From positions 1 to 64,000 of the forward strand of contig NZ_CAKMHQ010000029.1 of the NCBI RefSeq assembly GCF_927312905.1: a DNA stretch of 64,000 bases. The letters are read 5' to 3'. A model generated the notes under the pieces. That model made no database searches, was not told the origin of the DNA, and was given only the letters and a program-made list of their open reading frames with translations. The stretch is from Candidatus Nitrotoga sp. 1052 (GTDB taxonomy: Bacteria > Pseudomonadota > Gammaproteobacteria > Burkholderiales > Gallionellaceae). This document shows positions 1 through 64,000 of the stretch, in pieces. Position 1 is the stretch's first letter, and each line of letters begins with the position of its first letter. The translations under genes were made by a program, and so were the position numbers.

Positions 1-309
1 CCAAGTTCGAGACGATAGATTAACTTTTACCCACGCAAATGTCAGATGAACCTAATTTTTAATGCCTTGATGGTGATATTCATGATTTCATATGCTCAAG
101 CACTAACAGACTTTTCCAGTCAGCCCCTTTATCGTTACCCCCCACCGTATCGTGTGAATGCTATGTGGTGGACAAGCCGTTTGGTTTTGAGGATCAAGTC
201 GGTCGAGGGTAGAACCGGGATTCATCGAAAGCCAAATTTAACTCCGGTACCTTCCGTGCAGGCGTCGATAATTCCCATCGTATACTGGATACAAAAAATT
301 CTGCCGGTT
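1..309. other. Left-edge stretch with no assignable gene
   Basis: Nothing recognisable was found on either strand. A 93-codon plus-strand frame at 46-327 begins with a hydrophobic, signal-like stretch, but it has no Shine-Dalgarno sequence, runs into the 3' end of the minus-strand gene, and resembles no family I know. The stretch lies downstream of the beta-helix gene. Confidence 0.4.
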
Positions 310-1248
310 TTACATAGGAGTTATTAGGGTAACCGGGCCGGTAGTATTAGCTGTGTTATTTGTTATAGTGTTATTGCCATAGGATTTCACTATTGCATCA
401 GCGTCAATTGTAAAAAGTCCATGACTGTTTCCCGTCACCATGCTTTTGCTAATAGTGACTGAGGAGGTTCCAGAAGGAAAGGCTCCTGCACTAACGCCTG
501 CGAAACTATTCGAGATCGTTGAGCGGATCACGTAAATTCGGTTGTTAGCGCCGACGATTTCCGAAAATGCTAAAATGCCATTTATACCTCCTGTCACGAT
601 TGTATCGCGGACGGTTGCAGTCGTGGTCGATGCAGCACCGTTCGCAAGGATACCAGCGGAATTACCGAGAAATCTCGATTTCGAGATGATAGCCGTTGCC
701 CCCCCTTGAAGCTCAAAGCCAGTGTCATTGTCGCGAATAAGGGTGTTGACCATCCGCACCGTTGCCGCTGAGTTGACTAAAACGCCGCGTTGGCCACCAC
801 CTGAAAAATTAGAAATGACACAGTTCTCAATCGAAAGATTGCCGTTGCTGTTCATCAAAACCCCATTATCACCACCCAAGCCATTAATGGTCAGACCGCG
901 CAGCACCACATTCACAGTACCAGGGTTGATTATCACTCCGCTCCTACCTGTACCGGCGGTCATGCCGGCATAGACGCCTGGCGCGGCCGTCAGCGAGATC
1001 GACCGGGTGAGCGTGACGAGGCCATAATTGCCGGAATCAAGTACTACAACTTCGCCGTTTGTATCAACAAAGTCTACTGCTACGGAAAGGTGGCGGCAGG
1101 GGTTGATAACATCCGCGCAGTTGGTTGCGGTATTGGTGTTTAGTCCATAAGACGCTACAAAGGCGCGCGCGACAAGGGTGGCCTGTGCAGGAGTAACCAT
1201 GAGGGTAAACAGAATTGCAAACAAATATACTGCTGGGAATCTAAACAT
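310..1248 (-). CDS. Secreted right-handed beta-helix repeat protein (copy A)
   Basis: A 312-residue protein with an N-terminal signal peptide (residues 1-23, cleavage likely after AQA). Short beta-strand/turn repeats rich in N, G, T, S and V follow, such as LRGLTINGLGGDNGVLM and LSIENCVISNFSG, which is typical of pectate-lyase-like parallel beta-helix proteins. It should be exported to the periplasm or cell surface. No catalytic residues, PEP-CTERM tail or other sorting signal are visible, so its ligand or role is unknown. The ATG at 1248 is preceded by a clear AAGGAGAT ribosome site. It lies directly downstream of a paralogue in the same orientation. The first half is identical at DNA level to that paralogue while the signal peptide and C-terminal half differ, which points to gene conversion or recent partial duplication. 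Confidence 0.8.
   Translation of the reverse strand: MFRFPAVYLFAILFTLMVTPAQATLVARAFVASYGLNTNTATNCADVINPCRHLSVAVDFVDTNGEVVVLDSGNYGLVTLTRSISLTAAPGVYAGMTAGTGRSGVIINPGTVNVVLRGLTINGLGGDNGVLMNSNGNLSIENCVISNFSGGGQRGVLVNSAATVRMVNTLIRDNDTGFELQGGATAIISKSRFLGNSAGILANGAASTTTATVRDTIVTGGINGILAFSEIVGANNRIYVIRSTISNSFAGVSAGAFPSGTSSVTISKSMVTGNSHGLFTIDADAIVKSYGNNTITNNTANTTGPVTLITPM
812..1179. repeat. 368 bp identical repeat, copy A
   Basis: Every base of this stretch matches 1820-2187, 1008 bp away in direct orientation. It covers the codons from just after the signal peptide to about residue 146 of the beta-helix protein. On both sides the two genes diverge at once. An identical core between diverged ends fits gene conversion better than a simple whole-gene duplication. 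Confidence 0.9.
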
Positions 1249-1281
1249 GCTGATCTCCTTATTGTTAAGGTCGCGGGCTTG

Positions 1282-1306
1282 ACCGGGAACCTTGGATATT
1301 CCCGGT
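1282..1306 (-). terminator. Stem-loop between the two beta-helix genes
   Basis: A perfect 8 bp inverted repeat (ACCGGGAA / TTCCCGGT) with a 9-base loop sits just past the stop codon of the upstream minus-strand gene. No T-run follows on the minus strand, so it is at best a weak or Rho-aided terminator, or an mRNA-stabilising hairpin between two cotranscribed genes. Confidence 0.35.
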
Positions 1307-1317
1307 TCGGCCAGTTT

Positions 1318-2259
1318 TTACTGGAGACCACCTAGTAGCGTAGTAAGCGAGCCTGTATTACCAGTGTTACCCGTTATGGTGTTATTCAACAGCGAATTTA
1401 TTAGTCCGCCGGCGCCCACAAAATATCCAACCAAGTTTCCGGCCACCATGCTCTCGCTGAGAGTAACCGGAGCAATTCCGGCAGAGGCAGATGATGCGAC
1501 ACCTTTTAAATTATTTGTGACCGATGAACGAATCATGCTTATCCGGGCACTTCCAGTGCCACTTGAAATCGCTTCAATGCCAGTACCCCCTGAAGTCACG
1601 ATGGTGTCGCTGATGACGACAGCCGGGAATGGGGCGGAAGTGCTTGTCGCAAGGATGGCAGTATCATTATTTCCGAGAAACTTCGAGCCTGAGATGTCGG
1701 TGACCCCCCCCCCTTGAAGCTGAATGCCTCTGTAATTGTCGCGAACAAGGGTGTCGACCATCCGCACCGTTGCATCCGAGCTGACTAAAACGCCATGTTG
1801 GCCAACACCCGAAAAATTTGAAATGACACAGTTCTCAATCGAAAGATTGCCGTTGCTGTTCATCAAAACCCCATTATCACCACCCAAGCCATTAATGGTC
1901 AGACCGCGCAGCACCACATTCACAGTACCAGGGTTGATTATCACTCCGCTCCTACCTGTACCGGCGGTCATGCCGGCATAGACGCCTGGCGCGGCCGTCA
2001 GCGAGATCGACCGGGTGAGCGTGACGAGGCCATAATTGCCGGAATCAAGTACTACAACTTCGCCGTTTGTATCAACAAAGTCTACTGCTACGGAAAGGTG
2101 GCGGCAGGGGTTGATAACATCCGCGCAGTTGGTTGCGGTATTGGTGTTTAGTCCATAAGACGCTACAAAGGCGCGCGCGACAAGGGTAGCCTGTGCAGGG
2201 GTTACCATCATGGCGCACAGAATAGCTAACAGATATACAGATGGGGATTTTATCAGCAT
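1318..2259 (-). CDS. Secreted right-handed beta-helix repeat protein (copy B)
   Basis: A 313-residue paralogue of the gene just downstream. The signal peptide again ends in TPAQA, and the beta-helix repeats have the same periodic pattern. Residues from about 25 to 146 are almost identical to copy A. The C-terminal half keeps the fold pattern but differs in sequence (e.g. VRDNYRGIQLQGG against IRDNDTGFELQGG), so the pair may present different surfaces on a shared scaffold. The ATG at 2259 has an AGGAT ribosome site 6 bases upstream. It is probably cotranscribed with copy A, with about 70 bp between them. No enzymatic function can be assigned. Confidence 0.8.
   Translation of the reverse strand: MLIKSPSVYLLAILCAMMVTPAQATLVARAFVASYGLNTNTATNCADVINPCRHLSVAVDFVDTNGEVVVLDSGNYGLVTLTRSISLTAAPGVYAGMTAGTGRSGVIINPGTVNVVLRGLTINGLGGDNGVLMNSNGNLSIENCVISNFSGVGQHGVLVSSDATVRMVDTLVRDNYRGIQLQGGGVTDISGSKFLGNNDTAILATSTSAPFPAVVISDTIVTSGGTGIEAISSGTGSARISMIRSSVTNNLKGVASSASAGIAPVTLSESMVAGNLVGYFVGAGGLINSLLNNTITGNTGNTGSLTTLLGGLQ
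1820..2187. repeat. 368 bp identical repeat, copy B
   Basis: Direct-repeat partner of 812-1179, identical throughout by eye. It encodes the conserved first half of the second beta-helix protein. Confidence 0.9.
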
Positions 2260-2737
2260 GATTTTATCCTAAGTTATTGATTAATATTTGTGTAATATGT
2301 AAAACCAAAATTTTTGGTTCGAAAATTTGCCTATAGTTTAGAATGAGCTTCTGCAGTTTAGTTCCGAATGTTAGGTGTTATCGATACAATTTAATTGTCT
2401 GACATTGTATCATTCTGTCGTTGCAGCCAAATTTGATTCAGGTACCGAGAGAATTATCCAATACAATATAAGGCAAATTAACGTAGAGTAAATGGCATAA
2501 ATAGTTTTGGAAAAAATAATGAGCCAAATAATGTTGCCGTATCTTACCAAGCATAAAGCATGCCAAATTGTAGCATTAATAAAATTGTCCTTAGATTGCA
2601 CCATCTTAGCTTAATTACAGCATTTTGATATTTATCAAAAAGGTATTTCTAAATATATCGTGTAAAAATATCCGACATTCTGACACCTTGATTAACTTTT
2701 TTAATTTTGAATAGTTCGCAAGGAGGTAGCTGATGCG
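2260..2737. other. AT-rich spacer, no gene supported
   Basis: This AT-rich stretch separates the beta-helix genes from the toxin gene and should hold the beta-helix promoter. The only frame of any length (minus strand, 2410-2604, 64 codons) encodes a hydrophobic peptide without a convincing ribosome site or family resemblance. I see no clear promoter boxes or repeats. Confidence 0.4.
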
Positions 2738-3235
2738 TCACATAAACACTTTGCGTGCATCTTTGAGCAAAAGCAGTAACTGTTTCTCTCTCAGCGGTGA
2801 GGGTACAAAGCCAAACCGTGCATAGAACTTAGCGGCGGCGTCATCTATTGGGTGCGTCAGCATTGCCCGGATACCAGCTTGCTCTGCAATCAACAGAGTT
2901 CGCCGGATAGCGTCCTGTAGCATTCCCCGCCCGATGCCACGGCCATGATCCTGTATCGACACCGCCAGCCGCGCCAAAATCACGACGGGTACGGGGTATT
3001 GCCCCATGCCTTTGCGGATACGTTCCGGTACGTCTAAGGTATCAATTTGCCCAACGGTCAAACTAAAATAGCCGACCACACGATCATCATTAGTAACAAC
3101 GAAGGTTTTTGCCGAACCACTGCTCTGCGCTTGCCTTGCATGGCGTACCAACCATTCGTTGAGCGCCGGTTTGTCGCAGTCGAACGACTCAAGGCGATGA
3201 CTTATGTCGAGGGATACAGGACTACATAAGGTCAT
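2738..3235 (-). CDS. GNAT acetyltransferase toxin (TacT/AtaT-like)
   Basis: A 165-residue GNAT-fold N-acetyltransferase of the kind that acts as a toxin by acetylating the amino group of charged aminoacyl-tRNA and so blocking translation. The acetyl-CoA binding motif is at about residues 95-106 (QDHGRGIGRGML), and the catalytic tyrosine in KFYARFGF is at about residue 138. Length and the opening with FDCDKPALNEWL match the TacT family. It overlaps the upstream antitoxin gene by four bases (ATGA), the usual arrangement for translational coupling. The target tRNA cannot be read from sequence. Confidence 0.88.
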   Translation of the reverse strand: MTLCSPVSLDISHRLESFDCDKPALNEWLVRHARQAQSSGSAKTFVVTNDDRVVGYFSLTVGQIDTLDVPERIRKGMGQYPVPVVILARLAVSIQDHGRGIGRGMLQDAIRRTLLIAEQAGIRAMLTHPIDDAAAKFYARFGFVPSPLREKQLLLLLKDARKVFM

Positions 3236-3531
3236 TTTTCATCCCAAGGAGCACGTTTTGAAAACAAACGTTGCAAACCGGGGCTATCCTCAGCAGGGCG
3301 ATCAAGCAGATCGAGCAGTGCTTGATATTGGCTATTAGTCACCATGAATAGCCGCTGATCCAGCAATGTTTCTTGGGCAGCCTGGCACGCACTTTCAAGG
3401 ATGAAGTCAGTCAATGATTTATGCGTGACTTCCGCCGCTCGGCGAAGAATGGCTTCCTGCTCAGGTGTTGCGCGCAGACCCAGGCGCGATGAACGGGGTG
3501 CGCGAGCATTAACGGTAAGTATAGATGGCAT
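3232..3531 (-). CDS. DUF1778 ribbon-helix-helix antitoxin (TacA-like)
   Basis: A 99-residue protein. The N-terminal half (RLGLRATPEQEAILRRAAE, then SLTDFILESA) is the DUF1778 ribbon-helix-helix DNA-binding domain. The C-terminal half should wrap around the GNAT toxin and neutralise it. First gene of the two-gene module, so it would autorepress the operon through the upstream region. Its stop overlaps the toxin start. Family assignment is firm; its DNA site is inferred. Confidence 0.88.
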   Translation of the reverse strand: MPSILTVNARAPRSSRLGLRATPEQEAILRRAAEVTHKSLTDFILESACQAAQETLLDQRLFMVTNSQYQALLDLLDRPAEDSPGLQRLFSKRAPWDEK

Positions 3532-3534
3532 GAT

Positions 3535-3580
3535 GTACCCTAAATTGTTAGTTCAATATTTATATATGTTAGCACATTGG
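3535..3580 (-). promoter_or_regulatory. Probable promoter/operator of the toxin-antitoxin pair
   Basis: The AT-rich stretch directly upstream of the antitoxin start has two direct copies of TGTTAG about 21 bases apart, with TATATA-like sequence between them. Ribbon-helix-helix antitoxins usually bind such short repeats over their own promoter. Assignment rests on position and repeats only. Confidence 0.3.
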
Positions 3581-3665
3581 GCATACGGCGTCGCGGTTAT
3601 CCATCAATAAGCGATCGCGCGCGCTGCCGCCAGTTTGGATCAAATGGATCCGCCAAGATTGACGG

Positions 3666-4226
3666 TTATGTCTCTTGCAGCTTTACTGATTTTCTTTGCC
3701 ATAAAGTTTCTTCTTGCCCCATTGTGCGATTAAGTACACGACACAGTATGAACAATAAGTCAGAAAGACGGTTTAGGTAGGGCAGGCCATATTGTGGCAC
3801 GGCTTCGAGCTGGGTGAGTGCGGCGAAGTCTCGTTCAGCGCGGCGTGCCACGGTACGGGCCACATGGCATTGTGCCGCTGCACGGGTTCCACCCGGCAGG
3901 ATGAATTCTTTCAGAGGGGGCAGGTCGGCGTTGTAGTGAGCAATGGCTGCATCCATGTGCAGGAGCTTGTCTTCGGTAAATTGCGCAGCAGGGTATGCTA
4001 ACGCGCCACCGAGATCGAACAGGTCATGCTGTACATGTAACAGTAATTCGCGCACGTCATCCGGTACGATTTCAGCGAGTAGCACGCCGAGGTGACTGTT
4101 TAGTTCATCTACGCTGCCGATAGCGTGAATGCGTGCGCAATATTTTTCCACGCGCGTGCCGTCGGCTAGTCCGGTGCTTCCTTTATCCCCCGTGCGGGTG
4201 ACGATTTTGCTTAAACGATTTGCCAC
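3666..4226 (-). CDS. pduO: PduO-type ATP:cob(I)alamin adenosyltransferase
   Basis: Transfers the adenosyl group of ATP to cob(I)alamin to make coenzyme B12. Family signatures seen in order: TRTGDKGSTGL (ATP-binding N-terminus, about residues 10-20), GSVDELNSHLG, EFILPGG, HVARTVARRAER (the arginine-rich catalytic segment) and YLNRLSDLLFILCR. Length (186 residues) is normal. I prefer the GTG at 4226: it overlaps the stop of the upstream DUF1841 gene (TAGTG) and has GGAG 8 bases before it, whereas the TTG at 4244 has no ribosome site. It is last of three packed genes (nth, DUF1841, this). No cobalamin biosynthesis genes or B12 riboswitch are nearby, suggesting salvage. Confidence 0.9.
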   Translation of the reverse strand: MANRLSKIVTRTGDKGSTGLADGTRVEKYCARIHAIGSVDELNSHLGVLLAEIVPDDVRELLLHVQHDLFDLGGALAYPAAQFTEDKLLHMDAAIAHYNADLPPLKEFILPGGTRAAAQCHVARTVARRAERDFAALTQLEAVPQYGLPYLNRLSDLLFILCRVLNRTMGQEETLWQRKSVKLQET

Positions 4227-4648
4227 TATTGCGTCTCCAGACAATTCAAGTATACGTTTGCATCTGGTGCCGTGCCGTTACGTTGCGCCTGCCAGATCAT
4301 TTCACCCAGGCATTCCATCATGCGATGTTGAGCGTTGTGTTCTGATTCATGTTGTGCGACAAGCCGCTGAAAGTGCATGCGGATGCCATGCGGTTGGTCA
4401 ATGGAAATCTGTTCCTCAATGGTGAGGTGCATCATCAGGTGCAGGAAGGGGTTAGTCGTGCCTTGCTCTGGTGTGTAGTCTTTATCCTGATAACGTTCCG
4501 GATTTTCCAGCATTGCGTAATATTCAGGATGCTTTTCGATAAGCTGTGCAGCGAGATCTTCCAGCGGAGAGAGCAACGTGCCTGCGCGACGCTTGCGCCA
4601 GGTATCGATGAGAAACATTCGTGCTTCATCTCTGCTGGGATTGAACAT
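4226..4648 (-). CDS. DUF1841 family protein
   Basis: A small cytoplasmic protein of 140 residues from the ATG at 4648, opening MFNPSRDEARMFLIDTW. The family is common in beta- and gammaproteobacteria and has no established function. Visible traits are HPEYYAMLENPERY and a histidine-rich middle (NPFLHLMMHLTIEEQ, then HESEHNAQHRMMECLGEMIW), which could suggest a metal-binding helical bundle; that is inference. The start is chosen because AAGGAAAT precedes it and the nth stop shares a base with it (TAATG). An in-frame start nine codons earlier would lie inside nth. Probably cotranscribed with nth and the adenosyltransferase. Confidence 0.8.
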   Translation of the reverse strand: MFNPSRDEARMFLIDTWRKRRAGTLLSPLEDLAAQLIEKHPEYYAMLENPERYQDKDYTPEQGTTNPFLHLMMHLTIEEQISIDQPHGIRMHFQRLVAQHESEHNAQHRMMECLGEMIWQAQRNGTAPDANVYLNCLETQ

Positions 4649-5280
4649 TATATTTCCTTGTGAAGGTATTCGCACAGATCAACGATGCTGCAAATGCCAC
4701 ATTTTGGCTTGCGCGCTTGACATACGTAGCGTCCATGCAGGATCAGCCAATGGTGTGCATCATGTTTGAATTTGTCTGGCACGAATTTGAGCAGTTTTTG
4801 TTCCACTTCCAGCATGGTCTTGCCGGGGGCAAGGCCGGTGCGGTTGGATACGCGGAAGATGTGTGTATCTACTGCGATGGTGGGTTGGCCGAAGGCAGTG
4901 TTGAGCACTACGTTTGCGGTCTTGCGTCCTACGCCCGGCAGAGATTCCAGCGCCTCGCGTGTTTGCGGCACTTTTCCATCATGATTATCCAATAACAGTC
5001 GGCAGGTTTGAATAATGTGCCTTGCCTTGGTTTTGTAAAGGCCGATGCGCTGCACATAGCCGCGCAATTTTTCTTCACCCAGTTCGAGAATGCCCTGCGG
5101 CGTGTTAGCTACCGGGAATAGTTGCCGGGTGGCGGTATTTACGCTGACATCGGTAGCTTGCGCCGAGAGGATCACCGCCAAAAGGAGCTCAAACGCCGAG
5201 TGGTATTCCAACTCAGTGGTAGGGTGCGGATTGGCTGTTTGCAGGCGTAGAAAAATTTCTTGGCGTTTTGCTGGATTCAC
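4648..5280 (-). CDS. nth: Endonuclease III
   Basis: DNA glycosylase/AP lyase of base excision repair that removes oxidised pyrimidines. 210 residues, collinear with the Escherichia coli enzyme. The helix-hairpin-helix LPGVGRKTANVV carries the catalytic Lys120, followed by Asp138 in VDTHIFRV. The C-terminal iron-sulfur cluster ligands are Cys187, 194, 197 and 203 in C-x6-C-x2-C-x5-C spacing. The start is GTG (NPAKRQEIF), chosen because it aligns with the family N-terminus; no strong ribosome site precedes it. First gene of a three-gene overlapping set. Confidence 0.97.
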   Translation of the reverse strand: MNPAKRQEIFLRLQTANPHPTTELEYHSAFELLLAVILSAQATDVSVNTATRQLFPVANTPQGILELGEEKLRGYVQRIGLYKTKARHIIQTCRLLLDNHDGKVPQTREALESLPGVGRKTANVVLNTAFGQPTIAVDTHIFRVSNRTGLAPGKTMLEVEQKLLKFVPDKFKHDAHHWLILHGRYVCQARKPKCGICSIVDLCEYLHKEI

Positions 5281-5395
5281 GAAGTAGTCTCACACAAGCA
5301 AAATTGGACTGCGCAGTAGTTGCTCATAATGGAAGTCGTAAGCTTGCAGAAGGATTTCTGTAACTTCTAAAACCGGCATCCGAAATGCGGCAAGA

Positions 5396-5719
5396 TTGTT
5401 TCGTTCGGATAATATGCATGTCCAGTTTCTCGGGGTCTGGCTAATATTTTACATGACAACTTGTGGGTTGTTAGAGCCCGAAGTAACAAATGCAGCTTTT
5501 TCTTTTTGGTGGCCAAGATTAAGAGTTACGGCAGGGAAGTATCAAATGCGGGACTTTACCAGCGAGCTTGATATCTACGGCACCGCCATCAGCATATTGG
5601 ATTGCAGGAGGGCAGGGGATAATACCTTCTTTGAGTTTCTATATCGAGATGTAAAATTCACATTTCAATTCGAAATCGGTGTAAGGATAGGCGGGCGGCT
5701 GGTAGCAAAAATGAGGTAG
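5396..5719 (+). CDS. Small hypothetical protein, doubtful
   Basis: A 107-codon frame in an otherwise empty 560 bp gap between the divergent nth and mobB genes. A hydrophobic segment (FLGVWLIFYMTTCGLL, about residues 10-25) is followed by a polar, beta-like stretch. An internal ATG at codon 7 could be the true start. No recognisable domain and no good ribosome site. The composition is protein-like enough to record, but it may be a chance frame. The rest of the gap (5281-5395, 5720-5841) shows nothing I can name. Confidence 0.3.
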   Translation: MFRSDNMHVQFLGVWLIFYMTTCGLLEPEVTNAAFSFWWPRLRVTAGKYQMRDFTSELDIYGTAISILDCRRAGDNTFFEFLYRDVKFTFQFEIGVRIGGRLVAKMR

Positions 5720-5841
5720 TGTAGTGCTGTGCGCTGGGTATGCAGAACAGCTTAAGCCAGATTGACTTCTGTCTTGACGGATGGGTTCACTGTACGCTAC
5801 GCTGACACTACAATTTGGTCATGCGCATTTAAATAAACTTT

Positions 5842-6357
5842 ATGTTTAATAAAAAAATAATTGGTTTCGCGGGTTATTCCGGTAGCGGCAAAACGACGTT
5901 GCTGGAAAAAGTTATTCCTTTTCTGACTGCACAAGGCTTGCGCATTGCCGTTATCAAGCATGCCCACCATGATTTTGACATCGATAAACCGGGTAAAGAT
6001 ACCTACCGCCATCGTAAGGCAGGTGCAGGCGAAGTATTGATTGTTTCTTCGCAAAGATGGGCGTTAATGCATGAGCTGAACGATGAACCGGAACCTAGCT
6101 TGGAATATCTTTGTTCACGGTTTTCAGGCTATGACCTTATATTGGCGGAAGGTTACAAGCATGCAGCCATACCAAAACTGGAAGTGCATCGCAAAGAAAC
6201 CGGGGCTGAAAGTCTATATCCATCCGAACCGGGTATTATTGCAGTTGTGACAAATAGCAAAGATAAGTTCCCGCTACCTGTGCTTGATATTGACGCGCCA
6301 AAGGAAGTGGCCGCGTTTATTTTGAATTATTTTTCCAGGGAAAGTCATGAAAATTGA
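5842..6357 (+). CDS. mobB: Molybdopterin-guanine dinucleotide biosynthesis adaptor protein
   Basis: GTP-binding P-loop protein that helps MobA attach GMP to molybdopterin. A 171-residue protein with Walker A GYSGSGKTTL at residues 11-20, then IAVIKHAHHDFDIDKPGKDT and LILAEGYKH, both characteristic of MobB. Its last codons overlap the start of a moaD-like gene (ATG at 6347). The ATG at 5842 has no clear ribosome site, but the P-loop position supports it. First gene of a plus-strand molybdenum-cofactor run. Its 3' end is the source, or sister, of a degenerate repeat at 6820-6945. Confidence 0.95.
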   Translation: MFNKKIIGFAGYSGSGKTTLLEKVIPFLTAQGLRIAVIKHAHHDFDIDKPGKDTYRHRKAGAGEVLIVSSQRWALMHELNDEPEPSLEYLCSRFSGYDLILAEGYKHAAIPKLEVHRKETGAESLYPSEPGIIAVVTNSKDKFPLPVLDIDAPKEVAAFILNYFSRESHEN

Positions 6358-6670
6358 GATAGTGTATTTTGGTAAGCCGAGAGAAAATTTGAAAATATCA
6401 CAGGAAACTGTAGATGTTCCGGGAGAGTCGTTGACGCTTGCCGGCCTGCTTGCATGGCTAAGTTTGCGTGGAGAAACATGGGCACAAGAAATGAATGAAG
6501 ATCGTGTGCGCTGCGCGGTTAATCAGGAGTTTGCCGGTCTGGCAAGACAATTGAACGAAAATGACGAGATTGCCATCACCGCTCATTACCATGGTTGTTC
6601 TGAATTTTGGACTGATGATCCCCGTTTAAGACCAATTGAGCCACGCTTTAAACAGAACATATGCTCTTGA
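6347..6670 (+). pseudogene. Degenerate MoaD copy with a foreign tail
   Basis: The first 80 or so residues (MKIEIVYFGKPRENLKISQE through NENDEIAI) align throughout with the intact MoaD encoded downstream. The end differs. Instead of SPISGG, the C-terminal diglycine that is thiocarboxylated to feed sulfur to molybdopterin synthase, it continues TAHYHGCSEFWTDDPRLRP and about 15 more residues. Without the diglycine it cannot work as MoaD. The tail weakly resembles the first residues of an IS5-type transposase, so a mobile element may have cut the gene; that is tentative. It overlaps the mobB stop, the ancestral operon arrangement. A repurposed MoaD fold cannot be excluded. Confidence 0.75.
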
Positions 6671-6754
6671 TTTACTGGTGATTTTATAAATTGCCGCACA
6701 AAACGTTCGCTTACCGCAGCGCGCCGTACGGAGGTCTATCGTTTGGCGAAAAGT

Positions 6755-6795
6755 AAATCCGCTCATCCTTCGACTGGCTCAGGACGAACGGATTT
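6755..6795. repeat. REP-like palindromic element
   Basis: AAATCCG at the left and CGGATTT at the right enclose CTTCGACTGGCTCAGGACGAA, a core like the extragenic palindromes scattered through many proteobacterial genomes. It lies between the broken moaD copy and the mobB remnant, which fits a formerly disrupted stretch. A second copy was not found in this window. Confidence 0.55.
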
Positions 6796-6819
6796 GCTTC
6801 TTCTGCTGGAGGTTGAAAG

Positions 6820-6945
6820 TTGATTGCCCACTCTATTTCACATAGAGCCAAGAAATTCTCATTATCCATACTTGATATAGACTACCCAAAAGAATTAGCT
6901 GTATTTATTTTGAATTATTTTTCCAGGAACAACCATGAAAATTGA
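6820..6945 (+). pseudogene. Remnant of a second mobB 3' end
   Basis: Read in frame, this stretch encodes KKFSLSILDIDYPKELAVF and then ILNYFSRNNHEN followed by a stop. That matches the last residues of the intact MobB (KDKFPLPVLDIDAPKEVAAF then ILNYFSRESHEN). The stop overlaps the start of the intact moaD exactly as the mobB stop overlaps the broken moaD. The upstream part fades out within about 40 codons. It is what remains of a duplicated mobB-moaD segment. Confidence 0.8.
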
Positions 6946-7189
6946 ATTGGTGTATTTCGGTCGGCCGAGAGAGCATTTGAAGATATCACGCGAAACTGCA
7001 GATGTGCCAGCAGAAGCATCCACGCTAGCCGGTCTTCTGGCATGGCTGCGTTTGCGCGGGGATATATGGGCGCAGGAGCTGGCAGACAGCCGCGTGCGTT
7101 GCGCGATTAATCAAGAGTTTGCTGGCTTGCCTGCAGCCATTAACGAGCATGACGAGATTGCCATTTTCTCGCCTATTTCCGGAGGTTGA
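6935..7189 (+). CDS. moaD: Molybdopterin synthase sulfur carrier subunit
   Basis: Ubiquitin-like small subunit of molybdopterin synthase: its thiocarboxylated C-terminal glycine donates sulfur to the pterin precursor. 84 residues, opening MKIELVYFGRPREHLKIS and ending DEIAIFSPISGG, so the functional diglycine is present. It is the working copy of two. The moaE ribosome site GGAGG lies inside its last codons, and moaE follows one base after the stop, suggesting translational coupling and matched output of the two synthase subunits. Confidence 0.95.
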   Translation: MKIELVYFGRPREHLKISRETADVPAEASTLAGLLAWLRLRGDIWAQELADSRVRCAINQEFAGLPAAINEHDEIAIFSPISGG

Positions 7190-7190
7190 A

Positions 7191-7664
7191 ATGAGCGTGT
7201 TAATACAGGAAGACGATTTTGACCTGGCCTCCGAATTGACAGCCCTGCGTTCCGGAAACTCAAAAGTGGGTGCCATGGTTAGCTTTGTCGGTTTAGTGCG
7301 CGATTTTAGTCATAATGAAACGATAGAAAATATTTATCTTGAATACTATCCCGGCATGACAGAAAAGGCGCTGAATAAAATTATTGCTGAGGCGACTGAA
7401 CGGTGGAGCTTAATAAATGTCCGTGTAATCCACCGCATTGGGCAATTGTTTGCAAACGACCAGATCGTACTGGTGGCGACTACGGCATTGCATCGCGGTG
7501 AAGCATTTGCGGGCTGTGAATTTATTATTGACTACCTGAAAACTGCCGCCCCATTCTGGAAAAAAGAACAAACCAGGGAAGGTTCACAGTGGCTGGAAAC
7601 ACGTGACACTGACGTGAAACGCATGGAACATTGGCATAACGATACAGTCAGGAAATCAGCATGA
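7191..7664 (+). CDS. moaE: Molybdopterin synthase catalytic subunit
   Basis: Catalytic subunit that converts cyclic pyranopterin monophosphate to molybdopterin with MoaD. 157 residues from ATG 7191, chosen because GGAGG precedes it and the longer frame would overlap moaD. Family marks: [51 protein letters not shown] and the active-site lysine segment APFWKKEQ. The stop overlaps the moaC start (ATGA). Confidence 0.96.
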
Positions 7665-8140
7665 CAAATGGCATGACCCACTTCGATCAAGACGGACAGG
7701 CACATATGGTGGATGTTGCTGGCAAGAGCGAGACCCAGCGCATCGCAAAAGCGTCCGGTAGTATCAAAATGAGTCCCAGCACGCTGGAGTTGATTGCTTC
7801 CGGTACAGCCAAAAAGGGCGATGTGCTGGGTATAGCGCGCATTGCTGCGATACAGGCGAGCAAGCGTACCGCTGAATTGATTCCATTATGCCACCCGCTG
7901 TATCTGACTCATGTTGCGGTGGAGTTTCATCTCGACCATGAGAGCAGCACGGTGGAATGCATCGCCACCGCAGAAACGTTTGGCCGCACCGGTGTCGAAA
8001 TAGAAGCCATGACCGCAGTAAGTATCGCCCTGCTTACTATCTATGATATGTGCAAGGCGGTTGATCGTGGAATGGAAATTAACCGGTTACGCTTACTGGA
8101 AAAAAAGGGTGGGCGTTCAGGGCATTGGCAAGCTGCATAA
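7661..8140 (+). CDS. moaC: Cyclic pyranopterin monophosphate synthase
   Basis: Second step of molybdenum cofactor synthesis: forms cyclic pyranopterin monophosphate from the MoaA product. 159 residues with [32 protein letters not shown] and [12 protein letters not shown], the conserved active-site loops. It overlaps the moaE stop by four bases and ends one base from the convergent mog gene. No moaA is present in the window. Confidence 0.97.
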
Positions 8141-8141
8141 A

Positions 8142-8690
8142 TTATTTTTGTCGTTGCGCTGACTTGGGACGGAATGATGTTAATACGTCTGGATTCGTTT
8201 CTATGTAGGGCCCACCAATCAAATCTATGCAGTAAGGCACGGCGGCAAAAATTCCATCCAGTGTTTCCTTGATTGCTTTCGGTTGCCCAGGCAGGTTCAG
8301 AATAAGGGACTGTCCGCGTGTCACGCCAAGCTGGCGTGACAAAATTGCCGTAGGTACATAGCGCAGACTGACTGCACGCATTTGTTCTCCGAAACCAGGT
8401 AATACCTTGTGTGCCACGGCCAATGTTGCCTCCGGAGTGACATCGCGTAACGCAGGACCGGTTCCCCCTGTAGTCAAGATCAGATGGCACTTTTCCTGGT
8501 CTGCCAATTCAATCAAGATAGTCTCAATCATCGTCTGTTCATCCGGTATCAAACGTGTGACACATTGCCATGGGCTAGTCAGAGTTTGTGTAAACCATTC
8601 TTGCAATGCGGGTAAGCCAGCGTCCTGATAAACCCCGCTGCTGGCTCGGTCGCTAATTGAAATAAGGCCAATTTTAAGTGTATTTGTCAT
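8142..8690 (-). CDS. mog: Molybdopterin adenylyltransferase (Mog/MoaB family)
   Basis: Activates molybdopterin by adenylation before molybdate insertion. 182 residues with the MPT-binding signatures LILTTGGTGPALRDVTPEAT (residues about 70-89) and ILNLPGQPKAIKETL. It opens with KIGLISISDRASSGVY, typical of Mog. It lies head-to-head at its 3' end with moaC, one base between the two stops, so the two transcripts must converge. The 236 bp beyond its start, shared with the end of the polysaccharide cluster, show only a small AGACGG/CCGTCT hairpin near 8850. Confidence 0.93.
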   Translation of the reverse strand: MTNTLKIGLISISDRASSGVYQDAGLPALQEWFTQTLTSPWQCVTRLIPDEQTMIETILIELADQEKCHLILTTGGTGPALRDVTPEATLAVAHKVLPGFGEQMRAVSLRYVPTAILSRQLGVTRGQSLILNLPGQPKAIKETLDGIFAAVPYCIDLIGGPYIETNPDVLTSFRPKSAQRQK

Positions 8691-8926
8691 ATGTTTCGTC
8701 AGGTCGGGAGATGTAGAAAAATTCTTCGCGTGGAATGTAACCTCGCGATATTATTACTGATGGTTTAACTTATCAGACAAGTCAGCAAAACAATTATTTG
8801 TAAATTTTTCAAAGTAGTACGCTATTTTAACTATCACTATAACAATCATTCGCCCACAGACGGCTTCAAGCTCCGTCTAAAGGCTTTTAAGTCTGCTTAT
8901 GAATAATATAACTATAGATTTCCTGG

Positions 8927-10231
8927 TTAACGCGTAGTTGCCAATGCACTATCTGTCTGCGTTTGTTCTTTCAATAAGATTGATGCACTGGCCGTCTGCG
9001 CTTGCTCTTTCAATAAGATTACTTTAGTCAGTACAATAATCATTAGTAGGTGGTAATAGAGATCGAAATTGGACAGCCCAAGAAAGGCTCCGGCCACCGC
9101 ATAGCCAACCATGCTTACCTGCCCCATTGCAGCCAAATCCGCTGCCCATTTTTTGTCAGGATCGCGTTTCGCCTGTTTTATTACCCAAGAGCCGGTTTGC
9201 CACGTCAAGATAGCAAGCAATAACCATAGTCCAAGCCCGATAAATCCATGCTCACCCAGCACTTCAAAATATACGCTATGCACATCATGGACATTGGACG
9301 GATCTGGTGCGTACGCATGGAATGTTTGATATTGAAACATTTCAAACCCGCCGCCGGTGGGACGGGCCTTAGCCACATTCCATGCTGTCCACCAAGCGTT
9401 AATCCGGCCTTGGGCTGATTGATCCTGCTCATAAGTTTTAATGGTTGACATGCGGTCATACCACTCTTGCGGCATAACCATGGCCACAATACCGATGGCG
9501 GCGGCAAGCATAACGCCGGTGAAGAATTTATTCCGGCTTTTCATCCAAAAGATCGAGCCCATTACCGCCGCGCCCACCAGTGCACCTCGAGATTGTGAGC
9601 CGATGGCCGATACTGCGGTTAGCACCATAGCTGCCCCCAATCCTTGGTGTAGCCACTTGCGTGCCTCATTCAACTGTAAATAGCGCATCAGAGGAATAGT
9701 CATTAGCAAAGCCAAAGCGATTTCATTGTTGCCGGCGATGAATGTCCCTGGCGGTCCCTGTACATGAAATGCACCACCTCTCAGTATAGTGAAAATTCCG
9801 CCTTTCACTCCATAAAAACCAAGTGACAGCGCAATTACCCACACCAGCCCATGCAACCGTTGGCGATTATTTATTACCAGAGGTGTAAGAAAGATCATGA
9901 TTTGAATTTTGATGACTTTTTGCAATTGCTCCCAGGCCAGATCGGAGAAAAGCGCAAAATAGGTGGTTACCGACATCCATAAAACATACATGAGCAGCAC
10001 CGTCATCTCTCGCGTCCACGGCATGTGCTTCGGCTCTTTTGAAGAGAATATGCTGATCAATGTTGTAATTGCCACGATATATGCAAAGGGCATGGTGGTC
10101 GCGAAACCCCAAGCCAGCTTATGGGGGTTCATGTAGCTCAGCCAGGAATAAAGGTAAAGGCCAACATGTGGACGCGATAAGACCATGGGCAAAATCCCAA
10201 ACACGATAGCAGTGACGATCAAATCACGCAC
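8927..10231 (-). CDS. Exosortase-A-associated O-oligosaccharide ligase (Wzy/WaaL family)
   Basis: A 434-residue integral membrane protein with about ten hydrophobic segments and the large periplasmic loop of O-antigen ligase/polymerase proteins. It matches what I know of the PEP-CTERM-associated O-ligase family (TIGR03097 type): early PHVGLYLYSWLSYMNPH, QSRGALVGAAVM and the loop with GRINAWWTAWNVAKARP, then GGGFEMFQYQTFHAYAP and VHSVYFEVLGEHG. It would polymerise or transfer an undecaprenyl-linked glycan outside the cytoplasmic membrane. The C-terminus carries a tandem 13-residue repeat. Last gene of the polysaccharide run, four bases after the formyltransferase. Confidence 0.85.
   Translation of the reverse strand: MRDLIVTAIVFGILPMVLSRPHVGLYLYSWLSYMNPHKLAWGFATTMPFAYIVAITTLISIFSSKEPKHMPWTREMTVLLMYVLWMSVTTYFALFSDLAWEQLQKVIKIQIMIFLTPLVINNRQRLHGLVWVIALSLGFYGVKGGIFTILRGGAFHVQGPPGTFIAGNNEIALALLMTIPLMRYLQLNEARKWLHQGLGAAMVLTAVSAIGSQSRGALVGAAVMGSIFWMKSRNKFFTGVMLAAAIGIVAMVMPQEWYDRMSTIKTYEQDQSAQGRINAWWTAWNVAKARPTGGGFEMFQYQTFHAYAPDPSNVHDVHSVYFEVLGEHGFIGLGLWLLLAILTWQTGSWVIKQAKRDPDKKWAADLAAMGQVSMVGYAVAGAFLGLSNFDLYYHLLMIIVLTKVILLKEQAQTASASILLKEQTQTDSALATTR
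8943..9020. repeat. Tandem 39 bp repeat at the ligase C-terminus
   Basis: Two adjacent 39 bp units (8943-8981 and 8982-9020) differ at about seven positions and keep the reading frame. They add a second copy of a 13-residue segment beginning ILLKEQ(A/T)QT. The repeat is in the cytoplasmic or terminal tail, so it probably has little effect on activity. Confidence 0.8.
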
Positions 10232-10235
10232 TGGC

Positions 10236-11066
10236 TTACCTCTGTTCTTTCTCGGAGGAAGTGACGGTAAACCATGTCACGCGCTTCTTTAAATGTATAT
10301 TCTTGAGTAAGCCATTGTGCAAAGCTTGTGCGAGGTGTTGCTCATGATGCCAGCCGCGATCCTTGACCTGATATAACTTGCCCTTGCCTGATTGCGGTGC
10401 ACCCAGCGCTTCGCTTCGCGCGAGTCGTCCGATCGCCTCGGCGTAAACCTCGGCGCTATCGCGCACAGCGCGCCAAAACAGGGTGAGTTCGTTATCGCCC
10501 TCATGCACTTCGGGGCAAATATGGGCGAGCAGCTTGCCGGTATCGATACCGGCGTCGATGAAGTGCAGCGTGCAGCCGATTTTTTCCGGTTCGCCGTTAT
10601 ATAGTGCCCAGAATGTGCAATCTGCGCCGCGGTATTCGGGCGACAAGCCACCATGCAGATTGACGATGCCCAAAGGACCGCGAGAAAGCAGCGCCCCTTT
10701 GATGAGCGAGGTGCCGAATACGGCAATTATGTCGGGCCGAAGCCGATCGGCAAGTTCGATTACACTCGGATGATTAATGTGTGGCACTTCGGATATCAAT
10801 TCGGGCCTATCGAGTCGCGGCTCGGCATCGCCAAAGAAAAACTTGCCTTCACCCCCGCCAGCATAACGCTTGCGGTCGCGTAGCCAGCGCCACACTTTGC
10901 GCCACAGGTTATCCGGACGTAGCAGTTTGAGTATTTTTTTGTACGTCCAGTGGCTGCCTGCCTCTTGCACGATAGCTACTACCCGTATCGCACCACATAG
11001 CCGGTTCGCGACATAAAGATGCCGCGGCGCGCGTCCGCATAGCACCATGATCGAAAGCTCAGACAT
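10236..11066 (-). CDS. Formyltransferase-family protein in the polysaccharide cluster
   Basis: A 276-residue N10-formyl-tetrahydrofolate-dependent formyltransferase-fold protein. The catalytic region is visible as NLHGGLSPEYRGADCTFWAL (Asn, His and the SPxYRG loop) and FIDAGIDTGKLL (catalytic Asp). It probably formylates an amino sugar of the polymer or its nucleotide precursor, as ArnA and VioF relatives do; the substrate is inferred. Start taken at ATG 11066, which overlaps the previous stop by eight bases (ATGTCTGA) and has GGAG 8 bases upstream. The longer frame would intrude on the toroid gene. No aminotransferase that would supply the amino sugar lies next to it. Confidence 0.75.
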   Translation of the reverse strand: MSELSIMVLCGRAPRHLYVANRLCGAIRVVAIVQEAGSHWTYKKILKLLRPDNLWRKVWRWLRDRKRYAGGGEGKFFFGDAEPRLDRPELISEVPHINHPSVIELADRLRPDIIAVFGTSLIKGALLSRGPLGIVNLHGGLSPEYRGADCTFWALYNGEPEKIGCTLHFIDAGIDTGKLLAHICPEVHEGDNELTLFWRAVRDSAEVYAEAIGRLARSEALGAPQSGKGKLYQVKDRGWHHEQHLAQALHNGLLKNIHLKKRVTWFTVTSSEKEQR

Positions 11067-12282
11067 GTGGACACTCCACTGACTTGGCGATTCGTGTAGC
11101 GATGGGAGGAATGACACAATCATGCATATCCATCATCAGCGCATCGGCAAAGAATTTTGCTGCCCAGTTCGGATATTCGAAACGGGAATAATCGCCCCAG
11201 ATCGGCGAGGAGCCAGCGATACCACCGCGCACCGCCTCGTCAGCATCATCAAGGCGCTGCGTGCGTTTTACGTAGCCGATTGCACGGCGCGCGTTCTCGC
11301 GAAATTCCGGTGCGCCGCCATCCTGCGCCAGGCGCGTCCAATTGAGGCTCATTTGCGCTACGCCAGTGAGACAGCTGTAGTTTGCGCGTGACATCCAATT
11401 ATCCGTATAAGTGCCGGCAAGCCAGCCGTCGGCGCGCTGCACCTGCGCCATGCCGCGAGCAGCAGCAAGCGCAGCTGAAAGATAACGTGCATCGTCCAGC
11501 AATACCCCGCTCTCCAAAAAACCACGAATCGCATAGGCGATGGTATGAGTAAACGGTGCCTTGTCCGGAGTAAAAGCGTTGGTGCAAAACCAACCGGAAG
11601 CTTTTTGCTGAGTGAGTGCCCAATCGAGATTGCGTCGCGCCGCTTGGGTTAGTTCTGGCTCGTTCGCGATCAGGCCCGTGGTCACTAGCGCCCAAGTGCC
11701 ACGAGTGTTGTACACGTGCGGTACATCATTGTGTTCGAAGCGATACCAACAGCCATCGGAATCTTGCTGACGCGCCAGCCACCAACCTGCCTTGACCGCT
11801 GCTTCCAGACATTCCTGGCGGCCCAGTTGCAGATATCCGGCGAGCATGCCATGCATGATCTGACCGGTATTGAAGATCACCGGGCGGCTGCCTGCTTCGC
11901 CGAAGTGGCCAGGGAACGCGCCATCATTCTGCTGTATGGAGAGCTCCCAGTCGATCATGCGCCGGGCACGTCTCTCCAGATCAGGGCGTTCCAGCATCTT
12001 GCTCGCCGCAAGAAAGGTTTCGATGATGTAGCCGGTGGTTTCCGGATAGCTTGGCAGCCAGCTGTCCTCAAAGCTCCATCCTGCCGAAACACCGCCTGCG
12101 TCGGGGTGGCCGTCCCTGATGTCCTGGGCGCGGCAGAGCCAGTCGATTACGCTCGCGAGATGGGTCGCATGGTCGAACTCGGGTTGGGCCGATGCAGCAA
12201 TGTTATTGAGGATCAGACGCATATGTCGCGGCCGCCAAGGACGGTAGCGGAAAGGAAGCGCAAGCAAATTAGCAAGGTTCAT
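11059..12282 (-). CDS. Alpha/alpha-toroid protein, possible polysaccharide-modifying enzyme
   Basis: A 407-residue protein built of repeated helical hairpins with aromatic and acidic clusters: VIDWLCRAQD, ETTGYIIETFLAASKML, WELSIQQNDGAFPGHFG, WWLARQQDSDGCWYRF, WALTQQKASGWFCTN, GMAQVQRADGWLAGTYTD and YVKRTQR. This periodic QxxDG.W pattern is that of six-hairpin glycosidases, uronate lyases/epimerases and terpenoid cyclases. There is no signal peptide, so it acts in the cytoplasm or on lipid-linked glycan at the inner face. The exact reaction cannot be read from the sequence. It lies between an AMP-ligase-like gene and the formyltransferase, so a sugar-modifying role is likely. Confidence 0.6.
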   Translation of the reverse strand: MNLANLLALPFRYRPWRPRHMRLILNNIAASAQPEFDHATHLASVIDWLCRAQDIRDGHPDAGGVSAGWSFEDSWLPSYPETTGYIIETFLAASKMLERPDLERRARRMIDWELSIQQNDGAFPGHFGEAGSRPVIFNTGQIMHGMLAGYLQLGRQECLEAAVKAGWWLARQQDSDGCWYRFEHNDVPHVYNTRGTWALVTTGLIANEPELTQAARRNLDWALTQQKASGWFCTNAFTPDKAPFTHTIAYAIRGFLESGVLLDDARYLSAALAAARGMAQVQRADGWLAGTYTDNWMSRANYSCLTGVAQMSLNWTRLAQDGGAPEFRENARRAIGYVKRTQRLDDADEAVRGGIAGSSPIWGDYSRFEYPNWAAKFFADALMMDMHDCVIPPIATRIAKSVECPHV

Positions 12283-12298
12283 GTTACTCGTTTTCCTG

Positions 12299-13711
12299 TT
12301 AAATTTTTTCTGGTTGCATGGCGGGCCTCGATTCTCGGAGTACGCTATCCAAGCCAGATTGCAGTCGCACGTGGCTCACCACGTAGCGGTACTTGCCAGA
12401 GGCTTCCGGCGGAATCGAGTCCACAAGCCGTAGTTCGACCCGCACGTTGTCGCCGAGTCGAGCTTGAATTCCGCTCACGGCCTTGTATCGAGATTGCTCG
12501 GTCCAATCAAGGTTTCGCACCACCAGAATCTCTACGTCCTGAATGCCGTGCTGGATGAATTTGAACTCGTCGATGCCGTCCGTTGCGCGCAGCACGTAGA
12601 TTACCGCAAGCGCATGCATGATCGTGCCATCGGAGCGCACCACGAAATCTGTGGTGCGGCCCATCACTTCGCCGATCACGTGCAGTCCGCGTTCGGCTTT
12701 GCAGGTGTCGTTGGCGTAGCGTACCACGTCGCCAGTGCGGTAACGGATGAAGGGCTGCGCGTGGGAACAGAGTCCGGTCATGACCGCTTCGCCGGATTCG
12801 CCGGGCGCGACCGGATGGCCTTGTGCATCGAGGACTTCGAGGATGATGCTTTCGCTCATCAGCAGCATCTGGCCGTCCGGGGTTTCGTGGGCGGTGAAAC
12901 CGATGTCGCGGCTGCCGAATTCATTGGCGGCGGGAACGCCGAAAATTTCTTCGATTAGCTTGCGCTGGTGCGGATAAAGCGGTTCGCCAGTGGTACACAC
13001 CACCTTGAGCGAGGGCAGCTTGAGCCTGATGCCGCGTTCTCCAGCGTGCGCCGCCAGCAGAGCCAAGCTACTAGCGTAGCCGTAAATGCATTTTGGCTGG
13101 AACCAGCGAATGGCTTCGATGTAGGCGTCCATATTGGCCGCCGACATGTCGAAAGCGTTCAGCACCAGCTGGTTGAGCAGCCGGTCCCGCAGCGCCTTGA
13201 TATGGCCGGTTTTGTTTAACTCGACTGGCGCGCCCCAAAGATAGACTTCCCGGTCACCCACCTCGACGCCCCACCAGCGCCGTGCACGTATGCGCCCGGC
13301 GGCATCGGAGGCCTGGCGCAGGCGTCCATAGTGAAAGATCAACGGCTGGCCGCTGGAGCCTCCAGTATTGTATTTGAAGGCCCCGCCGGGAATGTCGCGC
13401 CAGACCAGTTGCTCGATGTTGCGGGTGGCGTCCTGCTTGGTCATGGTGGGCAAGCGGCGCAGTGCTTCCAGGGTGAGCGGCGCGTCGCATCGCGGCTCCA
13501 AGCCGGCGGCGCGAATGCGTTCGGCATGCCATGGACTGTGCTGTTCCGCCGACTGGAGCAGCAGCTTGAGCTTATGCATCTGCAATTGCTCGACCCCTGC
13601 GCGGGACATCCATTGGCTCTTTTCCAGCTCGTCCAGGTAGCCGAAGGTGGGGCGCTGCATCAGCCGTTCATGCAGCGGATAGACGAGGTGGCGGGCGAGC
13701 AGCGGGATCAT
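12299..13711 (-). CDS. CapK/PaaK-like AMP-binding protein
   Basis: A 470-residue member of the phenylacetate-CoA ligase/CapK family of adenylate-forming enzymes. The nucleotide-binding loop FKYNTGGSSGQPL (about residues 112-124) and the adenylation motifs YRTGDVVRYAN, GEVMGRTTDFVVRSDG and a C-terminal SGKYRYV are visible. Relatives are frequent in capsule and exosortase-A polysaccharide loci, where they are thought to activate an acyl or amino-acid group for attachment to the glycan; the substrate is unknown. The start overlaps the stop of the upstream glycosyltransferase by four bases. A run of plus-strand open frames opposite it is antisense shadow. Confidence 0.8.
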   Translation of the reverse strand: MIPLLARHLVYPLHERLMQRPTFGYLDELEKSQWMSRAGVEQLQMHKLKLLLQSAEQHSPWHAERIRAAGLEPRCDAPLTLEALRRLPTMTKQDATRNIEQLVWRDIPGGAFKYNTGGSSGQPLIFHYGRLRQASDAAGRIRARRWWGVEVGDREVYLWGAPVELNKTGHIKALRDRLLNQLVLNAFDMSAANMDAYIEAIRWFQPKCIYGYASSLALLAAHAGERGIRLKLPSLKVVCTTGEPLYPHQRKLIEEIFGVPAANEFGSRDIGFTAHETPDGQMLLMSESIILEVLDAQGHPVAPGESGEAVMTGLCSHAQPFIRYRTGDVVRYANDTCKAERGLHVIGEVMGRTTDFVVRSDGTIMHALAVIYVLRATDGIDEFKFIQHGIQDVEILVVRNLDWTEQSRYKAVSGIQARLGDNVRVELRLVDSIPPEASGKYRYVVSHVRLQSGLDSVLRESRPAMQPEKI

Positions 13712-14961
13712 GGCGTGGGCGCGGAGTGGGTCTTGGGTTGCTTGACAGCCTGAGTGCCGAGGTCTGCGATCAGGCGGGCAAATTCTTCGGTGAGAACCGC
13801 CACCCGGCTATCCCATGAATTGGTGCGGGCGTAAGCGATAATTGCGTCGCGATCCCAGTTCTTGACGAGAGCGGCGGCGATGGCATTTTTCAGCGCATCC
13901 CGTTGTCCGAAAGGGACGATGGTGCCCAATTCCGGCTTGCACACCACTTCGGCATTGCCGCCCACATTTGTGCTTACTACAGGCAGCCCGCAGGCCATCG
14001 CCTCCAGAAAAACATTGGCCCAGCCTTCGTTGCGCGTCGCCAGTACGAATACATCGGCGGCACAGAGCGGCCACTTCAGTTTATCGGCGGGCATAGCCCC
14101 TAGAAAATGCACTGCATGTTGCAATCCTAGCTCCACCACTTGTTGTTCGAGCTGCGGGCGTATGTCTCCCTCGGCGCAGGCACCGCCCACGATTAGGTAA
14201 ACCAATTCGGGGAAGTAGGTTTTCAATTCCGGCAGGCATTCGATGACTCGATGGAAACCCTTGCGCTCCACCAGTCCTCCTACTGAGATTAACACCGGTG
14301 CGTCCACATGAATACCAAACTGGGCGCGAGCCTCGAGACGGGATACGGGGTGAAACTTGGCGGTGTCCACGCCGTTTCCCACTACACGGATTTTGCTATC
14401 GGGAATACCCAGATTTATAACGTGGCGGCGCAAGGAATCAGACACGGAGAACACGCGCGCAGCACGGTGTAAGGCGCGCACCAGCAGCGGGCGCAACTGG
14501 GAATTAATTGAATGCCGCACTTCAGTGCCGCGCAGGGTAATGGTTACCGGCACTCCCAGCCATTTGCCCAGCCAGGTGGCAGCATAACCATCAGGATAGG
14601 CGAAGTGACTGTCTATGATATTGAAATTATGTTTCCGTTGTAGTCGTCGCATTAAAACGAATGTGCTGAGCGCGAGAAAGACGCCATCCAAGGATTTAAC
14701 TATACCGGGTATTGAGAAAAACCGGGGGTGGAGCACTTCGATGCCATCTTGGATTTCTCGATATGGTGGTGCGGGACGAAAATGGGGGCGAAAGGCACGG
14801 ATCAATCCCTGAAACGGAAACCACGGCACGGGTGCAACGACCATGAGCGGTAACTCCTTGGCGACGCGGAACATGCGTTCACGAATGAAAATGCCTGCAC
14901 TTTGTTGAGTGACATTTGGAAACAGCGTGGTAAAAACTACGATGCGTGGAGTGTCAGGCAT
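13708..14961 (-). CDS. Glycosyltransferase family 4 protein
   Basis: A 417-residue GT-B retaining glycosyltransferase. The N-terminal acceptor domain opens IVVFTTLFPNVTQQSAGIFI with the glycine-rich loop. The C-terminal donor domain has GLVERKGFHRVIE and the nucleotide-sugar motif RNEGWANVFLEAMACGLPVV (E-x7-E-like). Start set at ATG 14961, which overlaps the previous gene's stop by eight bases (ATGCCTGA), the same arrangement seen at 11066. The longer frame would run 160 bases into that gene. It adds one sugar to the repeat unit; donor and acceptor are unknown. Confidence 0.85.
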   Translation of the reverse strand: MPDTPRIVVFTTLFPNVTQQSAGIFIRERMFRVAKELPLMVVAPVPWFPFQGLIRAFRPHFRPAPPYREIQDGIEVLHPRFFSIPGIVKSLDGVFLALSTFVLMRRLQRKHNFNIIDSHFAYPDGYAATWLGKWLGVPVTITLRGTEVRHSINSQLRPLLVRALHRAARVFSVSDSLRRHVINLGIPDSKIRVVGNGVDTAKFHPVSRLEARAQFGIHVDAPVLISVGGLVERKGFHRVIECLPELKTYFPELVYLIVGGACAEGDIRPQLEQQVVELGLQHAVHFLGAMPADKLKWPLCAADVFVLATRNEGWANVFLEAMACGLPVVSTNVGGNAEVVCKPELGTIVPFGQRDALKNAIAAALVKNWDRDAIIAYARTNSWDSRVAVLTEEFARLIADLGTQAVKQPKTHSAPTP

Positions 14962-16174
14962 GGTTTGCGTCCTGGCCTGCAAGTTGCTTATAAATAGACG
15001 AGTAATTGGATACAGACTTTTGCCAGTTACGTTCGGTTTCAACAAAGCGTCGACCAGCAGCACGCATTTCTGGCCATTTCCATTCTTCAGCAAAAAGCCG
15101 TGATATCGCATCGGCCAAGGCACGAGGATCTCCTGCCTTGAACAGAATGCCGGTTATCCCATCTTGAATGAGTTCCTTGTGCCCGCCAACATCGGAAGCC
15201 ACCAGTACTCTTCCCTGAGCCATGGCTTCCAAGGGTTTTAAAGGGGTAACCAGTTCCGTGAGCCTCATAGAATGGCGAGGATAAGCAAGGATGTCGATCA
15301 GATCATAATAACGTTGGACCTGGCCATTGGGCACACGGCCCGTAAATACAAGTTTGTTCTGAATGCCAAGTTCGAATGCGAGGTTTTTTAACATGGCATC
15401 TTGTGGTCCTCCGCCAACAAGCAGTATCCGTGCATCTGGTACAGACTCAAGAATCATGGGCAATGCTTGTAACAGCAAATCCAGTCCTTCATAGGCATAG
15501 AATGAGCCTATGAAGCCGATTACACGGTAGCCTGCCAGACCTAGTTGCTGTTTAAGTACGTTATCCGGTGTGCTTTCCAAGGAAAATTTTTCAATATCCA
15601 CGGCATTGGGGATGACGGTGACTTTTTGTGCCGAAATGCCACGCATCACGATATCGTTGCGCAAGCCTTCACAGATTGTGGTAATAGCATCCACGCGCTT
15701 GAAAGCATAAGTTTCAAGCGCATGAGTGAGGCGGTAACGTAGACCCTGTTCTTTGCTGGTACCATGATCCACCGCTGCATCTTCCCAGAATGCACGAACC
15801 TCATAGACCACTGGAATGCCCAAGCGACGGCCAACGCGTAAAGCGGCTATGGCATTCAGAGCAGGGGAGTGTGCATGCAAAATATCCGGTTTAACGATTC
15901 TGGCTACTTGATCAAGACGGCGAGTAAGACTGTTAATGACGAAAATCTGGTTCAACAAAGGGACTTTCGCCATTTGAGAGATTGCATGGTGTGTACGGAA
16001 AAAATGCCAGCCATCGATATTCTCCTCGCTTGCGCTGCAGACACCCTGCTTTGGACTAGTCAGGTGAGTGGTTTCCCACCCCAAAGCACGTTGTTCTTTA
16101 AGAATAGAGAGAGTGCGAAAAGTATAGCCACTATGCAATGGAATGGAGTGATCGAGGATATGTAGGATGCGCAT
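14954..16174 (-). CDS. Exosortase-A-associated glycosyltransferase (Daro_2409-like)
   Basis: A 406-residue GT4 glycosyltransferase. The opening MRILHILDHSIPLHSGYTFR is the hallmark of the PEP-CTERM/XrtA glycosyltransferase family known as TIGR04063. It also has LHAHSPALNAIAALRVGRRL, VIPNAVDIEKF and the donor-site segment ELVTPLKPLEAMAQGRVLV. Start chosen at ATG 16174 because the family begins there, although no ribosome site is evident; an in-frame ATG 13 codons upstream is the alternative. It overlaps the following glycosyltransferase gene. Confidence 0.87.
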   Translation of the reverse strand: MRILHILDHSIPLHSGYTFRTLSILKEQRALGWETTHLTSPKQGVCSASEENIDGWHFFRTHHAISQMAKVPLLNQIFVINSLTRRLDQVARIVKPDILHAHSPALNAIAALRVGRRLGIPVVYEVRAFWEDAAVDHGTSKEQGLRYRLTHALETYAFKRVDAITTICEGLRNDIVMRGISAQKVTVIPNAVDIEKFSLESTPDNVLKQQLGLAGYRVIGFIGSFYAYEGLDLLLQALPMILESVPDARILLVGGGPQDAMLKNLAFELGIQNKLVFTGRVPNGQVQRYYDLIDILAYPRHSMRLTELVTPLKPLEAMAQGRVLVASDVGGHKELIQDGITGILFKAGDPRALADAISRLFAEEWKWPEMRAAGRRFVETERNWQKSVSNYSSIYKQLAGQDANHA

Positions 16175-16292
16175 TGCTTTTTTTAAACCGGCGGATTCAA
16201 GTTCGAAGTGCAACAGATAATGTTGGCTTGGTATAGCGTACCGTTTTTTTGAAGAGTACCTATCCAGATTCCTAATTTCAGCACCTTGTATA

Positions 16293-17336
16293 TCATTCCA
16301 TCAGGTTGCGTGCGTCATTAATTTGTCCGCGGTAAGCATCAAAAATTTTGCGCAAAGCATCGGCCATCGAAATGACTGGCTCCCATCCCAGTTCCTCGCA
16401 GGTGTTGGTGATCTTGGGAACACGGTTTTGGACGTCTTGGTAGCCATTGCCGTAATAGATTGCCGCAGTGGTTGTTACCAGTTGCACCTTGCTCGCAGAA
16501 TTGCGGTACTCAGGGTATTCCTCGGCCAGTTTCAGCATCATGGTAGCCAAGTCGCGGATAGAATAGTTATTGACCGGGTTGCCGATGTTGTAAATCTTGC
16601 CGGAAGCGATACCATCCTTGTTTGCAATGATCTTCATCAGTGCGGCTATACCATCGTCGATATAAGTGAATGCGCGTTTCTGCTGCCCACCGTCTACCAG
16701 ACTTATATTTTCGCCGCGCACGATGTGGCCGAAGAATTGTGTCAGCACGCGCGAGCTTCCTTCTTTCGGCGTGTGGATGGAGTCCAGTCCAGAGCCGATC
16801 CAGTTGAATGGACGGAAGAGTGTAAAGTTCAACCCCTGTTCCATTCCATAGCCCCAGATCACTCGATCCATCAATTGCTTGGCGCAGGAATAAATCCACC
16901 GTGGTTTATTGATCGGGCCGCAAATAAGCTCAGAATTTTCGGGGTCAAATTCCTCATCGTGACACATGCCATATACTTCAGAAGTAGAAGGAAATATTAG
17001 GTGCTTCTTGTACTTAACGGCTGCGCGCACGATGGGCAGATTAGCTTCGAAATCCAGCTCAAATACTCGCAGTGGTTCCTTGACATAAGTGGAGGGCGTA
17101 GCAATTGCCACCAACGGCAAAATCACGTCGCACTTCTTTACATGATATTCCATCCATTCTTTGTTGATGGTGATGTCACCTTCAAAAAAGTGAAAGCGTG
17201 GCTGATCGAGCAGATCGGTGATACGGTCAGCGTTCATATCCATACCGTACACATCCCAATCAGTCGTAGCAAGAATGCGGTTGGACAAGTGGTGCCCGAT
17301 GAAGCCGTTTACGCCAAGGATCAAAACCTTTTTCAT
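16293..17336 (-). CDS. UDP-glucuronate decarboxylase, ArnA C-terminal type
   Basis: A 347-residue extended short-chain dehydrogenase with NAD-binding ILGVNGFIGHHL. It follows the decarboxylase half of ArnA closely: FPSTSEVYGMC (catalytic Ser/Glu), KPRWIYSCAKQ (Tyr and Lys), LFRPFNWIGSGLDS, GKIYNIGNPVN and GYQDVQNRVPKI with the arginine used in decarboxylation. The likely product is UDP-4-keto-pentose, or UDP-xylose as in the freestanding U4kpxs enzymes; which one cannot be told. Start at ATG 17336 with AAGGAA six bases upstream. UDP-glucose dehydrogenase, needed for its substrate, is not in the window. Confidence 0.88.
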   Translation of the reverse strand: MKKVLILGVNGFIGHHLSNRILATTDWDVYGMDMNADRITDLLDQPRFHFFEGDITINKEWMEYHVKKCDVILPLVAIATPSTYVKEPLRVFELDFEANLPIVRAAVKYKKHLIFPSTSEVYGMCHDEEFDPENSELICGPINKPRWIYSCAKQLMDRVIWGYGMEQGLNFTLFRPFNWIGSGLDSIHTPKEGSSRVLTQFFGHIVRGENISLVDGGQQKRAFTYIDDGIAALMKIIANKDGIASGKIYNIGNPVNNYSIRDLATMMLKLAEEYPEYRNSASKVQLVTTTAAIYYGNGYQDVQNRVPKITNTCEELGWEPVISMADALRKIFDAYRGQINDARNLME

Positions 17337-17428
17337 TACAAATTCCTTAAATAGATGCACTGCAAGGTAGCATGCAAGTTATGAATTATTAATCAAACCA
17401 ACTTAAGCGGGAAAAATATGAGCCAAAT

Positions 17429-18454
17429 TTATGGGCTCTGTAAAAACATTTTTGCATGATGCATTTGGAACCAATCGGCAAACTTGATTACTCCTTCATT
17501 GAGCGGAGTGCCAGGAGCAAAGCCGACCATTTTACGCAGATCACTTGTATCCGCATAAGTCGCAAGTACATCCCCAGCCTGCATTGGTAACATATTTTTA
17601 ATCGCTTTCTTGCCGAGCGCATTTTCGAGCGTTTCAATGAACACCATTAATTCCACTGGCTGATGATTGCCGATGTTATACAGGCAATAAGGAACATCGC
17701 TGCTAGCCGGATCAGGGCTGGCTCGATCAAATGATGAGTTAGCCTTGGCAGGTTTGTCTAATACGCGCACGATGCCCTCGACTATATCGTCGATGTAAGT
17801 AAAATCGCGTTGCATTTTTCCGTGATTAAATACATCAATTGACCGGCCTTCAAGAATTGCGCTTGCAAACAAAGAGGGGGACATATCCGGCCTGCCCCAT
17901 GGGCCATAGACTGTAAAGAAACGTAGTCCAGTGGTTGGCAGATCATACAAGTGACTGTAAGAGTGTGCCATCAGTTCATTCGATTTTTTTGTTGCAGCGT
18001 AAAGGCTAACCGGGTGGTCTACATTGTCGTGTTCTGAAAACGGCATTTTGGTGTGTGAGCCGTATACGCTCGAACTGCTGGCATACACTAAATGTTCTAC
18101 TTTGCTATGGCGGCAGCCTTCAAGCACATTCAAAAAACCCACGATATTGCTGTTTATGTAAGCATGTGGGTTTTTTAAGGAATAACGCACACCTGGCTGG
18201 GCGGCCAAATTAACAACTCGTTCGAATTTTTCGAACGTAAATAATGCTTCCATGCCTCCGCGGTCGGCTATATCCATTTTTATGAAACGAAAACCAGGGT
18301 ATGACACCAGTTGCTTCAGGCGATCTTCTTTTAGCTGTACATCGTAGTAATCACTTAGATTGTCGACGCCAACCACTTCGTCGCCATGCTCCAGTAAACG
18401 TTTGGCAACATGCATGCCGATAAATCCGGCTGCGCCGGTAATCAATACTTTCAT
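17429..18454 (-). CDS. UDP-glucuronate 4-epimerase-like protein
   Basis: A 341-residue extended SDR protein: TGAAGFIGMHVAKRLL (NAD site), NLAAQPGVRYSL, the catalytic YASSSSVYG and YAATKKSNE (Tyr/Lys), LRFFTVYGPWGRPDM and RDFTYIDDIVEGI. The AAQxGVRYS and KKSNE signatures match capsular UDP-glucuronate 4-epimerases, giving UDP-galacturonate for the polymer. Another hexuronate specificity is possible. With the neighbouring decarboxylase it competes for the same UDP-glucuronate pool. Confidence 0.87.
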   Translation of the reverse strand: MKVLITGAAGFIGMHVAKRLLEHGDEVVGVDNLSDYYDVQLKEDRLKQLVSYPGFRFIKMDIADRGGMEALFTFEKFERVVNLAAQPGVRYSLKNPHAYINSNIVGFLNVLEGCRHSKVEHLVYASSSSVYGSHTKMPFSEHDNVDHPVSLYAATKKSNELMAHSYSHLYDLPTTGLRFFTVYGPWGRPDMSPSLFASAILEGRSIDVFNHGKMQRDFTYIDDIVEGIVRVLDKPAKANSSFDRASPDPASSDVPYCLYNIGNHQPVELMVFIETLENALGKKAIKNMLPMQAGDVLATYADTSDLRKMVGFAPGTPLNEGVIKFADWFQMHHAKMFLQSP

Positions 18455-18511
18455 TTAATCTTTTATCCGTGGATTTAAATTAGAAGTACACTATTTTGCG
18501 CTGCTTGTTTT

Positions 18512-20425
18512 TCATGCTGGGTAATTGAAGCTGCTTTGCTGCATGTTTCGAAGAAATGCCTCGAACATCAACAGTGTCCACAATGGTGTGCTGTAATCGC
18601 GCAGCCCGGCTTGATGATGGTCAACCATTTCGCAGAGGTAATCTGCATTAAAGTAACCAGTGGCTGCCAGCGTTGGGCCCAGCACTGCCTGTCGGACTTT
18701 TTCTTTCAGGGGGCCGCGGAACCAGCTTGCAAGCGGCACCGCGAAACCCATTTTTTTGCGGTATAAAATTTCATCTGGCAGGTGAGACTCCATTGCTTTC
18801 TTGAATATATACTTGCCTTCCCCACCCTGAAGCTTGAGCGATGCGGGTAAGCGTGAGGCCCATTCCACCAATTTGTGGTCAAGCAGAGGTTCGCGTACTT
18901 CGAGCGCGTGCGCCATGCTGGCACGATCGACCTTGGTGAGAATGTCGCCCACGAGATAGGTCTTGATGTCGAGGTATTGCACTCGTGCCAAGGGTTCCTG
19001 TGCAGGTGAGCGTGCATCGTGCCGGTACATCACTTCCACTGCGCGATAGCCTCCCAGTTCTTGGCTAAATTCAGGGCTGAAGAGGCGCGCACGCATTGCA
19101 TCGCTCAAGAGCGAAATGCTATGAAAATAACCTTCTACCGAATCGCGCGCCATGCCTTCAAGTGTAGATTTTGCACGAAAAATTTTAGGTGCCCAATCTG
19201 CTTTTGGATAGAGCTTGCCCAGCAAGCCGAATAAGGGGCGACGCACAGCAGATGGAATGAAGCTGCGCATGCGTTCTTCGTTCAGATGCCAGCGATAACG
19301 TCGGTAGCCTGCGAAGTTCTCGTCGCCACCGTCACCGGAAAGCGCGACAGTGACGTTTTTTCGCGCCAGTTGGCACACGCGGTACGTGGGGATGGCGGAG
19401 CTGTCTGCGTAAGGTTCATCGTAGAGCGCAGCTAATTTATCGATGAGATCGAAATCATCGGCATCAACTTGTTCCACTCGATGATTAGTGTGGTAGCGTG
19501 TTGCGACTTTTGCTGCGTATTCGGATTCATTGAATGCCGGATCGCCGAATGAGATAGAACAGGTGTTCACCGGTTCGGTGGACAATTCGGCCATCATTGC
19601 CACCACGGCGCTGGAATCTACGCCACCGGAGAGGAAAGCCCCCAGCGGTACCTCTGAGACCAAGCGGATTTTCACAGATTCGCGTAACAGGGATATGAGT
19701 TCTTCTTGCGCTTCGCCTTGCGTCATCGGAGCAAGGGGCTGGAATGGTACGTCCCAATATTCTCGCGGCTGCGGAATTGGCTGGCCGCGCTTCACGGTGA
19801 GGGTATGCGCGGGCGATAGCTTTAAAGCTTGTTGGTAAATTGTGCGCGGTTCGGGAACATAGCCGTAGGCGAAATACTCTTCAATCGCGCGCGGATCAAT
19901 GTCACGCCGCAACGCTGGATGGGCGGTCAATACCTTGAGCTCGGAACCGAAGATAAGTTGACCGTCGTCGAGCAGTGCATAGTAGAGCGGCTTCACACCG
20001 AGGCGATCGCGTGCCAGAAAAAACGTCTCTTTATTGCGGTCCCATAACCCGAACGCGAACATGCCGCGGAAGCGTTCGACGCAGGCTTCGCCCCATTGCT
20101 CCCAGGCATGCACGATGACTTCAGTATCGCAGCGGGTGCGGAAGGTATGGCCTAGTGCTTGCAGTTCGGGGATCAAATCGACGAAGTTGTAAATTTCGCC
20201 GTTAAACACCACCACCACGCTGCCGTCTTCGTTGAACAGGGGCTGATGACCGGAGGAGAGGTCTATGATCGAGAGCCGCTTGTGCGCCATTGCTATCCCT
20301 GGTTCCGCGTGCAAGCCACTCTCGTCTGGGCCGCGATGATGCTGAGTCTGATTCATGCGCGCAAGTAGCGCCTGGTCAATGGGGCGCTTGGCTTGCGTAT
20401 CAAATATACCGGCTATGCCACACAT
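18512..20425 (-). CDS. Exosortase-A-associated amidotransferase (asparagine synthase-like)
   Basis: A 637-residue class II glutamine amidotransferase. Cys2 of MCGIAGIFD is the N-terminal nucleophile, and RLSIIDLSSGHQPL, VVFNGEIYNF and RCDTEVIVHAWEQWG form the glutaminase site. The synthase domain has the ATP P-loop GAFLSGGVDSSAV at about residues 263-275 and ALSGDGGDENFAGYRRY. It belongs to the XrtA-associated asparagine-synthase-like family (TIGR03108 type). It probably amidates a uronic acid or another carboxylate of the polysaccharide rather than making asparagine; that role is inferred from context. Confidence 0.88.
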   Translation of the reverse strand: MCGIAGIFDTQAKRPIDQALLARMNQTQHHRGPDESGLHAEPGIAMAHKRLSIIDLSSGHQPLFNEDGSVVVVFNGEIYNFVDLIPELQALGHTFRTRCDTEVIVHAWEQWGEACVERFRGMFAFGLWDRNKETFFLARDRLGVKPLYYALLDDGQLIFGSELKVLTAHPALRRDIDPRAIEEYFAYGYVPEPRTIYQQALKLSPAHTLTVKRGQPIPQPREYWDVPFQPLAPMTQGEAQEELISLLRESVKIRLVSEVPLGAFLSGGVDSSAVVAMMAELSTEPVNTCSISFGDPAFNESEYAAKVATRYHTNHRVEQVDADDFDLIDKLAALYDEPYADSSAIPTYRVCQLARKNVTVALSGDGGDENFAGYRRYRWHLNEERMRSFIPSAVRRPLFGLLGKLYPKADWAPKIFRAKSTLEGMARDSVEGYFHSISLLSDAMRARLFSPEFSQELGGYRAVEVMYRHDARSPAQEPLARVQYLDIKTYLVGDILTKVDRASMAHALEVREPLLDHKLVEWASRLPASLKLQGGEGKYIFKKAMESHLPDEILYRKKMGFAVPLASWFRGPLKEKVRQAVLGPTLAATGYFNADYLCEMVDHHQAGLRDYSTPLWTLLMFEAFLRNMQQSSFNYPA

Positions 20426-20469
20426 GATTTTATTTTCATTTTTATGATGTTAGCTGTCTCTATTTTAAA

Positions 20470-21624
20470 TCAGCCAGATAATAAATCACCCAGCACTGTG
20501 TCATATACGCCTAGGTATCCACGTACCATGGCCGACATTGAAAAATGCGCCTCAATTTTTGCCCGTCCCGCCGCACCATGCGTATGGGTGCGAGTACGAT
20601 CTTGATAATACATTAGCAAGGCATGTGCCATCGCTTTCGGGTCGGCAGACGGTACCAATGTGCCAGTGATACCCGCGTCCACCAGTTCGCTGTTGCCGCC
20701 GACGGCGGTTGCAACTACCGGCAAACCGCATGCCATCGCTTCCAGAATAGTGTTGGATACGCCTTCGCCCAACGAGGATAAGCAGAATACGTCGAATTGG
20801 CGCATCAAATCTGCTATGTCGTCACGGTTGCCCGGCAGCCAGGCGAGATGGTCGACATTAGATTGCTTGAGCAAGGCCAGGCAGTCCATGCGCGCCACAC
20901 CTTCGCCCAGAATTACCAGCCGCGCGCGAGCACGGATCTCGGGTTTAAGTTCGAGCATGCGCAGAAAAGCACGCACCAAATTTGGATAGTCCTTTACCTC
21001 CGCCATGCGTCCCACGGCGCCGATCACAAATCCATCCGGCGGGCAAAATCCCGGCGGGCCGAAGTTAATTCTTGGTGCAGTGAACGGTGTGAATTTTACA
21101 CTATCGACACCGTTGTAAATTTGGGTAGCGATTGCCGGATTTACACGCACGGTATCGATTAACCAGCGTTCCAAATCTTTACTCACTGGAATGTAATGCT
21201 TTACCAGCGGCCGGATTGCTTGCCTCAGCAAATTGTATTTACGATTTTTGCCCTGCAAGTCGAACATGTCACGCCCATGTTCGCCATGCACTCTGTTGCT
21301 GATGCCAGCGGCAGCGGCGACAACTTGCCCTTCCAAGGCCGCGAGGTTGCGTGTATGCACAATGGCAGGCTTGAGCCGCCGCAGCTCACGAAACAATCGG
21401 CCATACAGGCCTATATCATTGCCGGCGCGCTTGTTTAGTGCTACCAATTCGACAGGTTGATTCAAGCGCTTATGAAACTCGCTGTATCCGGTCAAGCATA
21501 CGATGGCGTGGCGATAGCGTTCTGGGGGCATATGGTTGATCAAATTCACGATGCCATTTTCCATGCCGCCCACGCCAAAATGATGAATGACATGCACAAT
21601 CAGCGGTGGACTATTAGTGTGCAT
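20470..21624 (-). CDS. PEP-CTERM/XrtA-associated glycosyltransferase (stp2 type)
   Basis: A 384-residue GT4 enzyme. IVHVIHHFGVGGMENGIVNL with VHTRNLAALEGQ and HGEHGRDMFDLQG is characteristic of the family TIGR03088. The donor domain has IGAVGRMAEVKDYPNLV and SSLGEGVSNTILEAMACGLP. The start overlaps the end of the exosortase gene by 11 bases, implying tight cotranscription. It adds a hexose or related sugar to the lipid-linked intermediate; specificity is unknown. Confidence 0.9.
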   Translation of the reverse strand: MHTNSPPLIVHVIHHFGVGGMENGIVNLINHMPPERYRHAIVCLTGYSEFHKRLNQPVELVALNKRAGNDIGLYGRLFRELRRLKPAIVHTRNLAALEGQVVAAAAGISNRVHGEHGRDMFDLQGKNRKYNLLRQAIRPLVKHYIPVSKDLERWLIDTVRVNPAIATQIYNGVDSVKFTPFTAPRINFGPPGFCPPDGFVIGAVGRMAEVKDYPNLVRAFLRMLELKPEIRARARLVILGEGVARMDCLALLKQSNVDHLAWLPGNRDDIADLMRQFDVFCLSSLGEGVSNTILEAMACGLPVVATAVGGNSELVDAGITGTLVPSADPKAMAHALLMYYQDRTRTHTHGAAGRAKIEAHFSMSAMVRGYLGVYDTVLGDLLSG

Positions 21625-23212
21625 GTGTTCCGTGCTCTGCTACTTCATTAAGGCTGGCATCGATTGCCGGCAGCATATCGTTGGCAAAAGATTGCAGTGA
21701 CGATGCCGCTGATTCCGGCGTACCTTCATAGGGGGCTGTAATGATGATCACTGCACCATCGTCACGCTGCCCAAATAGCCTGGCCTTTGCCAAAAGCAAC
21801 TTTGCCAGATACGGGTTGGTAGTATAGGTACCTCCCAAGCTATTCCAACTCCAGATCAATAATCGGTTATTGGGGGCACGCAATAATGTTTGGTGGATTG
21901 TTTCATCTTTGCCACGGAGAGAAATTTTGCGCTGCCCTTCGCCCACATTGCTCCATACTGGATGTTTTTGCTGGATCATGTAGTTTTGGGAATTAATTAA
22001 TTCCGCATCTTGGCGCTGAGTCCGGTAATAACCGAGGTACACGCTGATGATCTTATTTTCCTTGCGATAAGTGTGCATGGCTTGTGCATTGGTGCCAACG
22101 TAGTGTGGCTGCCAATCCGTAAGTGGCGTAGCTTGTAAATTCCAGCCTTGATTTGACTCAGGCAGTTTAATCATTAGCTCATCGGTTTTGATTGGACGGC
22201 TGTCCAAATAAGCCGCATAGGCAGGCCACAAGGCTGCAACCAGAATGGTGATAACGCCCGCCATGGCAAATCCTCGGCGCGTGATCGTTCCGCGAGCCGT
22301 ATTGACAGCAATCCTGTTTTCTTGCCGTTGGCGATCTGGTTGATCTTCCCGCCAGAAAGCGCCGATCCAGAATAGCAACGTCATAACGATTCCGAAAAAG
22401 ACCCAGCCGTAGATGTAATGATCAACTCCCAATGCCAGTTGCATATTGCTTAAGTGGGCGATCATCACGATCATATAAGCGCGCATTCCATTGGCAAAAA
22501 TGGGGACGATCAATGACAGTGCTGCAAAAATGAGCCTGCGTTTATTACTGCGATAGGTGAGATAGCCATATAAGGTGCCCAGAGTGAAAGATGCGATCAG
22601 GTAGCGCAAACCGCTACAACCTTCTACGACGGACCACTGGCCACTGGGTATTGTGAAAAATGTTCCTTCGCGGTAAACCGGAATACCTGTTATTTGCAGT
22701 GCGGTCACTACAAAATCGGCAGTGAAATCCATCAGCGGGGGGATCAGAAATTCCCCAAAAGGAACGGCAAAAAACAGGAATCCGAGGGGGAAAGTAATCG
22801 CGCGGGCTACCCGCAGCCCCAGCATAGTCCAGACCGCCACCGGGATCATTGCTACCAAACAAAACTGAGCGACAACCAGCACACTTCCGGCATCGGCAAG
22901 CAGCCAGCCAAGGCCTAGCCCTGCCATGGCCAACAAGCCGCGGTAATCCGGGCATGGGGCTATCTCAGCAAGCGATTTGCGCTTCATCCATATGAGATAG
23001 GCACTAATCGGAAAAATAAAAAAACCGTGGGTAAAGGTCTCGGATCGCAGCCAGATAGCGACGGTGGATAATACGGTTTGCTGATAAATTACGAGAATTG
23101 TGGCAATGGCCGCAAGTGTGAGGATAGCCATGAAGCGCCATTGCAATACTGGCTGCCAGGTTTGGCTGTCAATGCTGGACGGAGTTAACGCTTCGGGTGT
23201 TGTGCCAGTCAT
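21614..23212 (-). CDS. xrtA: Exosortase A with C-terminal EpsI domain
   Basis: A 532-residue membrane protease-transpeptidase. The N-terminal part (about residues 28-300) has eight or so transmembrane segments and the exosortase catalytic triad: Cys199 in VVEGCSGLRYL, Arg244 in ANGMRAYMIV and His265 in GVDHYIYGW. The C-terminal part, from about residue 320, is the EpsI domain (LPESNQGWNLQATPLTDWQP, VYLGYYRTQRQDAELINSQN). Exosortase A recognises PEP-CTERM sorting signals on exported proteins and processes them. No protein in this window has a PEP-CTERM tail, so its targets must lie elsewhere. It overlaps both flanking glycosyltransferase genes. Confidence 0.95.
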   Translation of the reverse strand: MTGTTPEALTPSSIDSQTWQPVLQWRFMAILTLAAIATILVIYQQTVLSTVAIWLRSETFTHGFFIFPISAYLIWMKRKSLAEIAPCPDYRGLLAMAGLGLGWLLADAGSVLVVAQFCLVAMIPVAVWTMLGLRVARAITFPLGFLFFAVPFGEFLIPPLMDFTADFVVTALQITGIPVYREGTFFTIPSGQWSVVEGCSGLRYLIASFTLGTLYGYLTYRSNKRRLIFAALSLIVPIFANGMRAYMIVMIAHLSNMQLALGVDHYIYGWVFFGIVMTLLFWIGAFWREDQPDRQRQENRIAVNTARGTITRRGFAMAGVITILVAALWPAYAAYLDSRPIKTDELMIKLPESNQGWNLQATPLTDWQPHYVGTNAQAMHTYRKENKIISVYLGYYRTQRQDAELINSQNYMIQQKHPVWSNVGEGQRKISLRGKDETIHQTLLRAPNNRLLIWSWNSLGGTYTTNPYLAKLLLAKARLFGQRDDGAVIIITAPYEGTPESAASSLQSFANDMLPAIDASLNEVAEHGTHAH

Positions 23213-24498
23213 CGTTGCTCATCCTTGAAAGCGGTCAAGTGTGGGGTTTCTTGTGTTATCCAAGTATTTTTGTCTGGTTTGCAGAATTCAGACGCAGTTA
23301 TCGGAGCTTCAGAAAGTAATGTTTTGACATGCGCAAGGCTGCGTTCCCAATCATAATCAGCCAGAATCCGGGCGCGTGCGGTTTCGCCAGAGCGTTCTTC
23401 GGCTTTACTTGCGAGCATCGATATAATAATGCGGCTAAACTCCTGGCTGTTGCTGGCAATATGCAGTTCTTTACCTGATGTCGCCAAAATGCCTTCTGCT
23501 GCTTGGGGAGATGCAATAACAGTTTTGGCCATGGACATAGCTTCCAGGACTTTGTTTTGTAAGCCTCTGGCGATGCGTAAGGGCGCCACCGCTAGTTTGG
23601 CATGGGCGAGATAGGGTCTGACATCAGCTACTGCGCCTGTTACCAGAACTCCAGGCAGCTGCGCCAGTTCCTGCACGGCTGCGGTTGGACGAGATCCCAC
23701 GATATAAAAGCGTGCATGGGGATGTTTAGCAAGTACAGTGGGAAAGATTTCCTGGGCAAACCAGCGCACGGCGTCCACATTCGGCCAATAGTCCATGGCG
23801 CCGGTAAATACAATGGCTGCCATGTTTGTCTGGTACGGATCAGGATATTCTCGGCTGGGTGAAAAATAGTCACTATCTACACCATTATTGAAGAATCCAA
23901 TTTTTGCAGCACTCTCCGGTGCCAGTTGTTTAAAAAGATCGGCCTCAGCTTTCGAAACGAACAGCGATGCATCATACGTGCATGCCACTTGTCGCTCGTA
24001 GCGAAGCAGCAATTGGCCTTCGCGTTGATATAGCCAACTCATGGGCCATGGCTTTCTTATTGCGTATTGGCGCCATTTGTCTGAGTCTATGTCGACGAAA
24101 TCGATGATACAACGCGCTTGTTGGATGCCTGTTACATATTGTGCCATGGCGGAAGAAAATATTAGAACGCGTTTTATTGTCTGCGCCTTTATTACCTTTC
24201 GTACCCACTCCTGTAATTCGTTATTGCGGTAATAATCTAAGGTAAGAGGACGATTCATAGCCAGTGCGCCCAAGCTACGCAGGCGCGCCGTGCGGGGATT
24301 TAAAGATGCGAAATGGGTTTCTTTGCACAATTGCCTTACTGTATTTATGTATTGCCAGTCGTCTGGATCATCGATAAAGGTGCCGAGATGAACATGGTAG
24401 TGTTGCGCCAAGTATTTTAGCAAATGGTATGAACGTATTTTGTCACCCTTGTTGGGCGGGTAGGGGATGCGGTGGGTAAGATAAAGCAAATGATCCAT
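23209..24498 (-). CDS. PEP-CTERM/XrtA-associated glycosyltransferase (stp1 type)
   Basis: A 429-residue GT4 protein whose opening LLYLTHRIPYPPNKGDKIRS and HLLKYLAQHYHVHLGTFIDD match the family TIGR03087 closely. Later come VFTGAMDYWPNVDAVRWFA, FYIVGSRPTAAVQ and the donor motif GLQNKVLEAMSMAKTVIAS. It overlaps the xrtA start by four bases and follows the FemAB-like gene by five. Probably adds an early sugar of the repeat unit. Confidence 0.92.
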   Translation of the reverse strand: MDHLLYLTHRIPYPPNKGDKIRSYHLLKYLAQHYHVHLGTFIDDPDDWQYINTVRQLCKETHFASLNPRTARLRSLGALAMNRPLTLDYYRNNELQEWVRKVIKAQTIKRVLIFSSAMAQYVTGIQQARCIIDFVDIDSDKWRQYAIRKPWPMSWLYQREGQLLLRYERQVACTYDASLFVSKAEADLFKQLAPESAAKIGFFNNGVDSDYFSPSREYPDPYQTNMAAIVFTGAMDYWPNVDAVRWFAQEIFPTVLAKHPHARFYIVGSRPTAAVQELAQLPGVLVTGAVADVRPYLAHAKLAVAPLRIARGLQNKVLEAMSMAKTVIASPQAAEGILATSGKELHIASNSQEFSRIIISMLASKAEERSGETARARILADYDWERSLAHVKTLLSEAPITASEFCKPDKNTWITQETPHLTAFKDEQR

Positions 24499-24503
24499 TG
24501 GCC

Positions 24504-25556
24504 TTATCCCAAGTTTTTTACGATGTGCGGTCCGAGCCAGTTAGCTACTGGCAGGGGTAGTTTTTGCCAAATTTTGATGAACAACTGGTATTTTGGATTC
24601 AATGGATTGGTGTCAGGCACGGTTTTCGCCCGGAGCAATTGATATTCGTAATGCAGCGGCTGCGGCTCGAACCCCCAATTTTTCTTGAAATCGAACGGGC
24701 CGGTGCCGCGCTTGCTGCGGCCATAGTCGAATATCTTAATGCCGCGCTCGCAAGCGCGCCGCATCAGTTCCCAGTATTTAAAATCATTTGCCGCAAAATC
24801 GCGAGCCTCCACGGTGTCACCCGCGTAGTAGGGTAATACTTCATCGCGGAAATAAAAGCTCAGCACGCTGCTTAAGATAAGCCCGTCTTTAACTACGGAC
24901 AGTACTTCGCAGTCGCTGCCGAATATTTCTTTAAGTAGCACGAAATAGCGTTTGGGCAATGCGGGAGTGCCATGGCGGTGCACATTGTCCGCGAAAACGG
25001 AAAAAAACCGTTCCACGCCATCGTCGATCTCGCTAGCGAGACCGTTTTTAATGCCCTTTCTAACCATCGCCCGCTGTTTGCGGGGGATGGCGAGCATGTT
25101 GGCTTCCACGTCCGGTTCGATAATCTTGCGAAAAGAGACATAGAGATTCTTGCTTGGCCATTCAGTGTGGAAGGGCATAATGTTGCGATACTCCAGGAAG
25201 TCCACGGATAGTTTCGCAGCCAGCATCTGAGCCGCATCATCCAGTGCTTTCCGCGCGGACTCTGTATTTGCAATGATACCGCCGTAAACGCAAAACGGTA
25301 GTGAGGATAATGAATGTCCAAACAATCTGCTGTTTATCTCTGCCAGAGGTAGAATGCCCTGGATGGTCCCGTTTTCTTCAGCTAGCATGAAGTAGGTGTG
25401 GTGCCCAAAGGCGCGTTCTATTACTTCTTTCCAGCCAGCTCGATGAAAAAATGTGGCGGCAGGACAGGCGTAAACGAATTCGTCCCAGCGTGCTGCATCA
25501 TTTGATGTCATCACGCGTACCTGCAGTGCGGGTGCGACCGCTGAAAAGCCCTTCAC
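24504..25556 (-). CDS. FemAB-like XrtA-associated protein
   Basis: A 350-residue GNAT-type protein of the FemAB/peptidoglycan-interpeptide-transferase superfamily, the exosortase-linked branch (TIGR03019). Visible segments: DEFVYACPAATFFHRAGWKE, the LPLAEINSRLFGHSLSSLPF core, VEANMLAIPRKQRAMVRKGI and the second GNAT half VEARDFAANDFKYWELMRRA with IKIFDYGRSKRGTGPFDFKK. By analogy it would transfer an aminoacyl group, possibly onto an amino sugar of the polymer; this is inferred. The start overlaps the deacetylase stop (ATGA). Confidence 0.9.
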   Translation of the reverse strand: MKGFSAVAPALQVRVMTSNDAARWDEFVYACPAATFFHRAGWKEVIERAFGHHTYFMLAEENGTIQGILPLAEINSRLFGHSLSSLPFCVYGGIIANTESARKALDDAAQMLAAKLSVDFLEYRNIMPFHTEWPSKNLYVSFRKIIEPDVEANMLAIPRKQRAMVRKGIKNGLASEIDDGVERFFSVFADNVHRHGTPALPKRYFVLLKEIFGSDCEVLSVVKDGLILSSVLSFYFRDEVLPYYAGDTVEARDFAANDFKYWELMRRACERGIKIFDYGRSKRGTGPFDFKKNWGFEPQPLHYEYQLLRAKTVPDTNPLNPKYQLFIKIWQKLPLPVANWLGPHIVKNLG

Positions 25557-26404
25557 GCGTCTGCTTTCATGAATATGCGGTCCATGCGGTCCCAGTGAAA
25601 ATCCCGCAACAACGATTGTATGCGGGATTCCATACGTTTCAGATTAACGTAATGGCGAAAGCGTGTTTTCGCCGAGATGCTAAATTGACGCGGTTGGTCT
25701 GGATCAAGCTCCCAAGGGTGAAAATAAAAAATGCAGGGTTTGCCGTCCTGCCGGTTGACACGGCGTATAAGCCAGCGCGATGCTTGATAGGGCAGCAGTC
25801 TGAAATAGCCTCCGCCTGCCGCTGGCAAGTTTCGGCCCAATAATATAGCAGTGGTGGGGGGGAGTTCCAGCATGCCGTCCTTGCCGCGCGGGTAGTGGGC
25901 AAAGCGAGGTGCATCAGGCATGCCGTAATGGTCGTGTCGAATCGGATAAATGCTGGAACTATATTGATAGCCAGCTTCCTGCAGTAAATCAAGCGCCCAT
26001 AGGTTGTCAGCACCGATGGAAAAGCTCGGGGCACGATAGCCAATTACTGGGCTACCTGAGAGGTCTTCTAATGTTTTTTTGGCGCGAGAGATATCCTCGT
26101 TGAATTCATTGCGGCTCAGCTCGCTAACGCGCTGGTGGCCATAACCGTGACTGGCAAGCTCATGTCCATTGTCTACGATGCGGCGCACGATGCCAGGATA
26201 ACGCTCAGCGATCCAGCCTAAAGTGAAAAAAGTTGCGTGCGCCTTACCTTCATTCAGCAAAGCTAGTGCGATATCAATATTGCGTTCTACCCGGCACGGC
26301 AGACTTTCCCATTGCTCGCGCGGGATGGTGGAGGCGAAGGCCGAGACTTGGAAGTAATCTTCCACGTCGATAGTCATCGCGTTACGTATTAGCGTTGTGG
26401 TCAT
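25553..26404 (-). CDS. XrtA-associated polysaccharide deacetylase
   Basis: A 283-residue NodB-fold (carbohydrate esterase 4) protein. MTIDVEDYFQVSAF, with its metal-binding Asp pair, and LASHGYGHQRVSELSRNEF (HxxxH metal ligands) mark the PEP-CTERM deacetylase family (TIGR03006). Also YRAPSFSIGADNLWALDLL and the C-terminal FYFHPWELDPDQPRQ with the catalytic His. It removes acetyl groups from N-acetylhexosamine in the polymer or precursor. No signal peptide is visible. Start set at ATG 26404 because the family begins near it; an in-frame ATG at 26440 is possible. Genes before it are separated by 230 bp. Confidence 0.9.
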   Translation of the reverse strand: MTTTLIRNAMTIDVEDYFQVSAFASTIPREQWESLPCRVERNIDIALALLNEGKAHATFFTLGWIAERYPGIVRRIVDNGHELASHGYGHQRVSELSRNEFNEDISRAKKTLEDLSGSPVIGYRAPSFSIGADNLWALDLLQEAGYQYSSSIYPIRHDHYGMPDAPRFAHYPRGKDGMLELPPTTAILLGRNLPAAGGGYFRLLPYQASRWLIRRVNRQDGKPCIFYFHPWELDPDQPRQFSISAKTRFRHYVNLKRMESRIQSLLRDFHWDRMDRIFMKADA

Positions 26405-26634
26405 CAGATTTTTCCCGGTAAAACCCGTATTTGATAACATTTGTTGCGCAGATTGCTTGCTAAAACCGCTTCATTTTAAACTAAGTGCATTGCGGAAAAA
26501 AAGTCGTGCTTACATTGTCGCCATACGAGTTGCTGCGAAATCTTTGCTGGTAGTCAATCTAGATAATGCATACTCGCAGGCTTTGTTAGGCTTTTTTATT
26601 TTGGCTCACTTTGTATTTGTAGAGGCTTTAATAA

Positions 26635-27798
26635 TTATTTGCTTTGCAAACCATTTTTCAGCCAATCTAGAATTTCCGCTGCAATGCGTGTTGAGGCCTG
26701 CCCATCCCAAAATTCAGGGATTCTGCCTGCTTTCCCGCCGGAAAGCATGATTTCGTCAAATATCGTTAGTATCTTTGCTGAATCAAGTCCGGCGATAGTG
26801 TTAGTTCCCTCATCCACTGTGATCGGCCTTTCTGTATTGTTTCTGAGCGTAATGCAGGGTATGCCAAGGGCCGTGGTTTCTTCCTGGATACCGCCTGAGT
26901 CGGTCAATACAACTCGTGCATCCTTCATGAGTCCCAGCATTTCCAGATAACCCATTGGAGGCAGTTGCAATACTGTAGGGACATCCAGCATGTTGTTCAA
27001 TCCAAATTTTTGGATCATGTCACGAGTGCGCGGATGCATCGGAAAAATAATTGGCAATCTGGCACTGATTTTGAGGATTGTTTCAAGCAATGAGCGCAAA
27101 GTATTGGGATCATCCACATTGGAAGGCCGGTGTGCGGTGAGGATGGCATATCCGTCATGGCCAACGAGAAACTCTTGCCTGCCGGCATTCTGCAGGATTT
27201 TAGATACCGGGATTGCTTTTTCCAGGTTGTGATGCAAGGTGTCGATCATGACATTGCCGACAAATCGAATGCGATATTCGGCTATTCCCTCCCGCAACAG
27301 GTTTTCACAACCACTGCGCTCAGTAATGAAAAGGAGTTCAGATATCTGGTCGGTCAAAACCCGGTTGATTTCTTCCGGCATAGCGCGGTCGAAACTGCGC
27401 AGACCGGCCTCAACGTGAATTACGGGAACTCCTTTTTTTACTGCCACAAGCGCACAGGCTAGAGTGGAATTCACATCACCGACTACCAGCACTGCAGAAG
27501 GATGCTTTGTGTTCAGAACTGATTCGAAACGGAGCATCACATTAGCGGTTTGTGCTGTGTGGCTACCAGAGCCAACCTCTAGATTAATATCGGGCTGCGG
27601 TATGCCGAGTGCTTCGAAATATTGATGGTTCATGGCTACGTCATAATGTTGACCGGTGTGAACCAGGGATACATCGAGTTCTGGGCCAAGAGCGGCAAAG
27701 GCCGCCATGATAGGAGCCATTTTCATGAAATTAGGGCGCGCGCCTACGACACATAGAATGCTATAAGGTGCAGGGGCAGGTGGTTTAATGATTTGCAT
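26635..27798 (-). CDS. wecB: UDP-N-acetylglucosamine 2-epimerase (non-hydrolysing)
   Basis: Interconverts UDP-GlcNAc and UDP-ManNAc, giving ManNAc-type precursors for the polysaccharide. 387 residues with CVVGARPNFMKMAPIM, HTGQHYDVAMNHQYFEALG, VVGDVNSTLACALVAVKKG, HVEAGLRSFDRAMPEEINR and LTDSGGIQEETTALGIP, all typical. It has generous untranslated spacers on both sides (230 and 423 bp), so it may be transcribed separately from the genes before and after it. Confidence 0.95.
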   Translation of the reverse strand: MQIIKPPAPAPYSILCVVGARPNFMKMAPIMAAFAALGPELDVSLVHTGQHYDVAMNHQYFEALGIPQPDINLEVGSGSHTAQTANVMLRFESVLNTKHPSAVLVVGDVNSTLACALVAVKKGVPVIHVEAGLRSFDRAMPEEINRVLTDQISELLFITERSGCENLLREGIAEYRIRFVGNVMIDTLHHNLEKAIPVSKILQNAGRQEFLVGHDGYAILTAHRPSNVDDPNTLRSLLETILKISARLPIIFPMHPRTRDMIQKFGLNNMLDVPTVLQLPPMGYLEMLGLMKDARVVLTDSGGIQEETTALGIPCITLRNNTERPITVDEGTNTIAGLDSAKILTIFDEIMLSGGKAGRIPEFWDGQASTRIAAEILDWLKNGLQSK

Positions 27799-28221
27799 TA
27801 ACTGTTATTTATCATATTGGTTTTTAACATGATTTGTGAGGCCGCAGCACGCTGTTGACTCGAATAGTGATTATGTCTCGACGCTCGTGCGACCCGCATA
27901 TCGTATGTGGCTCTGGAATTACAAATGCGGCTGCCACATGTCGTTGATTTGGGATTATGTTCAGCTGAATCAGCATTTACATGCTATCCCAATCTTCCTG
28001 CGTGAAACGCAGGAAGACGACACATACCAAAATTGTTTATCCTGGAATTCCTGGGCCTGCATTGGATTCCATTCACCTTGACCCTCTACTGCCTTATCTC
28101 GTGCGAGTTGATTTATTTATCTCAACCTCATTTGAAATTTGTATCTCAAACAATTTTACAAAAGTTGCACATTAAAATGAATTCGCTCCTTATTGAATAA
28201 TCATAATCTTGATGTGGTTAA
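27799..28221. other. Spacer between wecB and the ATPase gene
   Basis: No gene is supported here. It holds a strong hairpin (listed separately) and should contain a promoter for wecB and downstream genes on the minus strand, although I see no clear consensus boxes. Open frames on the plus strand (e.g. 27836-28081) have no ribosome site or family resemblance. Confidence 0.5.
27993..28017. repeat. Perfect 11 bp inverted repeat with 3-base loop
   Basis: TCTTCCTGCGT and ACGCAGGAAGA pair perfectly around GAA. It is the strongest small hairpin seen in the cluster, sitting about 200 bp downstream of the ATPase stop and about 200 bp upstream of wecB (minus-strand direction). No T-run follows on either strand. 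It could be an operator, an attenuator-like element or a processing site. Confidence 0.6.
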
Positions 28222-29229
28222 TTACTTTGTAAGGTTATTGATGTTTGAATTGGAGCGAGAAAGAATCCGTTTAAGCAGATCCAGAACGGAGATGACTGAG
28301 TTTTCCATCTTGAAAAGCCTTTCGTCCATATTTTCTAAATTCTTCTGAGCATCCTCTTTCTGCCAGATTTGCGGGGTGTCGGATGAATTACGTACTGCGG
28401 TTTCCGATAAGGGGAGAGTAAGCTCCTGTTGAATATCACCTATGACTTCATTTACATCAGAGCTTCCGAAATTGTGACGCTCTTCGAGATAACCCATTAG
28501 AAAAAGGCGATCACAAAGTGCATTTATTTTGCGCGGGATGCCTCCAGTAAAATTGTAGATTTCAAAGAAAGCATCTTCGCTCAAGGAAGGATCTCCTTTC
28601 CAGCCAACGGTATGCAGCCGATGCTCGATGTAGTCTTTTGTTTCCAGGGCGTCTAATGGTCCCAAGTGGTAGGTCGCAATTACCCTCTGCTGCAATTGTT
28701 GCATGTCGCGACTAAGAAGGGTTCTCCTGAATTCAGGCTGTCCTAGCAGGAAGATTTGCAGCAATGATTTTTCAGCAGTTTGAAAATTGGACAGCATCCT
28801 TAATTCTTCCACTGCGTGGGGAGAAAGATTCTGTGCTTCATCCACTATAAGTAGTGCGCGTTTTCCTTTTTGATCACACTGTCGAAGAAACTGCTCAAGT
28901 CTGGTCAGCAGGGAGGCTTTGGAGTCGTTTTCGTTGGGAATTCCGAACGCTGCGACTACCATTTTTAATGTGTCATCCGCATCAAGGTTGGTGTTGACGA
29001 TTTGTGCTGCTTGAATTTTTTCCGATTCAAGTTTACAAAAAAGGCTACGTACCAAGGTAGTTTTGCCTGCGCCGACGTCACCGGTGATGACGATGAAGCC
29101 TTCCCCTTGAGACAGGCCATATTCCAGGTAGGCCATGGCACGCTTGTGACCTCTGCTGCCAAAAAAGAACTGTGGGTCAGGCTTTAATTGAAATGGCTTG
29201 GCACTTAGTCCATAGTAAGATTGATACAT
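28222..29229 (-). CDS. XrtA-associated ExeA-like ATPase
   Basis: A 335-residue AAA-type ATPase of the ExeA/GspA-like branch found in exosortase polysaccharide loci (TIGR03015). Opens MYQSYYGLSAKPFQLKPDP. Walker A is GDVGAGKTTLV (about residues 50-60) and Walker B is ALLIVDEAQNLS (about 125-136). FLLGQPEFRRTLL and the sensor region GGIPRKINALCDRLFLMGYL follow. A polar C-terminal tail ends without a membrane segment. It presumably powers assembly or positioning of the export machinery. It is 17 bases downstream of the outer-membrane barrel gene. Confidence 0.92.
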   Translation of the reverse strand: MYQSYYGLSAKPFQLKPDPQFFFGSRGHKRAMAYLEYGLSQGEGFIVITGDVGAGKTTLVRSLFCKLESEKIQAAQIVNTNLDADDTLKMVVAAFGIPNENDSKASLLTRLEQFLRQCDQKGKRALLIVDEAQNLSPHAVEELRMLSNFQTAEKSLLQIFLLGQPEFRRTLLSRDMQQLQQRVIATYHLGPLDALETKDYIEHRLHTVGWKGDPSLSEDAFFEIYNFTGGIPRKINALCDRLFLMGYLEERHNFGSSDVNEVIGDIQQELTLPLSETAVRNSSDTPQIWQKEDAQKNLENMDERLFKMENSVISVLDLLKRILSRSNSNINNLTK

Positions 29230-29246
29230 TTATTTGATTACTCCAG

Positions 29247-30824
29247 CTAGAAAGTCATAAACAGGGATGCAATGACGGCATTCTCGCGATATTCACCGCC
29301 AATTTGGTTAGAGGTTCGCTCGACATGTCGAAAATTAACTGCGCCATTAAGCTTGGGCCGTATTTGTCTTGTCAGACCGACCCTGAAAGTCTTGGTCTCG
29401 TCCTCTTGGCCCGTGGCGAGTATATTGGATCTGATGTAGATGGCGCCGATATTGGCGTTGGTTCGCGGAGAAATTTTCCAGCTCCAAAGAGCATTGCCGC
29501 CAATTTGTTTTGTATTGCTGTTAAGTGCAAGGTTGTTCGTCCCAAACAAAACACTATTTGCATCTCCTAATGTTTGTGGTTCGCGCAACATATGGAAAGT
29601 GCTAAGCACGAGTGTGTTTCTCGTGCCACTTAAAGCAACACTTGCCTGCAAGCGTTTTTGCAGAAAAAATTGAGTTGTGAGGAAGTTGATGGGATCAAAA
29701 ATGGAGGCTGAAAGTCCATTGTCTCTGATGAAGGCATCTACTGTTTGCTGGCGCATTAAGGGGTCGGGGATGTTGGATGTCCAAAGTTGGTTCAGGAAGT
29801 TTGCCGTATCGGTCGTGGCGGGAATCAGAAATTGATCGCGGGTTGTGGTGATATTCTGGTGGTAGTTTAGGCTCCAAGCTGATCTGCGAGTGCGATGGCT
29901 TGCTATGAGCGTGTAGGTAGTGCCAAAAAAAGCTTTACCAGTATTGGCAGTGATATTAGTTCTTTGGGCTGGTGTCCAAACAAAACCAGCTGTCCAGAAA
30001 GACCCAGCCGATTTTCCGGTTGTTGATGTGTAGGTGAATTTTTGGTATCCACTTGTTCCAGTCAGGCTGAATTTTGATGAAACCCGGTAACGAAGATTAC
30101 CCATATATCGTTCATTTTCTACGGATGTGCGTAAACCGCCTATAGATGTGCCTAAACCGTTTATTTTTTGATTAGTATAATTTAAACCCCAGCCTAGTGT
30201 CCTGAAAGCAGAACCACTGGTAAGGCTTAACAGGATCGTATCCGATTGGCTTCCAGATTGCCCCTCTACGCCTGTGTAGACTGCATTATGTGTGTAGCGT
30301 GCCTGAGTTGAAGCAAAATTGGAGAAGTTGTGACGTATATTGGGGCTAATGCTATAGGTTTTGACAGTGGTTCGGTTGTTCGTGATATTTTCATTATTGG
30401 TTGTCAGTGGGCCCAAGAGAGAAATGTTTTGCTGACTAATGCTAGCGGTACTATCGAGAAAAAAAAAGTTTTTAATTAGCTCCGCGTTTGCTCCCGCTCT
30501 TAGCTGATGAACAGTCCTATTTTGATTGTTTTGATTTGCATAAAAAAGATTTTGCATTGTGTAGTTGGCGTTGACTTTCAAGCGTGCCCCGGTTCCAGTC
30601 AATGATATTCCAGGATTAATTTGGGTGATGAAATCGCTTTTCTCATTTCCTTGTGTAGCCAGTGTCACATTGTCCGTATAAGTTTCCATTAACATTAGTC
30701 TGGGTACAACTTTCCACTCAGCAGCGACGGAATAGGCAGGGAATATCAGTATGATAGTGGTAACTGTCTGGACTATCTTATGTGAAAGCTTGCGAAATAT
30801 ATTATTCCCAGCCACTTTAGTCAT
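29247..30824 (-). CDS. XrtA-associated outer-membrane beta-barrel protein
   Basis: About 525 residues. A signal peptide (hydrophobic VQTVTTIILIFPAYSVAA) is followed by alternating amphipathic beta strands rich in Y, T, N and R and a C-terminal FMTF, the aromatic end of an outer-membrane barrel. It matches the TIGR03016 type protein that always neighbours the exosortase-A ATPase and kinase. Probably an outer-membrane pore or scaffold for polymer export. Start taken at ATG 30824, overlapping the kinase stop by eight bases; an ATG five codons earlier (30839) is an alternative. Confidence 0.85.
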   Translation of the reverse strand: MTKVAGNNIFRKLSHKIVQTVTTIILIFPAYSVAAEWKVVPRLMLMETYTDNVTLATQGNEKSDFITQINPGISLTGTGARLKVNANYTMQNLFYANQNNQNRTVHQLRAGANAELIKNFFFLDSTASISQQNISLLGPLTTNNENITNNRTTVKTYSISPNIRHNFSNFASTQARYTHNAVYTGVEGQSGSQSDTILLSLTSGSAFRTLGWGLNYTNQKINGLGTSIGGLRTSVENERYMGNLRYRVSSKFSLTGTSGYQKFTYTSTTGKSAGSFWTAGFVWTPAQRTNITANTGKAFFGTTYTLIASHRTRRSAWSLNYHQNITTTRDQFLIPATTDTANFLNQLWTSNIPDPLMRQQTVDAFIRDNGLSASIFDPINFLTTQFFLQKRLQASVALSGTRNTLVLSTFHMLREPQTLGDANSVLFGTNNLALNSNTKQIGGNALWSWKISPRTNANIGAIYIRSNILATGQEDETKTFRVGLTRQIRPKLNGAVNFRHVERTSNQIGGEYRENAVIASLFMTF

Positions 30825-31689
30825 AATAGCCGTAACCATAATTGGTTCCGCCTGGGAATGCCTTTGCCTTATTGTAGATTAAATTAATGTGAGTGCTTGT
30901 TTCGATCTGACGGAGTGCCTCTTTGACTGCATGCTGGGTTGTGGTTTCGGCTTCTACCACCATGACAATCTGACCCATCTGACTTGCTAGAACACGTGCC
31001 TCAGTTGTGGGGAGCAAGGGCGGGGAATCAAATATGACAATGCGGTCTGGGTATCGGTTTGCAATTTCATTTAACAAGCTGCTCATGGCTTGACTCGCCA
31101 ACAGTTCAGTTGCGTGTCTGTGACTTGTTCCAGCAGGTAGAATTCTGAGAGTATCGACGTTAGTTTTAATCATGACATCTGCTAAATCGAGTTTTTCGTC
31201 GAGAAGAATATCCATTAAACCGACAGCTGACTTCAAGCCTAATGTGCGGAGAACCGATGGCCGAGCTACGTCTGCATCTATTAGCAGAACCGTGTGGTCC
31301 ATTTCTGTCGCGATGCTCATGGCCAAATTAATGGCGCAGAATGTTTTTCCCTCTTTAGGTAACGCACTGGTTACCATAATCAAATTTCCGTGGTGTATCG
31401 CCCCGGCACCTTTAATGAAAGCATTCTGGATCAATGAGCGTTTTATCCCTCTAAACTCCTGAGCGGCTAAAGTTTTTCCTTGGTCCGGTGTGATCATGCC
31501 CAATTGATGCAATTTAGTAAGATTGATTTCGACTTGCGCAATTATTTGCCTGTCTGAATTGCGGGCATTGTGTTCATTAATAATCTTTGAACTTTGTTCA
31601 CTTGGACTTTCCGGCTTTATCTTTGGTTGGGGCGTTATCTCACCTTTATTCTGCTCAAATCTGTTTGCTGCTTTTTCAATAATGCTCAC
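30817..31689 (-). CDS. XrtA-associated tyrosine autokinase (BY-kinase)
   Basis: A 290-residue bacterial tyrosine kinase domain without membrane segments, the freestanding partner of the chain-length protein. Walker A SALPKEGKTF, Walker A' VLLIDADVARPS, Walker B IVIFDSPPLLP and a tyrosine-rich C-terminal tail (YGYGYYD), the usual autophosphorylation site. Cycles of phosphorylation should control polymer length and export. I place the start at GTG 31689 (SIIEKAANRF follows), since GGGAG lies just upstream; a TTG four codons earlier is less likely. TIGR03018 type. Confidence 0.9.
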   Translation of the reverse strand: MSIIEKAANRFEQNKGEITPQPKIKPESPSEQSSKIINEHNARNSDRQIIAQVEINLTKLHQLGMITPDQGKTLAAQEFRGIKRSLIQNAFIKGAGAIHHGNLIMVTSALPKEGKTFCAINLAMSIATEMDHTVLLIDADVARPSVLRTLGLKSAVGLMDILLDEKLDLADVMIKTNVDTLRILPAGTSHRHATELLASQAMSSLLNEIANRYPDRIVIFDSPPLLPTTEARVLASQMGQIVMVVEAETTTQHAVKEALRQIETSTHINLIYNKAKAFPGGTNYGYGYYD

Positions 31690-31822
31690 ATGATCTCCCA
31701 ACAGTATTCGGTCTGGCTGCTTTATCTGCTCTTCGATTTGGGCTTTTTAATTAAACAAGTCCCTTTCCTTAATTAGCCTTACGATAATTATTATTTTAAA
31801 TTTTTAAGAGGTGCCCTCAAGA

Positions 31823-33361
31823 TTATAATTTAAGAAACAAAAATACCATTACCACGCTATACAGGGCAACCAGTAGAGTGATAGAGAGCCCGAAAGCATA
31901 AAGGCTCCTTTTTCGCTTGATTTTTTCATTGACAGTCCAATTCATGGTCACGGTACCTAGTATCGGCAAACCAATTGATTCCCGTAGACTGTTCTGACTC
32001 AAAAAAGTAGGTCTGATTTGGCTCATTAAAAGCGCACTTCCTATTCCGCCCAGCAGGGCACCAACAAAAACCAAACTAAATAACATTAAGCGGTTCGGTC
32101 CTGAGGGAACAAGTGGAACCGTAGGTGGATCTATGACCTTGAATGTCAGCATATCGGAAGTGGCACTCAATTCCCCTGACAGCTTTGCAGACTCACGGCG
32201 TCCTATGAGATTTTCATAATTTGATTTGTTGATATTATAATCACGGTTGAGTTGAGCATACTGTTCTGCCACTTGAGGCTTCGCAATAGTCAGTGCTTTT
32301 AATTGAGCACTGCGAGAAGAATATTCTTCCACTCGAGCCTTCATCGCGGCGACCCTGGCTTCGGCCTCTGATAAAGAAACATTAAGTTGTTGCAGCATTG
32401 GGCTGTAACTCTTACCTCGATCTCGATCAATGACGGGTTTTTTAAGTTTAGCCTCCTCCACTTTTCGCTCTTCAAGTTTTGCAATCAGGCGCTTGATTGA
32501 AATAACATCCGGATGGCGTTCTGTAAAGCGCAGTCGCAAGGCATCCATGTCATTGGTTAACGCCTGGATCCGAGCGTCTATTTCCGGGTTAACGATAGTT
32601 GATGGAGCTTGTACTGTCGTCAGGTCATCAGGAGGTGCGCCGTCTTCAATTTGACTTTTGATGGCATTGCGCGCTTGTTCTGCTTCACGTAGCCCCAACT
32701 TCGCTTCGTTCAGGCTATCCGAAACTGCTTGCAGTTGTGATCCATAATCACCGTCCTTGGGCAATAGGCCACTATTCTTTATTTGGAAGTCTGTGACAGC
32801 CTTTTCCGCAATGACCAATCTATCCTCGTAATTCTTGATTTGCTCATCGATAAATTTTATTGCTTTTTCGGAGTCCTGTTTCTGATTTCCAAAGCTGCCT
32901 TCAACAAAGATGGTTAGAAAGGACTGGACTACATCTTTCGCAATTTTTGGATTTTGGTGGTTATAGGAAATAACATAGAGGTCAGCACTATTACTTCCGC
33001 TGATCTTGATCTGACTCATCATATTGCTGATTAGCCGCTCATGATCCTTGGCATCTGTCGCCTTGATATCTAAATCCACCATTCGCAAAACTCGCTCTAC
33101 GTTTGGACGGCTAAGAAGAGTACGGCTCATAATTGAAACTTGTTGTTCCATGTTGGGAACAGTTGTCATGCCTGCCAGCAATGGCTTTAAGATAGTCCGG
33201 GTATCCACGAAAACTCTCGCAGAAGCCTCGTAATTGTTAGGTAAGGAATAAACCTTGAACCCTCCAACCAAGACAACGATCCATGCAATAACCACCGCAT
33301 ACCACCGGTATTTCCATATTCCCTTTAAGTAGGAAAGTAGCAGGGAAATTAATTCCTCCAT
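31823..33361 (-). CDS. Polysaccharide chain-length determinant protein (XrtA type)
   Basis: A 512-residue Wzz/GNVR-type polysaccharide co-polymerase. N-terminal transmembrane segment (WYAVVIAWIVVLVGGFKVY, about residues 20-38), a long periplasmic coiled-coil region (residues about 170-380), the PxxPxxPSGPNRLML motif near residue 420 and two further C-terminal membrane segments. It lacks a fused kinase domain; the separate tyrosine kinase downstream fills that role. It controls chain length and links the inner-membrane and outer-membrane parts of export. 162 bp separate it from the export lipoprotein gene upstream. Confidence 0.92.
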   Translation of the reverse strand: MEELISLLLSYLKGIWKYRWYAVVIAWIVVLVGGFKVYSLPNNYEASARVFVDTRTILKPLLAGMTTVPNMEQQVSIMSRTLLSRPNVERVLRMVDLDIKATDAKDHERLISNMMSQIKISGSNSADLYVISYNHQNPKIAKDVVQSFLTIFVEGSFGNQKQDSEKAIKFIDEQIKNYEDRLVIAEKAVTDFQIKNSGLLPKDGDYGSQLQAVSDSLNEAKLGLREAEQARNAIKSQIEDGAPPDDLTTVQAPSTIVNPEIDARIQALTNDMDALRLRFTERHPDVISIKRLIAKLEERKVEEAKLKKPVIDRDRGKSYSPMLQQLNVSLSEAEARVAAMKARVEEYSSRSAQLKALTIAKPQVAEQYAQLNRDYNINKSNYENLIGRRESAKLSGELSATSDMLTFKVIDPPTVPLVPSGPNRLMLFSLVFVGALLGGIGSALLMSQIRPTFLSQNSLRESIGLPILGTVTMNWTVNEKIKRKRSLYAFGLSITLLVALYSVVMVFLFLKL

Positions 33362-33523
33362 CTTGTCAAGTTCTCCATAATGGTGTGGGTATCAATTTTT
33401 GATTTAACAGCACTTCGCCATTGCATAACGGAGTGGCCATTTTGTTATGGAATGTATTGGGAAATTAGATGTGACATTTAATCTTTTAAACTACGTCCGT
33501 AAGTTTAAGAAAGAAAATATCAA

Positions 33524-34156
33524 TCAAAAAAAACTTTCAGGAATAACTAATATATCCCCTGGGCGTACTGGTATGTTGGCTGAAATGTCGCCATCTTTAA
33601 TCAGATCGTCCAAACGGACGGCAACATGCTGTGCTTTTCCATCTATGTTGCGGATAATGCTGGCCTTGTTGCCTGCGGCAAAATCTGTGATGCCACCTAC
33701 GGCAATCATGACATCCATTAGTGACATTCCTTTGTTATAGTTAAGAGCTTGGGGTTTACCAGCTTCCCCTATTACACGAATTTGTTCTGTATATGGCCCA
33801 ATGAAACCAGTCACAATAACCGTTACAACCGGATCCTGAATGAATGTAGCCAGTGCTTTCTCAATATCACGAGCCAAATGTGTTGACGTCTTTCCCATGG
33901 CGGGCAGGTCTTCTACCAGAGGGGTGGTAATTTTTCCATCTGGGCGAACTGGAACTGACATGGAGACCTCTGGATTGTGCCAGACTATAATATTAACGTT
34001 GTCACCTGGACCAATTATATAATCATGTGAGGGAGGTTCGTCTGAAGGAGAAAGAGTTATACGTTTAGTACTAGCGCAACCTACAAGGGCTAAGGCCGAA
34101 AATACTATAACAAAAAAAGCTAGCCATTTCATGATATTGGTATGTAGAGTATTCAT
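33524..34156 (-). CDS. Polysaccharide export outer-membrane lipoprotein (Wza-like)
   Basis: A 210-residue protein with a lipoprotein signal peptide and lipobox LVGC (Cys27). It then has the polysaccharide export domain (DYIIGPGDNVNIIVWHNPEV, PVRPDGKITTPLVEDLPAMG) and a SLBB-like segment (IRVIGEAGKPQALNYNKGM through IPVRPGDILVIPESFF). TIGR03027 type. Forms the outer-membrane export channel or part of it. The ATG at 34156 has AAGGAA six bases upstream and is preferred over an internal ATG at 34132. First gene of the polysaccharide cluster; the promoter must lie in the 1 kb upstream gap. Confidence 0.92.
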   Translation of the reverse strand: MNTLHTNIMKWLAFFVIVFSALALVGCASTKRITLSPSDEPPSHDYIIGPGDNVNIIVWHNPEVSMSVPVRPDGKITTPLVEDLPAMGKTSTHLARDIEKALATFIQDPVVTVIVTGFIGPYTEQIRVIGEAGKPQALNYNKGMSLMDVMIAVGGITDFAAGNKASIIRNIDGKAQHVAVRLDDLIKDGDISANIPVRPGDILVIPESFF

Positions 34157-35193
34157 CTGAATTTCCTTAAATTTGCAATCATTATGATGATAGTAGGTGT
34201 GCTGGGCGCATATTTCACCCCCTCATGATTATTAGATGAAGTCGTATTTCGTTGTTGAACTTTCAATTATAAATATGCTGAGTTTTTACTAACCTAATGA
34301 CAGATTATCGGATAAAGCATCAACAACTTTAGTATGGCTCTAACTTTCTTTCTTCGCTAGGTTTGAATTTTGGCTTCTTCCTTTATGAGAAGGCATGAGA
34401 AAAAACTGTATAGCATAGAACCCTCATACTGTTTTGTCGCATTTAATTCTATACGAATTCGTCCTCCATTCAGTACCCCCATCTTCGAAAGGAATAAGGG
34501 CTTGCCAAGCGTTGCTTCTAATTCGAATAGGCCACCTAATTTTGATTTTTCGATTTAAATCAATAGTTCATTTTAACATAACATTGGCAAGTGGAGCGTG
34601 CAGGTAAACTGTCCGAATTTGTGACATATGATTATTCAATTTAACTCAGCCTCTAGTGTATTGCTGCATTCTTGATGGAACTTGTTTTTGAAATCATTTT
34701 TGCAATATTTATTGCATGAAAAGTCAAACCTCAAACCATTTTTTTGGCTGCTACGTGCCCTGTCCCGGGCGCGCCCGTCAGTTGATGCGAGATGTGATTG
34801 AGTAATTTACTGAGAGAGAAGCGGTCATGAGCCAAGTCCATCCAGGCGTTCGAACAACCCCTCGAACGCGGCATGAAATCAATATATCATTTGTAAGCGT
34901 CACGACATTGGCCTGCCTGTACAACATCCCTTTGCCAGCGTGGCCGAACTGGAGGCCGCCATCAACAAATATATCGCTGTGCATAACGCCAAACCGAAGC
35001 CGTTTAACTGGACAGCAAAGGCCAGCGACATCCTCGCCAAGGTCACCCGCGTTCGTAATACCTTGAATAAGTACACTTCTGATTGACGCACTACACTAGA
35101 TACTGATGAAAATGAATAAGGCTGTGCTGATTAAATCTAGTGCCTCAGTCAACTTAGTACATCAATTACCCATGCCATGCGTATTAAAACACT
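34157..35193. other. 1 kb gap holding a transposase remnant and the cluster promoter region
   Basis: The only identifiable content is the IS630-type fragment at 34892-35086. The AT-rich left part (34157-34700) must carry the promoter of the polysaccharide cluster on the minus strand. I looked for a sigma-54 (-24/-12) pattern, often linked with such loci, and found none with correct spacing. Short open frames here have no support. Confidence 0.5.
34892..35086 (+). pseudogene. C-terminal remnant of an IS630-family transposase
   Basis: In frame the stretch encodes RHDIGLPVQHPFASVAELEA followed by AINKYIAVHNAKPKPFNWTA and KASDILAKVTRVRNTLNKY, then a stop. This is the C-terminal end of IS630-type DDE transposases (INxYIxxHNxxPKPFxWTA). 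No start, DDE core or terminal repeats remain, so it is a decayed insertion. Confidence 0.8.
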
Positions 35194-36639
35194 TCATCTG
35201 TTTAATCTCCCAGATCGCCAGTCTCCGCCAAGTGCTTTCAGCAAAGCTGTACTGGCGACTAAGCTTCGGCCAGTTATATTGAGGCTGCGTATGTCCGCAT
35301 CAAGAGCAGTTGCCTGTGCGGTGACAACATTCAGATAACTCACTGTTCCAGCTTTATATTGGTTATTAAAGAGAGTAACGGATTCCTGAGCAGCCAGTTT
35401 CGCTGAATGCTGTACCTTGGCTTCTTCACTCAGTATGCGCAACGCAGAGAGATTGTCTTCAACTTCCTGAAACCCGGTCAGAACAACCTGCCGATAATCT
35501 GCAACGCTTTTGTCAAAGATAGCAACGGCCTGCGCCTTTTGTGATGCTCGCAGCCCCCCATCTAATAATGCGGCGGCAATATTAGGCCCCAAAGACCAGA
35601 GCCTATTTGAGGAAGACAAAATATCAGAAATTACTGAACCTTGATAGCCAGTTGAGGCTCCGAGTATAAGGGATGGAAAAAAAACGGATTGGGCTATGGT
35701 AACTCCAATCTGTGCATTGGCGGCCTGAACGCGACGTTCTGCTGCGGCGATATCGGGACGCCGTTCCAGTAATTCTGACGGGAAACCCGACGGAAATTCT
35801 GGAAGTCTTGGAACAATGGGGCTTGGCTTGAGCACAAAATTGGACGGATACTTGCCGATCAGCACGGCAATTGCATGTTCAAACTGCGACCTTTGCACGC
35901 CAAGATCGATTGCCTGTGCTTGGGTGGTTTTTAACTGTGTCTCTGCCTGAACCACATCTGAACGTCCTGCAATGCCAGCTTCATAGCGATTCTGGGTAAT
36001 CTGGAGCGAGCGCTTATAAGATATAGAAGTCTGTTCCAGCAATTGACGTTGTGCATCGTTGATACGCAATTGAAAGTAAGTCTGAACCAGCATAGATTGA
36101 AGGCTTAGCAGTGCCGACTGTAGATCGGCTGCACTGGCTTCAGCGGACGCTTGATTTGATTCTACGGTGCGCCCTATTCGCCCCCACAAATCGGCTTCCC
36201 AAGTAGCACTGATCAATAATCGACTCGTTTCGGTAATGCCTGCTGCTCTGGAGATACCGGGAATGGTTACCCCGGAGTTGGTTGCGGCGGTGCCTTGTCC
36301 ACGAGTATTTGAAATGGTTCCGGTTACTACAGGAAAGTACCGTGCGCGTGCAGCGTCAAGAAGAGAGAGTGCCTGCCGGTATTGCGCTTCTGAGCTGCGT
36401 ATATTTTGATTGGAAATCGATATTTGTTGTACAAGTGCATTCAGCTGGATGTCATCATATATTTCCCACCACTTGCCACGCGGATAGTGATCTCGAGGTT
36501 TTGCCAATTTCCAATGATTTGCTTCTTCCTTGTAGGTGGTCGGGGGTATGACGTTAGGCCGTTTGTAGTCCGGTCCTAGGGTACACCCGATCAGGCTTAA
36601 AGATATCAGGCCAAAATTGATATAATTAGTTTTTAGCAA
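35194..36639 (-). CDS. NodT-family outer-membrane efflux lipoprotein
   Basis: A 481-residue TolC-like outer-membrane factor. The lipoprotein signal ends at Cys19 (LSLIGCT), followed by LGPDYKRPNVIPPTTYKEE, the standard NodT opening. Two repeats of the outer-membrane efflux domain contain ISATWEADLWGRIG, ERRPDIAAAERRVQAANAQI and the late SYLNVVTAQATALDADIRSL. It completes a tripartite RND pump with the three genes upstream. 46 bp separate it from the RND gene. Confidence 0.93.
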   Translation of the reverse strand: MLKTNYINFGLISLSLIGCTLGPDYKRPNVIPPTTYKEEANHWKLAKPRDHYPRGKWWEIYDDIQLNALVQQISISNQNIRSSEAQYRQALSLLDAARARYFPVVTGTISNTRGQGTAATNSGVTIPGISRAAGITETSRLLISATWEADLWGRIGRTVESNQASAEASAADLQSALLSLQSMLVQTYFQLRINDAQRQLLEQTSISYKRSLQITQNRYEAGIAGRSDVVQAETQLKTTQAQAIDLGVQRSQFEHAIAVLIGKYPSNFVLKPSPIVPRLPEFPSGFPSELLERRPDIAAAERRVQAANAQIGVTIAQSVFFPSLILGASTGYQGSVISDILSSSNRLWSLGPNIAAALLDGGLRASQKAQAVAIFDKSVADYRQVVLTGFQEVEDNLSALRILSEEAKVQHSAKLAAQESVTLFNNQYKAGTVSYLNVVTAQATALDADIRSLNITGRSLVASTALLKALGGDWRSGRLNR

Positions 36640-36685
36640 AATTTACTCCTGAACCAATTGTCAGCCTCTGTAAACTGATCATAAT

Positions 36686-39600
36686 TCACGATTGATTTGT
36701 AGTTGTTAGTGATTCAGTCTGGAATCGTTGTTGCCAGAATCTTGGATACCATAGACGAAATCGATCGAGGTACAGATAGATTACGGGAGTCGTGTACAGA
36801 GTTAGTAATTGACTTACAATCAGCCCACCAACAATAGAGATTCCCAGTGGCTGCCGCAGCTCGGCACCCATGCCTGTGCCCAGGGCGAGCGGCAAGGCAC
36901 CGAACAAGGCGGCCATGCTGGTCATCATAATTGGACGGAAACGCAAAAGACAGGCTTCATAGATCGCATCACGTGGATTCAAGCCACGTTGCCGTTCGGC
37001 TTCAAGCGCAAAGTCAATCATCAGGATCGCGTTCTTCTTGACAATGCCGATTAGAAGGATGACGCCAATCAACGCGATAATACTAAAATCCATCTTGAAC
37101 GCGAGCAGCGCTAGAATCGCTCCTACTCCCGCCGACGGTAGCGTCGAAAGAATGGTTATAGGATGGATGTAGCTCTCATAAAGCATGCCGAGCACAAGGT
37201 ACACAGCAACCAGGGCGGCAAGGATGAGCACAGGCTGATTGGCTAGCGACATCTGAAAAGCTTTAGCTGTACCCTGAAAGCTGCCATGCACAGAAGCGGG
37301 TACGCCGATCTTCGCCATTACATTCTCAATTTCCCGCGTAGCATCTGAAAGCGACACGCCGATCGGCAGGTTGAATGAAATCGTCGAGGCGGCAAACTGA
37401 CCCTGGTGATTAATCGCCAGTGGCGTCGCCGTTTCTTCCCAGCGGGCGAAAGCGGCCAGGGGCACTTGCAGACCTCCGGGGGCAATGAAGAACACGTCCT
37501 TCAGCGCTTCCGGACTCTGCAAGTATTGCGGGGCAGCTTCCATAACCACTCGATACTGGTTCAATGGGTTGTATATTGTTGATACCTGCCGCTGGCCGAA
37601 TAAATCGTTCAATGTCGTATCGATCAGCCTTTGCGTCAAACCTAGCCGTGCAGCAGCATCGCGGTCGATGATCAGCGAGGTCTGCACCCCTTTGTTTTGT
37701 TGGTCGGTGTTGACATCCGCAAGTTGCGGTAACGAGCGCAATGCTTGGCGAATGAGAGGTTCCCAGGTACGCAATTCATCAATCCCATCGGCCTGGATCG
37801 TGTATTGGTATTGCGCGTTGCTGACACGACCACCGACGCTAATATCCTGGACCGATTGCAGATACAGGTTGGCACCGGGTTCATGGGCGAGCTTGCTGCG
37901 CAACCGGGCGATGACCTTGTCAGCGGATATCTGACGTTCATCCAAAGGCTTTAGCCCAACGAACATTCGTCCAGTATTGATTTGCCCTCCCCCGGTAAAA
38001 CCTACGACACTATCCACCGCCGGATCCTGGCCGACAATGTTGACGAAAGTGGCAAGTTTGTCCCGCATGGCTTGGAAAGAAATGCTTTGGTCTGCCTGAA
38101 TGGCTCCCGTCAGACGGCCTGTGTCCTGCTGCGGGAAGAATCCCTTGGGTATGACATTGTAAAGATAAATATTGAGGCAAACAGTTGCCAGAAGTACGAG
38201 CATCATGATGCGACCGTGCGCGAGTGCCCAATCGAGCGACACCCGGTAGCCGTTCAATAGCGCATTGAAGATGCGCTCACTTACCCGATGGAAACGTCCT
38301 TGCGATGACTCAGAGCGCGGACGCAATAGCCGTGCACACATCATGGGGGTCACAGTCAGCGATACAACCAGCGACACCAGAATGGCCGCCGATAGCGTGA
38401 TGGCAAATTCTCGAAACAGTCGCCCGACGATACCGCCCATTAGCAAAATAGGTATGAATACGGCGACCAAAGACAAGCTCATTGACAGTACCGTGAAACT
38501 CACTTCGCGTGCCCCTTGTACAGCAGCTTTAAATGGTGCAACGCCGTTCTCGATGTGGCGAGAAATGTTTTCCAGCATCACCACGGCATCGTCCACCACA
38601 AATCCGGTCGCGACGGTCAGGGCCATAAGCGAGATATTGTTCAGACTGAAACCGAGCAGATACATCACGCCAAAGGTGCCGACCAACGATACCGAGACCG
38701 CAACGCTGGGGATTAGAGCAGCTCGGACGTCACGTAGAAACAGGAATACAACCAACACTACCAGGGCGATTGAAATCAACAGCGTATGCTCTACTCCCTG
38801 CAACGATGCGCGAATGGTCGGCGTGCGGTCCGATGCCACTGACAGGGTAATTGCCGCCGGTATAGAGGCACGTAATAGAGGCAATAATTGCTTTACCTGA
38901 TCTACCGTTTCAATGATATTGGCACCTGGCTGGCGATTCAGGATCAGCATTACTGCCGGTTTACCATTGACTAGTCCGGCATTTCGGATGTCCTGTACTG
39001 AATCATTTACCTGTGCAATATCGGCGAGACGGATGGGTGCGCCGTTACGATAAGCTACGATAGTCGGAAGATATTCGGCAGCAGTTTTGGCCTGATCGTT
39101 AGCCAGTATCTGCCAGCGCCGGTCTCCATTTTCAAGCGAGCCTTTAGGCCTGTTGGCGTTGGTGGCGACGATCGCAGCACGCGCATCCTCAACGCCTATG
39201 CCATACTTGTTCAGGGCACTCGGGTTGAGTGACACGCGCACGGCAGGTAGCGAACTGCCCCCTACAGTCACCAAGCCAATTCCTTTCAATTGGGATATTT
39301 TTTGAGCGAGGATAGTCGATGCCGCATCGTACATCTGCCCTCGACTCATCGATTCCGAGGTAAGAGAAAGAATCATGATGGGCGCATCGGCCGGATTAAC
39401 TTTGCGGTAGATCGGGTTGCTGGGAAGACCAGTGGGCAACAGATTCCGTGTCGCGTTCATTGCTGCCTGAACATCACGCGCAGCGCCATCAATGTTGCGG
39501 TCAAGATCGAATTGCAAAGTGATTCGGGTTGAACCCAGCGAGCTAGATGAGCTAATCTCGGTAACACCCGCGATGAGGCCAAGCGATCGTTCAAGCGGTG

Positions 39601-39793
39601 TGGCCACTGTGGCAGCCATAGTTTCTGGGCTTGCCCCCGGCAGTGTTGCTTGCACCGAGATTGTCGGAAAATCAACTTGTGGCAAGGCTGCTACAGGAAG
39701 CAATGTAAATGCAATTACCCCCGATAATACGATACCCAGTGCTAATAGCGTCGTGGCAACCGGGCGATTTATGAAGGTTTCGGATAGATTCAT
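36686..39793 (-). CDS. mdtC: RND multidrug efflux transporter, MdtC-like
   Basis: A 1035-residue HAE1-type RND pump with 12 membrane segments and two large periplasmic loops. It opens [20 protein letters not shown]. The proton-relay Asp pair is in TM4 ([13 protein letters not shown], near residue 405). The [19 protein letters not shown] segment and the TM10-TM12 half ([20 protein letters not shown]) are present. Next to a second, different RND gene, so the working pump is likely an MdtB/MdtC-type heterotrimer. Substrates in the family include bile salts, novobiocin and metals; here unknown. Confidence 0.93.
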
Positions 39794-39815
39794 AACAACA
39801 AGACCGAGTTACATC

Positions 39816-42800
39816 TCAGGTATGGTCGGCAGCTGGGGCCGATTTGAAGCGCTGCGCCCACTGATCAAAGGCAAGGTAAATAACCGGCGTTGTGAACAGA
39901 GTCAGTATTTGGCTTACCAGCAATCCTCCCACCATCGTGATACCTAGAGGATGGCGCAATTCTGACCCGACGCCGGTACCGAGCATCAATGGAAGCGCAG
40001 CAAGCAAAGCACACATGGTCGTCATCAGAATCGGCCGAAAACGTAACAGGCAGGCTTCAAAGATTGCTTCGCGTGGTGTTTTGCCATGTTTACGCTCTGC
40101 ATCCAGCGCGAAATCGATCATCATAATGGCATTTTTTTTAACGATGCCAATTAGCAGAATGATACCGATGATGCCGATTACCCCAAGGTCAGTGCGCGAT
40201 ACCAAAAGTGCTAATAATGCCCCGACTCCAGCGGAAGGAAGAGTGGACAAAATTGTGACTGGGTGAATATAGCTCTCATAGAGCACGCCCAGAACAATAT
40301 ACATGGTAATGATTGCCGCAAGAATCAGTAGCAACATGTTGCTAAGAGAAGCTTGGAATGCCAGGGCAGCTCCCTGGAAACTGGTTTGAACACTAACAGG
40401 CAGTCCAATTTCTTGTTCCGCGGCACGGATAGCCTTCACTGCGTTACCCAACGAAGCGCCGGGCGCCAAATTAAAGGAAATAGTGGCGGCGGGAAACTGA
40501 TCGATATGGTTGATAGACAGAGGTGTCGTACGTTCTGAAATACGAGCAATCGACGATAACGGCACCTGACTACCATTAAGCGATACGATGTAAATTCCAT
40601 TCAGAGCCTCCGGCCCTCGCTGAGACTCAGGCTTAACTTCCAGCACTACGCGATACAGGCTGGATTGGGTGAATATGGTTGAGATAAGTCGCTGGCCAAA
40701 GGCATTGTATAGCGTGTTATCTATTGCCGCAGGTGTAATGCCAAGCCGGCCAGCGGTGTCGCGGTCGATCTCGACATAGGCCTGTAAGCCTTGGTCCTGA
40801 ACATCGCTGTCAACATCAATGAGCTCCGGCAATTTGCGCAGACGCTCCAGTAGTTTTGGCGCCCATTCGGCCAGCTCGACTGGATTAACGTCTTCGATAC
40901 TGAACTGGTATTGAGTGCTACTTACCCGCGTCTCAATAGTTAGATCCTGCACCGGTTGCATGTACATCTCTATTCCATGCACTTGTGTCAAACTGTCTTG
41001 CAGGCGACGAATCACGCCAGTGGCGTCAGCGTTGCGCGCACTCTTTGGTTTGAGGTTAATCAGCATGCGGCCACTGTTCAGCGTGGCATTCGTGCCATCA
41101 ACGCCGATGAATGACGACAAGCTCTCAACCGCAGGGTCTTTCAGCACAACTTGAGCGACTGCCTGTTGTCGTTCGGCCATCGCCGCGAAAGAAATAGACT
41201 GAGGGGCTTGGGTCATGCCTTGAATCACTCCGGTGTCTTGCACCGGGAAAAAACCTTTGGGCACGAACATATAGAGCAGTACGGTAAGACCCAGTGTGGC
41301 TCCAGCCACCAGCAATGTGGCAAACTGACGGTCAAGTACCCAGTTGAGCATGACGCCATAACGCGCAATCACCCTATCGAAAAAAACACCGCTTTTGCGG
41401 TAAAACCAACCTTGCTCGGCAACAGGTACATGACGCAGCAATTTTGCACACATCATCGGCGTGAGGGTAAGCGATACCACGGCAGAAATCAGAATCGCCA
41501 CCGCCAATGTGATAGCGAATTCGCGGAACAACCGGCCTACTACGTCTCCCATGAACAGCAGCGGAATCAGTACAGCAATCAGCGAAAAGGTCAGCGAAAT
41601 AATGGTAAAGCTTATTTGCTCAGCGCCCTTGAGCGCCGCTTGCAAGGGCGAATCACCAGCCTCAATATAACGCGTGATGTTCTCAATCATTACGATCGCG
41701 TCATCCACCACGAATCCGGTAGCAATAGTTAGCGCCATCAGCGTCAAGTTATTGATACTGAAACCAGCCAGATACATCACGCCAAACGTGCCGATAAGCG
41801 ACAGTGGCACGGCAATGCCGGGAATGATGGTGGCATATACGCTACGTAAAAACAGGAAGATCACCATCACCACCAGCGCGACAGAAAGTATCAACTCGAA
41901 GCGGACATCTTCCACCGAGGCACGGATTGTAGTAGTTCGATCAGTGAGAATCTTGACATTGATAGATCCAGGTAACGTAGCTTGCAGTTGCGGTAAAAGC
42001 TTGTGGATACGATCCACTGTTTCGATGACATTGGCCCCAGGTTGACGCCGAATATTCAGGATCACAGCCCGAGTCTGGTCAGCCCAAGCAGCAAGATGTG
42101 TGTTCTCTGCTCCATCGATGGTGTCAGCAATGTCACTTAAACGAATCGGGGCGCCATTGCGCCAAGCGACAATAAGATTTCGGTATTCTTCGGCTGACTT
42201 GAGCTGATCGTTGGCGTCCAGGGTTGAGGCCCGTGCCGCGCCATCAAAACTTCCTTTCGCGATGTTTACGTTGGCATTTCCAATAGCAATGCGAATATCG
42301 TCGAGGTTAAGCCCGTTTGCGGCAAGTGCTTTGGGATTAGCCTGGATGCGAACCGCAGGCCGTTGACCGCCGCCGATACTAACCAGGCCAACGCCAGGCA
42401 GCTGCGAAAGTTTCTGCGCCAGGCGTGTATCCACCAAGTCTTGCACTTTCGGCAGCGGCAGCGTTTCAGACGTGACTGCCATCGTAACGATAGGCGCATC
42501 AGCTGGATTGACCTTGCTGTAAATCGGTGGCATCGGCAGATCAGTAGGCAGGAAAGAAGTGGCAGCGTTAATCGCTGCCTGAACTCCCTGTTCGGCAACA
42601 TCAAGACTGAGATTGAGTCCGAACTGCAGTGTGATGACTGAGGCGCCGCCTGAGCTGCTGGAAGACATCTGGTTCAGACCGGGCATTTGGCCGAACTGGC
42701 GTTCCAATGGTGCGGTAATTGAGGATGTTGTCACGTCCGGGCTGGCACCGGGGTAGAAAGTGGTCACCTGAATAGTCGGGTAGTCAACCTCCGGCAGGGC

Positions 42801-42905
42801 TGAAATCGGCAATAAACGGTAGGCCAGCATTCCTGACAACAGGATGGCGGCCATTAGCAGTGTGGTTGCAACTGGCCGAATAATAAACAGACGTGAAGGG
42901 TTCAT
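39816..42905 (-). CDS. mdtB: RND multidrug efflux transporter, MdtB-like
   Basis: A 1029-residue RND transporter, clearly paralogous to the next gene. It opens [20 protein letters not shown]. The TM4 proton relay is [15 protein letters not shown], with [20 protein letters not shown] and a C-terminal half with [20 protein letters not shown]. It overlaps the adaptor gene by four bases and leaves 22 bp before the MdtC-like gene. Order adaptor-MdtB-MdtC matches the enterobacterial mdtABC operon. Confidence 0.93.
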
Positions 42906-44134
42906 GCCCCGTTTTTGCTTTCGGCCGGGGGTTTGCGCCGATTTTGGCGCCTATCACCTTTGGGCGGGCCTTTGCTTTCTCCACTCCGTTCGCCAGGGGA
43001 ACTTATCTCCACTTTTGCGCCCTGACGCAGCTTGTCCGCACCGTCTATTACGACTTTCTCACCAGGAGCCAAGCCCTTCTCGACTGCCACTATATTGCCC
43101 GAAATTTGTCCGAGCACGACAGGTCGCAGGCTCACTGTTTTGCTTTCATCAACCACATAGAAAAAAGTTCCCTGCGTGCCACGCTGGGATGCTGAAGTCG
43201 GAACTAAAGTGACGCCATGTCGAGTTTCGATGCGCAAGTGGATATTGACAAACTGATTCGGAAAAAGGGCGTTGTCAGAATTTGTGAATTCTGCCTTAAG
43301 CTTGACCGTTCCAGTTGTTGCATCAATTTGGTTGTCTATCGTCAGCAGCGTGCCGATCGCCAACTTATTCTTATCGTCACGATCCCAGGCTTCGACTGTC
43401 AGCTGTTGATTCGCTTGCAGTTTACTCATCACGGCAGCGAGATTGTCCGAAGGAATTGAGAAAATGACGGTAATCGGCTGGGTCTGAGTAATAACAACCA
43501 AGCCGCCAGTATCAGTGGTGCGAACCATGTTACCTGTGTCAACCAAGCGCAGCCCAAGGCGGCCGGCAATCGGTGCCGTAACGTGAGTGAAAGCAAGCTG
43601 GAGCTTGGCGTTATCCACCAGCGCCCTATCCGTTTTTACCACTCCCTCGTATTGCCTTACCAGCGCTGCCTGCGCGTCGACCTGTTGCTTTGCGATAGAA
43701 TCCTTCGCCAGCAGGCCGCGATAACGAGCCTGATCGAGCGCCGCATTGGCAAGTAACGCCTGATCCCTCATTAACTGTCCGTTCGCTTGGTCGAGTTGCG
43801 ACTGGAAAGAGCGTGGGTCTATTTCAGCAAGCAAATCTCCAATCTCTACGAGTTGGCCTTCACGGAAAGCAACTCGCACAAGCTGGCCGTCGACGCGGGG
43901 TTTGATCGTTACAGTGTTGCGTGCTGTAACAGTGCCCAATGCGTTGATCACCACATCGATGTCGCCTGTCCGGGCGATTGCAACCGCCACAGGTACAGGT
44001 CGGCTTGCACCATCCATGGCGCCACGTCCCACGGGCGGTGTTTGCTTTTCCTGCTTCCCGTATATTAAAAAGATCGTAAGTACTCCGGCGGCCACTAAAA
44101 CTCCGATCGTAATCCAAAGGGCTTTATTCTTCAT
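42902..44134 (-). CDS. mdtA: RND efflux periplasmic adaptor subunit, MdtA-like
   Basis: A 410-residue membrane-fusion protein. It has an N-terminal membrane anchor ([20 protein letters not shown]), a lipoyl-like domain ([20 protein letters not shown]), an alpha-hairpin from about residue 110 to 180, and barrel/membrane-proximal domains ([37 protein letters not shown]). A basic, proline-rich tail ends the protein. First gene of a four-gene efflux operon. The MdtA type is supported by the neighbouring pair of RND genes. Confidence 0.93.
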
Positions 44135-44605
44135 TCAGTATTCCTACCGTTAATTCGATGCAATTTTTGGTTGTCGTTACTACAAATTCAACAACAAGAC
44201 CTTAAACGGACCAATCAAATTCTTTATGAAAGCTTGAATTTTTTAAATCAAATTGTTCTAGTGCAGGAAGGATCTATGGGTGATTTATATTTCCTTTGCG
44301 TATACCAATTTACTTGAAATATAAACCTGATTCGATTCAATATTTTTTGTTATTGCCACTCGGATAATATATCTAAGTATTTTACCGCTTTAGTCTGTAT
44401 CACGCTTGAATTGCTCTCGTTCTTCCAACTGACGACATTTTCCTCCAATGCTCGCGGTTCGGGTTGGTGCCATGTTTGTCACGGCGCGCGATTAGTAAGC
44501 TACTGCGAGTTCTTCCGAGCCGCTATTACTTTCGTTACACTTGTCTTGATATCAACCGAAGCGCATAATTGCTAAAGAAAAATTCAATATTTTCGGGGAT
44601 TTGTT
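44135..44605. other. Divergent promoter region between mdtA and a protease gene
   Basis: This AT-rich stretch separates the minus-strand efflux operon from the plus-strand protease gene and should carry both promoters. No regulator gene, clear promoter boxes or strong repeats are visible. No two-component system adjoins the operon, unlike mdtABC with baeSR in enterobacteria. Confidence 0.45.
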
Positions 44606-45577
44606 GTGAGTGATGTTGGCTATATATCCGACCGTTCCGCCGTCAAGGTGCTTATCGATTTGTCTGTTGGGAACTGGCGTCTCAGTCGTCTGTTCGCTCG
44701 TTTGCTGTCTAAACTGGACGCTGGAGATAGTACGCGCTATGTTAATCAGTGCCGATACTACATCAAGCGCATGGGAGAGAGCCTTAAGGTGGTTGGGCTT
44801 TTTCTTGATAGTCGAGCAAAACAATCCACTGGAGTCATTTGTACATTTTTTTTGACCCTGTGTTGCAATTTCGGCAATGCATCTGCGAGTGACCTTTCCC
44901 AGACCATAGAAATAGTCAGGCCTTCCATTGTAGCTGTCGGAACCATATTACACACTCGCGCACCGCCAGCCAATTTTCTTGGGACTGGATTTGCGGTAGG
45001 CGATGGTCTCCATATTATTACCAATGCCCATGTCGTTCCGCAAAATCTAAACGCGGAAAAAAAAGAATCGCTGGCTATTTTCATTGGTCGCGGCGCATTA
45101 GCCAAGGCTCGGTCTGCAACCATAGTCGAGGTTGACGTTGAGCATGACTTGGCACTGTTGAAAATCAGTGGCGAACCGTTGCCTCCCTTGGTGATCGGAG
45201 ATTCAGATACTGTAAAAGAGGGAGAAACAGTCGCCTTTACCGGCTTTCCCATTGGTATGGTGCTGGGACTCTACCCGGTGACGCACCAGGCGATTATTTC
45301 GGCTATTACCCCTATCGTTATCCCAGCACTATCCACGAAACAGCTCGACATCAATATAATCAAGCGGCTTCGCACACCATATTTGGTATTTCAACTGGAT
45401 GGAACTGCCTATCCCGGGAATAGCGGAAGTCCGATGTTTGACCCAAAAACTGGCAAAGTTATTGGCATCCTCAATATGGTATTTGTAAAAGGTACTAAAG
45501 AAAACGTGTTAGCCCACCCGAGCGGTATTTCATATGCCATCCCCAGCAATTACATCCACGCAATCATGAAAAAATAA
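44606..45577 (+). CDS. Trypsin-like serine protease (DegP/S1 family)
   Basis: A 323-residue S1-type serine protease with catalytic His142 (ITNAHVV), Asp181 (EHDLALLKI) and Ser273 (GNSGSPMF). No PDZ domain follows, so it is not a full DegP. A hydrophobic segment at about residues 72-95 (STGVICTFFLTLCCNFGNAS) should act as a signal peptide or anchor, but about 70 residues precede it. The GTG at 44606 has GGGGAT upstream, whereas the internal ATG at 44771 would give a more normal signal peptide but has no ribosome site. Likely exported to the periplasm. No neighbour suggests a substrate. Confidence 0.8.
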   Translation: MSDVGYISDRSAVKVLIDLSVGNWRLSRLFARLLSKLDAGDSTRYVNQCRYYIKRMGESLKVVGLFLDSRAKQSTGVICTFFLTLCCNFGNASASDLSQTIEIVRPSIVAVGTILHTRAPPANFLGTGFAVGDGLHIITNAHVVPQNLNAEKKESLAIFIGRGALAKARSATIVEVDVEHDLALLKISGEPLPPLVIGDSDTVKEGETVAFTGFPIGMVLGLYPVTHQAIISAITPIVIPALSTKQLDINIIKRLRTPYLVFQLDGTAYPGNSGSPMFDPKTGKVIGILNMVFVKGTKENVLAHPSGISYAIPSNYIHAIMKK

Positions 45578-45754
45578 ATGCTTTGGCCTGGTTCTGCTGT
45601 GTTATTAAAATTTCATTGTCTTGTGTGGTGATTCACCGGGCGCGCACAAGGAGAGGTCAAGTAATCCAAAAAATATATTTCAAACGCTCCTTCCGAATCC
45701 TCGGGGGATATTTCTATAGCCTCGTAAGCTAAAAGAACATCATGCCAAAATTAC

Positions 45755-47080
<1,326 letters not shown>

Positions 47081-47122
47081 TCATTCAAAATTGCCCCCAC
47101 CTTCTCGGCAAGTGGGTGATAA

Positions 47123-47263
47123 GGGCACCTCTAAAAATCCAAGTTTCGTCACAATACGGCGTTACTCGAAAAAAATTATCGCTTACATATTAACTATATG
47201 CCGCGCTCAAATTTTTTACTCGTGCCTTGTCTTGCTTAGAAATTTGAATTTGTAGAGACGCCC
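47123..47263. mobile_element. 141 bp MITE-like element
   Basis: Ends GGGCACCTCTAAAAATCC and (read inward from the right) GGGCGTCTCTACAAATTC form an imperfect terminal inverted repeat of about 25 bp with 20 matches. The element is flanked by ATAA on both sides, a plausible 4 bp target duplication, the size typical of IS5-family insertions. It has no coding capacity. The insert sits six bases downstream of the hisZ stop and upstream of purA, so it may carry or alter the purA promoter. Only one copy is in this window, so mobility is inferred. Confidence 0.7.
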
Positions 47264-47269
47264 ATAAAT

Positions 47270-48436
47270 TTAAAATTTCATTTTTACCACATGCCATGCG
47301 CCATCGCGCATAACCAGTTCGCTGTCACAACTGAGTTCAGTGCGCAGTTCCACAGCGCCCAGAAAATCAACGATCACTGCGTGCCCCTGTGCGCGCAACT
47401 GCGCAATTTTTTCATGGAGTGCTGAATCATCGCGGTGTGGTGCCAATATGCCCATAGGTTGCGAGTGTTGCTCCAGCAAGCCATGCAACTGGCGTAAATC
47501 CATGCTAAAACCGGTGGCGGGGCGGGCGCGGCCGAAACTTTTGCCCACGTCGTCATAACGTCCGCCCAAAGCGATGGCATCATGGCTGCCTGCATGATAA
47601 GCGGCAAATACCATGCCACTGTGGTAGTTGTAGCCTCGCAGTTCGGCAAGATCGATGCCAATGCTGTGTGCCAAAGGTTGTAGATGACCTGCAGCTTGTT
47701 CCAGTTCATTCAGCGCTGCCACTACTTCAGGGTAATTCGGCAACGCCGCACGAGCGTGTGCTATCACCTCTATCCCACCGTACAATGTGGGCAATGCCAA
47801 CAGCGCATTTTTCACTTCCGGCAATAAATCAGCTACTAATGGCCGCAATGCAGGCACGTTCTTGCCTTGCAATGCGTTGGACAGTTCCTCTTCCAGTTTT
47901 TTCGGGATCCCAGCGCGGTTGATCAGCGCGCGAAACAGCGCAACATGGCCAAGATCAAGATGAACCCCTTCAACACCAAGTAAAGTCAAAGCCTGAAGCA
48001 TTAAGCGCTGCACCTCCAGATCACTTTCCAAACCGCTGTGACCATACAACTCTGCACCAATCTGTAATAACTCGCGCGTGCGCATTAATCCCGCAGGCTG
48101 GGTGTGTAGCACGCTTCCGGCATAGCACAGCCGGGTTATGCCTTGACGATTGAGCAAGTGGGCATCAATGCGTGCCACCTGTGGCGTGATGTCGGCGCGC
48201 AGCGCCAAGGTACGTCCACTCATTTGGTCAACCAGCTTAAAAGTGCGCAAGTCCATATCATGGTTGCCAATGATCTGCAGAGACTCGGCATATTCCAACA
48301 GCGGTGGTGCTACTAATTGATAACCGGACAGGCGCAGCAATTCAAGCACATTGGCGCGCATGCGTTCAATGCGCCATGCCTCATCCGGCAACATATCTTG
48401 AATGTATTCTGGCAATAGCCAATTTGAATTCGGCAT
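47270..48436 (-). CDS. hisZ: ATP phosphoribosyltransferase regulatory subunit
   Basis: Histidyl-tRNA-synthetase-like protein without tRNA ligase activity; it pairs with the short form of HisG to make the first enzyme of histidine synthesis responsive to histidine. 388 residues: PEYIQDMLPDEAWRIERMRA, LRADITPQVARID (motif 2-like), ELLQIGAELYGHSGLESDLE, and the HisS-like YHSGMVFAAYHAGSHDAIAL with ARPATGFSMDLRQL. Start at ATG 48436, which shares bases with the upstream stop (TAATG) and has GGGTGA before it; the upstream in-frame ATG is less likely. Confidence 0.95.
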   Translation of the reverse strand: MPNSNWLLPEYIQDMLPDEAWRIERMRANVLELLRLSGYQLVAPPLLEYAESLQIIGNHDMDLRTFKLVDQMSGRTLALRADITPQVARIDAHLLNRQGITRLCYAGSVLHTQPAGLMRTRELLQIGAELYGHSGLESDLEVQRLMLQALTLLGVEGVHLDLGHVALFRALINRAGIPKKLEEELSNALQGKNVPALRPLVADLLPEVKNALLALPTLYGGIEVIAHARAALPNYPEVVAALNELEQAAGHLQPLAHSIGIDLAELRGYNYHSGMVFAAYHAGSHDAIALGGRYDDVGKSFGRARPATGFSMDLRQLHGLLEQHSQPMGILAPHRDDSALHEKIAQLRAQGHAVIVDFLGAVELRTELSCDSELVMRDGAWHVVKMKF

Positions 48437-48621
48437 TATTTCACCCAATACAGTAACAGCAGTCCGGACAGCATGGCAGTGAGACCTAAAAAACGGATTT
48501 GTCCATCAGAAAACAGCACCAGTTTGCGAAGCGCATCGCGCCACAAGATAGGGAAAAGAAACGGCATGATACCTTCAATAACCAGCATCAATGCCAACCC
48601 GATAAACCAATAAGTCAGCAT
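48436..48621 (-). CDS. DUF2065 small membrane protein
   Basis: A 61-residue protein with two hydrophobic segments (YWFIGLALMLVIEGIMPFLF and LGLTAMLSGLLLLYWVK) linked by a polar turn. This family is habitually found just after hflC and before hisZ or purA. Function unknown; the link suggests a tie to the HflKC complex in the inner membrane. Its stop overlaps the hisZ start. Confidence 0.88.
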   Translation of the reverse strand: MLTYWFIGLALMLVIEGIMPFLFPILWRDALRKLVLFSDGQIRFLGLTAMLSGLLLLYWVK

Positions 48622-48636
48622 ATTGAAAACCTCTAC

Positions 48637-49515
48637 TTATTTGCCCGCCTTACTGGAACCCTTGAGATACTTAAAGAATGCGGAGCTGGGATCCATCACC
48701 ATGACATCGCTCTTGTTCTTGAAGCTCTGTTTATATGCATCCATGCTGCGATAAAATGCATAAAACTCTGAATTACGCCCAAACGCAGCAGCATAAATCG
48801 CAGATGATTTCGCATCACCATCCCCCTTTATTTTTTGCGCATCACGGTACGCATCGGCGAGTGTTACCTCTCGTTGCCGGTCAGCATCGGCGCGGATCTT
48901 CTCACTCTCGGCATTACCGGTTGCACGTAGCTCATTGGCAACGCGTTTACGCTCGGCATCCATCCGGCGATATACCGATTCACTGATTTCAGTTGGGAAA
49001 TCCACCCGCTTCAGGCGCACATCCAGTACTTGTACGCCGATTTTGCGTGCGTCTAAATCGGCCTTTTGACGCAGAGTATTCATAATTCTGTCGCGTTCGC
49101 CGGACACCACTTCATTAATTGTTCGCTTGCCGAACTCCTCACGCATGATTGAGTTTACCGTCTGCATCAAACGAGTTTTTGCACGGATCTCGTCTCCTCC
49201 CACACTGACGTAGTACTGCTTTACATCGGCGATGCGCCACTTGACGAAGGAATCCACCATCACGTTTTTCTTTTCAGCCGTGATAAAGCGTTCTGGTTCC
49301 ACGCTATCAAAGGTCAAAATGCGTGAGTCGAAATAACGTACATTCTGTATCAGCGGGATTTTGAAATAGAGGCCGGGTGCGGTCTTCACTCCCACCATTT
49401 CACCGAGTTGTAATACGATGACTGTCTGGCGCTGATCTACCACGAACATACTCAGACTGAGCAAGATCAATACTGCGGCTGCACCAATCAAAATATTGAC
49501 AAAATTAGTTTTCAT
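48637..49515 (-). CDS. hflC: HflC, FtsH protease modulator
   Basis: A 292-residue SPFH/band-7 protein with one N-terminal membrane anchor (VNILIGAAAVLILLSLSMFV). The body has VVDQRQTVIVLQLGEMVGVK and SVEPERFITAEKKNVMVDSF, then the long helical KRVANELRATGNAESEKIRA region. With HflK it forms the periplasmic ring that restrains FtsH. It overlaps hflK by four bases. Confidence 0.96.
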   Translation of the reverse strand: MKTNFVNILIGAAAVLILLSLSMFVVDQRQTVIVLQLGEMVGVKTAPGLYFKIPLIQNVRYFDSRILTFDSVEPERFITAEKKNVMVDSFVKWRIADVKQYYVSVGGDEIRAKTRLMQTVNSIMREEFGKRTINEVVSGERDRIMNTLRQKADLDARKIGVQVLDVRLKRVDFPTEISESVYRRMDAERKRVANELRATGNAESEKIRADADRQREVTLADAYRDAQKIKGDGDAKSSAIYAAAFGRNSEFYAFYRSMDAYKQSFKNKSDVMVMDPSSAFFKYLKGSSKAGK

Positions 49516-50717
49516 TGACGTGCCTCCCTGTTGCGGCCGCGTAATTCCTCGCGCGCGCGCGGCATTACTGCCGCAGCTTCATTCATCGGTGCGGACGGAA
49601 CCGCTTGTTGTTCAATATGACCCGCTGCTTGTGTCTCGGGCAAAGGTAGGCCGCTCTGCGCAGTGCTTTGAATCAACTTGTCCAACGGCAGGTACAGCAG
49701 GTTGTTACCACTCTTCTGGTCCACCATCACCTTGCTTGTGCTGGTCAAAACCTGTTGCATCATGTCGATATACATGCGTTCACGAGTTACAACAGGTGCC
49801 TTCTCATATTCCACCAGCACTTGCTGGAAGCGGCTGGCATCACCTTCGGCACTGGCGATCACGCGCTGGCGATAACCTTCTGCCTCCTGCATCAGGCGCG
49901 CCGCAGCACCCTTCGCCCTGGGTATTACATCATTTGCGTAAGCCTGGCCTTCGTTCTTTTGGCGCTCCCTGTCCTGGCCCGCCTTAACCGCATCGTCGAA
50001 TGCGGCCTGCACCTGTTCAGGCGGTTGCGCATTTTGCATGGTGACTTTGCTCAATAGGATCCCGGATTTATAGCGGTCCAAAATATCTTGGGCGAGTTTG
50101 GTTGTAGCCGCAGCCACCTGTTCGCGTCCTTCGTACAGCACGAAGTCCATCTTGTTCTTGCCAACGATTTCACGTATTGAGGTTTCTGCCGCTTGACGTA
50201 CATTCTCATCTGGTGCGCGGTTGTTAAACAAATACTCGCCTGGGTCTTTCAAGAAATACTGAACGGCGAATTGAATATCGATGATGTTTTCATCATCGGT
50301 TAACATTAGCGACTCTTTTAAAATCTTGTTTTTGACGTTTTCACGGTAACCGATTTCCACCGTTCTAACTTGACTGATATTCACGACTTCGACGGACTCA
50401 ATAGGGAATGGCATATGCCAGCGCGGGCCGGGCATAGTGGTCTCGACAAAACTGCCGAAACGTAGCACCACGCCTCGCTGGCTAGCGTCCACGATGTAAA
50501 ATCCGCTGGCGATCCAGATCAGTACGACTACCACAGCAATCAGGCCAATGCTGGCATTGAATTTATTAGAACTGCCGCCACCGCCAGTGTCTCCGGTACC
50601 ACTGCCTTTGTTGCCGAACAGTGCGGAGATTTTTTTATTGATGTCGCGCAACACAGCTTCTATGTCTGGTGGACCGCCGCTGTTTTTTTTGCCCCATTGA
50701 GGGTCATTCAATCCCAT
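49512..50717 (-). CDS. hflK: HflK, FtsH protease modulator
   Basis: A 401-residue SPFH protein, partner of HflC. A glycine-rich cytoplasmic start (MGLNDPQWGKKNSGGPPDIE) precedes the membrane anchor at about residues 58-75 (IGLIAVVVVLIWIASGFYIV). The band-7 domain follows (GSFVETTMPGPRWHMPFPIE, MLTDDENIIDIQFAVQYFLK), then a helical region. Cotranscribed with hflX (20 bp gap) and hflC. Confidence 0.96.
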   Translation of the reverse strand: MGLNDPQWGKKNSGGPPDIEAVLRDINKKISALFGNKGSGTGDTGGGGSSNKFNASIGLIAVVVVLIWIASGFYIVDASQRGVVLRFGSFVETTMPGPRWHMPFPIESVEVVNISQVRTVEIGYRENVKNKILKESLMLTDDENIIDIQFAVQYFLKDPGEYLFNNRAPDENVRQAAETSIREIVGKNKMDFVLYEGREQVAAATTKLAQDILDRYKSGILLSKVTMQNAQPPEQVQAAFDDAVKAGQDRERQKNEGQAYANDVIPRAKGAAARLMQEAEGYRQRVIASAEGDASRFQQVLVEYEKAPVVTRERMYIDMMQQVLTSTSKVMVDQKSGNNLLYLPLDKLIQSTAQSGLPLPETQAAGHIEQQAVPSAPMNEAAAVMPRAREELRGRNREARQ

Positions 50718-50737
50718 AACTCATCCTATTTAATCAA

Positions 50738-51856
50738 TTATTTAGTTTCAGGGATATCCCATTGTGTCCGTGTATTACATACTTCCGCCAGCGCCGCACG
50801 CAATTCATCTATCCCCGCGCCAGTTTTAGCGCTCAAATAAATGCGCGCAATTCTAGCATAATCGTCACGTTGCACGCCTGCGGGTAAATCCTGCAAATCA
50901 ATCTTATTGAATATCAAAATTTGCGGGATATGCTGTGCGCCAATTTCCAGCAATACTTTATTAACTTCAGCTATCTGGTCAAACCGTTCCGAGCTGTTGG
51001 CATCCACTACATGCAGCAACAAATCTGCCTGCGCCGTTTCTTCTAATGTGCTGCGAAAGGCCGCAATTAAACTATGCGGCAGATGACGAATGAAGCCTAC
51101 CGTATCCGACAATACCACCTGACCCGATCCCTCGATATATACGCGCCGAGCAGTTGTGTCGAGCGTGGCAAACAACTGATCTGCAACATATGCATTCGCG
51201 TGGGTCAATTTATTAAATAAAGTAGACTTGCCCGCGTTAGTGTAGCCAACGATAGACACCGATAACACATCTGAGCGGGTGCGTGACCGGCGTAGCACTT
51301 GGCGATGGCGATGCAGCTTATCTAGGCGTTCCTTCAATAAAACTACACGTTTATCCAGTTTGCGTCTATCCAGCTCCAACTGAGTTTCGCCTGGTCCGCG
51401 AGCACCGACAGCATATTTTTGCTGGCCCATGTCGGTATTCATTCCGACCAAACGTGTGGAAAGATATTTAAGCTGTGCCAGTTCCACCTGTACCTTACCT
51501 TCATGGCTTTGAGCGCGCAGGGCGAAGATATCCAGGATCAGCATGGTGCGGTCAATGACACGTGCCTTAATTCTAGCGGTAAGATTGCGCATTTGCGCAG
51601 GGGACAGGTCGTGGTTAAAAATAACCAGCGGAACGTCGTTCTGCTCCACGATGGCGGCTATTTCATCCACCTTACCGCTACCCGCAAATAACGACGCATC
51701 AGGACGATGCCGCCGTCCTTCCACTAATGCGACGCAACGCACACCCGCACTTTCTGCCAGCAGGCGCAATTCTTCCAGGCTTTCTGCATAATCTGGCGCA
51801 CCAAAATCCAAGCTGACTAATACTGCCGTGTTAACTACCGCAGTGCTTTTGTGCAT
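50738..51856 (-). CDS. hflX: GTPase HflX
   Basis: A 372-residue OBG-family GTPase that splits stalled 70S ribosomes. The N-terminal domain contains GSGKVDEIAAIVEQ and FNHDLSPAQMRNL. The linker carries QKYAVGARGPGETQLELDRR. G1 is VGYTNAGKSTLFNKLTHA, G3 DTVGFIRHLPH and G4 NKIDL. The C-terminal tail is short. Its start shares bases with the hfq stop (TAATG). Confidence 0.96.
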   Translation of the reverse strand: MHKSTAVVNTAVLVSLDFGAPDYAESLEELRLLAESAGVRCVALVEGRRHRPDASLFAGSGKVDEIAAIVEQNDVPLVIFNHDLSPAQMRNLTARIKARVIDRTMLILDIFALRAQSHEGKVQVELAQLKYLSTRLVGMNTDMGQQKYAVGARGPGETQLELDRRKLDKRVVLLKERLDKLHRHRQVLRRSRTRSDVLSVSIVGYTNAGKSTLFNKLTHANAYVADQLFATLDTTARRVYIEGSGQVVLSDTVGFIRHLPHSLIAAFRSTLEETAQADLLLHVVDANSSERFDQIAEVNKVLLEIGAQHIPQILIFNKIDLQDLPAGVQRDDYARIARIYLSAKTGAGIDELRAALAEVCNTRTQWDIPETK

Positions 51857-52086
51857 TACTCAGCGTCTAATGGAATGGTTATGGCGCGTACGGGAACAAT
51901 GGTGGAAATGGCGTGCTTGTAAACCATTTGCGTGATTGTGTTCTTCAGCAGTACTACATACTGGTCGAATGATTCGACATGACCTTGCAACTTGATGCCA
52001 TTTACCAGATAAATGGCGACCTGCACATGCTCCTTGCGTAGTGCATTCAGGAACGGGTCTTGTAATTGTTGCCCTTTTGTACTCAT
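51856..52086 (-). CDS. hfq: RNA chaperone Hfq
   Basis: A 76-residue Sm-like protein that pairs small RNAs with mRNAs. Sm1 is [20 protein letters not shown], Sm2 is [10 protein letters not shown], and the N-terminal [20 protein letters not shown] holds the poly-U binding Gln and Phe. A short C-terminal tail ([11 protein letters not shown]) is typical of betaproteobacteria. First gene of the hfq-hflX-hflK-hflC run. The 212 bp up to the PII gene hold its promoter, which I could not pinpoint. Confidence 0.97.
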
Positions 52087-52298
52087 TGGTTTTGCTCTTA
52101 TTGGTTATGGCGGGCAACTACTTTACTGGATTTCTCGACTATTCGGAAGAGTGCATGGCTTGTATTTGCTTGTAAATTTCAAAAGATCCAAAATTATCTA
52201 ACACGTTACCGCATTCAGATCAGAGGTTTCCACCCTTCATCGAGAATTCGTCCGATTTGAGATTTTTAATGTGTTCGCGAAGACAGCAAATAATAATC

Positions 52299-54282
<1,984 letters not shown>

Positions 54283-54292
54283 ATTGAGTTCA

Positions 54293-54486
54293 GAGTTCAA
54301 GTAGGTAATGGATGGGTATCATACCAACGTTTGTTAAAGGCAATAGCGTGGGCAAGCATTCATTGTCTTGAATAAAACTGTACTTCCTGTTTCAATCTGC
54401 CTGTAAATTTAAAATGATTACGGACAAGTATGATTCATGTACCAGAAAGAATCGGCATAATCGGCGGCAGCGGGATTTATGACATT
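54293..54486. repeat. 194 bp direct repeat, left copy
   Basis: Matches 55975-56168 with about 13 mismatches by eye. It spans the whole nadE-mtnP intergenic region and the first 19 codons of mtnP. The left copy is attached to nadE and the right copy to the intact mtnP. The 1.5 kb between them is the insert. This is the pattern left by integration through homologous recombination (or tandem duplication around an insert), followed by some drift. Confidence 0.9.
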
Positions 54487-54507
54487 AATAAAGGGGTCAA
54501 GCCTTGA
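54430..54507 (+). pseudogene. Truncated mtnP 5' fragment
   Basis: ATG 54430 starts MIHVPERIGIIGGSGIYDI, the same as intact MtnP apart from conservative changes. It then runs into the inserted hairpin element (NKGVKP) and stops. Only 19 of about 295 codons remain. It is in the left copy of the 194 bp repeat and shows that mtnP once adjoined nadE directly. Confidence 0.9.
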
Positions 54508-54550
54508 CATCACGCATCCGGCCTAACGTTGTGTCAAGACTTGACCTCTT
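54491..54550. repeat. 60 bp hairpin element, left copy
   Basis: Arms AAGGGGTCAAGCCTTGACA and TGTCAAGACTTGACCTCTT pair with two mismatches around a 22-base loop containing CGGCCTAACGTTG. The same element, inverted and about 88 percent identical, lies at 55817-55876, so the two copies bracket the inserted genes. It begins four bases after the left 194 bp repeat. The next 87 bp up to the lipoprotein gene hold only short repeats and a GTTAGCC resembling an attC core. Confidence 0.8.
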
Positions 54551-54637
54551 GATTTCTACACCTCGAAGGTGCTTTTATCGGCATTTTTTAGGGTGTCTAT
54601 TTTACGTTAGCCGCCCTTAGATCGAAGCGATCAATCC

Positions 54638-55453
54638 ATGCGTTATTTGAAGATCATCGTTATTCTATTATCGGTAAGCCTCATCGGTGGATGCAGCAAT
54701 CTGAAACTCTTGGCACCAGAGAGTTTTGGTTTGTCGCCGATTACCCATAACATCTATGTAGAAGATGGTGCGGATGAAGGAACGAAAGCCAAGCTTCGGG
54801 GGGCCATAGAAGAGGCTGAAAGTGCAATACGCGCTACTTATGGTGACGTGAAGTCGCGGCCCAGTGTTTATGCTTGTATCAGTGAAGATTGCTACAAGTC
54901 ATTCGGAGGAATGGGGTCGCGAGCAAAGGTTTACGGAGACCGCATTCTGCTTTCACCGCGTGGCCTGAACTGGCATTTTCTCGCTCACGAGTGGTCTCAC
55001 GCAGAAATGAGCACCCGTCTTACCTTCACCGCGTGGTGGCGTATGCCACAATGGTTTGATGAAGGCGTGGCAGTTGCAATCAGCGAGGCACCAGAGCACT
55101 CTGAAAGTCACTGGCAATTCCTGGTGGTGGCCAATATTCCTCGCCCAACGCGCGAAGAATTGCATACCTTCAAGTCATTGAGGCAATGGCTTGACGCAGT
55201 TCACCGATATGGCGAGGACAAAAATATTGAACGCAAAGCTAAGGGTGAACCTGAAATTAGACCGGTCTATGCAACGGCGGGACATGAGCTACGGCCTTGG
55301 CTCGCGAAAGTTGGTAGCCATGGGCTTCTTGCTTTCATAGCGCGGCTGAATGGCGGAGAGGAATTTGAGTCAGCTTACCAGACGGCCAACATTGCGGTCG
55401 AGAGGGACACTCCGCAAGCGGCGTTACCGCTCGCTACGCGCCCCTCACCTTAA
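54638..55453 (+). CDS. Zinc-peptidase-like lipoprotein, gene-cassette ORF
   Basis: A 271-residue predicted lipoprotein: signal peptide with lipobox LIGGC (Cys19). A gluzincin-type motif HEWSH sits at residues 117-121 (preceded by LNWHFLA), and QWFDEGVAVAI supplies a possible third zinc ligand at Glu142. No further family could be recognised. It should act at the periplasmic face of a membrane. The last 23 or so residues (TANIAVERDTPQAALPLATR and on) are encoded within an attC-like site, a normal feature of integron cassettes. It is separated from a cupin gene by that site. Both are foreign to the surrounding housekeeping block. Confidence 0.7.
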   Translation: MRYLKIIVILLSVSLIGGCSNLKLLAPESFGLSPITHNIYVEDGADEGTKAKLRGAIEEAESAIRATYGDVKSRPSVYACISEDCYKSFGGMGSRAKVYGDRILLSPRGLNWHFLAHEWSHAEMSTRLTFTAWWRMPQWFDEGVAVAISEAPEHSESHWQFLVVANIPRPTREELHTFKSLRQWLDAVHRYGEDKNIERKAKGEPEIRPVYATAGHELRPWLAKVGSHGLLAFIARLNGGEEFESAYQTANIAVERDTPQAALPLATRPSP

Positions 55454-55461
55454 CGTTGGGC
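55384..55461. other. Integron attC-like recombination site 1
   Basis: Ends in GTTGGGC (R', consensus GTTRRRY) at 55455-55461, with a matching GGCCAAC (R'', one base off GCCCAAC) at 55384-55390. Between them the arms GGTCGAGAGGGAC and GCGCCCCTCACC pair with one unpaired base, around an inner hairpin AGCGG/CCGCT. Size (78 bp), bulged stem and core boxes all fit attC sites of gene cassettes. It overlaps the end of the lipoprotein gene, and the next gene starts 17 bases later. Confidence 0.72.
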
Positions 55462-55477
55462 CTCAAAGGAGTGAGCA

Positions 55478-55792
55478 GTGGAAACATTCAGAGTAGTGTT
55501 TGATTCCCTAGAGTGGCAAGAGGCAATGCCGGGTGCTCGCTTCAAAATATTTAGTGACGGAAAGAAGCAGATGCGATTGCTCGAATTCACTTCCGAATTC
55601 GTTGAGCCGAACTGGTGCGAAAAAGGGCACGTTGGTTTTGTTCTTAATGGCGAATTGGAAATTGATTTCGATGGAAAAATTATTAATTACATCCAAGGTT
55701 CTGGTATCTTCATTCCAACGGGCACTCTCACAAAACATAAAGCTCGCTCTATTACACCAAGTGTCCAGCTATTTTTAGTTGAAGATGTATAA
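55478..55792 (+). CDS. Cupin-fold small protein, gene-cassette ORF
   Basis: A 104-residue single cupin domain: MRLLEFTSEFVEPNWCEKGH then VGFVLNGELEIDFDGKIINY (cupin box 1 region) and GSGIFIPTGTLTKHKA (box 2 with a metal-ligand His). No signal peptide, so cytoplasmic. GTG start at 55478 with AAAGGA seven bases upstream. It begins just after attC-like site 1 and ends 10 bases before a second such site, the layout of a one-gene integron cassette. Substrate unknown. Confidence 0.72.
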   Translation: METFRVVFDSLEWQEAMPGARFKIFSDGKKQMRLLEFTSEFVEPNWCEKGHVGFVLNGELEIDFDGKIINYIQGSGIFIPTGTLTKHKARSITPSVQLFLVEDV

Positions 55793-55802
55793 GTTATTTG
55801 AA

Positions 55803-55891
55803 GCCCAACGAGCATCAAGGGGGCCAGTCTTGACACAACGTTAGGCCGAATGCGTGATGTCAAGACTGGCCCCCTTGATTTCATGTTGGGC
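55803..55891. other. Integron attC-like site 2 with an embedded hairpin
   Basis: GCCCAAC (55803-55809) and GTTGGGC (55885-55891) are perfect R''/R' core boxes, extended to a 10 bp match GAAGCCCAAC/GTTGGGCTTC. Inside, 22 bp arms at 55814-55835 and 55858-55879 pair perfectly; these contain the 60 bp hairpin element. So either the element sits inside an attC or it is itself an unusually long-stemmed attC. From 55892 to 55974 there is only unassigned sequence. Confidence 0.65.
55817..55876. repeat. 60 bp hairpin element, right copy (inverted)
   Basis: Inverted counterpart of 54491-54550 with about seven differences. The arms AAGGGGGCCAGTCTTGACA and TGTCAAGACTGGCCCCCTT pair perfectly. Compensating changes between the two copies keep both hairpins intact, suggesting the folded form matters. 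Confidence 0.8.
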
Positions 55892-55974
55892 TTCGCAAGC
55901 TCAGCGCCAACCTACCGGGTGAAAAATGCTTGACTTTAAAGACGGTATCTACGTTAGCCCAGGCTACGCTTCCC

Positions 55975-56168
55975 GAGTTCAAGTCGGTAATGGATAAGTA
56001 TCATACCAACGTTTGTTAAAGGCAATAGCGTGGGTAAGCATTCATTGTCTTGAATAAAACTGTACTTCCTGTTTCAATCTGCTTGTAAATTTAAAATGAT
56101 TACGGATAACCATGATCCATGTTCCAGACAGAATCGGCATAATCGGCGGCAGCGGGGTTTACGACATT
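55975..56168. repeat. 194 bp direct repeat, right copy
   Basis: Partner of 54293-54486. It begins abruptly at GAGTTCAAG, which in the left copy is the end of nadE's leader, and ends at codon 19 of intact mtnP. It supplies mtnP with its native upstream region, so expression of mtnP need not have been lost. Confidence 0.9.
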
Positions 56169-56999
56169 GCCGGGTTGACCAACAAGCGCTGGGAAAAGGT
56201 CGCTTCGCCGTTTGGAGAGCCATCCAGCGAGTTATTATTCGGTGAACTGGACGGCCACAATATTGTGTTTTTGCCCCGTCATGGTCGCGGACACAAAATT
56301 CCTCCGACCGAAATTAATTTTCACGCCAATATCGACGCGCTGAAGCGGGTAGGGGTGACCGATGTCATTTCAGTTAGTGCCGTTGGTTCCTTGCGCGAGG
56401 ACTTGCCGCCGGGCACGTTCGTGATTGTTGATCAGTTTATCGACCGTACTTTTGCGCGCAATAAGTCTTTTTTTGGCGCGGGATTGGTGGCGCATGTCTC
56501 TATGGCTTACCCTGTTTGCAAAAGGCTAGGCGATCATATTGAGATGGCCGCGAGAGAGGCAAATATCCCTATCGTTCGTGGCGGTACATATCTGGTTATG
56601 GAAGGGCCGCAGTTTTCCAGTCTGGCTGAATCGAATCTCTATCGTGCCTGGGGGTGCGATGTAATTGGCATGACCAACATGCCAGAGGCCAAGCTCGCTC
56701 GTGAGGCAGAGTTGTGTTATGCCACCGTGGCGATGGTGACGGACTATGATTGTTGGCATCCCGACCATGAACATGTCACGGTAGGGCAGATCATCAAGAT
56801 GCTCACCGCAAATGCGGATAAGGCGAAAACGCTGGTAACGCACGTCATTCCGAAAGTGCGCACTGATGCTCTGGCCGATGCCTGTAGCTGTCGCTCGACA
56901 TTGGAATTCGCGCTCATTACTGCGCCAGAAGCGCGTGATGCAGCCATGATTGAAAAGCTGGATGCGATTGCGGGCAGGGTGTTGAAGGGTAAGTCATGA
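56112..56999 (+). CDS. mtnP: S-methyl-5'-thioadenosine phosphorylase
   Basis: Cleaves methylthioadenosine to adenine and 5-methylthioribose 1-phosphate. 295 residues of the type II purine-nucleoside-phosphorylase fold: IGIIGGSGVYDIAGL, FLPRHGRGHKIPPTEINFHA (phosphate/ribose site), YLVMEGPQFSSLAESNLYRA and GMTNMPEAKLAREAELCYAT with MVTDYDCWH, the adenine-preferring pattern. A methylthioinosine preference is less likely. The stop overlaps the aldolase gene by four bases. First gene of a salvage operon with apt and mtnA. Confidence 0.92.
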   Translation: MIHVPDRIGIIGGSGVYDIAGLTNKRWEKVASPFGEPSSELLFGELDGHNIVFLPRHGRGHKIPPTEINFHANIDALKRVGVTDVISVSAVGSLREDLPPGTFVIVDQFIDRTFARNKSFFGAGLVAHVSMAYPVCKRLGDHIEMAAREANIPIVRGGTYLVMEGPQFSSLAESNLYRAWGCDVIGMTNMPEAKLAREAELCYATVAMVTDYDCWHPDHEHVTVGQIIKMLTANADKAKTLVTHVIPKVRTDALADACSCRSTLEFALITAPEARDAAMIEKLDAIAGRVLKGKS

Positions 57000-57643
57000 T
57001 GCCATCTGGTGAAGATAGCCTGCGCCTACAGTTACTGGATGTGTCCCAGCGTTTGCTCGATCAGGGTTTGAACCGCGGTACTTCCGGCAATGCTGCCGTG
57101 CGTTGCGGTGATGGCATGTTGATTACACCGTCTGCGATGGCGGTGGCGGATATGATGCCCGCAGACATGGTACGCATGGATTTGAATGGCAATGCCCTGT
57201 GCGGTGGCAAACCCACCAGCGAGTGGCGCTTCCATCGTGACATTCTAGCCAACCGTCCCGACGTGAACGCTGTCATTCACACTCATTCAGCGTTTGCCAC
57301 CACGTTGGCCTGTTTGCGCAAGGATGTTCCAGCCGTGCATTACATGATTGCGGCGGCGGGAGGCAATATGATCCGTTGCGCACCCTATGCATTGTTTGGC
57401 GAACAGACGCTTTCAGACTATGCATTGTCCGCGCTGGAGGGCCGAAAAGCTTGCCTGCTGGCTAACCACGGCATGATTGCGTTGGGTTCGGATTTAGCCG
57501 ATGCATTGATGGTAGCCATTGAGGTCGAGTTTTTGTGCGAGTTGTACTGGCGCGCTTTGCAGGCAGGTGAACCGCATATTCTTACGCCGCAACAAATGCA
57601 CGACGTGCAAGAAAAATTCGTAGATTACAAAAAACGCACCTAA
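56996..57643 (+). CDS. Class II aldolase/adducin family protein (methylthioribulose-phosphate processing)
   Basis: A 215-residue FucA-like class II aldolase. Zinc ligands His95 and His97 (AVIHTHSAF) and His158 (LLANHGMIA), with catalytic Glu76 (TSEWRFHRDI) and the phosphate loop GTSGNAAVR. Lying between mtnP and apt-mtnA, it most likely acts on 5-methylthioribulose 1-phosphate. Two outcomes are possible: aldol cleavage to dihydroxyacetone phosphate and methylthioacetaldehyde (the DHAP shunt Ald2), or dehydration as MtnB. No mtnC, mtnD or mtnE neighbours it, which favours the aldolase route; that is inference. Confidence 0.8.
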   Translation: MMPSGEDSLRLQLLDVSQRLLDQGLNRGTSGNAAVRCGDGMLITPSAMAVADMMPADMVRMDLNGNALCGGKPTSEWRFHRDILANRPDVNAVIHTHSAFATTLACLRKDVPAVHYMIAAAGGNMIRCAPYALFGEQTLSDYALSALEGRKACLLANHGMIALGSDLADALMVAIEVEFLCELYWRALQAGEPHILTPQQMHDVQEKFVDYKKRT

Positions 57644-57658
57644 CAAACCTGAAGATAT

Positions 57659-58186
57659 ATGACTATCAAATCTCTTATTCGCACCATTACGCACTACCCC
57701 AAGCCGAATATCATGTTCCGCGATATCAGTTCCCTCCTTAAGGATCCGATAGGCTTCAGGATCACCATAAACGAGTTGGTACGTCGCTATGCCGATATGG
57801 AAATCGACAAGGTGATAGGTATCGAAGCGCGTGGTTTTATAGTAGGAGCGCCGCTGGCTTATGCCTTGGGTAAAGGTTTCGTGCCGATTCGTAAAAAAGG
57901 CAAGTTGCCTGCAGAAACTATAGGGCACGACTATGAACTGGAATATGGTACTGACCGTATCGAAATTCATGCCGATGCGATTACTCCGGGTGAAAGGATA
58001 TTGCTTGTGGATGATCTAATTGCTACCGGCGGTACGGCGGAGGCGGCAACCAGACTGATCGAGAAGATTGGCGGCAAAATTGTTGAATGCTGTTTTGTCA
58101 TCGATCTACCGGATATCGGCGGACGTAAGCGCTTGGAGAAAAAAGGCTACAGTGTGTTTGCGCTGTGCGAATTTGAGGGTGACTGA
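57659..58186 (+). CDS. apt: Adenine phosphoribosyltransferase
   Basis: Returns adenine, released by MtnP, to AMP using PRPP. 175 residues with [20 protein letters not shown] (family N-terminus), [20 protein letters not shown], the PRPP loop [18 protein letters not shown] and [13 protein letters not shown]. It follows the aldolase gene by 15 bp. Its place in the operon is functionally sensible. Confidence 0.96.
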
Positions 58187-58214
58187 ACGCCTGATCAATC
58201 GTTTTTGAGGCGTC

Positions 58215-59255
58215 ATGATGAAAGTTGAAACTCTGCGTTGGTCGGATGGTGTGCTGGAAATGATAGACCAGCGCATTTTGCCTGCAACGTTTATGTACTT
58301 GCAATATGATTCTGCCGCTGCTGTGGCCGAAGGCATCCGCAGCATGGTCGTGCGTGGCGCTCCAGCCATCGGCGTGGCGGCAGCCTACGGCGTGGCGCTG
58401 GAGGCACATCGTTTGCTCGCTGTTACTGATGAATCTTTCCAGCGCGGCATGAATCAAGGCTTTGATACACTTGCTCAAAGCAGGCCGACTGCGGTCAACT
58501 TGTTTTGGGCGTTAGCGCGCATGAAGCAGGTATGGCAAACCGTAGCGAGTAAATCCAACATGCAAGTAGCGATGCGCCTGCTGGCCGAAGCGCATGAGAT
58601 TTTTGCCGAAGATATTCGCATCAATCGTACACTGGGGTCGTACGGTGCCGAGTTGTTGCGGGATGGCGCACGCGTATTGACGCATTGCAATGCCGGAGCG
58701 CTGGCTACAGCTGGCCATGGCACTGCGCTGGGTGTCATTCGGTCTGCCGTGGAAGCAGGTAAAAAAATTTCCGTTATTGCGGACGAAACGCGTCCCTTCC
58801 TGCAAGGTGCGCGCCTGACCGCATGGGAGATGGTGCAGGAGAAAATTCCGGTGACCCTCATCACTGATAATATGGCCGGTTTCATGATGAGTCGCGGAGA
58901 AGTGGATGCCGTAGTGGTCGGCACGGATCGTGTAGCCGCCAATGGCGATGTTGCTAACAAGATTGGCACCTACATGGTCGCTGTGCTGGCACAACGCCAC
59001 CATATTCCATTCTATGTGGCCTGTCCGCTTTCCACGATAGACATGTCTATCACAAGCGGTGTGGATATTCCCATCGAAGAACGTCATGCAGACGAGGTAA
59101 AAGGCTTTCGAGATTTCCACTGGGCTGCGCAGGGCGTGCAGATACGCAATCCTTCGTTTGATATTACACCTGCTGAATTGGTTACAGCGCTGATTACCGA
59201 AAAGGGAGTGATTCACCAACCTGATGTTGGGAAACTGCGTGCGCTATTCAGTTGA
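58215..59255 (+). CDS. mtnA: 5-methylthioribose-1-phosphate isomerase
   Basis: Converts 5-methylthioribose 1-phosphate to 5-methylthioribulose 1-phosphate. 346 residues: SMVVRGAPAIGVAAAYGVAL, SRPTAVNLFWALARM, the catalytic Cys in VLTHCNAGALAT and the catalytic Asp in VVVGTDRVAANGDVANKIGT. Two adjacent ATGs (58215, 58218) are possible starts. Fourth and last gene of the operon. Confidence 0.96.
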   Translation: MMKVETLRWSDGVLEMIDQRILPATFMYLQYDSAAAVAEGIRSMVVRGAPAIGVAAAYGVALEAHRLLAVTDESFQRGMNQGFDTLAQSRPTAVNLFWALARMKQVWQTVASKSNMQVAMRLLAEAHEIFAEDIRINRTLGSYGAELLRDGARVLTHCNAGALATAGHGTALGVIRSAVEAGKKISVIADETRPFLQGARLTAWEMVQEKIPVTLITDNMAGFMMSRGEVDAVVVGTDRVAANGDVANKIGTYMVAVLAQRHHIPFYVACPLSTIDMSITSGVDIPIEERHADEVKGFRDFHWAAQGVQIRNPSFDITPAELVTALITEKGVIHQPDVGKLRALFS

Positions 59256-59414
59256 TGGATATCCCCAGTTTTTTCAGTAAACTTGTGCTACGCAATTTGC
59301 GTTAACCACGTTGTTCTTGTTAGCCTGTATTTATATTGCTTATTCTGAAAAAACTTGTTTTTTGTTTCAAAGTTGAACATTTTATTTGCTTGTTGCAGGC
59401 ATTTAAATTAGCTC

Positions 59415-59442
59415 TTGACAATTAATACCCGGGCACTATATT
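59415..59442 (+). promoter_or_regulatory. Sigma-70-type promoter for the Sel1-repeat gene
   Basis: TTGACA (59415-59420) and TATATT (59437-59442) with a 16 bp spacer, about 80 bp upstream of the next start codon. The -35 box is a perfect match and the -10 differs from TATAAT at one base, making it one of the best promoters visible in the window. Confidence 0.7.
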
Positions 59443-59522
59443 AAAGAAACTTAGTCAGAACAGTTTGGGGAAGTGATGCATGCGGCAGCATTTTTTATGC
59501 CGTAATTAACGATGGGGCCAAA

Positions 59523-60194
59523 ATGAAAATAATTGTACAGTTTGTGATCTTGCTTTTAACATTAAATGGCTATGTTTTAGCAGAAGAAGTGTCAACCGCA
59601 ACAAATAGTTTGGAGCAAGTGCAAAAGCAAGCAGAGGCCGGCGATGCCAGCGCCCAGACCCGTCTTGGATGGATATATGCCAATGGCATAGGTGTACCTG
59701 TAGATGCCGACAAAGCCGTGGAGTGGTATCAAAAAGCAGCAGCTCAAGGGTATCCAAAGGCCCAGTTTGAACTCGGGGCAATGTATGGCAGTGGTGAAGC
59801 TGTGACTAGCGTAGCTAAAGATCCCACCAAGGCCGCAGAGTGGTATCAAAAAGCAGCAGCTCAAGGGTATCCAAAGGCCCAGTTTGAATTCGGGTCGATA
59901 CACCTCACAGGCGAAGGCGTCACTAAAGATGCTACCAAGGCCGTGGAATGGTATAAAAAAGCGGCAGCTCAAGGGCTTGCTCAAGCACAGACCAGCCTCG
60001 GATGGATGTATCAAAACGGTAGGGGTGTGGCAAAGGATGGTGTGTTGGCTTATGCATGGCACAATCTGGCTGCTGCACAGGGCAATGAAAATGCGAAAAA
60101 ATTGCGTGACTTAACTAACTTGAATTCTGTCCAGCGTGCTGAAGCAGAACGACTATCTGCAAACTGGAAGCCGGGGCAGATATTGAGTCGGTAA
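59523..60194 (+). CDS. Secreted Sel1-repeat protein (first of two)
   Basis: A 223-residue protein with a signal peptide (IIVQFVILLLTLNGYVLA) and four Sel1 (TPR-like) repeats, e.g. AQTRLGWIYANGIGVPVDAD and KAVEWYQKAAAQGYPKAQFE. Two of them are nearly identical at DNA level for about 50 bp (near 59720 and 59840), so repeat number may change by slippage or recombination. Sel1 proteins act as protein-protein scaffolds, often in envelope stress or secretion. The partner is unknown. Confidence 0.85.
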   Translation: MKIIVQFVILLLTLNGYVLAEEVSTATNSLEQVQKQAEAGDASAQTRLGWIYANGIGVPVDADKAVEWYQKAAAQGYPKAQFELGAMYGSGEAVTSVAKDPTKAAEWYQKAAAQGYPKAQFEFGSIHLTGEGVTKDATKAVEWYKKAAAQGLAQAQTSLGWMYQNGRGVAKDGVLAYAWHNLAAAQGNENAKKLRDLTNLNSVQRAEAERLSANWKPGQILSR

Positions 60195-60457
60195 TGGAAT
60201 TGATTGGGGGAAATGGCGTCAGTGTTGGATTAACTTTTCCACTTTATATTTTATCCGAGCTACGCGAAAGCCACACTGCCGGTTACTTCTTGCTTTGTGC
60301 GAATGTCAATCCAGGGTTGAGAATGTATCTAGAGGTGCAGGTGGACTATGCGCTTTAGCGTTTTTTTTACGTAGAAATACATATTAATACGATAAATTGT
60401 CGTTCCATTAACGCTTCGCCAGACGGCGGACATGATGAATTTGAATGAGGTCTAAAA

Positions 60458-61384
60458 ATGTCATTTGTACACACTTATATGCGCATTACAGGAAAATTGC
60501 TGTTTACGTTGTTGCTTACAGTTGCTGTGAGTGCGCATGGTCAGTCAATGTCACAATCAATAAATCAGGAGGCAGAAGAGAATCTTGCGCAATTGAGAAT
60601 GGTTGCGGAATCTGGTGATGCAAATGCACAGTACGATTTAGCGTGGATGTACGATACCGGTGGGGATAATAAAATCTTGGCCAAAGATACACGCAAGGCC
60701 GCAGAATGGTATGAGAAAGCTGCAGTACAGGGCCATGCCAAGGCACAAGCTGGCCTTGGCATGTTGTATGTCAACGGTGACGGTGTGCCTAAGGATTATG
60801 TAAAGGGTGTGGATTGGCTGCAGAAGGCATCGGCGCAGGGGAATGCCGACGCGCAGTTAAACCTCGGTTGGCTGTACCGCGATAGCAAGGGCATACCGAA
60901 GGATGCCGCCAAGGCCGTGGAATGGTGGCAGAATGCGGCAGAGCGAGGATTTGCCCACGCACAGTTCACCCTCGGGGCGATGTACTACAAAGGCGAAGGT
61001 GTGCCGAAGAATATGGCCAAAGCACTTGAGTTGTGGCAGAAGGCGATGATGCAGGGGTATCCCAATGCACAGTTAAGTCTCGGGTCAATGTACTACTTTG
61101 GCGAAGGTGTGCCTAAGGATGCCGTCAAGGCTGCTGAGTTATGGCAGAAAGCGGCTGCACAGGGAAATACCGATGCACAGTACAACCTTGCTCTGGCGTA
61201 CTATTTGGGAAGTGGAAAGAAGAAGGATGAGTTGCTGTCCTATGTGTGGTCCAATCTGGCTGTCGAATATGGTGGTAACGTAAACGCGAAAAAATTGCGC
61301 GATTCAATCACCTTGACGCCAGAACAACAAGAGATGGCGGAGAAAATGTTTTCGAATTGGCAGATAGGAAAGGTTTATCAGTAG
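60458..61384 (+). CDS. Secreted Sel1-repeat protein (second of two)
   Basis: A 308-residue relative of the previous gene. Signal peptide about residues 8-29 (MRITGKLLFTLLLTVAVSA then HGQ), followed by six Sel1 repeats such as AQFTLGAMYYKGEGVPKNMA and AQLSLGSMYYFGEGVPKDAV, ending in the same SNLAVEYGGNVNAKKLRD and NWQIGKVYQ type of tail. An ATG eight codons in may be the true start. It lies 263 bp after its paralogue, with no obvious signal between them. Confidence 0.85.
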   Translation: MSFVHTYMRITGKLLFTLLLTVAVSAHGQSMSQSINQEAEENLAQLRMVAESGDANAQYDLAWMYDTGGDNKILAKDTRKAAEWYEKAAVQGHAKAQAGLGMLYVNGDGVPKDYVKGVDWLQKASAQGNADAQLNLGWLYRDSKGIPKDAAKAVEWWQNAAERGFAHAQFTLGAMYYKGEGVPKNMAKALELWQKAMMQGYPNAQLSLGSMYYFGEGVPKDAVKAAELWQKAAAQGNTDAQYNLALAYYLGSGKKKDELLSYVWSNLAVEYGGNVNAKKLRDSITLTPEQQEMAEKMFSNWQIGKVYQ

Positions 61385-61639
61385 TGGCTCGTGTCGGTTG
61401 TGGGTGCTGAAAAACACTGAACTTATCTTGAATAGTAGAACGATTGATGTGGTTTGTTCAGCTACATGAACAATAGGGTCAATATTTTCATGTAGCTGCC
61501 GCATCAGAACGAAGCTTACGCACTCATTTTAATTCCAAAGAGATATCTCTCCGTCCTGGGTTAACCTCCTTGGCTAAACCCGGCTCTATGCGGCGCTGCC
61601 GTATGCAGATAGCACAACCACTACGCTGGCGGAAGCCTT

Positions 61640-62770
61640 TCAAGCAAGGCTGCTGAGAGACTTGCGGAATCGACGCAGAGACAGAATAAACAGGACGCTT
61701 CCGATCACGACCAGCGCAAACATCTGCGGCCACACTACTTCGAGTCCGGCTCCACGGAAAAGAATGGCCTGAGCGAGGGAAACAAAGTGTGTGGTTGGCG
61801 CGACCAGCATTATATTTTGCGCGAATTCAGGCATGCTTTCGCGTGGGGTTGATCCTCCAGACAGCACTTCCATCGGTAGCAGTACCAATACCACCAAAAG
61901 ACCAAACTGAGGCATGGTGCGCGCGAGTGTTGCCATGAAGATGCCCATTGATGTGGTGGCAAACAGATGTAACGTGGCACAAAAGAGGAACAGCGCTATC
62001 GAGCCTTCAATCGGCACCTGCAACAGGCCCTGTATGATAAAAGACAGCGCAAAAGCCGATGCCAGCAAGACTACCAGCCCCATAGACCAGACCTTGGATA
62101 GCATGATTTCGCCGGCTGTCACCGGCATTACCAGTAGGTGCTCGATCGTACCGTGCTCGCGTTCACGGATCAGGGCGGCGCCGGTCAGAATGACTGATAA
62201 CATGGTAATGTGACCGACGAGCTCCATGAGCGAACCGAACCAGGCCGGTGCCAGAGAGGGATTGAAACGTACCCGCATTGCCAGCTCAACTGGCGGTGTA
62301 GCACTACCACGATAATGCTGAATAAATTCATTGACTTCACTCAATACAATCTGCTGGATGTAGCTGCTGCCGGTGAAAGCCTGGCTCATGCGCGTAGCAT
62401 CCACGTTCAGCTGGATAGTCGGAGAACTTCCGGCCAGCACATCGCGCTGAAATTCCGGAGGAATGTCGAGCGCGAACGTAAACTTGCCAGCGTCCAAGCC
62501 CGGATCGACCTCCTTCAGCGACACCATGATAGGTGACATGAAGTGTGGAGGATAAAAAGCCGAGGTTATGCGTCCCGACAACGGTGAACTATCCTCATCC
62601 ACGATTGCGATCACAGCTTTGTGCAGGGAATCTGGCAATGCGGTCGCGGCGATATAAATCGCTACGGTGAAAGTATAGGCAATCAGTATCAGCATGATCG
62701 AATCACGCCGCAAACTCCACAGCTCCTTGACACCGAGTTGATAGATATTGGAAGTATGGCTCATCGTCAA
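61640..62770 (-). CDS. yhhJ: ABC-2 type membrane permease, YhhJ-like
   Basis: A 376-residue permease: one N-terminal membrane helix ([20 protein letters not shown]), a long extracytoplasmic domain (residues about 45-175, [20 protein letters not shown]) and five C-terminal membrane helices, with the family segment [20 protein letters not shown]. It overlaps the upstream gene by four bases. The YhhJ-RbbA-(YhiI) arrangement of enterobacteria is the closest parallel. Substrate unknown. 255 bp downstream of its stop are unassigned. Confidence 0.85.
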
Positions 62771-64000
62771 CTATCCTGCTTTCTCAGCAGGGAGATTGAT
62801 AGAGCTACAATTCCCAGAGCGGCCAGCAGCATAGGCCAGAAGTATGCGACCAGATCAGACAAATCCAGAGCCTTGCTGAAAACCCCACGGCTAATTATGA
62901 GGAAATGTGATGCCGGATAGATCTGCCCGATGATTTTCCCGGCTCCTTCTAGCGAGGAAACCGGGTTGAGAAGGCCTGAAAATTGAATTGCCGGAAGCAT
63001 GGTGCCGAGCATGGTCGCGAATATCGCTGCAATCTGGCTACGGGTAAAAATGGAGGCGAACAGGCCAAAGCCAGTGGAAAAAATGCTGAAAATAATTGCT
63101 GCCAGCGCAAGCGTGGCAAAACTGCCGGTGATTGGCACACCGAATATTGTGATGGCAAGTACAGACATCAGCAGGAAATTCAGCATTGACAGCACAATGT
63201 AAGGAAGCTGCTTGCCGAGCAGGAACTCGGTACGGGTAACTGGGGTGACATAGAAATTGATGATCGAACCCAGCTCCTTCTCGCGTACCACTGACAGCGC
63301 TGTCAGCATGCACGGAATCATCAGCATAAGGATAGGAATAACCGCCGGAACCATCGCCGGCAGACTCATCACGTCCGGGTTATAACGAAATCGCGTTTCA
63401 ATGATAGCCGAACCGGTAGCCGCATCCTGGCCGGCCCGGGTCTTCGCCATGTCGATCAGCCAGCCTTGATGCATGCCCTGTACGTAGCCCTGCACGATTT
63501 CAGCCCGCATGGTCATTGCACCATCGATCCAGGCACCGATCTGGACCGGTTTGCTGCGCTGCACGTCGCGAGCAAAGCCGGGCGGAATCTCAATGGCAAG
63601 TGACAATTCGCCGTTGCGCATGCGCCGGTCCAGATCGGCGTAGCTGGTTATTGGCGGATGCTCGACAAAATAGCCCGATCCAGAGAGGTTCAAAGCGTAG
63701 TTGTGACTGAGCGTGGTCTGGTCACGATCGAGTACGGCGTAGCTGAGATCATTCACGTCCATGTTGATGCCATAGCCTATGAAAAACATCAGGGTCAGGC
63801 AGCCGATCAGCGCCATCGCCCCGCGCACCGGGTCGCGGCGCAGTTCCAGCGCTTCGCGCAGCGTGTAGCTGAATGCGCGGGACGCACTGAAACGGCGGCG
63901 CAATCTGGACTGCCAGCCCTTGCCAGGATCGGCGGCAGGAAGCACAGAAGTGATTGGGGGAGTGCTGGCGAGCTGGGTGACCGCCGCACCGGCTTCTTCC
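62767..64000 (-). CDS. rbbA: RbbA-like ABC transporter, 3' part (cut by window edge)
   Basis: The frame stays open to the window edge with no start needed, so this is the C-terminal part of a larger protein. Visible is an ABC-2 permease domain: helix [20 protein letters not shown], a long outer loop ([40 protein letters not shown]) and five C-terminal helices with [20 protein letters not shown]. This matches the permease end of RbbA (YhiH), whose two ATP-binding domains would lie beyond 64000. Only that part can be described. Confidence 0.85.

Follow-up and report, generated by a model that had tools for sequence, protein, structure and literature searches.

The window, that is, the whole 64,000-nucleotide stretch of contig NZ_CAKMHQ010000029.1 that was analysed, comes from Candidatus Nitrotoga sp. 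1052, a member of a genus of nitrite-oxidising bacteria in the Gallionellaceae, and its host genome is labelled G000 among the genus genomes compared below. The locus under study lies between nadE and mtnP and holds the following features.

52678..54282, minus strand: nadE (NAD synthase), the left flank, with Pfam NAD_synthase and CN_hydrolase
54293..54486, plus strand: left 194-bp repeat, made up of the nadE-mtnP intergenic region and the first 19 mtnP codons
54430-54486: mtnP remnant in the left repeat, 19 codons
54487..54553, plus strand: left hairpin, 67 bp, nearly palindromic, loop of 12 nt, fold z = -5.5
54554..54610, plus strand: attI core, 57 bp, with the GTT crossover (G at 54606) at its end
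54638..55453, plus strand: ORF1, the first cassette gene, lipoprotein-like, with an HExxH motif and a paralogue on contig C15
55384..55461, plus strand: attC of cassette 1, covariance model 33.1 bits, E 2.3e-4 in 403 kb, fold z = -2.85
55478..55792, plus strand: ORF2, the second cassette gene, cupin fold; its cassette starts at GTTGGGC, 55455
55803..55813, plus strand: attC of cassette 2, left end only (GCCCAAC...), its first 11 bases, then severed by the right hairpin
55814..55880, minus strand: right hairpin, oriented oppositely to the left hairpin, fold z = -8.8
55881..55974, plus strand: right arm, in part conserved among relatives, opening with the short palindrome GTTGGGCTTCGC...GCGCCAAC
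55975..56168, plus strand: right 194-bp repeat, continuing into intact mtnP
56112..56999, plus strand: intact mtnP, Pfam PNP_UDP_1

The ATG of nadE is at 54282; the program-made ORF list begins this gene at a TTG, 54300.

On realignment the two direct repeats (54293-54486 and 55975-56168, 194 nt each) are 93.3% identical with 13 differences, much as an earlier note on this DNA had described them. That note had also read the left mtnP as truncated after 19 codons and the right one as intact, and both the sequence and the ORFs bear this out; the truncated frame meets its stop codon at 54505-54507, within the left hairpin. The insert between the repeats (54487-55974, 1,488 bp) runs from left to right through a 67-bp hairpin, a 57-bp attI, a lipoprotein cassette with its attC, a cupin cassette with a cut attC, a second hairpin and a short arm. 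The two cargo genes that the note had claimed, a lipoprotein gene and a cupin gene, are indeed there; the hairpins that bound them and the integron sites (attI and attC) had gone unmentioned. It is unlikely that an assembly or repeat error is the source of this architecture because two single-contig assemblies of relatives (G006 and G008) have the same one. A tRNA-targeted island was rejected, as no tRNA gene was found within 50000-60000, and a known structured RNA was rejected after Rfam at gathering scores returned zero matches in 53000-57500. A scan for one promoter type, sigma-70-like, found 0 matches in 54200-56250 against a mean of 2.7 in shuffles and, therefore, expression of the cargo from the left repeat is unsupported as far as that promoter type is concerned.

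The two hairpins are inverted to each other, are 88% identical and are both much stabler than shuffled sequence; in form each resembles two inverted REPs. A search of the GTDB collection with the hairpin pattern, in which records close to the host's own genome may have been excluded, returned eight stretches, each belonging either to Candidatus Nitrotoga or to a Nitrosomonadales bin that corresponds to G014. A further full hairpin elsewhere in G000 was not found; half a hairpin lies at contig C67. Five hairpins in the genus lie away from nadE-mtnP (in G008, G014 and G018) and, in the 450-500 bp or so read on either side, all are solitary and none is paired around cargo. Mobilisation of the RAYT/REPIN kind was rejected since none of 30 Y1-transposase loci examined, taken from a longer list of Y1 matches, contained a hairpin half in the stretch read, with up to three substitutions allowed.

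The remaining architecture is that of part of an integron. The GTT crossover and the named attC boxes are standard integron features, and the attI core of the insert is 96% identical to a stretch of contig C67 of the same genome (401-457) that adjoins an integron integrase. This integrase (C67, 555-1496) is full-length and scores 488 bits against a cut-off of 265. Among the ORFs of the insert there is no integrase gene; intI sits on other contigs. For attC sites we relied on a covariance model built from eight sites in the arrays of G018, G014 and contig C67 of G000, none of them from the nadE-mtnP locus; this model was adopted because regex attC finders missed sites and returned the palindromic hairpin. 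At cassette 2, the model gives only a weak match (55803-55891, 18.9 bits, E 0.37). Across G000 it finds at least 27 attC sites (E up to 0.1; of 429 first-look candidates, 150 were scored). Set beside a complete integron, the insert has the attI and an attC cassette and lacks intI. Set beside a CALIN, for which the threshold is at least two attC sites, it has no nearby integrase, and its attC sites are one complete and one cut off. The attC of cassette 1 overlaps the 3' end of ORF1.

With regard to the cargo itself, ORF1 carries, as read by eye, HExxH and lipobox motifs. It had zero matches in Pfam and a weak flagellinolysin match in NCBIfam (21.6 bits against a cut-off of 205). In G000 it has a paralogue on contig C15 (34193-35014), 81% identical, in an array that stands behind a decayed integrase and has the same attC type; at the DNA level ORF1 with its attC matches this array at 83% over 838 bp. 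A phage origin of ORF1 was rejected, no relative being confirmed in viral contigs, as was a plasmid origin, the plasmid collection having yielded six distant matches at <60% identity. ORF2 reached 40 bits for DHCW_cupin (cut-off 70) and 21.6 for Pfam Cupin_2 (cut-off 27.2), and against solved structures it gave nothing below E 0.027.

The nadE-mtnP site is filled in nine of the 19 genus genomes (G000, G001, G006, G007, G008, G014, G015, G017 and G018). It is uninterrupted in five, namely G003, G009, G012 and G013, with one repeat copy each, and G002, which we called from the nadE-mtnP distance, the genes being adjacent. The other five (G004, G005, G010, G011 and G016) were counted neither as filled nor as empty; their nadE was found and their mtnP fell outside the fetched stretch. 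Relatives with an uninterrupted junction, which the earlier note had pointed to as support, do therefore exist, but the reading of a one-off foreign insert is not supported, given that the site is filled so often and with different cargo, and that ORF1 has a paralogue in its own genome. ORFs differ in each of the nine filled genomes, and nucleotide BLAST among ten cargo blocks revealed no common gene. What does match between blocks is the hairpins, the right arm, attI (G001 with G014) and attC (G001 and G014 with G015); other matches are 66 bp between G014 and G018 and 89 bp at 73% between G006 and G007, each of which adjoins a hairpin. In G001 there are three repeat copies, one of them partial, and in G014 the site is spread over two contigs.

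In six of the nine filled genomes (G000, G001, G006, G008, G015 and G017) the left breakpoint falls at the identical mtnP base, after (G/A)ACATT, and the hairpin follows. G014 and G018 have in common a shorter left copy with a different left junction, and G007 is degraded. Because the breakpoint is the same base in these six, it is probable that the original duplication happened only once in the genus. Comparison of the junctions with empty sites revealed no short target-site duplication, only the 194-bp repeat. These observations bear on the possibility that the slot arises recurrently, each time through single-crossover integration of a circle bearing, besides the cargo, a copy of another Nitrotoga's nadE-mtnP intergenic region. 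The geometry is what such an integration would leave behind, with direct repeats around an insert and mtnP intact on one side, and the 7% difference between the two copies is similar to the difference between species. However, we saw neither a circular form nor a plasmid or donor, and the breakpoint common to six species would also be left by one founding event if exchange through flanking homology came after it. We consider this explanation rather unlikely, although it is the one among the alternatives that fares best.

Cargo exchange appears to stop at the hairpins. On the left side, homology was lost 6-35 bp past the hairpin core in all 28 pairs from eight genomes (G007, with its degenerate hairpins, was set aside), and in 25 of the 28 this occurred at 16-25 bp. 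The latter distance corresponds to the hairpin's edge. On the right side, homology began inside the right hairpin or at most 3 bp beyond its cargo-facing edge in 15 of 15 pairs, drawn from G000, G001, G006, G008, G014 and G017; G015 and G018, which have no right hairpin, and the degenerate G007 are outside this count. The two sides together make a clear case, as far as aligned sequence goes, for the hairpins as limits of cargo exchange among species, and in the nadE-mtnP slot they would mark the points of that exchange. A different role for them would be that of MITE-like ends moving the cargo between them as a composite transposon, as is thought for the 439-bp MITEs and class 1 integrons. The hairpins do bound the cargo, solitary ones exist elsewhere in G008, G014 and G018, and integrons flanked by MITEs and cut at the same points have been published (PMC3934969). 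We nevertheless regard transposition as improbable, as all nine filled genomes have the insert at the same site with a 194-bp repeat and no short target duplication, G000 has no further full hairpin, the five hairpins found elsewhere in the genus are single and the 30 Y1-transposase loci examined are devoid of hairpin halves.

Exchange is also suggested by the repeats. A tree in which left copies and right copies form two clades was rejected at a p-AU of 7.65e-5 on 7 left and 9 right rows, with the proviso that the test was run after the first tree had been seen, and that this tree is short, has mostly unsupported forks and includes a long row for the left copy of G007; copies <150 bp (the left copies of G014 and G018 and the middle copy of G001) were excluded. 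Cross-side neighbours include the left copy of G006 and the right copy of G008 (96.4%), and the left copy of G015 and again the right copy of G008 (90.2%), while the two copies within G000 are just 93.3% identical. This mixing of left and right copies across species agrees with the earlier note in seeing the repeats as substrates of homologous recombination. Filled and empty sites are likewise intermingled on the nadE tree: (i) filled G001 is placed with empty G012, away from the other eleven (100/100); (ii) filled G014 and G018 group with empty G003 (82/93) and (iii) filled G008 and G015 group with empty G009 (99/99). One old duplication inherited vertically, with cargo decaying or being replaced in each lineage and no ongoing exchange between strains, would account for the left breakpoint of the six genomes, for a right arm that is related in most and for the junction peculiar to G014 and G018, but we give it a low probability in view of left copies that are nearest another species' right copy, of filled sites such as that of G001 grouping with empty ones and of cargo that consists of different genes and not of decayed forms of one.

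We favor, with moderate confidence, the reading that the insert is an integrase-less integron segment in which attI would act as a landing site, its cargo being turned over by an integrase from elsewhere and by homologous exchange. In this scheme an integron integrase whose gene lies elsewhere in the genome would let cassettes come and go at attI, and strains would acquire the slot and its contents from one another by homologous recombination, for which nadE, mtnP, the 194-bp repeats and the hairpins would offer the homology. With mtnP and its upstream region preserved in the right repeat, the slot could be filled or emptied with no harm to the gene. Recombination of one repeat with the other would delete the slot precisely, and such deletion could explain the empty relatives found among filled ones. 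The founding event was perhaps the integration of a circle that carried the intergenic region. The earlier note had proposed circle integration by homologous recombination for the insert as such; its recombination part stands, in that the repeats look like recombination substrates, and a circle is a possible origin of the duplication.

How far integrase capture extends to the other filled sites is a separate matter. Integron parts are clear in five of the nine filled genomes (G000, the second unit of G001, G006, G014 and G015). Behind the hairpin, the second unit of G001 and the insert of G014 have a different attI type, which over 63-65 bp is 87-88% identical to an attI on contig C10 of G017, and the attC model matches within the inserts of G001, G006, G014 and G015. 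The cargo of G007, G008, G018 and the first unit of G001 contained no attC (E up to 1) and no attI, and that of G017 had only a 50-bp attC-like stretch. For this reason capture at attI cannot be claimed for all of the cargo, and it may be that integrase capture is not the whole story at this slot.

The attI of the slot is one of many. The core has six matches in G000, one of which adjoins an integrase. A 166-bp query from contig C51 gave 54 matches in 13 of the 19 genomes; 42 of these extend to the end of the attI core and at least nine of the 42 are within 1.5 kb of an integrase match, remnants included. Among the matches listed there are 33 attI copies, in 12 of the 19 genomes and including that of the slot, with no integrase within 1.5 kb; all 33 were read, and some integrase remnants may have been missed in this count. 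Among 30 aligned copies, conservation stays high as far as GTT and has all but vanished a few bases later, although only the drop after GTT is informative since the copies were selected by likeness up to that point. The three copies that lack a GTT-like word where one is expected were not aligned, and two of those kept read ATT or CTT. In 32 integrase-less loci the attC model found 17 sites at 13 loci; all 17 are in the attI orientation and all are downstream of attI, with 29 of the 32 stretches holding little upstream sequence. Thirty-two of the loci fell into 18 groups by the 154 bp upstream of the unit and into 28 groups by downstream cargo.

One of these attI sites is orthologous in eight genomes (G001, G003, G008, G009, G012, G013, G015 and G017). 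Its upstream flank matches in all 28 pairs at 83-95%, over about 0.9 kb (G013, where the contig ends) to 3.6 kb, up to attI. The cargo behind attI falls into seven groups, with G009 and G013 the only two genomes that agree. Such a pattern would be expected of a fixed attI whose cassettes change. In four of the 12 genomes that have integrase-less attI copies (G003, G006, G007 and G008) no integrase above the cut-off is among the matches listed, so that present integrase activity from elsewhere cannot be assumed in these four. Our broader and more tentative proposal is that Nitrotoga could possess a distributed integron, in which one or a few integrases would serve dozens of small stand-alone attI outposts all along the chromosome, each swapping single cassettes in its own genomic neighbourhood; the nadE-mtnP slot would be an outpost with added hairpins and long repeats that passes whole from one species to another through homologous recombination.

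The usual description of an integron is of a single platform whose one attI lies next to the integrase. The insert is like a complete integron in its attI, its attC cassette and insertion at GTT, and both its attI and a paralogue of its cassette occur in the host's own integrons. It is unlike one in lacking an integrase, in having only 57 bp of attI and one complete attC and in being bracketed by hairpins and 194-bp repeats. With CALINs the locus has in common cassettes that are distant from an integrase; it differs in that attI is kept, in the insert and in 32 other copies, in having one complete attC and in the refilling of one chromosomal site across species. Proposed origins of CALINs include off-target insertion, intI loss and rearrangement (PMC8618304). 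There is also precedent for attI pieces displaced from beside intI in the Delta-attI-type cassettes of class 1 and 2 integrons, which are similar in that attI is away from intI; in those cassettes the piece replaces attC at the cassette 3' end inside an integron, whereas the Nitrotoga attI is on the 5' side and chromosomal (PMC12901181). MITE-flanked integrons offer a further parallel, in that a short repeat on either side cuts the integron at constant points and the arrays vary; the Nitrotoga locus is unlike them in having a 67-bp hairpin with no known transposase, a single site, a 194-bp rather than a 5-bp duplication and no integrase (PMC3934969). In our search of the open-access literature we met no account of stand-alone chromosomal attI sites, nor of the nadE-mtnP locus. 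A chromosomal integrase-less attI that has different cassettes at an orthologous place would allow cassettes to be expressed in many contexts, and some cassettes at present classed as integrase-free clusters would have their direct origin in such sites.

As for what relatives carry in the slot, defence cargo was rejected after PADLOC gave nothing convincing on 10 proteins, the best being E 1.6e-4 for the G008 protein. This protein also has a GIY-YIG match below cut-off. Pfam, in a scan of the relatives' cargo less the 148-aa ORF of G014 and the cargo of G018, named two of ten proteins, one as T5orf172/MUG113 (G008) and the other as a PemK/MazF-type toxin (G001).

The hairpin, a 67-bp near-palindrome that bounds the insert at the nadE-mtnP site, has, judging from sequence comparison, long been dispersed in the genus Nitrotoga, because solitary copies outside that site occupy a position shared by G014 and G018, with a degraded copy in a third genome, G013 (L104). 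In the window's own genome (G000), half-hairpin sequence directly adjoins an attC close to where the integrase-carrying contig, C67, ends. The minus strand of the hairpin loop (window 54516-54531) reads CAACGTTAGGC and resembles an attC at its crossover end; the likeness may be due to chance or may be a clue to the origin of the hairpin.

Hairpins outside the slot and attI-like units (L-numbers, individual sequence stretches)
L083 6294-6360 and L084 5318-5380: solitary hairpins, G014 and G018
L125 about 11448-11544 (G000:C67:59447-59543): half hairpin beside attC
L132 2905-3070 (G000:C51); L133; L134; L177-L205: attI-like units without a nearby integrase match

Stand-alone attI-like copies number 33, the window's included, across 12 of the 19 Nitrotoga genomes, with no nearby integrase among the matches listed. 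At one orthologous site the same attI is present in eight genomes, with seven different cargoes behind it.

At the nadE-mtnP site itself, G018 carries a 6-kb cargo (L030), in which a search for attC found none. Judged by eye, it looks like a metabolic cluster, with putative AdoMet decarboxylase, methyltransferase, SET-domain and deoxyhypusine-synthase-like proteins. In G001 (Nitrotoga sp. BS; L027 7895-8293) the first cargo unit is a toxin gene of the PemK/MazF type, by its match to Pfam PemK_toxin.
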